Source: Tyzzerella sp.
GTDB taxonomy: Bacteria; Bacillota; Clostridia; Lachnospirales; Lachnospiraceae
Assembly (NCBI GenBank): GCA_017410145.1
Contig: JAFQRJ010000021.1
Span: 1-32,452 of the forward strand
Length of the DNA stretch: 32,452 nucleotides
Reading direction: 5' to 3'
The number at the start of each line of letters is the position of its first letter. Position 1 is the stretch's first letter. Below the pieces are notes generated by a model that did no database searches, was not told the origin of the DNA, and saw only the letters and a program-made list of their open reading frames with translations. The position numbers and the translations under genes are program-made. Positions 1 through 32,452 of this stretch are shown piece by piece.

Positions 1-23
1 CGTACAATACCTGTTGCTTTCAT
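1..23 (-). CDS. spoVT: SpoVT/AbrB-family regulator, first codons only
   Basis: Only the 5' end is in the window. It reads M-K-A-T-G-I-V and then the first two bases of an Arg codon, with an AAAAGGAG ribosome site at 34-41. MKATGIVR is the usual start of SpoVT/AbrB-type swapped-hairpin DNA-binding regulators, which control late forespore genes under sigma-G in Bacillus. In Bacillus spoVT follows mfd; here mfd and a prsA-like gene lie on the same strand about 5 kb upstream, which supports the call. A structured RNA and terminator precede the gene (103-250). The identity rests on seven residues plus synteny; another AbrB-family protein is possible. Confidence 0.6.
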
Positions 24-102
24 ATATAAATTTCTCCTTTTGACATTTTTTACTCTGTGAGTATTATCTGTAAAAGGAGAAATAATATACCAAGTTTACA
101 CA

Positions 103-250
103 ATAAAACAGCGGACAGAAAACCTGTCCGCCAACTAACGAATGAAATAGGTGGGGTGACCTTCCCACATCTCCTACTCAAGCTGATGCTATCCGGCGAC
201 GGCCGCCTGTTCCGTCCTCAGATTTCATTCTATATAGTTTATATTAAATA
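103..250 (-). ncRNA. Candidate structured small RNA or leader with intrinsic terminator
   Basis: Downstream of a good sigma-A promoter, the minus strand has a stretch closed by perfectly complementary 9-mers (GAATGAAAT, plus-strand 222-230 paired with 140-148). Inside are GC-rich hairpins, one with a GTGGG/CCCAC stem and one with GGCG/CGCC. It ends in an intrinsic terminator: an 8-bp stem GCGGACAG/CTGTCCGC at 111-131 followed by TGTTTTATT. The region is much more GC-rich than its flanks and has no credible ORF. It lies about 80 bp upstream of the spoVT-like start, so it may be a riboswitch or attenuator for that gene, or an independent sRNA. I could not match it to a known riboswitch class. 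Confidence 0.5.
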
Positions 251-257
251 TACTTTA

Positions 258-285
258 ATTATACCTTAGTGGAATTGTTTGTCAA
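258..285 (-). promoter_or_regulatory. Sigma-A promoter for the 103-250 RNA
   Basis: Minus strand carries TTGACA (280-285), a 16-bp spacer and TATAAT (258-263). Both hexamers match the consensus perfectly. It is embedded in the last codons of the decayed PBECR-like frame and points into the structured RNA. The start of transcription would be near 250. Confidence 0.6.
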
Positions 286-642
286 GGGTTTTAATGTACC
301 TTTCTCAATATATCGCTCTGCATTAACTGTACTCAACAGATGTAATGTTTTAGCAAACGCAGTTCCATTCGTAGTTACCCTAACTGCGACTCGTACATAT
401 TCCTCTCCTATTTGATAGAACTTAACATAAGTAATAGACTCATCTGAAGGATTTTTCCCTACATAATTAGGATTAGATATAATATCACTTATGTAAGGAA
501 AATATTTTTCATATTCATAGGGATGTCTATTTTTAATATGTTCAATATTACTCGAACCTATGTATATAGGAGTTCCTGTATCAATGTCTAATCAATAATT
601 CTTTACAATATGCATGTTGATGATAGACTACTTTTTATCCAT
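259..642 (-). pseudogene. Decayed PBECR-like (phage Barnase/EndoU/ColicinE5/RelE-like) nuclease gene
   Basis: An open frame of about 110 codons (259-591) has no start codon and is preceded in frame by TGA (592-594) and, further up, TAG; the same frame continues to ATG GAT at 642. The translation contains IYIGSSNIEHIKNRHP, then ISNPNYVGKNP, then YVRVAVRV and a C-terminal KGTLK. This order resembles the PBECR3-type nuclease domain found at the ends of phage and ICE polyproteins: conserved His, a 'NPxYxG' turn, and a strand-rich C-terminus. I infer a dead remnant because two different stop codons interrupt the N-terminal part. A sigma-A promoter now overlaps its 3' end. Confidence 0.45.
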
Positions 643-652
643 CAACAATTAT

Positions 653-841
653 CTAAATTTTAAAAGCGTGACAATTTGTCACGGTTTCATTTCCTTCTTT
701 TTTTAATCTTTGTTTCAATTTACGCCAATACCCAGTAGCATCTACACTTTCAGTCAATACACCCACAACGTCCACTACCGAAAAATACCACTCTTCTTTT
801 TCTTCATCCCACGTTGTTCGAATCGGTTGGTCTTGTCGCAA
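653..841 (-). pseudogene. BRO-N domain (phage antirepressor-like) fragment
   Basis: The 62-aa frame starts at TTG and contains WDEEKEEWYFSVVDVVGVLT, YWRKLKQRLKKEGNE and TVTNCH. This is the N-terminal core of BRO-N/antirepressor proteins of phages and integrative elements. Family members continue for 100-200 residues after the NC motif with a 'TDVADTE' segment. Here the frame stops six codons later, and a stop also lies just upstream of the TTG. The gene is therefore truncated at both ends. It lies 10 bp from the PBECR-like remnant on the same strand, suggesting one decayed phage or ICE segment. Confidence 0.55.
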
Positions 842-864
842 ATCTTATATAACTTTTGCGACAA
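833..864. repeat. 10-bp perfect inverted repeat upstream of the BRO-N fragment
   Basis: TTGTCGCAAA (833-842) and TTTGCGACAA (855-864) are perfectly complementary across a 12-bp AT-rich spacer. The repeat overlaps the start of the BRO-N fragment. It is operator-like in size and position, possibly a relic of phage-type control. Confidence 0.5.
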
Positions 865-915
865 AAGTTATTAGTTTTAGGAACCTCGAATTATCTTGTG
901 GATAATTGTAGTGAT

Positions 916-1071
916 TGGGTCTATATATAAAAAAACTGCTCCTAGACCCTGAGTTTTATGATTTTCAGTGTCTCACGAAACAATATTTTTCTATAGACCC
1001 AAGAATTCGAAAAACGAATTCATTTTTATTATAAAATGGGTCTGGGAATATAAAAAAAATCCATAGACCCA
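916..1071. repeat. Cluster of five TGGGTCTA / TAGACCC motifs
   Basis: TGGGTCTA or its complement occurs at 916-923, 943-949, 994-1001, 1037-1043 and 1064-1071. Two copies of a 34-35 bp palindrome unit (916-949 and 1037-1071), in the same orientation, share the pattern TGGGTCT, an ATATAAAAAAA core, then TAGACCC. Between them is another perfect hairpin, GAATTCG/CGAATTC (1003-1021). No gene is seen here. The cluster could be protein-binding sites or a small repetitive element. Confidence 0.5.
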
Positions 1072-1088
1072 ATACATGTCCGTAAAGC

Positions 1089-1114
1089 AAAAAAAGTCCG
1101 GGCGTAAGCCCGGA
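1089..1114 (-). terminator. Intrinsic terminator, minus strand
   Basis: The 7-bp GC stem TCCGGGC/GCCCGGA with loop TTAC is followed on the minus strand by seven T. It lies 7 bp after the stop of the short minus frame at 1122-1232. Confidence 0.75.
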
Positions 1115-1121
1115 ACTTTGT

Positions 1122-1232
1122 CTACACTCTGAGGGGAAATCGGTTAGTGAGATTATTGTACACCCCATTCGTTGGATTTTCAATATATTCAAAAGAACCG
1201 ATTTTTTGTATTTTTTTCTTAACATTGGACAT
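1122..1232 (-). pseudogene. Short ORF or 3' remnant of an unknown gene
   Basis: A 36-codon frame (MSNVKKKIQK..., ending NNLTNRFPLRV) is followed directly by a strong terminator, as expected for the real 3' end of a gene. It has no clear ribosome site, and its 5' end lies in the leader of the divergent nupC-like gene. I do not recognise the family. I read it as the surviving tail of a deleted gene, possibly a transposase or phage gene, but a chance frame is not excluded. Confidence 0.25.
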
Positions 1233-1266
1233 ACTCTAATTTATTTGAATTGCGAGGATGTACAAT

Positions 1267-2463
1267 ATGAATTTGGTATTAAATCTTATAGGTATTATAG
1301 TTGTTTTAACAATCTGCTGGCTTATTTCACGGAATCGCCGCGCTGTAAATTGGAAAATGATTGGCAAAGCACTTCTTATAGAATTTGGCATTGCCTTTTT
1401 TGTAGTCAAAATTCCTTTTGGTAAAAAAATCATCACACTCATTTCAAATGGATTAACACTGCTTATTGACTGTGGTAGCGAAGGTTTGTCCTTTGTTTTT
1501 GGAGATCTTTATGACAGTTCCAAACTGAGTGTTTTTATTATTCAAAGTCTGGGGAATATCATTTTTATCTCCGCACTGATAGGAGCACTATATTATCTCG
1601 GAGTCATTGGTTTTATTGTGAAATGGATTGGAAAAGCGATAGGGAAACTCATGGGTACAACAGAAGTTGAAAGCTTTGTCGCAGTTGCAAATATGTTTCT
1701 CGGACACACAGACAGTCCAATCTTAGTCAACAAATACCTAAAACATTTGACCGAAAGCGAACTATTTGTCATATTAGTATCCGGCATGGGAAGTATATCG
1801 GCATCTATTCTAGGCGGTTATCAGGCACTGGGGATTCCAATGGAATATTTGCTGATTGCAAGTGCGATGGTTCCGATTGGCAGTATACTGATTTCTAAGA
1901 TTATCTATCCTCAGACAGAACAATTACACCCCATAGCAGATGTGAAAATAGAATCGAAAGGAACGAATTCCAATGTGATAGATGCACTTGCAGAGGGTGC
2001 ATCAACCGGTATGCAGATTGTAATTTCAATCGGTGCGACACTTGTAGGATTTATCGGTGCCGTTGCTGTTATCAACCTTTTTTTAGGACTCTTCCATCTC
2101 AATTTGGAACAGATTTTCGGCTATCTGTTTGCTCCATTCGGATTTCTGCTGGGTTTAACTGGAAAGGAGATTTTGTTGGAAGGAACTTTATTAGGAAACA
2201 AACTCATCCTAAATGAATTTATTGCATTCGGTGAACTTTCCAATCATCTTGGTGAACTAGACGCAAGAGCAGGTATGATTTGTGCCATCTCTCTCTGCGG
2301 ATTTGCAAATCTTTCCAGTATGGGAATGTGCATCGGTAGTATTGGAGTCCTTTGCCCGGAAAAAAGAAGCGTGATTTCCCGACTCGTATTTCCTGCCATG
2401 ATTGGCGGTGTCTTTGTCAGTATATTGAGTGCCTTATTGGTTAGTATTGTTTTGGCAGAGTAA
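1267..2463 (+). CDS. nupC: Concentrative nucleoside transporter (CNT/NupC family)
   Basis: Imports nucleosides across the cytoplasmic membrane with cation symport. The product (398 aa from this start) is a polytopic membrane protein of usual NupC length. After three or four N-terminal hydrophobic segments comes the diagnostic motif NMFLGHTDSPILVNKYL, then SGMGSISASILGGY, equivalent to the family's 'GQTEAPL' substrate loop and re-entrant hairpin. Later come LLEGTLLGNKLILNEF and ISLCGFANLSSMG, also typical CNT motifs with the NEF and GFAN signatures. I prefer ATG 1267 to ATG 1258 because GAGG (1254-1257) is correctly spaced only for the former. It appears monocistronic. The substrate (purine or pyrimidine) cannot be told. 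The 'GHTD' for 'GQTE' change is conservative but touches the nucleobase-binding hairpin. Confidence 0.88.
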   Translation: MNLVLNLIGIIVVLTICWLISRNRRAVNWKMIGKALLIEFGIAFFVVKIPFGKKIITLISNGLTLLIDCGSEGLSFVFGDLYDSSKLSVFIIQSLGNIIFISALIGALYYLGVIGFIVKWIGKAIGKLMGTTEVESFVAVANMFLGHTDSPILVNKYLKHLTESELFVILVSGMGSISASILGGYQALGIPMEYLLIASAMVPIGSILISKIIYPQTEQLHPIADVKIESKGTNSNVIDALAEGASTGMQIVISIGATLVGFIGAVAVINLFLGLFHLNLEQIFGYLFAPFGFLLGLTGKEILLEGTLLGNKLILNEFIAFGELSNHLGELDARAGMICAISLCGFANLSSMGMCIGSIGVLCPEKRSVISRLVFPAMIGGVFVSILSALLVSIVLAE

Positions 2464-2533
2464 AATTATTGTAACTTTTCTGTCTTTATGATAAAGTAGA
2501 CTTATAAGATTTATCAAAGGAGGATTCTCGTTT

Positions 2534-3295
2534 ATGAAACAATTAAATGAAAAAGTTGCTATTGTGACAGGTGCAGGTCAAGGAATCGGAAAAGGTATTG
2601 CACTCTGTCTTGCTAAGAGAGGCGTCAAGGTTGTGTGTACAGGAAGAAGACCGGAACCAATCGAAGAAACTGTAGCAGAAATCAAGGCTGTTGGTGGCGA
2701 AGCTTTTGCCATGACTTGTGACTCTGCTGACCGTGCACGCGTGAAAGAAGTTGTAGCAAAGACAGTAGAAACTTACGGCACTGTAGATGTTGTGGTAAAC
2801 AATGCGCAGGCAGTTGCGAAATCCATGCCTGTGGAAGAAGTTACATATGATTTAATGTATCTTGCATGGTCTACAGGAACCATTGGCTCACTCAACTTTA
2901 TGCAGGAATGTTTCCCATATATGAAGGAACAGGGCGAAGGTCGTATCATCAACTTTGCATCCGCTACCGGTATGTTCGGATACGCCGGTAACCTTGCATA
3001 TGGTTCTAACAAAGAAGCGATTCGTGGGCTTACCAAGATTGCTGCTAAGGAATGGGGACAATACGGTATCTGCGTAAACTGTGTACTTCCTGGTGCAGAA
3101 TCTCCTGCTGCAAAAGAATGGGCTAAGAAATTCCCGGAAAAATACAATGCAATATTAATGCAACAGCCAATGCGTCGCCTAGGCGATTCGGAAAATGATA
3201 TTGCACCGGTTATTGCATTCCTCGCAGGACCGGATTCATGCTACTATTCCGGACAATGTATGTTGCTTGACGGTGCATATTCTATCGCACCATAA
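2534..3295 (+). CDS. SDR-family NAD(P)-dependent oxidoreductase
   Basis: A 253-aa classical short-chain dehydrogenase/reductase, cytosolic. It has the Rossmann motif TGAGQGIG (12-19), NNAQ (89-92) instead of the usual NNAG, catalytic S143, and YGSNK with Y156 and K160. The region where the classical catalytic Asn lies reads STGTIGS, so the fourth member of the N-S-Y-K tetrad seems absent. This is seen in a subfamily of hydroxysteroid or sugar-type SDRs but is atypical for FabG. 'TGRR' after beta-2 suggests a preference for NADP, since basic residues can bind the 2'-phosphate. The substrate is unknown. The start has a near-ideal AAAGGAGG site. It stands alone with its own terminator (3320-3358). 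FabG, glucose dehydrogenase and hydroxysteroid dehydrogenase are all possible roles; none is supported by context. Confidence 0.85.
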   Translation: MKQLNEKVAIVTGAGQGIGKGIALCLAKRGVKVVCTGRRPEPIEETVAEIKAVGGEAFAMTCDSADRARVKEVVAKTVETYGTVDVVVNNAQAVAKSMPVEEVTYDLMYLAWSTGTIGSLNFMQECFPYMKEQGEGRIINFASATGMFGYAGNLAYGSNKEAIRGLTKIAAKEWGQYGICVNCVLPGAESPAAKEWAKKFPEKYNAILMQQPMRRLGDSENDIAPVIAFLAGPDSCYYSGQCMLLDGAYSIAP

Positions 3296-3319
3296 TTAAT
3301 ACGGACTATGTTCAGAAAC

Positions 3320-3358
3320 AATGGGATTGCAGATTGATATGCAGTCCCATTATCTTTT
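3320..3358 (+). terminator. Terminator of the SDR gene, abutting the foldback element
   Basis: A 12-bp stem (AATGGGATTGCA paired with TGCAGTCCCATT, one T-G wobble) has loop GATTGATA and is followed by ATCTTTT. The foldback element begins right at the end of this T tract. Confidence 0.7.
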
Positions 3359-3901
3359 GGCTCTACAACAAATGTTGGGGTGTGGGCCGGTGCTTAATCT
3401 TGGCATTGAAGGATGTAGTGTTTGCTGCATCTTTTTCTTATGCAAGCAAGTATTCAAAAAAACAAGAGTTTCTAAGATGCCCATTTCACAGAAGCTATTA
3501 CACATATAAAAAGCAAACTCACAGCCCGTGTTTCTAGCTATATTATGTATGAGAAAACATTGAAAGATTCTATAGAAAGTCTTGCAACTGCAGTTCAGAA
3601 AATGTGATAGCGCGGCAAATTGTTTGAGCTTGCGAGTTTTTGAGGCGCTATCATAATCACATCTCTGAACGCAGTTGCCTAGCCTTTCTAGAATCTTTCA
3701 CCTTGTTGGAAAAGACATAATATAGCTAGAAACACGGGCTGCTCAAACATGCTTTTTATAAGTGACTTTTATTGAAATGGGCATCTAAGAAACACTAAGT
3801 TCCTTGCATATGCTTGCATAAAAAAAGATGTGCAACACACACATCCTCTTCCTTTCTAAGCGCTATGCACCGGCCCACACCCCAACATTTGTTGTAGAGC
3901 C
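3359..3901. mobile_element. 543-bp foldback MITE with ISL3-like ends
   Basis: The two halves are inverted copies of each other. The outer arms are a perfect 37-bp inverted repeat (3357-3393 against 3867-3903) starting GGCTCTACAACAAATG. Further in, perfect blocks recur in mirror order: AGATGCCCATTTCA (3475-3488 against 3773-3786), a 27-bp block (3522-3548 against 3715-3741), and the apex GATAGCGC/GCGCTATC. The direct flanks are tATCTTTT (3351-3358) and aATCTTTT (3902-3909), a 7/8 match to an 8-bp target duplication. A GGCTCT terminus and 8-bp duplication fit the ISL3 family, so I infer a non-autonomous ISL3-type element. There is no transposase or plausible ORF inside. As RNA it would fold into one hairpin about 250 bp long. 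Confidence 0.75.
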
Positions 3902-3921
3902 AATCTTTTTCAGAAAATATA

Positions 3922-3951
3922 TTGTCAACTTTCACTTCATTGTGCTAAAAT
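3922..3951 (+). promoter_or_regulatory. Promoter of pduL-yqeY
   Basis: TTGTCA (3922-3927), an 18-bp spacer and TAAAAT (3946-3951), with an extended -10 TG at 3943-3944. It lies 30 bp upstream of the pduL ATG and immediately right of the foldback element. Confidence 0.5.
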
Positions 3952-3980
3952 ATACGCATTATCGAAGTAGAGGTAAGAAT

Positions 3981-4622
3981 ATGAGTCTGAAAATCCCAAT
4001 TGAGACTTCTGCAAGGCACGTACATGTCTGCGAAGAAGATTTTAAAAAATTATTTGGCGAAGATGCAGAGTTGACCTATGTACATGAATTAAGTCAGCCG
4101 GGGCAATATCTATGCAAAGAGCGTGTTACAATTGTTGGCCCACGAGGCAAATTCGAAAATGTTGCCATACTCGGCCCTTATCGTAAGGAAACCCAGATTG
4201 AATTATCTATGACCGATACAAGAAAAATCGGTGTTTCGGGCGTAATTCGTCAATCCGGGTATATAGATGGCACTCCGGGTTGCTCATTAATAGGACCTGC
4301 TGGAAGTATTGAATTGGAAAAGGGCGTAATTGTTGCCAAGCGACATATACATATGACTCCACTAGAAGCAAGCCGTGCACGTGTACGGGATAACGATGAA
4401 GTATTTGTTATCACAGAAAGTTACGAACGCGGACTGATTTTTGCAGACGTGGTTGTTCGTGTGAGTCCATCTTTTAAACTTGCAATGCATGTTGATACAG
4501 ATGAAGCAAATGCGTTCGCCAGCGATGTGTCGCCAACCGGTGCCATACTTAAACTGTTCGATGGACAGACCTATAGCCTGCAACAATGGGCTGATGAGAT
4601 TCAATCAGGAATCAATCGATAA
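3981..4622 (+). CDS. pduL: Phosphate propanoyltransferase (PduL-type phosphotransacylase)
   Basis: Interconverts an acyl-CoA (propanoyl- or acetyl-CoA) plus phosphate with the acyl phosphate and CoA, feeding acyl-phosphate to a kinase for ATP. The 213-aa product has the two PduL barrels with metal ligands: H13 and H15 in ARHVHV, and H122 and H124 in AKRHIHM. The C-terminal MHVDTDEAN (169-177) is the third family signature. It starts directly at the first barrel (MSLKIPIETSARHVHV), with no amphipathic encapsulation peptide, so it is likely a cytosolic stand-alone enzyme rather than a microcompartment one. An upstream in-frame ATG at 3828 lies in the foldback element and is not credible; ATG 3981 has AGAGG before it. 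yqeY follows after 19 bp. Confidence 0.88.
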   Translation: MSLKIPIETSARHVHVCEEDFKKLFGEDAELTYVHELSQPGQYLCKERVTIVGPRGKFENVAILGPYRKETQIELSMTDTRKIGVSGVIRQSGYIDGTPGCSLIGPAGSIELEKGVIVAKRHIHMTPLEASRARVRDNDEVFVITESYERGLIFADVVVRVSPSFKLAMHVDTDEANAFASDVSPTGAILKLFDGQTYSLQQWADEIQSGINR

Positions 4623-4641
4623 TTAATAGGAGGAATGAATT

Positions 4642-5088
4642 ATGAGTAAAATTGAAGAAGTAAGAAAAGCCATGGTAGATGCCATGAAAGCTAAAGACAA
4701 AGATACAAAAGATGCACTTTCAGCATTGTTAACAGCATTAAAAAACAAAGCAATTGATAAGAGAGCTGATTTGACTGAGGAAGAAGAAACTCAGGTCATC
4801 ATGAAGGAAATTAAGCAAACGAAGGAATCCTTAGAGATGACACCTGCGGACCGCACGGAGTTGATTGAAGAATTCAAAAAACGTATTGCTGTGTTAGAAC
4901 AGTTTGCTCCAAAGATGATGGATGCTGACGAAATCAAAGCTATCATCTCCGGTGTACTTGCTGAACTTGGCATTGATACTCCGACAGCAAAAGACAAAGG
5001 TCGTATTATGAAAGAACTTATGCCAAAAGTAAAAGGTAAAGCTGATGGTAAATTGGTAAACGAAATCGTAGGTTCTATCATGTCATAA
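4642..5088 (+). CDS. yqeY: GatB/YqeY domain protein
   Basis: A 148-aa helical protein matching the stand-alone YqeY family, related to the C-terminal tRNA-binding tail domain of GatB. The family pattern is clear: an N-terminal helix with KAMVDAMKAKD, then TALLTALKNKAID-type sequence, a central KRIAVLEQFAPKMM helix, and a C-terminal GRIMKELMPKVKGKADGKLVNEIV. The last part is the usual YqeY 'G.VM..L.p...GkaDg..v..iv' ending. It probably acts on charged tRNA or translation, but no precise function is established. A strong AGGAGGAATGAATT site precedes ATG. It is co-transcribed with pduL and ends at the terminator at 5136-5169. Confidence 0.9.
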   Translation: MSKIEEVRKAMVDAMKAKDKDTKDALSALLTALKNKAIDKRADLTEEEETQVIMKEIKQTKESLEMTPADRTELIEEFKKRIAVLEQFAPKMMDADEIKAIISGVLAELGIDTPTAKDKGRIMKELMPKVKGKADGKLVNEIVGSIMS

Positions 5089-5135
5089 CCAAAACCGACA
5101 CGAACTGCTGAGCCTATAAAGTCGCTACAATAAAT

Positions 5136-5169
5136 GAGGAGATACGGAAAATTCCGTACCTCCTTTTTT
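5136..5169 (+). terminator. Terminator of pduL-yqeY
   Basis: A 12-bp stem (AGGAG and TACGGAA paired with TTCCGTA and CTCCT) has an AA loop and is followed by six T. It is also the space between convergent yqeY and prsA, so it may act in both directions. Confidence 0.8.
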
Positions 5170-5173
5170 ACAC

Positions 5174-6295
5174 CTATTCAGCTGTGTCTTCTGTTGAATC
5201 TTTTGCAGTATCGTCTGTTTTATCGTCAGCACTATCTTCTATCGTGCTATCCTTAGACTCATCATCTTCTTCCGGCTCAACTGCAGAAATCTTCAGTCCT
5301 TCTAAACTAATTTTATCCCAAACTTTATCATTTACTTTGATTTTGGTGTCTTCCACCCATTTTTCAACAGTCTCTGTATAGAATTCATTTTTACGTTCTT
5401 CAATGATTTCTTTCTTTTCAGCTTCTGTTGCATCTTTGTCTAATAGGCTTGTAACCTGAGCTACATAGATTGCAGATTCACCAACGATTACGTCTGTAAA
5501 TCCGTTCAACTCTAATTTGTCAGCAGCTTTCACTAACTTTTCATCTAGCTCTGATCTGTCAACACTGAACGCTGCTTTTGTTGCAGTTAATTTCTGCTCT
5601 TTTGCATAGCTTTCTAAATTACCATTTGCTTTTGCACCGTCCAATAAAGCCTTTGCATCCTTTTTCAGTTTCTTAACTTCATCATCAGACAATTCACTTG
5701 TTTGACCTGTACTGCTATCTTGTTTTACTGTATCATATTTTACATAATACATGAGTTTTTGAGCAGCTTCTTCTCCTTTTACTTCCGGAGTATGAGATGC
5801 TTTTACAGCCTCATACATCTTTTCGCTGATTGTCACCAATCTCAGATATTCTGCTGCGTATTCAGCAGATACTTTTTCTTTTACTTCGTCTTTGTTTGCT
5901 TTTGCAAATGCTTTTGCTGCTTCTTCAATCTTAGCTGTCTCGTCATCTGTGAGTGCTACCTTATAATCTGCTGCATGTGCATCAAGAACATATAATTGTT
6001 GAAGTGATTTCAAAGTATCTTCTTTCATACTTTCTTCATATGTCTTGCCCTCTTCTACTTCCATGTCCCATTCCATTACATAGCCATATGATTGGTACAT
6101 TTCCATCTGTTGTTCCATCATAGACTGTTGATATCTTACGAAAAAGTTAGCCATACCAAGCTCTACTTTTTTGTCCCCAACTGTCATAACGATTTCTTTG
6201 TTATCAATTGGTTTTTGTTTTTGGCAACCTGCCAATGCCGATATAGAAAGCGCTGCCACTGCAACGAGTGCTACTATCTTTTTTAATGATTTCAT
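5174..6295 (-). CDS. prsA: PrsA/SurA-like foldase lipoprotein
   Basis: A 373-aa exported lipoprotein. The signal peptide runs from MKSLKKIV to the lipobox LAGC with lipidated C24. A SurA-type N-terminal domain follows (VMTVGDKKVELGMANFFVRYQQSM), then a long helical region and a degenerate parvulin-like middle (about 165-290). It ends in a helix NEFYTETVEKWVEDTKIKV, as in PrsA relatives. The last 45 residues are an acidic Asp/Glu/Ser/Thr tail of low complexity. The PPIase active-site residues are not evident, so it may be a chaperone only. It lies downstream of mfd, as usual in Lachnospiraceae, and has its own promoter (6328-6356). The start has AAGGAGG. Confidence 0.8.
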   Translation of the reverse strand: MKSLKKIVALVAVAALSISALAGCQKQKPIDNKEIVMTVGDKKVELGMANFFVRYQQSMMEQQMEMYQSYGYVMEWDMEVEEGKTYEESMKEDTLKSLQQLYVLDAHAADYKVALTDDETAKIEEAAKAFAKANKDEVKEKVSAEYAAEYLRLVTISEKMYEAVKASHTPEVKGEEAAQKLMYYVKYDTVKQDSSTGQTSELSDDEVKKLKKDAKALLDGAKANGNLESYAKEQKLTATKAAFSVDRSELDEKLVKAADKLELNGFTDVIVGESAIYVAQVTSLLDKDATEAEKKEIIEERKNEFYTETVEKWVEDTKIKVNDKVWDKISLEGLKISAVEPEEDDESKDSTIEDSADDKTDDTAKDSTEDTAE

Positions 6296-6327
6296 GAATA
6301 AATCCTCCTTCGTGCTTCTAAAACAGT

Positions 6328-6356
6328 ATTATAACTCTTTTTTCTTAATCAAGCAA
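6328..6356 (-). promoter_or_regulatory. Promoter of prsA
   Basis: Minus strand TTGCTT (6351-6356), 17-bp spacer, TATAAT (6328-6333). It overlaps the end of mfd and gives prsA an internal promoter. Confidence 0.5.
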
Positions 6357-9300
6357 TGTTTTTATGCTATTTAACACATTTTTCACAACCTCTAAAATAT
6401 CGTCGTCTTTCTCTTTCTTGTTTTTAGAAAGTTTCTTATAAGTGAAATATGGATTTGTATCCACAGTAAACTTTAAATTCCCTCTGTATTCCTCTACCAT
6501 AGATGCGATTCTCTCCACATGAACATTTGCTTTTTCATACATCACAAATTTAATCACATCGCCTTTTTGCTCTACACTGACAACTGAAACACTATGAGCC
6601 AAAGCCTTTAATAACGCAATATTTAAAAGTTGCAATACTTTTTTCGGAGCTTCTCCAAAACGGTCTATTAATTCTTCCAGCATATCCTCCATCTCTGCTT
6701 CATTTTCAATGGATGCAATCCGTTTGTAAATATCCAGTTTTTGGTATTCATTTGGAATATAAGATGCCGGAATAAATGCATCTACATTTAAATCTATGGT
6801 CGTTGTAAACGGTTCTTCCTCAAGTTCGCCCTTCAAATGCTTCACTGCTTCATTTAACATTTTGCAGTACAAATCATATCCCACTGCTTCCATGTGACCA
6901 TGCTGCTCCGCTCCCAGGAGATTTCCCGCACCGCGGATTTCCAAATCTCGCATGGCAATCTTAAATCCTGAACCTAAATCCGTAAATTCGCGTATGGCAG
7001 CAAGCCTCTTTTCAGCCACCTCACGAAGTAATTTATCACGACGGTACATTAAAAATGCATATGCCATACGATTGGAACGACCAACACGTCCTCGAAGTTG
7101 ATACATCTGAGACAATCCCAATTGATCGGCATCATGAATAATCATGGTGTTCGCATTGGAAATATCAAGACCGGTTTCAATAATCGTGGTCGATACCAAA
7201 ACATCAATTTCTCCATTGATAAAGTCCAACATGATATTTTCCAGCTTATTCTCCCGCATCTGACCGTGTGCATAGGCAACTGTAGCCTCCGGTACAAGAT
7301 TTTGAATTTTAGCTGCAATTTCATCTATATCCTTGACCTTATTATACACGTAATATACCTGTCCCTGCCGCGACAATTCTCTTTGAATCGCTTCCCGAAC
7401 CATTTCATCGTTATACTCCATAACATAGGTTTGAATCGGCATACGGTCGTTTGGTGCCTCCTCCAGCACACTCATATCACGAATTCCAATTAAACTCATG
7501 TGAAGGGTTCTTGGAATCGGTGTAGCAGTCAACGTAAGCACATCCACGTTTTCTTTTAATTTTTTGATTTTCTCCTTATGCTGCACACCAAAACGTTGTT
7601 CTTCGTCTATAATCAAAAGACCCAAATCCTTGAATTCTAAATCATCACTCAGAACACGATGAGTTCCTATGATGATATCCACCAGCCCTCTTTTTGTATC
7701 CTCGACAGTCTTCTTTTGCTGCGCACCGGTGCGAAATCTACACATCAAATCTACGCGCACAGGATATTCTTTCATCCGCTGCATAAAGGTATTATAATGC
7801 TGCTGGGCAAGTACGGTTGTAGGTACAAGGTAAACTACCTGTTTATTCTCCTGCACTGCCTTAAAAGCAGCCCGAATGGCAATCTCTGTCTTACCATAAC
7901 CCACATCCCCACAAATCAGACGGTCCATAATCTTGGTGCTTTCCATGTCCCGTTTCACTGCTTCAATAGCAAGCAATTGGTCATCTGTCTCCTCAAATGG
8001 AAACATTTCTTCAAATTCCCTTTGCCAAACGGTGTCCTTTCCATACACAAAGCCTGCTTTTTCCTGTCTTGCAGCATAGAGTTCCACTAGGTCCTTTGCA
8101 ATTTCTCTTACAGCCCCACGTACACGACTTTTTGTCCGATTCCACTCTTGTCCGCCCAAGCGGTTGAGCTTCGGTTTCCTTGCATCCGCACTGGCATATT
8201 TTTGAATCAAATCCAATTGCGTAGCCGGAATGTAAAGGTTTCCGTTACCTGCATAGGAAATCTTCATGTAATCCTTTGCAACTTTATCTATTTCAATCTT
8301 TTCAATCCCTTGATAAATTCCGAGACCGTGATTCTCATGAACCACATAATCTCCCACCTTCAATTCGGCGAAATTGAGGATTTTTTGACCTTCATATGTC
8401 TTCCGTTTCTTTTTTTTCTTTGCCTTCCCGAAAATATCTGTCTCTGAAATCACCATGAACTTGAGCATAGGATATTCATAACCTTCTGTCACATGCCCAT
8501 AGGTGACCATGATTTCGCCTTCTCCAACTTCGCGATTCATATCTTCGCTGTAAAAACTGCTCAAATTATAATCTCGCAAATCTTCTGCAAGACGTTTCGC
8601 TCTGGTTCTGGAGCCTGAAAGAAGCACAACCCGATACCCCGTACGTTTGAAGCGTTTTAAATCTCTGGTAAGCATTTCAAAACTGTTATTATACGGATTA
8701 ATGGATTTACTTTGTAAATGAAACACTTCTTTCGCACGAAGTTCCTTGCATTTCATCTCCAATGCTGAAAATGCAACACTATGGAAATCATTGATTTTAG
8801 ATGCTATTTCTTTGGTCGTAAACAACTTCATTTCCTCATCCGAAACATCATAGCCGCTTTCCATACGATTGGCCTGAGCCTGTACAAACTCTGCCTCTAC
8901 GCCTTCGCCTTTTTCTATCAAACGCACTGGTTCATCTAAGAACAAAATTGTTTTTTCCAAATCAAAATAATCTAAAAAAGATACTCGTTTTGCCTGCTCT
9001 TCCGGGAAATCACTGGCCGGATAAATGGTGATTTCTTTCAGATTTTCAATGGAACGCTGACTTTCCACATCAAAGGTACGAATGGAATCAATCTCATCCC
9101 CCCACAACTCAATACGAATTGGGACCTCTTCCGTCAAAGAATAAATATCCAGTATTCCGCCTCGCACCGCAAATTGTCCCGGTCCGGAAATCTGTTCCTC
9201 TCTCTCATAGCCCAGAAACACCATGTCCTTTTTCAGTTGCTCAAAATCAACGGTATCTCCCAGTTTGAACATGCGAATCCGCTCTTCTACAACTTGAAGC

Positions 9301-9683
9301 GGCAACAGAGCGTCCATAAATCCATCCAAACTAGTTATCACAGTCACATTACTTTGCTCCATCATTGCTTGGAAAACTTCCATTCGCTGCTTCAGCAAAT
9401 ATTTCCCTCGCAAATCTGCCTGATAAAATAGTAAATCTTTCGCGGGATAAAGATAAACATTACTATCTAAAAAACGGTATTCCTCATATATTTGTTTGGC
9501 CTTCATCTCACTTGAAGTAGCGATGATTTTATAATCAAAACCATCGCCCAATGCATACATCATATGTGTCTTTTGAGAATTTACACAGCCTGCAAACTGC
9601 AAAATCCCTTTCTCTTTTTTGCATTTCTTCTGAACTGTCTCAAATTCTGCCAGCTCCATAAGTGGTGCTATGAAAGCCTTCAT
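6345..9683 (-). CDS. mfd: Transcription-repair coupling factor Mfd
   Basis: The 1112-aa ATP-driven translocase removes stalled RNA polymerase and recruits UvrA. It is close to the usual family length. The N-terminal UvrB-homology module is at about 1-300. A CarD-like RNA-polymerase interaction domain (DYVVHENHGLGIYQGI) lies near residue 450. The helicase core has Walker A GDVGYGKTE near 595, DEEQRFG near 690, TATPIPRTLHMSL, and motif VI around QLRGRVGRS. A C-terminal TRCF domain with ASYIPNEYQKLDIYKRIAS ends the protein. It starts 2 bp after pth with GGAG before ATG, so the two are co-transcribed, an order shared by many Firmicutes. Confidence 0.97.
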   Translation of the reverse strand: MKAFIAPLMELAEFETVQKKCKKEKGILQFAGCVNSQKTHMMYALGDGFDYKIIATSSEMKAKQIYEEYRFLDSNVYLYPAKDLLFYQADLRGKYLLKQRMEVFQAMMEQSNVTVITSLDGFMDALLPLQVVEERIRMFKLGDTVDFEQLKKDMVFLGYEREEQISGPGQFAVRGGILDIYSLTEEVPIRIELWGDEIDSIRTFDVESQRSIENLKEITIYPASDFPEEQAKRVSFLDYFDLEKTILFLDEPVRLIEKGEGVEAEFVQAQANRMESGYDVSDEEMKLFTTKEIASKINDFHSVAFSALEMKCKELRAKEVFHLQSKSINPYNNSFEMLTRDLKRFKRTGYRVVLLSGSRTRAKRLAEDLRDYNLSSFYSEDMNREVGEGEIMVTYGHVTEGYEYPMLKFMVISETDIFGKAKKKKKRKTYEGQKILNFAELKVGDYVVHENHGLGIYQGIEKIEIDKVAKDYMKISYAGNGNLYIPATQLDLIQKYASADARKPKLNRLGGQEWNRTKSRVRGAVREIAKDLVELYAARQEKAGFVYGKDTVWQREFEEMFPFEETDDQLLAIEAVKRDMESTKIMDRLICGDVGYGKTEIAIRAAFKAVQENKQVVYLVPTTVLAQQHYNTFMQRMKEYPVRVDLMCRFRTGAQQKKTVEDTKRGLVDIIIGTHRVLSDDLEFKDLGLLIIDEEQRFGVQHKEKIKKLKENVDVLTLTATPIPRTLHMSLIGIRDMSVLEEAPNDRMPIQTYVMEYNDEMVREAIQRELSRQGQVYYVYNKVKDIDEIAAKIQNLVPEATVAYAHGQMRENKLENIMLDFINGEIDVLVSTTIIETGLDISNANTMIIHDADQLGLSQMYQLRGRVGRSNRMAYAFLMYRRDKLLREVAEKRLAAIREFTDLGSGFKIAMRDLEIRGAGNLLGAEQHGHMEAVGYDLYCKMLNEAVKHLKGELEEEPFTTTIDLNVDAFIPASYIPNEYQKLDIYKRIASIENEAEMEDMLEELIDRFGEAPKKVLQLLNIALLKALAHSVSVVSVEQKGDVIKFVMYEKANVHVERIASMVEEYRGNLKFTVDTNPYFTYKKLSKNKKEKDDDILEVVKNVLNSIKTLLD

Positions 9684-9685
9684 AT

Positions 9686-10264
9686 CTACTCCTTCACAAT
9701 TTTTTTGTTAAATTCATTCATGGCCGCATCAACTTCACCTTGCACTATGAATTCTACAGCATTGACTGCTTTTTTATAGCCTTCTTCCATTTCCTCTTTC
9801 TCTGCTTTTGAAAAGTGCCCCAGCACGTAATCAGCAAGGTCATAATTTTTCGGCTTTTCCCCAACGCCTACTTTAATTCTTTGGAACACATTGGTGCCCA
9901 CGTGCTGAATAATATTTTTAATTCCGTTATGTCCGCCTGCACTTCCCTTTTTACGAATCCGGAGTTGTCCTACGTCCAAACTAACATCATCAAAAATAAC
10001 CAGAAGTTCTGTCTCAACATCCACCTTGTAAAAGTCCAAGACAGAACGCACACTTTCTCCACTCAGATTCATATATGTCTGCGGTTTTACAAGCAGAACC
10101 TTTTGCCCTGCAATAATACCTTTCCCACAAAAAGCACGGTGCTTGCGTTCCGTAACCGATATATTATATTTTTCCGCAATTGCATCTATTACATCAAATC
10201 CAACATTATGACGGGTTCCTGCGTATTCAGCTGTGGGATTTCCAAGCCCTACGATAACAAACAT
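9686..10264 (-). CDS. pth: Peptidyl-tRNA hydrolase
   Basis: Cleaves peptidyl-tRNA released from stalled ribosomes. The 192-aa product is of standard Pth length. The N-terminus FVIVGLGNPTAEYAGTRHN contains catalytic H19 (E. coli H20). Also present are the KPQTYMNLSGESV signature with the conserved Asn, and DDVSLDVGQLRIRKKGSAGG with the catalytic Asp and the GGHNG loop. GAGGTGT precedes ATG. It is the first gene of the pth-mfd operon. Confidence 0.97.
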   Translation of the reverse strand: MFVIVGLGNPTAEYAGTRHNVGFDVIDAIAEKYNISVTERKHRAFCGKGIIAGQKVLLVKPQTYMNLSGESVRSVLDFYKVDVETELLVIFDDVSLDVGQLRIRKKGSAGGHNGIKNIIQHVGTNVFQRIKVGVGEKPKNYDLADYVLGHFSKAEKEEMEEGYKKAVNAVEFIVQGEVDAAMNEFNKKIVKE

Positions 10265-10294
10265 ACTTACACCTCATTTCCTATATTCTTTTTC

Positions 10295-10323
10295 ATTTTA
10301 CAAGAATGTACTTGGTTTGTCAC
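10295..10323 (-). promoter_or_regulatory. Promoter of pth-mfd
   Basis: Minus strand GTGACA (10318-10323), 17-bp spacer, TAAAAT (10295-10300), about 30 bp upstream of the pth ATG. Confidence 0.5.
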
Positions 10324-10399
10324 GCAAAACCCATGAATATTTTACCTTTTATCTACATACATTATTAAAAAAGAAATTTTATCCATCTAGGAGGCACCT

Positions 10400-10837
10400 A
10401 TGAGTTCGAAGACAAGAATTGTGGTCTTGCACATGAAAGAAATTATTTACACTGCGGTCTTTGCCTTACTCGGCATTTTATTAATTATATTATTAGCATT
10501 TATGTTTTATCCGAAACAAAAAGATTCCGGAAAACAAAAACAACAATATGTTCCGGGAATCTATACTTCCACCATCTCGTTGAATCAAACAACTCTAGAG
10601 GTAGAAGTTTCCCTTGACAGTTCCCATATTAATGCCATACGTTTCACAAATCTGGATGAATCCGTTGCTACTATGTATCCGTTGGCACAACCAACTATCG
10701 AATATATAGCTGAACAAATCTATGAAACCCAGTCCCTGGAAAACATTGCATACAGCGAGGACAGTCCATACACTTCGCAGGTTATATTAAATGCAATTGA
10801 GGATGCCATTGAAAAAGGAAAAATGAAAAATGAATAA
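10400..10837 (+). CDS. Membrane-anchored FMN_bind-like protein of unknown function
   Basis: A 145-aa protein with one N-terminal membrane anchor (about 15-38) and an extracytoplasmic domain. The domain begins YVPGIYTSTISL and runs through beta strands (TLEVEVSLDSSHINAIRF) to a C-terminal helix TSQVILNAIEDAIEKGK. This is the layout of the FMN_bind domain (PGxYxG, 'V.V.dG.I..v', 'SGATxTS..i..Ai'). However, the flavinylated S(G)AT motif is replaced by EDSPYTSQ, so covalent FMN attachment looks unlikely. AGGAGG (10389-10394) supports ATG 10400. It is monocistronic, divergent from pth and convergent with upp. The assignment to the fold is by eye. Confidence 0.55.
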   Translation: MSSKTRIVVLHMKEIIYTAVFALLGILLIILLAFMFYPKQKDSGKQKQQYVPGIYTSTISLNQTTLEVEVSLDSSHINAIRFTNLDESVATMYPLAQPTIEYIAEQIYETQSLENIAYSEDSPYTSQVILNAIEDAIEKGKMKNE

Positions 10838-10843
10838 CCAAAC

Positions 10844-10884
10844 AAAAAGCTTCTGGCTCATTTCTTTGAGTCAGAAGCTTTTTT
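10844..10884. terminator. Bidirectional terminator between the FMN_bind-like gene and upp
   Basis: A hairpin AAAAGCTTCTG.CTCA with loop TTTCTT pairs with TGAG.CAGAAGCTTTT. T runs lie on both strands, serving the converging genes at 10400 and 10905. Confidence 0.85.
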
Positions 10885-10904
10885 ATGTGTTAAGAAATCC
10901 TCAC

Positions 10905-11546
10905 TTATTTTGTTCCGAAGATTCTATCTCCGGCATCACCAAGTCCCGGACAAATGTATGCATTTTCATTTAGTCCTCTATCTAGATCACCAATAAATAT
11001 CTTCACATCCGGATGGGCTTTTTGTAATTTTTCCACCCCTTCAGGTGCTGCAATTACACACATAAATGTAATGTCTTTTCCACCGTGCTGTTTGATAAAA
11101 TCAATGGCTGCAACTGCAGAACCACCGGTTGCAAGCATTGGGTCAACTACAAAGATTTTACGAAGTTCAATCGGTGCCGGAAGTTTGCAATAATATTCAT
11201 GTGGTTCATGTGTTTCTTCATCACGATACAAGCCTATATGTCCGATTTTAGCCGCCGGCATTAACTTAAGCAGACCACCCACAAGACCAAGCCCTGCTCT
11301 TAAGATTGGTACAATCGCAGGTTTCTTTCCTGCAATTACCGGACAACTTGCTGTCTCAAGCGGAGTCTCAACATCCACATACTGGAGTTTCAAATCTCGA
11401 AGTGCCTCATATCCCATAAGCATTGCAATTTCCTCTACAATCGCACGAAATTCATTGGTTCCTGTCTCTTTGTTTCTCAGCATCGTAATTTTATGCTTAA
11501 TCAGAGGATGTTCACAAATTACGATATTTTCATTTCCATTATACAT
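10905..11546 (-). CDS. upp: Uracil phosphoribosyltransferase
   Basis: Converts uracil plus PRPP to UMP (pyrimidine salvage). The 213-aa product has the start [38 protein letters not shown] and the PRPP loop [12 protein letters not shown] (about 134-145). The C-terminal uracil-binding segment ends [17 protein letters not shown]. It is the last gene of a three-gene operon with a HAD phosphatase and an 87-aa protein (21-bp gap to the latter). A salvage role is consistent with the NupC-type transporter elsewhere in the window, though they are not linked. Confidence 0.97.
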
Positions 11547-11567
11547 GTTTCTTTCCTTCCTTTCTCT

Positions 11568-11831
11568 TTATCCCTCTACAATCAGATATCTTCCACTTGG
11601 CAATGCAAAAACTTCCGAAGCCTCTTCTAATTCATCATTTCCTATATCTGAAATGTCTGTACCGTTTTCTTCGAAATACTCTCTCACTTCTTTCAGGGAA
11701 TCCACGACGACTGCCATACAGTCTTCTAAAAACGCTTCCGCTTCTTCCATTGTCTCTGCAACCGGTTCATCAAATAATTGTAATTGTTTCTTCAAAAAAA
11801 TCTTCAAGCATTCTTCATCATATTCATACAT
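11568..11831 (-). CDS. Conserved small acidic protein of unknown function
   Basis: An 87-aa acidic protein, MYEYDEECLKIFLKKQLQLF..., with two predicted helices (EEAEAFLEDCMAVVVDSLKEVREYF) and a short C-terminal strand segment (EVFALPSGRYLIVEG). No membrane segment or catalytic motif is seen. It begins 1 bp past the HAD gene's stop with AGGAGAAAAATAAC as ribosome site, and ends just before upp. The tight spacing shows it is a real gene of the operon. I do not recognise a function. Confidence 0.7.
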   Translation of the reverse strand: MYEYDEECLKIFLKKQLQLFDEPVAETMEEAEAFLEDCMAVVVDSLKEVREYFEENGTDISDIGNDELEEASEVFALPSGRYLIVEG

Positions 11832-11832
11832 G

Positions 11833-12495
11833 TTATTTTTCTCCTTTTACAATTGAAATTATTTCTTCAGCTTGGTCTACGATATATACCGCACCATGTT
11901 CTTTCAAAACCTCTTTCGAGCGAAATCCCCATGTCACACCGATTGTAGTCACTTTCGCGGCACATCCCGTTTCCATGTCTACATCCGAATCACCGATATA
12001 AAGACATTCTTCAATATCTACATTCAGTTCCTTTGCAATCATGAACAAAGCTGTTGGATCCGGTTTCCTTGGAACCCCTTCCTGCTGCCCTTGCACACTC
12101 ACAAATGTGTCTCTGCCAAAAAAGGTCGTCACCACATCTTTCGTCTGTAAATGTGGCTTGTTCGAAAGAACTGCCAAACGTACTTCTGCTTTTTTCAGTG
12201 TCTCCAGCATCTCCGTAATCCCTTCATATGGTGCAACATGATAAGTGCAATTCTCCTTAAAAATCCTCCCATACACTTCCATTGCTTGTTCCACATGAAG
12301 CAATTCGGGATCTCCCGCTGCTTCTAAGGAACGCTCGATTAATTTCCTCGCTCCGCTTCCTACAAAGGCTTTACACTGCTCAGCCGTAATCTGAGACAGT
12401 CCCAGTTCACTCAAGGTGGCATTCACGGAATAGGTCAATGACTCTAATGTATCTGTCAATGTGCCGTCCAAGTCAAAAATGCATGCTTTGTACAT
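11833..12495 (-). CDS. gph: HAD-superfamily phosphatase (phosphoglycolate phosphatase-like)
   Basis: A 220-aa HAD subfamily IA hydrolase. Motif I is FDLDGTLTDTLESL with D8 and D10. A four-helix cap comes next, then motif II at AVLSNKP, motif III Lys around RKPDP, and motif IV YIGDSDVDMETG. The DGTLTDT start and the DVDME motif are typical of phosphoglycolate phosphatase/PpaX-type enzymes; the true substrate could be another small phosphoester. AGGAGG precedes ATG. It is the first gene of the operon with the 87-aa gene and upp. Confidence 0.85.
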   Translation of the reverse strand: MYKACIFDLDGTLTDTLESLTYSVNATLSELGLSQITAEQCKAFVGSGARKLIERSLEAAGDPELLHVEQAMEVYGRIFKENCTYHVAPYEGITEMLETLKKAEVRLAVLSNKPHLQTKDVVTTFFGRDTFVSVQGQQEGVPRKPDPTALFMIAKELNVDIEECLYIGDSDVDMETGCAAKVTTIGVTWGFRSKEVLKEHGAVYIVDQAEEIISIVKGEK

Positions 12496-12524
12496 GATGT
12501 CCTCCTATTCAAGTTTATACCTTT

Positions 12525-12553
12525 ATCATAGTATGAACATGTTTAAATTTCAA
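12525..12553 (-). promoter_or_regulatory. Promoter of the HAD-87aa-upp operon
   Basis: Minus strand TTGAAA (12548-12553), 17-bp spacer, TATGAT (12525-12530), 30 bp upstream of the HAD start. Confidence 0.55.
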
Positions 12554-12600
12554 TAGTTGTTTGTCAAGGGCTAAAAGTTTTTTTATTTTCATATAGATTA

Positions 12601-12630
12601 GAATAGTTTCATGCCGTCTTGTGCATCATT
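12601..12630 (+). promoter_or_regulatory. Possible sigma-F/G-type promoter of sigG
   Basis: GAATA (12601-12605), an 18-bp spacer and CATCATT (12624-12630). This resembles the Bacillus sigma-G consensus GNATR-N17/18-CATNNTA in all but the last base. Autoregulation of sigG from such a promoter is known in Bacillus. No good sigma-A promoter is seen here. Confidence 0.4.
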
Positions 12631-12664
12631 TTACTATTACAAAATGTAGTAGGAGGATGACAAG

Positions 12665-13444
12665 ATGGCTCTTAATAAAGTGGAAATCTGTGGTGTGGAT
12701 ACGTCAAAACTTCCATTGTTAAAGGAAGATGAAAAGAAGGAACTTTTTGCAAGAATCAAGCAGGGGGATCAGGAAGCGAAAGAAGAATATATTAAAGGAA
12801 ATCTAAGACTTGTCCTTAGCGTTATCAAGCGTTTTGCAAACAGCAATGAAAATGTGGATGACCTGTTTCAAATAGGCTGTGTAGGCTTGATTAAGGCAAT
12901 TAATAACTTTAATACTGATTTAGATGTGAAATTTTCAACTTATGCGGTTCCCATGATTATTGGTGAAATTCGCAGATATATGCGTGACAACAGTTCTATT
13001 CGAGTAAGCCGTTCGTTAAGAGATATTGCGTATAAAGCAATTTATGCGAAAGAAAATTATCTGAAGAGGAATTTAAAAGAACCGACTATACAAGAAATTG
13101 CGGATGAAATCGGAATTCCTAAGGAAGATATTGCATTTGCAATGGATGCCATTCAGACACCTATGAGCCTACAGGAGCCCGTTTATAACGATGGAGATGA
13201 TGCGTTATATGTAATGGACCAAATTAGCGATAAAAAGAACCGGGAAGAGAACTGGATTGAAGAATTAGCATTACAGGCAGCGATGAAATGTTTAAATGAG
13301 CGTGAACGTTACATTATTAAGCTTCGTTTTTATGAGGGAAAAACTCAGATGGAGGTGGCTGAAGAAATTGCCATCTCGCAAGCCCAAGTAAGTCGACTGG
13401 AAAAGCATGCGCTTAAAACAATGAGGAATTATTTAAGGAATTAA
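12665..13444 (+). CDS. sigG: RNA polymerase sporulation sigma factor SigG
   Basis: Directs late forespore transcription. The 259-aa sigma-70 family protein opens with NKVEICGVDTSKLPLL, the SigG/SigF-specific N-terminus that contacts anti-sigma SpoIIAB. Region 2 has NLRLVLSVIKRFANSNENVDDLFQIG and KFSTYAVPMIIGEIRRYMRD. Region 3 has VSRSLRDIAYKA, and region 4 has ERERYIIKLRFYEGKTQMEVAEEI and SQAQVSRLEKHAL. AGGAGG at 12651-12656 sets the start. In most Clostridia sigG follows sigE in tandem. Here it is on the opposite strand and separated from sigE by an MBL nuclease gene, so the locus is rearranged. Confidence 0.95.
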   Translation: MALNKVEICGVDTSKLPLLKEDEKKELFARIKQGDQEAKEEYIKGNLRLVLSVIKRFANSNENVDDLFQIGCVGLIKAINNFNTDLDVKFSTYAVPMIIGEIRRYMRDNSSIRVSRSLRDIAYKAIYAKENYLKRNLKEPTIQEIADEIGIPKEDIAFAMDAIQTPMSLQEPVYNDGDDALYVMDQISDKKNREENWIEELALQAAMKCLNERERYIIKLRFYEGKTQMEVAEEIAISQAQVSRLEKHALKTMRNYLRN

Positions 13445-13526
13445 TTGTTATCAATTGGTATGTATTTGAAAAAAATCATTAAAATCTAACCCAAATGCAG
13501 CCAAAATTCTTGTTTTTTATGAATTT

Positions 13527-13615
13527 TTGTTTGTATATGAAATAATTTATATTTTTCTAACTCAAAAAGGGGGACTTTGAGTTAGTTCTTATATAATTAT
13601 TTTGTATACGAACAA
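13527..13615. repeat. 89-bp intergenic long hairpin with GGGGG loop
   Basis: The sequence folds end to end. TTGTTTGTATA (13527-13537) pairs with TATACGAACAA (13605-13615, one wobble), AT-rich middle segments pair partly, and a perfect 10-bp inner stem CTAACTCAAA (13557-13566) with TTTGAGTTAG (13576-13585) leaves the loop AAGGGGGAC. It lies between convergent sigG and the MBL gene. The T tract after it is weak, so it is not a standard terminator. It fills most of an otherwise empty 219-bp gap. Confidence 0.6.
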
Positions 13616-13624
13616 TCAAATTTC

Positions 13625-13654
13625 AAAAAAGAGACCCATCTTACAATGAGCCTC
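13625..13654 (-). terminator. Terminator of the MBL nuclease gene
   Basis: On the minus strand a 9-bp stem (GAGGCTCAT with ATGGGTCTC, two G-U pairs) has loop TGTAAG and is followed by six T. It lies 10 bp after the stop codon. Confidence 0.75.
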
Positions 13655-13663
13655 CCAAATTTT

Positions 13664-15277
13664 CTAATCCTTCATATCCCATTTATCCACCAGATTTTGA
13701 ATCTGTCCTTCAAACTTAGCCAAATCCTTATTCGCCATGCCTTCGCACTTCATAACCACCGTCATGAGACGCTTGCATGCGAGCACCAGACGGTTAAATG
13801 CATTCTGGGATCGAATCTGTGTTGGTTTCTCCACCTTCTTCTTAGCGATACGTTGGCCTGCTGAGATAATTTCATTGCTTGCCAAATCCACGCATCCGCC
13901 CGAATACGGCGCAAATGCTTGATATCCGAAGGTGTCTGTAATTGTCTGTGCAAATTCATCCGTAACAGTATCTTCGCCATGAACTACAAACACATGCTGT
14001 ACATCTGACTCAAATCCCTTTAGCCACTTAAGCAGGCCATCCATATCCGCATGACCGCTGACACCCTTTAGGGACTCTATCCGGGCTGCAACTTCAATAT
14101 TTTCACCAAAAAGTTTCACTGCAGATGCCCCATCAATTATTTTTCTTCCAAGTGTCCCCACTGCCTGATATCCCACGAACAATACGGTACACTCTTTTCT
14201 CCACAAATTATGCTTTAAATGATGGCGGATGCGCCCTGCTTCGCACATACCGGAGGCAGAGATAATAACTTTCGGATTGTTGTCAAAATTAATCAATTTG
14301 GAGTCGTCACTGGTTACGGACAGCTTTAATCCCGGAAATACCAGTGGATTCACACCCTTCTCAATCAACCGGAGTGCCTCCTCATCGTAACATGCCCGGC
14401 CATTCTTCGTAAACACATTGGTCGCTTCAATTGCCAGTGGACTGTCTACATACACTTCAAAATCCGGATACTCCGGCAATAGATTTTTCTCCTTGATTTC
14501 GCGAATAAAATATAAGATTTCCTGGGTTCTTCCAACCGCAAAAGAAGGAATAACCACATTTCCGCCCTTCAAAAACGTTTCCTTTAAAATGCGCGTAAAA
14601 TCGCCCAAATAATCCGGTTTTTCCTCACTATGTATACGGTTACCATAAGTGGATTCAATGACAATATAATCCGCTTCTTTCACGTCAGAAGGGTCTTTTA
14701 AAATCGGTTGATCTAGATTTCCAACGTCCCCGGAAAATACAATTTTCTTGGAAACATTGTCTTCTGTAATCCACACCTCTATGCTTGCTGAACCAATCAA
14801 ATGTCCTATGTCATTAAAACGAACTTCAATCCCCTCACACAGTACAATCTTTTGACCATAATCACATGGTGATAGCAGCCCGATTGCATCTATCGCATCC
14901 TGTGTAGTATACAAAGGCTCATACAAAGGCGCACCGGAACGTCTTGCCTTCCGATTCCGCCACTCTGCTTCAAATTCCTGAATATGTGCACTGTCTCGCA
15001 ACATAATATTGCACAAATCAGCCGTTGCAAAGGTGGTAACAATCTCTCCCTTAAACCCATGTTTGCACATCAGCGGAATCAGTCCGGAATGATCAATATG
15101 AGCATGTGTTAAAAGAATATAATCAATCTCCCCTGCTGAAACCGGAACCTCTTGATTTTCATACAAATCCGGTCCCTGTTCCATCCCGCAGTCTATCAAA
15201 ATGGTCTTCCCATTGGCTTCCAAAAAATGACAGCTCCCTGTCACCTCATGAGCTGCACCGATAAATGTAAGTTTCAT
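13664..15277 (-). CDS. MBL-fold / beta-CASP RNA-processing exonuclease family protein
   Basis: A 537-aa metallo-beta-lactamase/beta-CASP nuclease of the Ysh1/CPSF73-like bacterial group. It has HAHIDH metal ligands (H58, H60, D62, H63), a SGDVGNLDQPIL strand with a further metal Asp, the beta-CASP domain with PSFAVGRTQEILYFI and VYVDSPLA, and the ISASGMCEAGRIRHHL and VSGHAD motifs of the C-terminal MBL half. The last 75 residues are basic and helical, an extra C-terminal region perhaps for RNA binding. It probably processes RNA, but the substrate is unknown. It lies between sigE and sigG, transcribed with sigE or from the weak promoter at 15313-15340. Confidence 0.88.
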   Translation of the reverse strand: MKLTFIGAAHEVTGSCHFLEANGKTILIDCGMEQGPDLYENQEVPVSAGEIDYILLTHAHIDHSGLIPLMCKHGFKGEIVTTFATADLCNIMLRDSAHIQEFEAEWRNRKARRSGAPLYEPLYTTQDAIDAIGLLSPCDYGQKIVLCEGIEVRFNDIGHLIGSASIEVWITEDNVSKKIVFSGDVGNLDQPILKDPSDVKEADYIVIESTYGNRIHSEEKPDYLGDFTRILKETFLKGGNVVIPSFAVGRTQEILYFIREIKEKNLLPEYPDFEVYVDSPLAIEATNVFTKNGRACYDEEALRLIEKGVNPLVFPGLKLSVTSDDSKLINFDNNPKVIISASGMCEAGRIRHHLKHNLWRKECTVLFVGYQAVGTLGRKIIDGASAVKLFGENIEVAARIESLKGVSGHADMDGLLKWLKGFESDVQHVFVVHGEDTVTDEFAQTITDTFGYQAFAPYSGGCVDLASNEIISAGQRIAKKKVEKPTQIRSQNAFNRLVLACKRLMTVVMKCEGMANKDLAKFEGQIQNLVDKWDMKD

Positions 15278-15312
15278 ATATCATTCGCTCCTTTTCTATA
15301 AGATCTACTAAC

Positions 15313-15340
15313 ATTATATCATGTACTTTGTACACTTGAA
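15313..15340 (-). promoter_or_regulatory. Possible promoter of the MBL gene with palindromic spacer
   Basis: Minus strand TATAAT (15313-15318) with a weak -35 TTCAAG (15335-15340, 16-bp spacer). The spacer holds a perfect palindrome TGTAC-TTT-GTACA (15322-15334), which could be a regulator site. Confidence 0.35.
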
Positions 15341-15347
15341 TAGACTT

Positions 15348-16070
15348 TTATATTTCAAATCGAACCATTTCCCTTTTTAATCGCTGCATAATTTTCTTTT
15401 CCAAACGTGAAATATAGGATTGGGATATCCCCAATAAATCAGCAACTTCTTTTTGTGTCTTTTCCTGCCCATCGTGGGTTGCCAAGCCATAACGCATCTG
15501 TACAATCATCTTCTCCCTGCTAGACAAACAGTTAATTGCCCTGACAAGTAATTTTCGTTCCACTTCATCTTCCATATCTTTATATATGGCATCTTCATCT
15601 GTACCCAAAATATCTGAGAGTAATAATTCATTGCCATCCCAATCTACGTTCAGCGGCTCATCTATTGAAACCTCCAGCTTGGTTTTATTATTTCTTCTCA
15701 AATACATCAATATCTCATTTTCAATACAACGGGATGCGTACGTGGCAAGTTTGATGTTTTTGTTTGGATTAAATGTGTGAATTGATTTTATCAATCCAAT
15801 CGTCCCTATGGAAATCAAATCTTCCACTCCTACTCCTGTATTGTCAAATTTTTTCGCAATATATACCACCAAACGAAGATTGTGTTCAATTAACAATTTT
15901 TTTGCATCCTCATCTTTTTCCGTACCCAGTTCCAATATTGCTTCATTTTCTTCATCTACCCCCAGGGGAGCCGGCAAAACATCTGTCCCTCCTATGTAGT
16001 GCAACTCCATACTTTCCGGAAACAAAAAAGTCCGGATAAACCGCTTTGGAACGGCCAATTTCATCAACAT
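15348..16070 (-). CDS. sigE: RNA polymerase sporulation sigma factor SigE (pro-form)
   Basis: Mother-cell sigma factor made as an inactive precursor. The 240-aa product has an N-terminal pro-sequence of about 20-25 residues, and [16 protein letters not shown] matches the cleavage-site region of pro-SigE (YIGGSEALPPPL in Bacillus). Region 2 follows ([45 protein letters not shown]). Region 4 contains [14 protein letters not shown] and [25 protein letters not shown] overlaps the stop of spoIIGA just upstream, so the protease that activates the factor is translated from the same mRNA. Confidence 0.97.
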
Positions 16071-16081
16071 CTTAATTCCTC

Positions 16082-16864
16082 CTAAAATAGATTCGGATTT
16101 AAAATCATTTCATACGCTCCCTCTTCTGAAACTTTCTCCTCACTGATACCAATTAAAGGCATATCCACCCAACACTCAACATCCCTGTGTATACACATTC
16201 GGTCTATTCTAAAAACCGGTAGTACACCTTCCGCCTTTCCTATGGTGCGGTAAGAAACATATCGGAAGTTTTTCCCTTTGCTTTTTTCCAAAAGTTCCTT
16301 TGCCTTCCCGCGTTCTAACACACTAATTGGCTGACCACTAATCGGATCCCTAAGGCCATTTCCCGTATCAATCAGTCCTTCCACTTGATAAATCTCATTA
16401 TCCACATATAAATCCACCTTATAGTGGGTCTGATTCCACCTTTGGATATAGGAAATAAATTTAAAAATTCCAAGAACTATGTAATATGACACAAACGCAA
16501 GGAGAAAAAATAAACTCCCTTCGCGTACATATTGCCTGAAATGTTCCATTACTCCTCCAAGCAGAAAACCACCAACATATAGCAGAATGATTGCCTTGAG
16601 AAAAGCCGGTATGGTTTTGATTTTTAACCCCACTCGAATCATGCACGTATTTACAAAGATGTGGAATAATACGAATTTGACGAATGCATAGGGTATCGGC
16701 AGGACTACAACAATACAAGTGAATAAAGAACCAACAATGGCCCCTAAAAAGATATTTCCGTGTGTGGCAGAACATTTCAACATCCTTTTCACGATTAAAA
16801 GCAATATGTAATCCATCATAAAATTTACCAAAAACAATACATCTATATACAATTCGTAGTACAC
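16082..16864 (-). CDS. spoIIGA: Sigma-E processing aspartic protease SpoIIGA
   Basis: Membrane protease that removes the SigE pro-sequence. From GTG 16864 the protein (260 aa) begins [20 protein letters not shown], as in relatives. About five N-terminal membrane segments follow (to about residue 140), then a soluble protease half with the active-site motif [12 protein letters not shown] and the [16 protein letters not shown] strand. A longer frame reaches ATG 16984, but it would translate through the ftsZ terminator and the promoter, so it is rejected. GGTGGAG precedes the GTG. It is the first gene of spoIIGA-sigE and has a promoter with Spo0A-type boxes. Confidence 0.93.
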
Positions 16865-16918
16865 ACTCCACCTACTTCCTCTTTCGCTACGAAATGATTT
16901 GGTACTCAAGCAAAATCT

Positions 16919-16983
16919 ATTATAGGAATTTTTGCACAAAAAAAATGTCGAAGTCTCTGTGGTTTCCCACAAAGTCTTCGACA
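16919..16983 (-). promoter_or_regulatory. spoIIGA promoter with two Spo0A-type boxes
   Basis: On the minus strand the -10 hexamer TATAAT is at 16919-16924, with no good -35. TTCGACA/TGTCGAA sequences lie at 16946-16952 and 16977-16983, in opposite orientation. TGTCGAA is the core of the Spo0A box. The nearer one is centred at about -37, where Spo0A-activated sigma-A promoters such as Bacillus spoIIG carry their box. The same bases form the ftsZ terminator stem. Confidence 0.5.
16938..16983 (-). terminator. Terminator of ftsZ
   Basis: Minus strand stem TGTCGAAG..CT..GTGG pairs with CCAC..AG..CTTCGACA around loop GAAA, followed by eight T. It separates the division operon from spoIIGA-sigE. 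Confidence 0.85.
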
Positions 16984-16997
16984 TATTTCGCTTTTTC

Positions 16998-18176
16998 TTA
17001 TTTCTTTAAAAATGTTGGAATCTTAATAGATTGTTCCTTTACTGAACTAACCGGTGTTCTTGGTGTTTCCAATGATGGAGCAGTTCCTGCTGCTTGAGGT
17101 TTTGCCAAACCAAGATCAAGTTCCGGCATAACCGGTGTTGGAACTACCGGTGCTTCATACTTTTCTACATTTTGTACCGGCACTTTTCCTTCTAATCTTG
17201 ATTTTAACTTAGAAGCTGTTCCGGCTACATTGTGCAATCCTGTAGCAATTACAGTAATTGTAGCTTCGTCTGCCTTAGAATCGTCATACATTGCACCAAA
17301 GATAATGTTTGTATCTTCTCCAACAAGGTCTTGTACATATTCAGCTGCATCACTTGCATCAAACAGAGTGATATCACCTGAGATATTAATAATAACATGC
17401 GAAGCACCTGCAATTGTTGTCTCAAGGAGTGGACTTGCAACAGCTTCTTTAACAGCTTGAAGTGCCTTGTCGTCACCTTTACCGGAACCGATACCGATAT
17501 GAGCAATACCTTTATCTGTCATAACAGTCTGAACGTCAGCAAAGTCAAGGTTAATAAGTGCAGATGTATTAATTAAATCTGTAATACCCTGAATACCTTG
17601 TTGTAACACTTCGTCCGCTTTCTTAAGAGCTTCAGGCATAGTTGTTCTTCTGTCAACTACTTCCAATAATTTATCGTTTGGAATTACGATTAATGTATCA
17701 ACGTTTTCTTTTAATTTTTCAATACCTGCAAGGGCATTATTCATACGTGTCTTTGCTTCAAAACGGAAAGGCTTTGTAACAACACCAACAGTCAAAGCGC
17801 CTAATGACTTCGCAATACGTGCTACTACCGGAGCTGCACCTGTACCGGTTCCGCCACCCATACCACAGGTAACGAATACCATATCAGCACCTTCCAATGC
17901 TGCTGCGATTTCTTCTTCACTTTCTTCTGCTGCTTTTTCACCGATTTCAGGCTTTGCACCTGCGCCCAATCCTTTTGTGAGCTTTTCACCAATCTGCATC
18001 AATGTTGGTGCTTTTGATGATTGTAATGCTTGTTTATCTGTATTGATTGCGATAAATTCTACACCTGCAATATTTTCTGAAATCATACGATCTACTGCAT
18101 TGTTTCCGCCGCCACCGACACCGACAACTATGATTTTTGCTGCTGCTTCCATTTCGTTTGTTTTAATTTCTAACAA
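16998..18176 (-). CDS. ftsZ: Cell division protein FtsZ
   Basis: Tubulin-like GTPase forming the Z ring. From TTG 18176 the product is 392 aa. It has [12 protein letters not shown] (17-28), the tubulin signature GGGTGTG (107-113), the NNAL/IEKLKEN segment and the T7 loop with NLDFADV. The C-terminal peptide [10 protein letters not shown] is the FtsA/ZapA/SepF-binding tail. A strong GGAGGAG lies 6 nt before the TTG; the longer frame up to 18269 has no ribosome site and an N-terminus unlike FtsZ. It is the last gene of the dcw block and has an additional promoter upstream (18249-18277). Confidence 0.97.
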
Positions 18177-18209
18177 GAACTTCTCCTCCTTTGTTCCCTT
18201 ATTTATCTT

Positions 18210-18227
18210 ATACGTCCCTAGACGTAT
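18210..18227. repeat. Palindrome in the ftsZ leader
   Basis: ATACGTC (18210-18216) and GACGTAT (18221-18227) form a perfect 7-bp inverted repeat with a 4-bp spacer, between the ftsZ promoter and its ribosome site. It is operator-like or a small hairpin in the 5' UTR. Confidence 0.5.
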
Positions 18228-18248
18228 CGCATTTTGCCATACACATAT

Positions 18249-18277
18249 ATAATAAATAGTTTTGAGCAAATAATCAA
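18249..18277 (-). promoter_or_regulatory. Internal promoter of ftsZ
   Basis: Minus strand TTGATT (18272-18277), 17-bp spacer, TATTAT (18249-18254), in the gap between ftsQ and ftsZ. Confidence 0.5.
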
Positions 18278-18287
18278 TACTTTTTTA

Positions 18288-19031
18288 TCATTCTTCTATG
18301 TTTTTTTCAAAACTGATAGTATTACTATCTGCTGTGTAATGTTCCAGATGAAGAACACCGTCTTTACCCTCTAATTCGTCCAAAAGAGTAGTCAGTTGCA
18401 ATACTTTTATTCCAAAATTACTCTTTCCTAACTGTACGCAGACCTTTTCAAAATGCAGGTTCATACCATTGTCACCCCAAACCAATCTGTCCGGGGATAA
18501 ATTGTTTTTCTCCAATTCCTTTGTGACACTCACAAAACAATCAAAAACTTTCTCGTTGTCAACTTGCAGTTTCTCATATTTTTTTGCATCTTCTGCTTCC
18601 AAACCTTCGATTAACGGAACCTGATCGTCATAAGTTGTAGCAATCTTTAACACCAATCCATCCTCATCGAAATAAACGTAAGAATAATCCTTTACAAAAC
18701 ATCCGATAATCTTCTTTTCTGTTACATGAACCTTCACCTTCCATGGTGCGGATAATTGCACATCAACCTTTTCCAAATATACCGGAAGTGTATAGGCCCC
18801 TGTTTTGAATTTGAATAATGTATAAAGCGAATTCGTCGTTAATGGGTCTTCCTTTACCCATGACACGATCTGGCTGTCCTGACTATGCTCAGTACCACTC
18901 ACCTGTATCCCCTGCACATGAGTTAATAATAGGGTTGCCAATGTAAGATTAACTATGGTAAGCAGCAAAATTACCACTGCGTACAAATAATAGCCGAATT
19001 TACTTTTCTTTTTGCGTCTTTTCCCCTTCAT
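18288..19031 (-). CDS. ftsQ: Cell division protein FtsQ/DivIB
   Basis: Bitopic divisome protein linking FtsL/FtsB-type partners to the septal synthase. The 247-aa product has a basic cytoplasmic tail (KGKRRKKKSKFG), one membrane segment (about 15-37), a POTRA-like domain, then the FtsQ/DivIB beta domain with VTEKKIIGCFVKDYSYVYFDEDGLVL. I choose ATG 19031 because GGGGGAC lies 4 nt before it; ATG 19043 has no ribosome site. It is normally preceded by murG; here a palindromic element (19057-19192) separates it from ftsW. Confidence 0.88.
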   Translation of the reverse strand: MKGKRRKKKSKFGYYLYAVVILLLTIVNLTLATLLLTHVQGIQVSGTEHSQDSQIVSWVKEDPLTTNSLYTLFKFKTGAYTLPVYLEKVDVQLSAPWKVKVHVTEKKIIGCFVKDYSYVYFDEDGLVLKIATTYDDQVPLIEGLEAEDAKKYEKLQVDNEKVFDCFVSVTKELEKNNLSPDRLVWGDNGMNLHFEKVCVQLGKSNFGIKVLQLTTLLDELEGKDGVLHLEHYTADSNTISFEKNIEE

Positions 19032-19056
19032 TTTGTCCCCCATACAATCAAATATA

Positions 19057-19192
19057 TTGTTCAGATCCAGTCACCTCGAAAACACGATGTGTTTCCTCGG
19101 TGAGGCGTATCCGCCAAATAGATTTTGCAAAAAGCATTTTTGCATGCAAGCATTCAACATACTTTTTACAAAATCTGCTTGGCTCTGAACAG
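19057..19192. repeat. 136-bp palindromic element in place of murG
   Basis: The termini TTGTTCAGATCCA (19057-19069) and TGGCTCTGAACAG (19180-19192) are imperfect inverted repeats. Inside are three hairpins: TCACC..AAACAC/GTGTTT..GGTGA (19071-19103), GGCG/CGCC (19104-19115), and AGATTTTG/CAAAATCT (19120-19176). The last contains the perfect GCAAAAA-GCA-TTTTTGC (19127-19143). The whole would fold as a four-way junction. It fills nearly all of the ftsW-ftsQ gap and has no ORF. It could be a MITE, a REP-like unit or a structured RNA. Confidence 0.6.
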
Positions 19193-19194
19193 TT

Positions 19195-20280
19195 TCATTG
19201 TATCAGATGAGACACATTCAGTACAAGCCCTATTTCTGTTAATAAAAATAAAACTGAAGTACCTCCGTAACTGACAAAAGGCAATGTAATCCCCGTATTC
19301 GGTATGGTATTGGTAACAACTGCAATATTTAGAATCACTTGAATCATCATATGGGCCATAGCCCCACTTGCAATCAAAGACCCTAACAAATCCTTGGCAT
19401 TTACAGCAATCACAAAAAATCGCCATATGAGAAAAAGAAAGAGAAAAATTAAGATTGCTGCACCAAATAATCCCCATTCCTCGCATACAATTGCGAATAT
19501 CATGTCATTTTGAGCTTCCGGGACAAACCCTAGTTTCTGTATGCTTTCACCACTTCCCCTGCCAAACAGACCCCCGGACCCAATTGCATATAGTCCCTGC
19601 AAGGTTTGATAACCTTTTTCATACAACTCCGGATTTCGCCAAATGGCAAGTCTCTCCAACCGATAACTCTCCATAGCAAGAAAAATTGCCATAAATCCGA
19701 TGGCACTGACTGCCAACCAGATAAATTGCGCATAAAGGGGACTTGCCACAAATACCAAGACTACCCCGATTCCCAAAATGATAATGGCAGTACTTAGGTT
19801 TCCTGCACCTACCAGACCTACAATCGGCAAGATGGATATCATAATAAGGAGAAGCATTCCCATCTTTTTCATTTTCTTTCCATTCTTGACAATGAGACTT
19901 GCTAAAAACAGAATCACTGCCAGTTTTGCAAATTCAGAAGGCTGAAATGACAAAGGTCCAAAAGACAACCATCTTTTGGACCCATTATATTCATCACCTA
20001 TAAACAAAACTGCCAATGAAAGAAGGAGTGAGAGCACATATGCCCATACAGCAAACTTCTGCCAAATGTGATAATCGATATTTGCCATCACATACATGCA
20101 CCCAATCCCAAGTGCTGTAGCAAAAGCCTGTTTCTTTAAGTAATAAAATTCATCATCGAATTTCACTCGCCCATTGTAAGAACTCGTACTGTATAAAATA
20201 TAAAGTCCTACAAGTATGAGTATAAAAACAACCACCGCAAGGCTATAATCAAAAGCCTGTTTCTTTCTGGGTTTTGCCAA
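19195..20280 (-). CDS. ftsW: FtsW/SpoVE-type septal peptidoglycan polymerase
   Basis: SEDS-family glycosyltransferase that polymerises lipid II with a partner PBP. The 361-aa polytopic protein has AFDYSLAVVVFILILVGLY at the first helix, GSKRWLSFGPLSFQPSEFAKLA with the conserved WL and PSE(F/L)AK motifs, GSGGLFGRGSGESIQKLGFVPEAQNDMIFA, and PNTGITLPFVSYGGTS. I choose TTG 20280, 8 nt after AGAGG, over GTG 20289, which overlaps the ribosome site. Its place after murD fits either ftsW or spoVE. A second paralogue lies at 28811-29944. Confidence 0.93.
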   Translation of the reverse strand: MAKPRKKQAFDYSLAVVVFILILVGLYILYSTSSYNGRVKFDDEFYYLKKQAFATALGIGCMYVMANIDYHIWQKFAVWAYVLSLLLSLAVLFIGDEYNGSKRWLSFGPLSFQPSEFAKLAVILFLASLIVKNGKKMKKMGMLLLIMISILPIVGLVGAGNLSTAIIILGIGVVLVFVASPLYAQFIWLAVSAIGFMAIFLAMESYRLERLAIWRNPELYEKGYQTLQGLYAIGSGGLFGRGSGESIQKLGFVPEAQNDMIFAIVCEEWGLFGAAILIFLFLFLIWRFFVIAVNAKDLLGSLIASGAMAHMMIQVILNIAVVTNTIPNTGITLPFVSYGGTSVLFLLTEIGLVLNVSHLIQ

Positions 20281-20292
20281 ACTATTCACCTC

Positions 20293-21639
20293 TTATAATG
20301 CATTTACGATCTCCTTGAATTTATCTCCACGTTCTTCGTAATTTCGGAACATTCCCCAACTTGCACAAGCAGGTGAAAGAAGTACTGCATCCCCCGGCTG
20401 AGCTAACTTCGTACACGTTAAAACCGCTTCTTCTAAGGTTTCTACCATAATGATATTCTCAAATCCCAATTTCCGTGCTGCAGCTGCGATTTTCTCTCTT
20501 GTCTGTCCCAGCAGAACAAGATATTTTACTTTCCCATCAAAAGATTCAATCCATTCATCATATTCAGAATCCTTATCATAACCGCCGCCAATCAGCAAAG
20601 TCTTGCGGTTCATTGCCTGAACTGCTTTGATTGCCGCATCCGGATTGGTTCCCTTTGAGTCGTTATAATATGCCACGCCTTCTTTTTCGCAGACAAATTC
20701 GATACGATGGGCAACACCGGTAAAGGCTCTGATTGTCCTTCGTATTACATCCATTGGAACCCCATATGCAATTGCCATAGCTGATGCTGCCATCACATTT
20801 TCATAATTATGGGTTCCGAGAAGCTGTAACTCCTCCACATTACAAAGAACTATCTCTTCTTCATCTTTATAAATGAGATTGCCATCCTCTAAATAAATGC
20901 CTTTATTTAGTTTACGCCTGCTGCTGAAATATAGAACCCTTGCTTTTATCTTTTCTCCAAACTTGCGTAAAACTTCATCCTCATAATTCAAAACACAGGT
21001 GTCATCTTCCGTCTGGTTTCTCGCAATATCTTCTTTTGCAGCAATATATGCCTCCATTGTATGATGACGGTTCAAATGGTCCGGTGTAATATTCAAAATC
21101 GCACTAACATGTGGGCGAAAGGCATGGATTGTCTCCAACTGAAAACTGCTGACTTCCGCTACAGCAACACTATCTTCTCTCATGTCAAGCGCTACCGCCG
21201 TATATGGGTTTCCAATGTTACCAACTACATAGACAGATTTTTTGTAGTTTTTCATAATCTCACCCAACAGTGCTGTGGTTGTGGTCTTTCCATTTGTTCC
21301 GGTGATTGCCAGAACATCCCCTTTCCCGTATGTAAAAGCGAGTTCGATTTCACCCCAAATCGGAATTCCCATTTGACGCATCTGATTTACAACCGGAAGG
21401 TCTGTGGGAACACCCGGACTCATAACGACCAAGTCAAGCGTCTGCATGATATCTTCATGCAAATCTCCAAGAACAACGGAAGCTTTTGTATTTTCACCAA
21501 TCTGTCTCTTTATTTTTTCTGCATCAAGTGATGCATTACCGTCATACAAAATCACTTCTTTTCCCTGTGTTTCAAGAAGCTGAGCGGCACCGATTCCACT
21601 GATTCCCGAACCAAAGACAAGAATCTTTTGATTGTTCAT
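20293..21639 (-). CDS. murD: UDP-N-acetylmuramoylalanine--D-glutamate ligase
   Basis: Adds D-Glu to UDP-MurNAc-L-Ala in the cytoplasm. The 448-aa product has the N-terminal Rossmann domain (VFGSGISGIGAA), the ATP-binding P-loop GTNGKTTTT (114-122), the Mur-ligase hallmarks NITPDHLNRH and AHRIEFV, and NDSKGTNPDA. AGGAGG precedes ATG. It sits between mraY and ftsW in the usual dcw order; the ftsW ribosome site overlaps its end. Confidence 0.97.
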   Translation of the reverse strand: MNNQKILVFGSGISGIGAAQLLETQGKEVILYDGNASLDAEKIKRQIGENTKASVVLGDLHEDIMQTLDLVVMSPGVPTDLPVVNQMRQMGIPIWGEIELAFTYGKGDVLAITGTNGKTTTTALLGEIMKNYKKSVYVVGNIGNPYTAVALDMREDSVAVAEVSSFQLETIHAFRPHVSAILNITPDHLNRHHTMEAYIAAKEDIARNQTEDDTCVLNYEDEVLRKFGEKIKARVLYFSSRRKLNKGIYLEDGNLIYKDEEEIVLCNVEELQLLGTHNYENVMAASAMAIAYGVPMDVIRRTIRAFTGVAHRIEFVCEKEGVAYYNDSKGTNPDAAIKAVQAMNRKTLLIGGGYDKDSEYDEWIESFDGKVKYLVLLGQTREKIAAAARKLGFENIIMVETLEEAVLTCTKLAQPGDAVLLSPACASWGMFRNYEERGDKFKEIVNAL

Positions 21640-21661
21640 AATTCTATGTTCCTCCTGCTAC

Positions 21662-22618
21662 CTAAATCGCCATTAATGCAACGAGACAAAGGATTGCTGT
21701 CACAATCGAAAAAACAGCTACAACCTTGGTCTCCGACCATCCACACAATTCAAAGTGGTGATGGATTGGAGCCATTTTAAAAATTCGTTTTCCGCCTGTC
21801 TTTTTAAAATACGTAACCTGAATAATTACGGATAACACTTCCACCAGATAGATTAATCCAACAAGTACAATAAATAACGGCATTTGAAGAATGTATGCTG
21901 TGGATGCAACAAAGCCTCCAAGGGCAAGCGAACCTGTATCTCCCATAAACACACTTGCCGGATATACGTTAAATAATAAAAATCCGAGAAGGGCACCTAC
22001 TACAGCACAGGTAATTGGTTCAATTCCACTCTTTGTACCGATTGCAACAACTGTAAAAAATGTTGCAACAAGTACCGTAACGCTGGAAGCTAATCCATCT
22101 AAACCATCGGTAAAATTCACACCATTTACAGTTCCGATAATTACAATAAACATCATTGGAATGGCCAAATAGCCAAGGTCTAAATATTTGCCATCAGAAA
22201 ATGGAATCAACCATGTAAGTGGAATCTCCGTAAATTTCACAATATAGAATGCAAATACCGCTGTCACCAAAATCTGAAGGCCCATTTTTTGTTTTGGATA
22301 TAAACCATCAGAACGTTTCATCACAACTTTCAAATAATCATCCAAAAATCCTATCAAGCCAAAGCCAACTGTCACGAACAAAATCGGGATAATGGTCGGA
22401 TAATCTTTGATATAAAATAGGGATGTGATTGCAATACTACTCAAAATAATAACGCCACCCATGGTCGGTGTTCCTGCTTTTTTCAAATGGGATTGCACAC
22501 CATCCACTCGTTCTGTCTGCCCCATCTTGAGTTTTCTAAGAATTGGAATCACTACCGGCCCTAAGATGACACTGAAAGCAAATGCGATTAATACCGGTAT
22601 AAAAATTTTATAATCCAT
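21662..22618 (-). CDS. mraY: Phospho-N-acetylmuramoyl-pentapeptide transferase
   Basis: Integral membrane enzyme making lipid I from UDP-MurNAc-pentapeptide and undecaprenyl phosphate. The 318 aa include about ten helices. Motifs are TPTMGGVIIL, the cytoplasmic loop FLDDYLKVV with the catalytic Asp pair, VNFTDGLDGLASS and VFMGDTGSLALGG. The final loop PIHHHFEL(C)GW with the His triad matches the family. GAGGTGTATAT precedes ATG. Confidence 0.97.
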   Translation of the reverse strand: MDYKIFIPVLIAFAFSVILGPVVIPILRKLKMGQTERVDGVQSHLKKAGTPTMGGVIILSSIAITSLFYIKDYPTIIPILFVTVGFGLIGFLDDYLKVVMKRSDGLYPKQKMGLQILVTAVFAFYIVKFTEIPLTWLIPFSDGKYLDLGYLAIPMMFIVIIGTVNGVNFTDGLDGLASSVTVLVATFFTVVAIGTKSGIEPITCAVVGALLGFLLFNVYPASVFMGDTGSLALGGFVASTAYILQMPLFIVLVGLIYLVEVLSVIIQVTYFKKTGGKRIFKMAPIHHHFELCGWSETKVVAVFSIVTAILCLVALMAI

Positions 22619-22700
22619 ATATACACCTCGTTATCTCTTTTGTTATTATGTGCACAGAACTCATACGATTTCCAGCTCATACACACGATATAGTATACAA

Positions 22701-24431
22701 CTAATTCCCTGTCTTTTCAATCCCCAGATAGGGCAGGATGTTCTCAAAAATTGTCCGGATAACAGGCGCAGCAATGGTCCCTCCATAGTATACACCCTGT
22801 GGATTATAGATAATACAAAGTCCAAGCACTTGCGGATTATCTGCAGGTGCAAAACCAACAAAGGAGGAAATATATTTGTGGGCACTTCGAGGCAATGTCT
22901 GAGAGGTTGCAGTCTTACCTCCTATCTCATACCCCTCTATAATTGCATTTTTTCCGCCACCCTCTGACACCACACTCTCCAGTAATTGTCGCATTGTCTC
23001 TGAAGTCTCTGTAGAGAGTACCTGATCCGTTTCGTAGGAAAACTCTTTCACCTGTTTTCCTTCCTCATCTAGTATACGCACACCAAGGTGGGGTGTCACA
23101 CGTATGCCCCCATTAATAGCAGTGCTAACCATAGTGGCAACCTGAATCGGAGTAATCTGAAAGGACTGACCAAAGGACATGGTTGCAAGCTCCACCAGAC
23201 CTACATTTTCCAATTTGTGTGTAATGGTACCTGCCTCCCCCGGCAAATCCACTCCCGTCTTTTTCGTTAATCCAAACTGTTTAAAATATTTGTAAAATGC
23301 ATCTGCACCAAGGCGCAGACCTACATCAATAAAAACCGGGTTGCAAGAGTTTTGAATCCCCTGCGGAAAGGTTTCCGCCCCATGTCCGGTTGTCTTATGA
23401 CAACGAATACGCCGGTCTTCCACGATGCGATATCCTGGACAGTAAAAATCATCTTCCACATGCAACACTCCTGCCTCCAAGGCCGCGGCCGACGTAAACA
23501 CCTTAAAAATAGAACCCGGTTCATAGGTGTCATTAATACAGGTATTTCTCCACATTTTATTTAACAATTCCTGCTTTTCCTCATCATTTTCCGGAAGGGT
23601 TGATAGTTGTAGTGTTTCCAAGGAAAAAGGCTCATTTAAATGGAATTCCGGAACATTTACCATAGCATAGATTTCCCCATTCTGCGGGTTCATAATCAGA
23701 ATTGCAACCTGATCTGCCTGTTTTTCTTCCATCACCTTTTCTGCAGCCTGCTGGGCATATTTCTGAATGTTATAATCCATGCTAAGTTGCAGTGTTTTCC
23801 CTGCAATTGGTTCCACTCGCTCTTCTGCAATACCTTCCAATTCAATTCCTCTGGCATCTGTGGTTGTAAGGATGGTCCCGTTTTGCCCTTTTAAATATTC
23901 TTCATATTTTACTTCCAATCCGATAATCCCCTGGTTGTCACTTCCTGTAAAACCCAATACCTTGGAGGCAAGATTGTCATATGGATAATAGCGCTTGTAA
24001 TCTTCGTCGACCTTTACTCCATCTAACTCATATTCACGAATTCTGTCTCCGATTTCTTTATCCACATTTGACTTGATCAACTCTCTGGAGGAAATCTTTT
24101 CCACTTTCTTGCGAACAGTTGCTTCGTCAATCCCCAGTTCTTCGGTTAAGATTCGAATTACTTTCTCTGCGTCGGTAAGTTGACTATGGATGACAGAAAT
24201 CGTACAAACCGTCTTGTTGGTAGCCAAAACAACACCATTGGCATCCACAATCTCCCCTCGTGCTGCTTTGATTTGTCGCTCCCTCTCATGTAAACTCTCT
24301 GCCTTTTCCTGATAATACTCTGCCTCGAAAATCATAAGATATGCCAGCCTTCCTACTAGGCCTATCAGCAATAGCCCGGCACACACAAAAACAATCAATT
24401 CTTTTCTACGTATATAAGTTTTATTTTTCAT
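22701..24431 (-). CDS. spoVD: SpoVD/FtsI-like penicillin-binding protein with KTA box
   Basis: Class B transpeptidase, probably the sporulation-type PBP. The 576 aa comprise a membrane anchor (about 12-32), a PBP dimerisation domain (REIVDANGVVLATNK) and a transpeptidase domain with SIFK (nucleophile Ser near 306), SCN (QNSCNPVF), and a third box KTA in GGKTATSQ. The Gly of the KTG box is therefore Ala. There is no C-terminal PASTA domain, unlike Bacillus SpoVD. It is the second PBP gene of the cluster, as spoVD is in Bacillus (ftsL-pbpB-spoVD). Its ribosome site lies inside a terminator-like hairpin. FtsI-type and SpoVD-type roles cannot be separated by sequence alone. Confidence 0.8.
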   Translation of the reverse strand: MKNKTYIRRKELIVFVCAGLLLIGLVGRLAYLMIFEAEYYQEKAESLHERERQIKAARGEIVDANGVVLATNKTVCTISVIHSQLTDAEKVIRILTEELGIDEATVRKKVEKISSRELIKSNVDKEIGDRIREYELDGVKVDEDYKRYYPYDNLASKVLGFTGSDNQGIIGLEVKYEEYLKGQNGTILTTTDARGIELEGIAEERVEPIAGKTLQLSMDYNIQKYAQQAAEKVMEEKQADQVAILIMNPQNGEIYAMVNVPEFHLNEPFSLETLQLSTLPENDEEKQELLNKMWRNTCINDTYEPGSIFKVFTSAAALEAGVLHVEDDFYCPGYRIVEDRRIRCHKTTGHGAETFPQGIQNSCNPVFIDVGLRLGADAFYKYFKQFGLTKKTGVDLPGEAGTITHKLENVGLVELATMSFGQSFQITPIQVATMVSTAINGGIRVTPHLGVRILDEEGKQVKEFSYETDQVLSTETSETMRQLLESVVSEGGGKNAIIEGYEIGGKTATSQTLPRSAHKYISSFVGFAPADNPQVLGLCIIYNPQGVYYGGTIAAPVIRTIFENILPYLGIEKTGN

Positions 24432-24437
24432 AAAAAA

Positions 24438-24482
24438 ACCTCACAAAGTGTTGTTAATTTTTATGAACACTTATGTGAGGTT
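24438..24482 (-). promoter_or_regulatory. Terminator-like hairpin covering the SD of the second PBP gene
   Basis: Minus strand AACCTCACATAAGTGTT pairs with AACACTTTGTGAGGTT, nearly perfect over 15 bp, followed by a T7 run (24432-24438) that abuts the ATG at 24431. The descending arm contains GAGG, the only ribosome site for the gene. The structure can thus both end transcription and hide the SD. Confidence 0.7.
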
Positions 24483-24495
24483 ATGAATAATCCGC

Positions 24496-26376
24496 TTATT
24501 CTTTTGTAATATTTAGATATGGAAATGCCTCTTCCATAATGTTTCTTGCCAATGTTGTAACAAGTCGGCTGTTTGCCTGAATCTCTGTGTTCGGCTCATC
24601 AATCACTACGTATACCAACACCTCCGGAGACTCTGCCGGAGCAAATCCCATAAAGGACAATACATAGTTTCCGTTTCCACGTGGCAATTTTTCTGCTGTA
24701 CCGGTCTTGCCTCCCATGCTGTATCCTTCTACCTTTGCATTTCTTCCGGTACCGTCTGTCATAGTTTGTTTCATGTAAGACTTTAATAAATCGCTGGTTT
24801 CTTCAGAAACCGTTTTCTTTAATAAGACCGGATTGATATTTTGAACTACATTTCCGTTCTCATCACGAATTTGCCTTACCACATGTGGTTTGTAATAATT
24901 CCCCCCATTAATGAGTGACGAAAATCCTGCAACCATTTGGGTCATAGTAACATTAAAGCCTTGTCCAAAGGAGTTGGTGGCCAATTCCACCGGTCCCATA
25001 TTCTCCGGCTTGTACAAAAGTCCGGAGGTATCTGCCTCACCCGGAAGGTCAATGCCGGTCTTCTCCCCAAAGCCAAACACCGTCTGATATCTGCAGAATT
25101 CCTTGTCACCAAGGGCTGCCGCTATATCCATCAAAACACAGTTACAAGAGTTTGCAATGCCATCGCTCAATGACTGTGAACCATGACCGCCACGATTGTT
25201 ACATTTAATTCTCGTTCCGGACACAACCCTATATCCCGGACATGTAAACCATTCGTTTCCTGCCAGTGTCCCATTTTCAAGAGCTGACGCCATTGTAAAT
25301 GGTTTGATGGTAGAACCCGGTTCAAAGGTATCACTGACACAGAAATTCTTCCATATTTTCTGCATTGCCGTAAGTCTCTGTTCATCGGACATTTCTGCAA
25401 TAGTTTTCTCTGAATAATACTTGGTCAGATCTCTCGGCTGATTCAAATCAAAATTCGGATAAGAAGCCTCCGCTAAGACTTCCCCTGTATTCGGGTTCAT
25501 AATAATGACCGCCGTATTGGTACTTCCCTCTCCGCTTCTGGCTTCATTTTTATGTTCTTCGTTAAATGCAAGGATATGTTTTTCAACAATACTTTGCAAT
25601 GTAATGTCAATGGTGGAGACAACTGTCTGCCCATTGATTGCATTTTTCACGGTTCTTTCCAAAGATGAATCTGTATCCTGATAACCATACTCTCTTCCGT
25701 CTGTACCATTCAAAATGCTGTTGTAAGATGCCTCAATTCCCGCATTTCCAACATTCCCTGATACAGTAAATCCAATTAAATCAGAAGCTAGGGTTTTGTA
25801 TGGATAAGTACGGATATAGTCCTCTTCCAGCCAAATACATGAGACATTTGGATATTTTTTATGTTTTTTCCCATCTTCTCCTTCATACGTTTCCTTCTTC
25901 AATGCTTCAAAGGCCTGTGCCTGTGCATAAGTCACCTTTTTCGCCAGAATCACATAACGACTGTTTGGTCGTTCTTCTATGACCTCATCAATAGCTGCTG
26001 CTTCAATGTCAAAGCATTGTTCTACAGCCTCCTTCACCTGCACAATCGTCTCCCGGTCTTCCTTTTCATCTCCTGAAAGCATAACATATGCATCTAAAAT
26101 CACATTATAAACACGCTCACTGGTAGCCACAACTGTTCCATTTCGGTCTAGAATATCACCGCGTTTAAACGGGATCAATCTACTGTTGTATTCCTGCTGG
26201 TCCAGAACAATCTTGGTATATTTCTCACCATTTGTTGCATTGATATATGTTACTCTCGCGATTAAGCCAATAAAAGCTAGTATGATTGCTCCAAACAACA
26301 ATACTAGCTTTTTCTGCATTCTCTTGAGAAACTTTTGCCGTATTCCTGACGGCTTTTTACGTTTTCTCTCTGCCAT
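24496..26376 (-). CDS. ftsI: FtsI/PbpB-type class B penicillin-binding protein
   Basis: Septal peptidoglycan transpeptidase. The 626 aa comprise a basic tail, a membrane helix (about 27-50), a dimerisation domain with RGDILDRNGTVVATS, and a transpeptidase domain with the STIK box (EPGSTIKPF, Ser near 355), SCN (ANSCNCVL) and KTG (GGKTGTAEK near 556). No PASTA domains. It is preceded directly by ftsL (19-bp gap), the order expected for the divisome synthase, with ftsW paralogues in the same cluster as polymerase partners. Confidence 0.9.
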   Translation of the reverse strand: MAERKRKKPSGIRQKFLKRMQKKLVLLFGAIILAFIGLIARVTYINATNGEKYTKIVLDQQEYNSRLIPFKRGDILDRNGTVVATSERVYNVILDAYVMLSGDEKEDRETIVQVKEAVEQCFDIEAAAIDEVIEERPNSRYVILAKKVTYAQAQAFEALKKETYEGEDGKKHKKYPNVSCIWLEEDYIRTYPYKTLASDLIGFTVSGNVGNAGIEASYNSILNGTDGREYGYQDTDSSLERTVKNAINGQTVVSTIDITLQSIVEKHILAFNEEHKNEARSGEGSTNTAVIIMNPNTGEVLAEASYPNFDLNQPRDLTKYYSEKTIAEMSDEQRLTAMQKIWKNFCVSDTFEPGSTIKPFTMASALENGTLAGNEWFTCPGYRVVSGTRIKCNNRGGHGSQSLSDGIANSCNCVLMDIAAALGDKEFCRYQTVFGFGEKTGIDLPGEADTSGLLYKPENMGPVELATNSFGQGFNVTMTQMVAGFSSLINGGNYYKPHVVRQIRDENGNVVQNINPVLLKKTVSEETSDLLKSYMKQTMTDGTGRNAKVEGYSMGGKTGTAEKLPRGNGNYVLSFMGFAPAESPEVLVYVVIDEPNTEIQANSRLVTTLARNIMEEAFPYLNITKE

Positions 26377-26394
26377 TTATGTCACCCTTTATTA

Positions 26395-26859
26395 TTATTT
26401 CACTTCATCTGAACTGGCGATAATCCCACTTTCCGGGATGCCTGCAAACTGAGTTACTGCACTTCCGTCCGGACGCTGATACCTGATAATCTGGTCTTCT
26501 TCAGCATATACCATTCCAAACTCATTTATAGCAATATCTCTAATTTGTTCTAAATTCATAGAATTCATAATCACATTATATCTTGTAGTATTCGCCTCTT
26601 TTGTATCCGCAAGCTCTTGCTGCAAAGCTGTAATATGGTTTGCTCGGCTGCTTATCTCGGACTGCAATTGTAAATACCGCATACATACAAATAGAACAAC
26701 AATTGCTGCGATAGCCAAAAATGCCACATAGCCTTTGCTCATATGCATCGCTTTGCTACGATTAGCCTGTACACGTTGGCTAACTTCTTTATGCTTAACC
26801 GGACTTTGTACGACTACCGAGTCCTTACGCACCACATTACCATGTACATATGATGCCAT
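26395..26859 (-). CDS. ftsL: Cell division protein FtsL
   Basis: A 154-aa bitopic membrane protein. It has a cytoplasmic tail, one membrane helix (MSKGYVAFLAIAAIVVLFVC, about 43-64) and a periplasmic coiled-coil (SEISSRANHITALQQELADTKEAN). The C-terminal 'IRDIAINEFGMVYAEEDQIIRY' is the conserved FtsL/DivIC ending. I choose ATG 26859, which has GAGGGAG upstream; GTG 26868 overlaps it. The longer-than-usual N-tail and position between rsmH and ftsI are typical of Lachnospiraceae. Confidence 0.85.
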   Translation of the reverse strand: MASYVHGNVVRKDSVVVQSPVKHKEVSQRVQANRSKAMHMSKGYVAFLAIAAIVVLFVCMRYLQLQSEISSRANHITALQQELADTKEANTTRYNVIMNSMNLEQIRDIAINEFGMVYAEEDQIIRYQRPDGSAVTQFAGIPESGIIASSDEVK

Positions 26860-26901
26860 ACTTTTCACTCCCTCTTATTTATGTTATATACTCCCCTATC
26901 T

Positions 26902-27837
26902 TTAACTTCGTTCAAATATACGAAGTTTTGCACTTTTTGACCGACTGTTTACTTCCAGTTCTTCCTCGCTTGGAAGTATCGGTTTCCTTGTAATCACTTT
27001 CCCTTTTGATACATTTCCACAAACACATACAGGAAAATGACTTGGACAGGTACACGGATCTTCATTTCGTTTGAAAATGCTCTTTACAATTCTGTCCTCT
27101 AATGAATGGAAGGTGATAATACAAATCCTTCCATCTTTATTTAATAATTCAATCATGTCATCCAAAGTATTCTTGAGAACTTCCAACTCCCTATTAAGTT
27201 CAATACGAATCGCCTGAAAGGTTCTCTTTGCAGGATGTCCTGCTGTTTTTTGAAATTTCATTGGTATGGCACGCTTAATAATCTCTATTAATTGTCCTGT
27301 AGTTTCGATTGGACCTTTTTCGCGCTCCATCACAATGTGCTTTGCAATGTTTTTCGCAAACTTATCTTCCCCATAATCACGAATGATGCGAAAAAGATCC
27401 ATCTCACTATAGTCATTGACGATGTCCTTGGCTGTCATTGTTTGACGTCTATCCATCCTCATATCCAAAGGTGCATCTACCCGATAGGAGAATCCTCGTT
27501 CTGCCGTATCCAACTGATATGACGATACGCCCAAATCGAGCACGATCCCATCTACTTTGTCAATGCCTAGTTTTTGAAGCTGCGACTTCATATCACAATA
27601 GTTGCTTCGGACTATTGTAACTCTCTCCCCGAAGTCACGTAATCGGATGCCTGCAGCCTCGATCGCTGCTTCATCCTGGTCTATGCCTATAAATCTCCCC
27701 TTGTTGCTAAGTCGTGTACACACTTCATAAGCATGTCCACCTCCACCAAGCGTTCCGTCTACGTAAATGCCGTCAGGCCTTACGTTCAGACCATCTACGG
27801 TTTCTTCCAATAACACTGATGTATGCTTAAATACCAT
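26902..27837 (-). CDS. rsmH: 16S rRNA (cytosine-1402-N4)-methyltransferase RsmH (MraW)
   Basis: Methylates C1402 N4 in the ribosomal P site using SAM. The 311-aa product has [16 protein letters not shown] at the start, the SAM motif DGTLGGGGH (27-35), [42 protein letters not shown] and a C-terminal [18 protein letters not shown] lies 5 nt before ATG 27837; GTG 27849 overlaps the ribosome site. It follows mraZ by 24 bp. Confidence 0.96.
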
Positions 27838-27861
27838 AAATACCTCCACGTAGCGAAAGAA

Positions 27862-28299
27862 TTATATTCCTAATCCTAATTCTTCCATCTGACTTGCGAT
27901 ATTATCCATGTTGTCTTCCACAACAGCATTATTATCATCCCATTTTGCCTTGTCCCAAATTTCCACTCGTTCCAGCACCCCTACTAGAACGACTTCTTTT
28001 TCGAGCCCGGCAAATTCTCTAAGGGCTGAAGAAATTAAAACTCTACCTTGTTTATCAAGGCCGCCATCCACTGCACTTCCCAAAAAGAAACGTGTAAAGG
28101 TTCTGGCGTTTTTATTTGTCAGCGGTAAGGTTCTTAGCTTTTCTTCAAAGATTTTCCATTCATTGTTCGGATATAAAAATAAACATCCATCGAGACCTTT
28201 CGTGATTACAAAATCTTCCCCAAGAATATCACGAAATTTAGAAGGGATAATTAATCTCCCTTTTGGATCGATACTATGATTAAATTCTCCTGTTAACAA
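27862..28299 (-). CDS. mraZ: Transcriptional regulator MraZ
   Basis: DNA-binding regulator of the dcw operon, a ring of AbrB-like domains. From TTG 28299 it has 145 aa, the usual length, starting (M)LTGEFNHSIDPKGRLIIPSKFRD. The second half repeats the fold with DGGLDKQGRVLISSALREFAGL. The DxKGR motif occurs twice (DPKGR, DKQGR), as in the family. GAGGTGA precedes the TTG; the longer frame to 28353 lies over the MraZ box array. It is the first gene of the cluster and likely represses it through the boxes at 28329-28373. Confidence 0.93.
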   Translation of the reverse strand: MLTGEFNHSIDPKGRLIIPSKFRDILGEDFVITKGLDGCLFLYPNNEWKIFEEKLRTLPLTNKNARTFTRFFLGSAVDGGLDKQGRVLISSALREFAGLEKEVVLVGVLERVEIWDKAKWDDNNAVVEDNMDNIASQMEELGLGI

Positions 28300-28328
28300 T
28301 GAACTCACCTCTTTTCGAAATGGGTCTG

Positions 28329-28373
28329 CCACTTTCGCCCCATTTTCTACCACTATTCACCACTTTTCACCAC
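28329..28373 (-). promoter_or_regulatory. MraZ box array
   Basis: On the minus strand GTGG-type units repeat: AGTGGTGAAA, AGTGGTGAAT, AGTGGTAGAA, ATGGGGCGAA, AGTGGCAG. CCA(C/T) starts are at 28370, 28360, 28350, 28340 and 28329, spaced 10, 10, 10 and 11 bp. MraZ is known to bind direct repeats of a short GTGG- or TGGG-type box with one helical turn spacing. The array lies between the promoter and the mraZ start. Confidence 0.75.
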
Positions 28374-28381
28374 TTGAATTC

Positions 28382-28410
28382 ATTCTATACCACTTTTTTG
28401 TGAATTTCAA
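28382..28410 (-). promoter_or_regulatory. dcw operon promoter (mraZ)
   Basis: Minus strand TTGAAA (28405-28410), 17-bp spacer, TAGAAT (28382-28387). It is enclosed in an inverted repeat (CCACTTGAA-type arms at 28370-28381 and 28401-28414). On the plus strand the same sequence reads as a hairpin followed by a T run. Confidence 0.6.
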
Positions 28411-28445
28411 GTGGTTTTTTTATTTTTTTAAAAAAATTTGGGCAC

Positions 28446-28490
28446 AAAAAAATACGGTGTACTTAGCAATTCCCTTGCCAATACACCGTA
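28446..28490 (-). terminator. Terminator of the 83-aa membrane protein gene
   Basis: Minus strand TACGGTGTA pairs with TACACCGTA. The inner TTGGCAA/TTGCTAA arms also pair, and the hairpin is followed by seven T. Confidence 0.85.
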
Positions 28491-28505
28491 ATTCTTCAAA
28501 TCCTC

Positions 28506-28757
28506 TTATTTTGTTGTGTCTGTTCCATTGAGCGCTGATTCATAGTTGCTAATCGCATTATAATCAACCTTAACTTCCTCACGTGGTATGCTGTCAATAA
28601 TAGATGTAACTCCTGAATATCCTACCCATCCAAGAGCTGCTATCACTACCACTGAAGCAATGCTGTTTCTCACGATTCTTTGAACCTTTTCTTTTTTCAT
28701 CGTCTGCTTACGATTTGCTTTCTGTTCTTTATATTTTTCAACTTTTGCCTGACTCAT
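28506..28757 (-). CDS. Small membrane protein of unknown function
   Basis: An 83-aa protein with a very basic N-terminal half (KVEKYKEQKANRKQTMKKEKVQR), one membrane helix (about 32-52, SIASVVVIAALGWVGYSGV) and a short acidic external tail. GGAGG precedes ATG. It has its own strong promoter and its own terminator, so it is probably a highly expressed monocistronic gene. It lies between an FtsW paralogue and mraZ, which hints at a cell-envelope role, but no family is recognised. Confidence 0.75.
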   Translation of the reverse strand: MSQAKVEKYKEQKANRKQTMKKEKVQRIVRNSIASVVVIAALGWVGYSGVTSIIDSIPREEVKVDYNAISNYESALNGTDTTK

Positions 28758-28792
28758 CTCAAACTAGTCCTCCAATTACCTATAATAAAGTG

Positions 28793-28821
28793 ATTATATC
28801 ACCTTTCTTCTTATTCGTCAA
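28793..28821 (-). promoter_or_regulatory. Strong sigma-A promoter of the 83-aa gene
   Basis: Minus strand TTGACG (28816-28821), 17-bp spacer, TATAAT (28793-28798). The -35 overlaps the last codons of the FtsW paralogue. Confidence 0.65.
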
Positions 28822-29944
28822 ACTCTATTCTGTTCGATACACTAAGTGCAATCCCCATCTCTACTAACAAGAACACCATGGATGTTCCACCATAGCTGAC
28901 AAACGGTAATGTGATACCTGTTGTCGGAATCACATTTAGCACCACCGCTACATTGAGAATAACCTGCAATGCAATATGTGCAAATATCCCTGACACCATC
29001 AACGATCCATACATATCCGGTGCGTTTTGCGCAATAAACATCAATCGGTATAAAAGAATCCCAAACATAGTCAACAAAACAATTGCTCCAAACACTCCAA
29101 GTTCTTCACAGATTACCGCCAAAATCATATCGTTTTGGGCTTCCGGAATAACCAACTTCTGGGCACTGTTTCCCAAACCTTTTCCAAAAAAGCCTCCGGA
29201 ACCAATGGCATAAAGACCTTGCATAACCTGGAATCCGCCATCAGCCATATACTCTTCCGGATGGAGCCATACTAAAATTCTGCGCAAGCGGAAAGATTCA
29301 CTGGTATCCATTGCCGCATCCAGTATGTATACGAAAATCCCAACCAAACTCAATCCTCCGCCTGCAAGAGCAAGCCAGAAAGCCGTTTTGTGGTGGGCAA
29401 TAAATATCATCACACAGACAATTCCAAGTACAATGATTGCGGTACTTAGGTTATCCGTTAAAACATAAACGCCTGCCGCAATCGCTGCGCCCCACAGAAA
29501 TATCTTCCCTAATACCTTCATATTCTTGAATTGCTTTCCAACCTTACAAATTAAATATGGAATTAATACAATCACCGCAATCTTGGCTAACTCAGATGGC
29601 TGAATGGTAAATCCGAATGGCATCTTAAGCCATCTTCTTGCATGGTTAAATTCCAATCCAAGTGGCGTAAATCTTACTAACGCCATTAAAAAGAACGCAC
29701 CCCCGTATGCCAGCCATGCCAATTTAGAAAAATAGTGATAATCTATTTTAGCTACTAAAAGCATACCTGCGAAACCGACAATACTGAAAAGTCCCTGCCT
29801 TATTACATAATACATACTATTCCCATCGAAATCAATCTGGGCACTATATGAGCTTGTACTATAAAGCATTACCAAGCCGAAGCACACCAGAAAAATTACG
29901 ATTGTAAGTAAACTGTAATCAAAATATCGTCTTTTTTTCCCCAC
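28811..29944 (-). CDS. Second FtsW/RodA/SpoVE SEDS polymerase
   Basis: A paralogue of the ftsW at 19195, 377 aa from GTG 29944. It has the same helix-1 start (YFDYSLLTIVIFLVCFGLVMLYSTSSY), FTIQPSELAKIAVIV, GSGGFFGKGLGNSAQKLVIPEAQNDMILA and PTTGITLPFVSYGGTS. AGGGGAGA lies 5 nt before the GTG. A longer frame to ATG 29980 would begin at the predicted transcription start and lacks a ribosome site. It is transcribed alone, upstream of the 83-aa gene. One of the two paralogues is probably divisomal and the other sporulation-specific (SpoVE-like); sequence does not say which. Confidence 0.9.
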   Translation of the reverse strand: MGKKRRYFDYSLLTIVIFLVCFGLVMLYSTSSYSAQIDFDGNSMYYVIRQGLFSIVGFAGMLLVAKIDYHYFSKLAWLAYGGAFFLMALVRFTPLGLEFNHARRWLKMPFGFTIQPSELAKIAVIVLIPYLICKVGKQFKNMKVLGKIFLWGAAIAAGVYVLTDNLSTAIIVLGIVCVMIFIAHHKTAFWLALAGGGLSLVGIFVYILDAAMDTSESFRLRRILVWLHPEEYMADGGFQVMQGLYAIGSGGFFGKGLGNSAQKLVIPEAQNDMILAVICEELGVFGAIVLLTMFGILLYRLMFIAQNAPDMYGSLMVSGIFAHIALQVILNVAVVLNVIPTTGITLPFVSYGGTSMVFLLVEMGIALSVSNRIEFDE

Positions 29945-29987
29945 TTTTGTCTCCCCTATCGAATACGATCCTATACTCATATTTTCA

Positions 29988-30016
29988 ATTATAACGAGAA
30001 CCTTTAGGAAAAACAA
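29988..30016 (-). promoter_or_regulatory. Promoter of the second FtsW gene
   Basis: Minus strand TTGTTT (30011-30016), 17-bp spacer, TATAAT (29988-29993). The transcription start would be near 29981, which supports the downstream GTG as start codon. Confidence 0.55.
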
Positions 30017-30044
30017 CCATTATGGAACAGTTTTCTAGAAAAAA

Positions 30045-30052
30045 CATACATT
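30045..30052 (+). promoter_or_regulatory. Possible sigma-E -10 element of cotJ
   Basis: CATACATT, 35 bp upstream of cotJA, matches the Bacillus sigma-E -10 consensus CATACANT. A convincing -35 is not seen. cotJ is sigma-E controlled in Bacillus. Confidence 0.35.
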
Positions 30053-30086
30053 AAATTAGAAATGTTATAAGAAAGGAATAACTTGT

Positions 30087-30344
30087 ATGCAGAATTATAG
30101 AAACAATGCAATGCCATACAATAACTACCGTCAATCACAGACACCATGTTGTGCAAATGCAGTACACACAGGTGATTCATGTATGATGGACCGAGATACG
30201 TATAAAAACAAGTCGCTGGCAATGGCATATGTACCATGGCAAACATGGCGTGACCTTTATGATGCTGAAAAGGGATTTCACTGCGGAACCATTTTCCAAG
30301 AACTGAACCTGCCATTTTTAGGAAAAGGAGGAGTAAAACGATGA
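30087..30344 (+). CDS. cotJA: Spore coat-associated protein CotJA
   Basis: A small spore coat component, 85 aa. The conserved core is MAYVPWQTWRDLYDAEKGFHCGTIFQELNLPFLG (about 45-80), the CotJA signature, preceded by a Tyr/Asn/Cys-rich N-tail. GAAAGGAA precedes ATG. It overlaps cotJB by 4 bp, so the two are translationally coupled. It is the first gene of cotJABC. Confidence 0.93.
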   Translation: MQNYRNNAMPYNNYRQSQTPCCANAVHTGDSCMMDRDTYKNKSLAMAYVPWQTWRDLYDAEKGFHCGTIFQELNLPFLGKGGVKR

Positions 30345-30610
30345 CAAACAAACCTTGCCGCAAAGATTTATTACATTGGATTAACGTTGTCAGTTTCTCT
30401 GTAGATGATGCAAAACTTTTTCTTGACACTCACCCGGATAATCAAGAAGCCCTTGCTTATTTCCATGAATATAGCAAGCTTCGCAACCATGCGTTAGATG
30501 AATATGCAAAATATTACGGGCCACTTACAGTGGATACTACGGTTGAATCTTGTAGTGACAGATGGAATTGGATTAATGAGCCATGGCCATGGCAGGAAGG
30601 AGGATGTTAG
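30341..30610 (+). CDS. cotJB: Spore coat protein CotJB
   Basis: An 89-aa coat protein with the family pattern LLHWINVVSFSVDDAKLFLDTHPDNQEALAYF, then YAKYYGPLTVDT, and the aromatic C-terminus NWINEPWPWQEGGC. It overlaps the end of cotJA (ATGA) with AAAGGAGGAG upstream, and is followed by cotJC after 3 bp. It acts together with CotJA and CotJC in the inner coat. Confidence 0.94.
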   Translation: MTNKPCRKDLLHWINVVSFSVDDAKLFLDTHPDNQEALAYFHEYSKLRNHALDEYAKYYGPLTVDTTVESCSDRWNWINEPWPWQEGGC

Positions 30611-30613
30611 TTT

Positions 30614-31237
30614 ATGTGGATTTATGAAAAACGTTTGCAATACCCTGTAAAAATTACACAGACAAATGCAAAATTGGCGCAGGTGATTATGAGTCAATTC
30701 GGCGGTCCTGACGGGGAGCTTGCTGCTTCTATGAGATATTTATCTCAACGCTACACTATGCCTTATAAAGAAGTAACCGGTATCTTGACAGACATCGGCA
30801 CGGAAGAATTAGCACATATGGAAATTGTAAGTTCCATCATTTATCAATTGACAAAAGACTTGTCTATAGAAGAAATCCAAAAGGCCGGCTTTGACAAATA
30901 CTATGTAGACCATACCTTAGCATTGTGGCCACAGTCAGCCGGCGGAACTCCTTGGACAGCAACTTATTTCCAATCCAAAGGTGACCCGATTACAGACCTG
31001 CACGAAGACATGGCTGCGGAACAAAAAGCCCGCACTACCTATGACAATATTCTTCGTCTCGTAAAAGACCCTGAAATTGCAGACCCGATTCGTTTCCTTC
31101 GTGCCCGCGAAGTAGTTCACTATCAAAGATTTGGCGAAAGCCTCAGAATCGTTCAAGATAACTTGGATAGCAAGAACTTTTATGCATTTAACCCAGAGTT
31201 TGACATGTCAGCAGACTGCGGATGTAAGAATAAATAA
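30614..31237 (+). CDS. cotJC: Spore coat manganese catalase-like protein CotJC
   Basis: A 207-aa ferritin-like di-manganese protein of the coat. The Mn-catalase helices are visible with ligands in DGELAASMRYL, GTEELAHMEIV (Glu and His), AAEQKARTTYDNI and REVVHYQRFGESL. It is the full usual length, starting MWIYEKRLQYPVKI. AAGGAGG lies before ATG. It probably breaks down hydrogen peroxide at the spore surface. The operon ends at the hairpin 31251-31295. Confidence 0.95.
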   Translation: MWIYEKRLQYPVKITQTNAKLAQVIMSQFGGPDGELAASMRYLSQRYTMPYKEVTGILTDIGTEELAHMEIVSSIIYQLTKDLSIEEIQKAGFDKYYVDHTLALWPQSAGGTPWTATYFQSKGDPITDLHEDMAAEQKARTTYDNILRLVKDPEIADPIRFLRAREVVHYQRFGESLRIVQDNLDSKNFYAFNPEFDMSADCGCKNK

Positions 31238-31812
31238 TGATTCAAAAAACAAACCTGTCGCATTCTCGAAACAATTTCGAGAGTGCGACAGGTTTTCATT
31301 TTTTCTAATGAAGGTAATTGAAATCTTTTGTATCCGTTCTTTAAATATCTGGCTTTTCGCCTTGCAACTGAAAATGGCACTCTACAATAATGAATAATGT
31401 CTTCTGCATTTAGAATTTCATACTTGCTAAGAATCACATCCGGACACAGAAAATGACTCGCAAATTCTGTGGCCTTCACTTCTTCATCCGGCATAATATA
31501 TTTGCATGCATGTTCCTGCGCAAACCCGCTCCGAGCATAGTATAGTAATTTCGCGATTACCCATCGCTTTGTTTCTTCTGGCAAACTATCATTATAAAAC
31601 AGAACATAGCGGGCATCTAAAGTCGCCTTCAAACACATCACTGCTCCATCCTGCTTGTATATTTTACTACGCACCGGTTTTTCACATTTTGAAAAATATT
31701 GCTGCCACGAAAAAATGTAGATATTATTCAGTTCCTTATCTCCCAATCTAATTGGAAGTGAATCAATCCCATATTCTATCAGTGCATCGTAAGCAAGAGA
31801 TTTTACATTCAT
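31180..31812 (-). CDS. ImmA/IrrE-like protein with lost HEXXH motif
   Basis: A 210-aa protein of the ImmA/IrrE (DUF955) shape: helical N-terminus, YVLFYNDSLPEETKRWVIA before the metalloprotease helix, and EFASHFLCPDVIL (116-128), equivalent to the family's 'EANxFAAELLMP'. The zinc motif HEXXH is replaced by AKLLY at about 87-91, so it should not be a zinc peptidase. Its frame runs through the cotJABC terminator and 58 bp into the 3' end of cotJC, so the last ~40 residues look like readthrough after loss of the original stop. It overlaps the upstream XRE gene by 4 bp (ATGA). It may be degenerate or a non-catalytic partner. Confidence 0.65.
   Translation of the reverse strand: MNVKSLAYDALIEYGIDSLPIRLGDKELNNIYIFSWQQYFSKCEKPVRSKIYKQDGAVMCLKATLDARYVLFYNDSLPEETKRWVIAKLLYYARSGFAQEHACKYIMPDEEVKATEFASHFLCPDVILSKYEILNAEDIIHYCRVPFSVARRKARYLKNGYKRFQLPSLEKMKTCRTLEIVSRMRQVCFLNHYLFLHPQSADMSNSGLNA
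31251..31302. terminator. Terminator of cotJABC, copy 1 of a CTGTCGCATT hairpin
   Basis: A 21-bp stem, one wobble (31251-31271 with 31275-31295), loop CAA, followed by TTTTCATTTTTT. T runs lie on both strands. Its core CTGTCGCATT...GAGTGCGACAG recurs in the hairpin at 32320-32359. Confidence 0.85.
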
Positions 31813-32231
31813 ACAACTTCGCGTTCTTCTTTCGTATCCCGGAAACCATTTTTAATAATTTCCAAATCTTCCTCGCTTAAAGACTCAAAACCTTTTGTCT
31901 TGTTTTGGGTGAATGAAGTATTTTTTACACGTTCAAATTCTTTATCCAACACCAGTTGGACCAATTCTCTGCCATGTCTGTCAAGACTTCGGTATTTCTC
32001 CATATGCCACATTTCTGACTGTGTCAGGTTTTCCATCTCATCCTGATACAAATGATTCGCATCCACTTGGAGTGCCTGCATCAGCTTTGCCACAGTAGCA
32101 ACGGATGGTTCACGATTGCCGTTTTCATAGCCGGATAATGTAGTTTTTGCAACACCTATCTTTTCAGCCAATTGTTCCTGTGTCAACCTTGCGTTAACAC
32201 GAGCTTCTTTTAACCTTTCATAAAAAGCCAT
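31809..32231 (-). CDS. XRE-family transcriptional regulator
   Basis: A 140-aa Cro/CI-type repressor with an HTH at about 6-60 (RLTQEQLAEKIGVAKTTLSGYENGNREPS) and a helical C-terminus (SEMWHMEKYRSLDRHGRELVQLVL). GGAGG precedes ATG. It is followed, with a 4-bp overlap, by the ImmA/IrrE-like gene, the classic pair of phage and ICEs where the peptidase cleaves the repressor. Its own promoter carries two palindromic operators. Confidence 0.9.
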   Translation of the reverse strand: MAFYERLKEARVNARLTQEQLAEKIGVAKTTLSGYENGNREPSVATVAKLMQALQVDANHLYQDEMENLTQSEMWHMEKYRSLDRHGRELVQLVLDKEFERVKNTSFTQNKTKGFESLSEEDLEIIKNGFRDTKEEREVV

Positions 32232-32256
32232 ATTGAGACCTCCTCTCTTTGCAAAT

Positions 32257-32307
32257 ATTATAACGCATTTTGAGTATTTTTCAATATAATATTCGCAAAG
32301 CGAGTAT
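32257..32307 (-). promoter_or_regulatory. XRE promoter with two operator-like repeats
   Basis: Minus strand TTGAAA (32279-32284), 16-bp spacer, TATAAT (32257-32262). The repeats ATACTCAAAATGCGTTAT (32260-32277) and ATACTCGCTTTGCGAATAT (32289-32307) share ATACTC and TGCG. The distal one is a near-perfect dyad (TCGC-TTT-GCGA). They overlap the spacer and flank the -35, suggesting autorepression. Confidence 0.6.
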
Positions 32308-32319
32308 TTTTAAAAAGGG

Positions 32320-32366
32320 GCTGTCGCATTAACGAATAAAAATTCGTGAGTGCGGCAGCACTTTTT
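32320..32366 (+). terminator. Hairpin/terminator, copy 2 of the CTGTCGCATT family
   Basis: GCTGTCGCA (32320-32328) pairs with TGCGGCAGC (32351-32359), and ACGAAT (32332-32337) with ATTCGT (32342-32347), around an AAAA loop. CTTTTT follows. No plus-strand gene precedes it, so its terminator role is uncertain. It resembles the cotJABC terminator in sequence. Confidence 0.6.
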
Positions 32367-32379
32367 ATGCCCTAAAATA

Positions 32380-32415
32380 CATAAATCCCAAGCTTCGAAA
32401 AGCTAGGGATTTATG
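32380..32415. repeat. Perfect hairpin near the right edge
   Basis: CATAAATCCC (32380-32389) and GGGATTTATG (32406-32415) are perfect complements, with an inner AGCTT/AAGCT. It lies just before a possible start codon and could be a leader hairpin or an element end. Confidence 0.6.
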
Positions 32416-32428
32416 GTAAAATATAAGT

Positions 32429-32452
32429 ATGCTAAAACAAAATATTTTACAA
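32429..32452 (+). CDS. Possible gene start cut by the window edge
   Basis: ATG followed by seven sense codons (M-L-K-Q-N-I-L-Q). No clear ribosome site is seen, but a hairpin and a TAAAATATAAG stretch precede it. A perfect hairpin before an SD-poor ATG is a layout seen in insertion sequences, so a transposase is one option. Eight residues do not allow a call. Confidence 0.25.

Follow-up and report, generated by a model that had tools for sequence, protein, structure and literature searches.

The window, a stretch of 32,452 nucleotides from a Tyzzerella sp. contig, carries at positions 3359-3901 a foldback of 543 bp that forms one long imperfect inverted repeat. A short-chain dehydrogenase gene lies on one side of it and a phosphate propanoyltransferase gene on the other. 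A terminator-like hairpin (3320-3351) precedes it, and the element is inserted in that hairpin's T tract. It encloses no ORF of at least 80 aa. In its longest ORF reading (3828-4622), the phosphate propanoyltransferase gene has its start inside the element; the family match was found from a start at 3981. Features are listed below with window coordinates and strand.

3320..3351, + strand: intrinsic-terminator-like hairpin 3' of the short-chain dehydrogenase gene (consensus scan only)
3351..3358, no strand: left copy of the target duplication, TATCTTTT, matching the right copy at 7/8 positions
3359..3901, no strand: whole foldback element, read as a non-autonomous transposon from its fold and a second copy at G000:C31:59986-60446
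3359..3393, + strand: left terminal inverted repeat, beginning GGCTCTACAACAAATGTTGGGG; its first 22 bp occur in 4/10 genus genomes
3522..3548, + strand: left side of a 27-bp perfect inner stem block, partner 3715-3741
3558..3701, + strand: conserved core (covariance model R1), from a 17-sequence alignment with 20/35 pairs compensated
3599..3604, + strand: A-rich 5' side of an internal loop, AAAATG, conserved and facing TAATCACATCT at 3654-3664
3605..3613, + strand: left strand of the tip stem, TGATAGCGC, pairing with 3645-3653
3614..3644, + strand: conserved apical loop reading GGCAAATTGTTTGAGC-TT-GCGAGTTTTTGAG, which is a variant form of wide motif TGTYTGAGCGNAGCGAGTTT
3645..3653, + strand: right strand of the tip stem, GCGCTATCA, pairing with 3605-3613
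3715..3741, + strand: right side of the 27-bp perfect inner stem block, partner 3522-3548
3867..3901, - strand: right terminal inverted repeat, complementary to the left repeat
3902..3909, no strand: right copy of the target duplication, AATCTTTT, matching the left copy at 7/8 positions

A sequence-only reading of this DNA had described nearly the entire 543 bp as an imperfect inverted repeat, and folding agreed: the predicted RNA minimum free energy was -281.7 kcal/mol; shuffled sequences averaged -130.6 (sd 6.4), which gives z -23.7, and none of 100 shuffles equalled it. The arms at 3357-3396 and 3864-3903 are 98% complementary across 40 nt. The 27-bp inner block, the GGCTCT ends and the 7/8 target duplication of that reading are all present. 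Its 37-bp perfect outer arm is 35 bp long inside the element (3359-3393/3867-3901), but reaches 37 when the flanking bases 3357-3358 and 3902-3903 are counted.

The genome of origin (G000) is an incomplete assembly of 1.89 Mb, 68% complete, in which repeats are likely collapsed. It holds a second copy at C31:59986-60446, 89% identical to the window element over ~440 bases, and a solo end at C5:149644-149665; the element is thus not single-copy in its own genome. The C31 copy has a perfect 8-bp duplication (GTTTTAAT, 8/8) and a deletion that leaves one arm short by about 100 bases. It is located after a purD-like gene and, by eye, a terminator-like stem precedes it too. With up to two mismatches allowed, the first 22 bp of the window end were present in 4 of 10 genus genomes, its own included, and one relative (G003) carries a 656-bp foldback (locus L191) with GGCTCT-type window ends and a 7/8 duplication.

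The window element has several features of a MITE: terminal inverted repeats, a target-site duplication, more than one copy and no transposase gene. This bears out the earlier description of it as MITE-like, and from these comparisons the element is best read as a non-autonomous transposon. Six relatives with the downstream gene have no element or long foldback upstream of it at the locus compared, but the upstream gene is missing from that locus as well, and no strict empty site was found among them. The phage and plasmid collections contained no DNA resembling the window element.

The hairpin core and the ends around it

A DNA search with the element returned matches in 6 of 10 genus genomes, its own included. 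In the other genomes, long matches fall on the tip and three short ones (33-37 bases) on an end; G005 has a single match, to 28 bases of stem, and no foldback is present there. Of 25 loci examined, 15 carry foldbacks ranging from about 210 to 1058 bp, nine have none or only a short one, and one (L023) has a foldback of 127 bp that is cut off by a contig end. Several foldback-poor loci end at contig ends; L026, in mid-contig, has a core match without a foldback call.

Alignment of 17 tip sequences gave 35 predicted pairs, and at 20 of these at least one sequence had changed on both sides and still paired. The innermost stem could be parsed in 18 of 20 copies and is spelled by 13 different strings, some differing just in length; it has 6 to 15 perfect pairs in 17 parsed copies and only a 5-bp run in L025. 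The GCGNAGC region is variable in genus copies, reading GT-GAA-AC in L014, CC-GCA-GG in L015 and others, with a TT loop in the window.

The conserved unit between species is the tip, not the ends, a feature that the sequence-only reading had missed. GGCTCT ends are found on the window copy, the C31 copy and L191, and GTAAC ends on L029 and the copies in genome G055. Four elements (L013, L019, L025 and L028) have a TGTTGCAAAA end without a clear duplication, and further end types occur at L008, with just 6 bp repeated at its ends, and at L010 and L014, with no repeat as delimited. Duplications of 8/8 accompany L029 (AATGGCAG) and, in G055, L053, L058, L061 and L065; L063 has 7/8 and L046 6/8. 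In one set of relatives, six of eight elements (L013, L019, L025, L028, L010 and L014) have no clear 8-bp duplication as delimited. These alignments show that a hairpin core with a predicted, covarying fold and a conserved apical loop sits inside different ends.

We looked for transposases that might be associated with each type of end. The window termini had been called ISL3-like; the ISL3 family has GGCTCT termini and an 8-bp duplication, a description that both the window and C31 copies fit. The assignment of the window element to ISL3 is weak all the same, drawn from those ends and one weak protein match. That match is at L192 (G007), where a GGCTCTAAAATAAATGTTGGGG end is followed by a truncated ORF with sub-cut-off hits to Zn_ribbon_ISL3 (E 0.01) and the ISL3 model (E 0.089). 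PF01610 is absent from the window's own 68%-complete genome, the searches found neither an ISL3 element nor any autonomous partner that has the exact window ends, and the plasmid collection contained no match for the L192 ISL3-like end or its protein start.

The GTAAC ends may be tied to IS66 through L240, a 1396-bp element with GTAACAGTTCAG ends and an 8/8 duplication (ATAGAATT); it has a broken ORF whose hit to the IS66 model falls short of the cut-off (E 4.4e-8; 32.6 bits against 180). The same ORF matches the IS6 model at E 3.4e-5 and DUF6444 below cut-off. The TGTTGCAAAA ends may be IS6-like; no transposase was seen beside them, and we therefore leave them without a family.

Two kinds of element lack the tip. 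A 138-bp hairpin at G000:C1:7384-7521 (L241 1501-1638) has GTAACAGTTCAG/GTAACTGTTCAG ends and no conserved tip. Three elements in G003 (L283, L288 and L290), each about 360-380 bp long, derive from the TGTTGCAAAA-ended giant hairpin but have no core, and a similar internal deletion is seen in all of them; their existence means that the core was not needed for whatever spread them.

The apical motif beyond the genus

Covariance model R1 matched six genomes of the family besides its own among the 299 searched (E 2.5e-6 to 9.7e-4). Matches in other genera scored 33.5-45.7 bits and the wrong strand of genus cores 23.7-39.1 bits; these ranges overlap, so the model alone proves little outside the genus. 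Four of the six matches (L035, L037, L038 and L039) nevertheless contain exact TGTYTGAGCGNAGCGAGTTT, a string from which R1 was not built. By eye, L036 has two differences from TGTYTGAGCGNAGCGAGTTT, and L040 has only the GCGAAGC part. A pattern search of 100 family genomes gave 22 matches in seven genomes, against one match for the reversed control. By BLAST, 17 of these 22 loci are foldback apices, and three of the other five lie near contig ends.

In a collection of named genomes, at least 117 stretches contain TGTYTGAGCGNAGCGAGTTT, where about 4 would be expected by chance by our own arithmetic. Judged by record title, lineages among the matches listed include Bacteroidota, Pseudomonadota, Bacillota, Fusobacteriota, desulfobacterial genomes and others; viral contigs have the motif in six stretches. 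Because the motif served as the query for this set, its conserved positions are themselves no evidence, and what counts is the excess over chance and the flanks. Among the matches listed, the motif usually sits on a short hairpin: an inner stem of 6 bp or longer is present in 107 of 134 motif occurrences with flanks, compared with 1.8% of shuffled flank pairs (shuffles taken over all 161 motif occurrences). Folded together with 45 flanking bases on each side, 121 of 125 show one or more predicted pairs between the two flanks. In 24 of these, a 5' bulge of 4 or 5 bases forms the first internal loop; it is often ATCA or A-rich among the matches listed.

Mismatches in these stems are unevenly distributed between the strands. 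Read on the motif strand, 124 hairpins have G.T 130, A.C 75, G.A 275, T.C 41, A.A 86 and T.T 44. The 22 family hairpins have G.T 64, A.C 49 (p 0.19), G.A 97, T.C 40, T.T 46 and A.A 27, counts in which hairpins from one genus are not independent. The bias suggests that the motif strand is selected as a folded single strand, either ssDNA or RNA, two forms that the mismatch counts do not separate.

The wide motif TGTYTGAGCGNAGCGAGTTT contains the GCGNAGC of DNA mini-hairpins, a sequence that the motif search itself demanded. In one account, d(GCGNAGC) mini-hairpins consist of a GNA or GNNA loop closed by at least two G-C pairs, are unusually stable to heat and nucleases, and have been used as an aptamer add-on (PMC4686876). 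The window copy differs from the mini-hairpin of that account in having a TT loop instead of GNA.

Gene neighbourhoods of the motif loci (594 ORFs) revealed no partner that stood out in the 25 largest clusters: the first spans seven motif loci and resembles an ABC transporter by eye, and the others span two or three. Rfam gave no match at gathering score for 12 motif-bearing loci. A literature search with the motif strings returned, among the papers listed and judged by title, primer matches in unrelated work; figures and supplements were outside its scope, so absence from print is not proven.

The distribution of the tip bears on a rival account of the element, that of an ordinary MITE, with ends and filler, whose palindrome arose by a chance inverted duplication and whose tips are alike by descent without function. 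The duplications and transposon ends are what this account would predict, core-less derivatives are present in several copies, and the window copy is probably decaying (see below). We consider it unlikely all the same: the tip is conserved and covarying while arms and ends differ, and the same apical motif sits on hairpins in other phyla at a frequency far above that of shuffled flanks (107/134 vs 1.8%). Like bacterial MITEs with ISL3- or IS66-like ends, the element has terminal inverted repeats, an 8-bp duplication, more than one copy and no transposase gene; unlike them, it is almost all stem and has a conserved folded tip common to elements with different ends. The Thiomargarita MITEs (PMC4853749) are likewise long hairpin repeats across a bacterial genome, but have TATA-type ends and a group I intron link, neither of which is seen in the window element. 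A literature search on ISL3 and IS66 MITEs gave no match, and nothing on this element was found among the papers listed on long inverted repeats, MITEs and template switching, PMC6006769 included.

Pairing of the arms and models of movement

Comparisons between copies indicated how the arms change. In one genome, L191 142-515 matches L028 320-688 over a core of 375 alignment columns at 86% identity, leaving 141/141 and 319/318 bases unmatched on the two sides. L013 and L025 have in common the core and roughly 46 bp of end but differ in the stretch between; outside the core they have 344/345 and 172/172 bases respectively. Match limits are mirrored because each element is a palindrome. What the alignments do show is that both arms have been exchanged or altered together.

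We then counted base pairs that had changed on both sides and remained Watson-Crick. In L013/L019 there were 42 of 495 (shuffle mean 5.2, max 11), with 20 losses and 15 gains of pairing; in L010/L014, 11 of 146 (mean 1.2, max 5; losses 7, gains 7). Within the cores, L191/L028 had 7 of 157 (mean 0.7, max 3; losses 6, gains 2) and L013/L025 8 of 163 (mean 1.8, max 6; losses 9, gains 4). The 15 comparisons among the six G055 copies gave 5 to 22 compensated pairs vs 5 to 15 one-sided changes. Several of the elements compared are close relatives and not independent, so p-values would overstate the evidence. The arms do change together in relatives. The window and C31 copies had 3 compensated pairs of 167 (mean 0.5, max 3), with 16 one-sided losses and 5 gains; their difference is mainly loss of pairing, and the window copy looks old and is probably decaying.

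Mismatch types were then compared along the stem in 10 elements, a count that omits the C31 copy, one arm of which is partly deleted. In the outer arms, 107 of 1893 aligned pairs are mismatched (5.7%), with G.T 31 and A.C 33. The cores, up to 185 bases from the midpoint, have 249 in 1658 (15%), with G.T 53, A.C 41, A.A 40 and T.T 15; the G.T excess in the core within the genus (53/41) is not significant. Whole arms of 11 elements, with the C31 copy read in the opposite orientation, gave G.T 88 and A.C 78. The six G055 copies (L046, L053, L058, L061, L063 and L065) have two or three T.T mismatches each on the motif strand, by eye in TTAG/CTTA contexts, and these persist though most of the arms stay matched.

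If the stem were selected as RNA, G.U should exceed A.C on one strand. No such bias is seen in the outer arms, from which we infer arm-to-arm copying of DNA: such copying, combined with neutral decay, would give the mismatches observed. The sequence-only reading had taken the retained mirror blocks to suggest selection on the fold; that the outer stem is kept for an RNA is not supported, given the near-equality of G.T and A.C and the one-sided loss of pairs between the window and C31 copies.

These counts also weigh on the related proposal that the element is transcribed as a long-hairpin RNA, an RNase III substrate or regulatory RNA, with the stem selected for RNA pairing along its full length. 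The very strong predicted fold (z -23.7), the covarying core (20/35 pairs) and the G.U excess in the wide-motif hairpins (G.T 130, A.C 75) are what such an RNA would produce. They are outweighed by the G.T and A.C parity of the outer arms (31/33; 88/78 for whole arms of 11 elements), the one-sided losses between the window element and its sister copy, and arms that are wholly different between some copies. Rfam 15 gave no match at gathering score for window positions 3200-4100, only two microRNA-precursor models far beneath it. We regard a full-length RNA stem as quite improbable, and the regulatory-RNA idea, unsupported for the arms, may apply to the tip.

We favour, with moderate confidence, a non-autonomous transposon that consists of one long hairpin with a conserved tip and DNA-copied arms and that is moved in trans by DDE enzymes. 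On this model the outer arms would stay complementary when one is copied from the other, by template switching on an extruded hairpin. Such copying could also let a core gain new arms, and with them new transposon ends, on both sides. The tip would function in folded, single-stranded form, as ssDNA or RNA, and be recognised by a putative protein; DDE transposases that act in trans and recognise nothing but the ends would carry out the movement.

A bolder version of the transposon model can be put forward only tentatively. The tip may represent a phylum-spanning, undescribed class of folded single strand with its own putative binding protein, and may act as the seed that turns single insertion-sequence ends into giant-hairpin transposons by foldback arm copying. 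If this is true, one small folded DNA or RNA motif, covered by no family model tested here, is common to hairpins of Bacteroidota, Pseudomonadota, Bacillota, Fusobacteriota and other lineages. Elements in which arms and ends are exchanged around a constant tip would then show by what route long palindromes are rebuilt and persist in bacterial genomes.

Least probable is a REP-type element moved by a Y1 (RAYT) transposase that recognises the hairpin as ssDNA: the architecture is REP-like (stem, 5' bulge, structured apex and, at several loci, inverted pairs about 200-390 bp apart) and PF01797 is matched in four of seven motif-bearing family genomes, but PF01797 is absent from motif-bearing G046, G057 and G069 and from element-rich G006, is present in the element-free genus genomes G001, G007, G008 and G009, and the element has 8-bp duplications, which Y1 enzymes are not known to make. 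Among 24 motif-bearing genomes, 18 have PF01797 (48 matches); a check of some 1.5 kb around 30 of these, allowing up to two mismatches, found the motif beside none, and from this and the PF01797 distribution we rejected a RAYT/REP partnership.

Published REP families (PMC3733652) carry a GTAG or CGTC foot and, for the most part, short loops. The REP palindromes described there are, like the hairpins studied here, intergenic, sometimes in inverted pairs and found in several phyla. Ours differ from those in their 20-nt apical motif and in having no Y1 transposase beside the motif in the 30 loci tested; the window element has no GTAG or CGTC foot, and its family has giant arms and DDE-type ends.

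Some motif loci hold more than one hairpin. At L039 there are two separate long foldbacks, at 972-1349 and 1416-1732, with a gap of about 70 bp. Inverted pairs of motif hairpins, REP-dimer-like and spaced about 200-390 bp apart, occur at L072, L082, L094, L140, L146, L179, L180 and L182.
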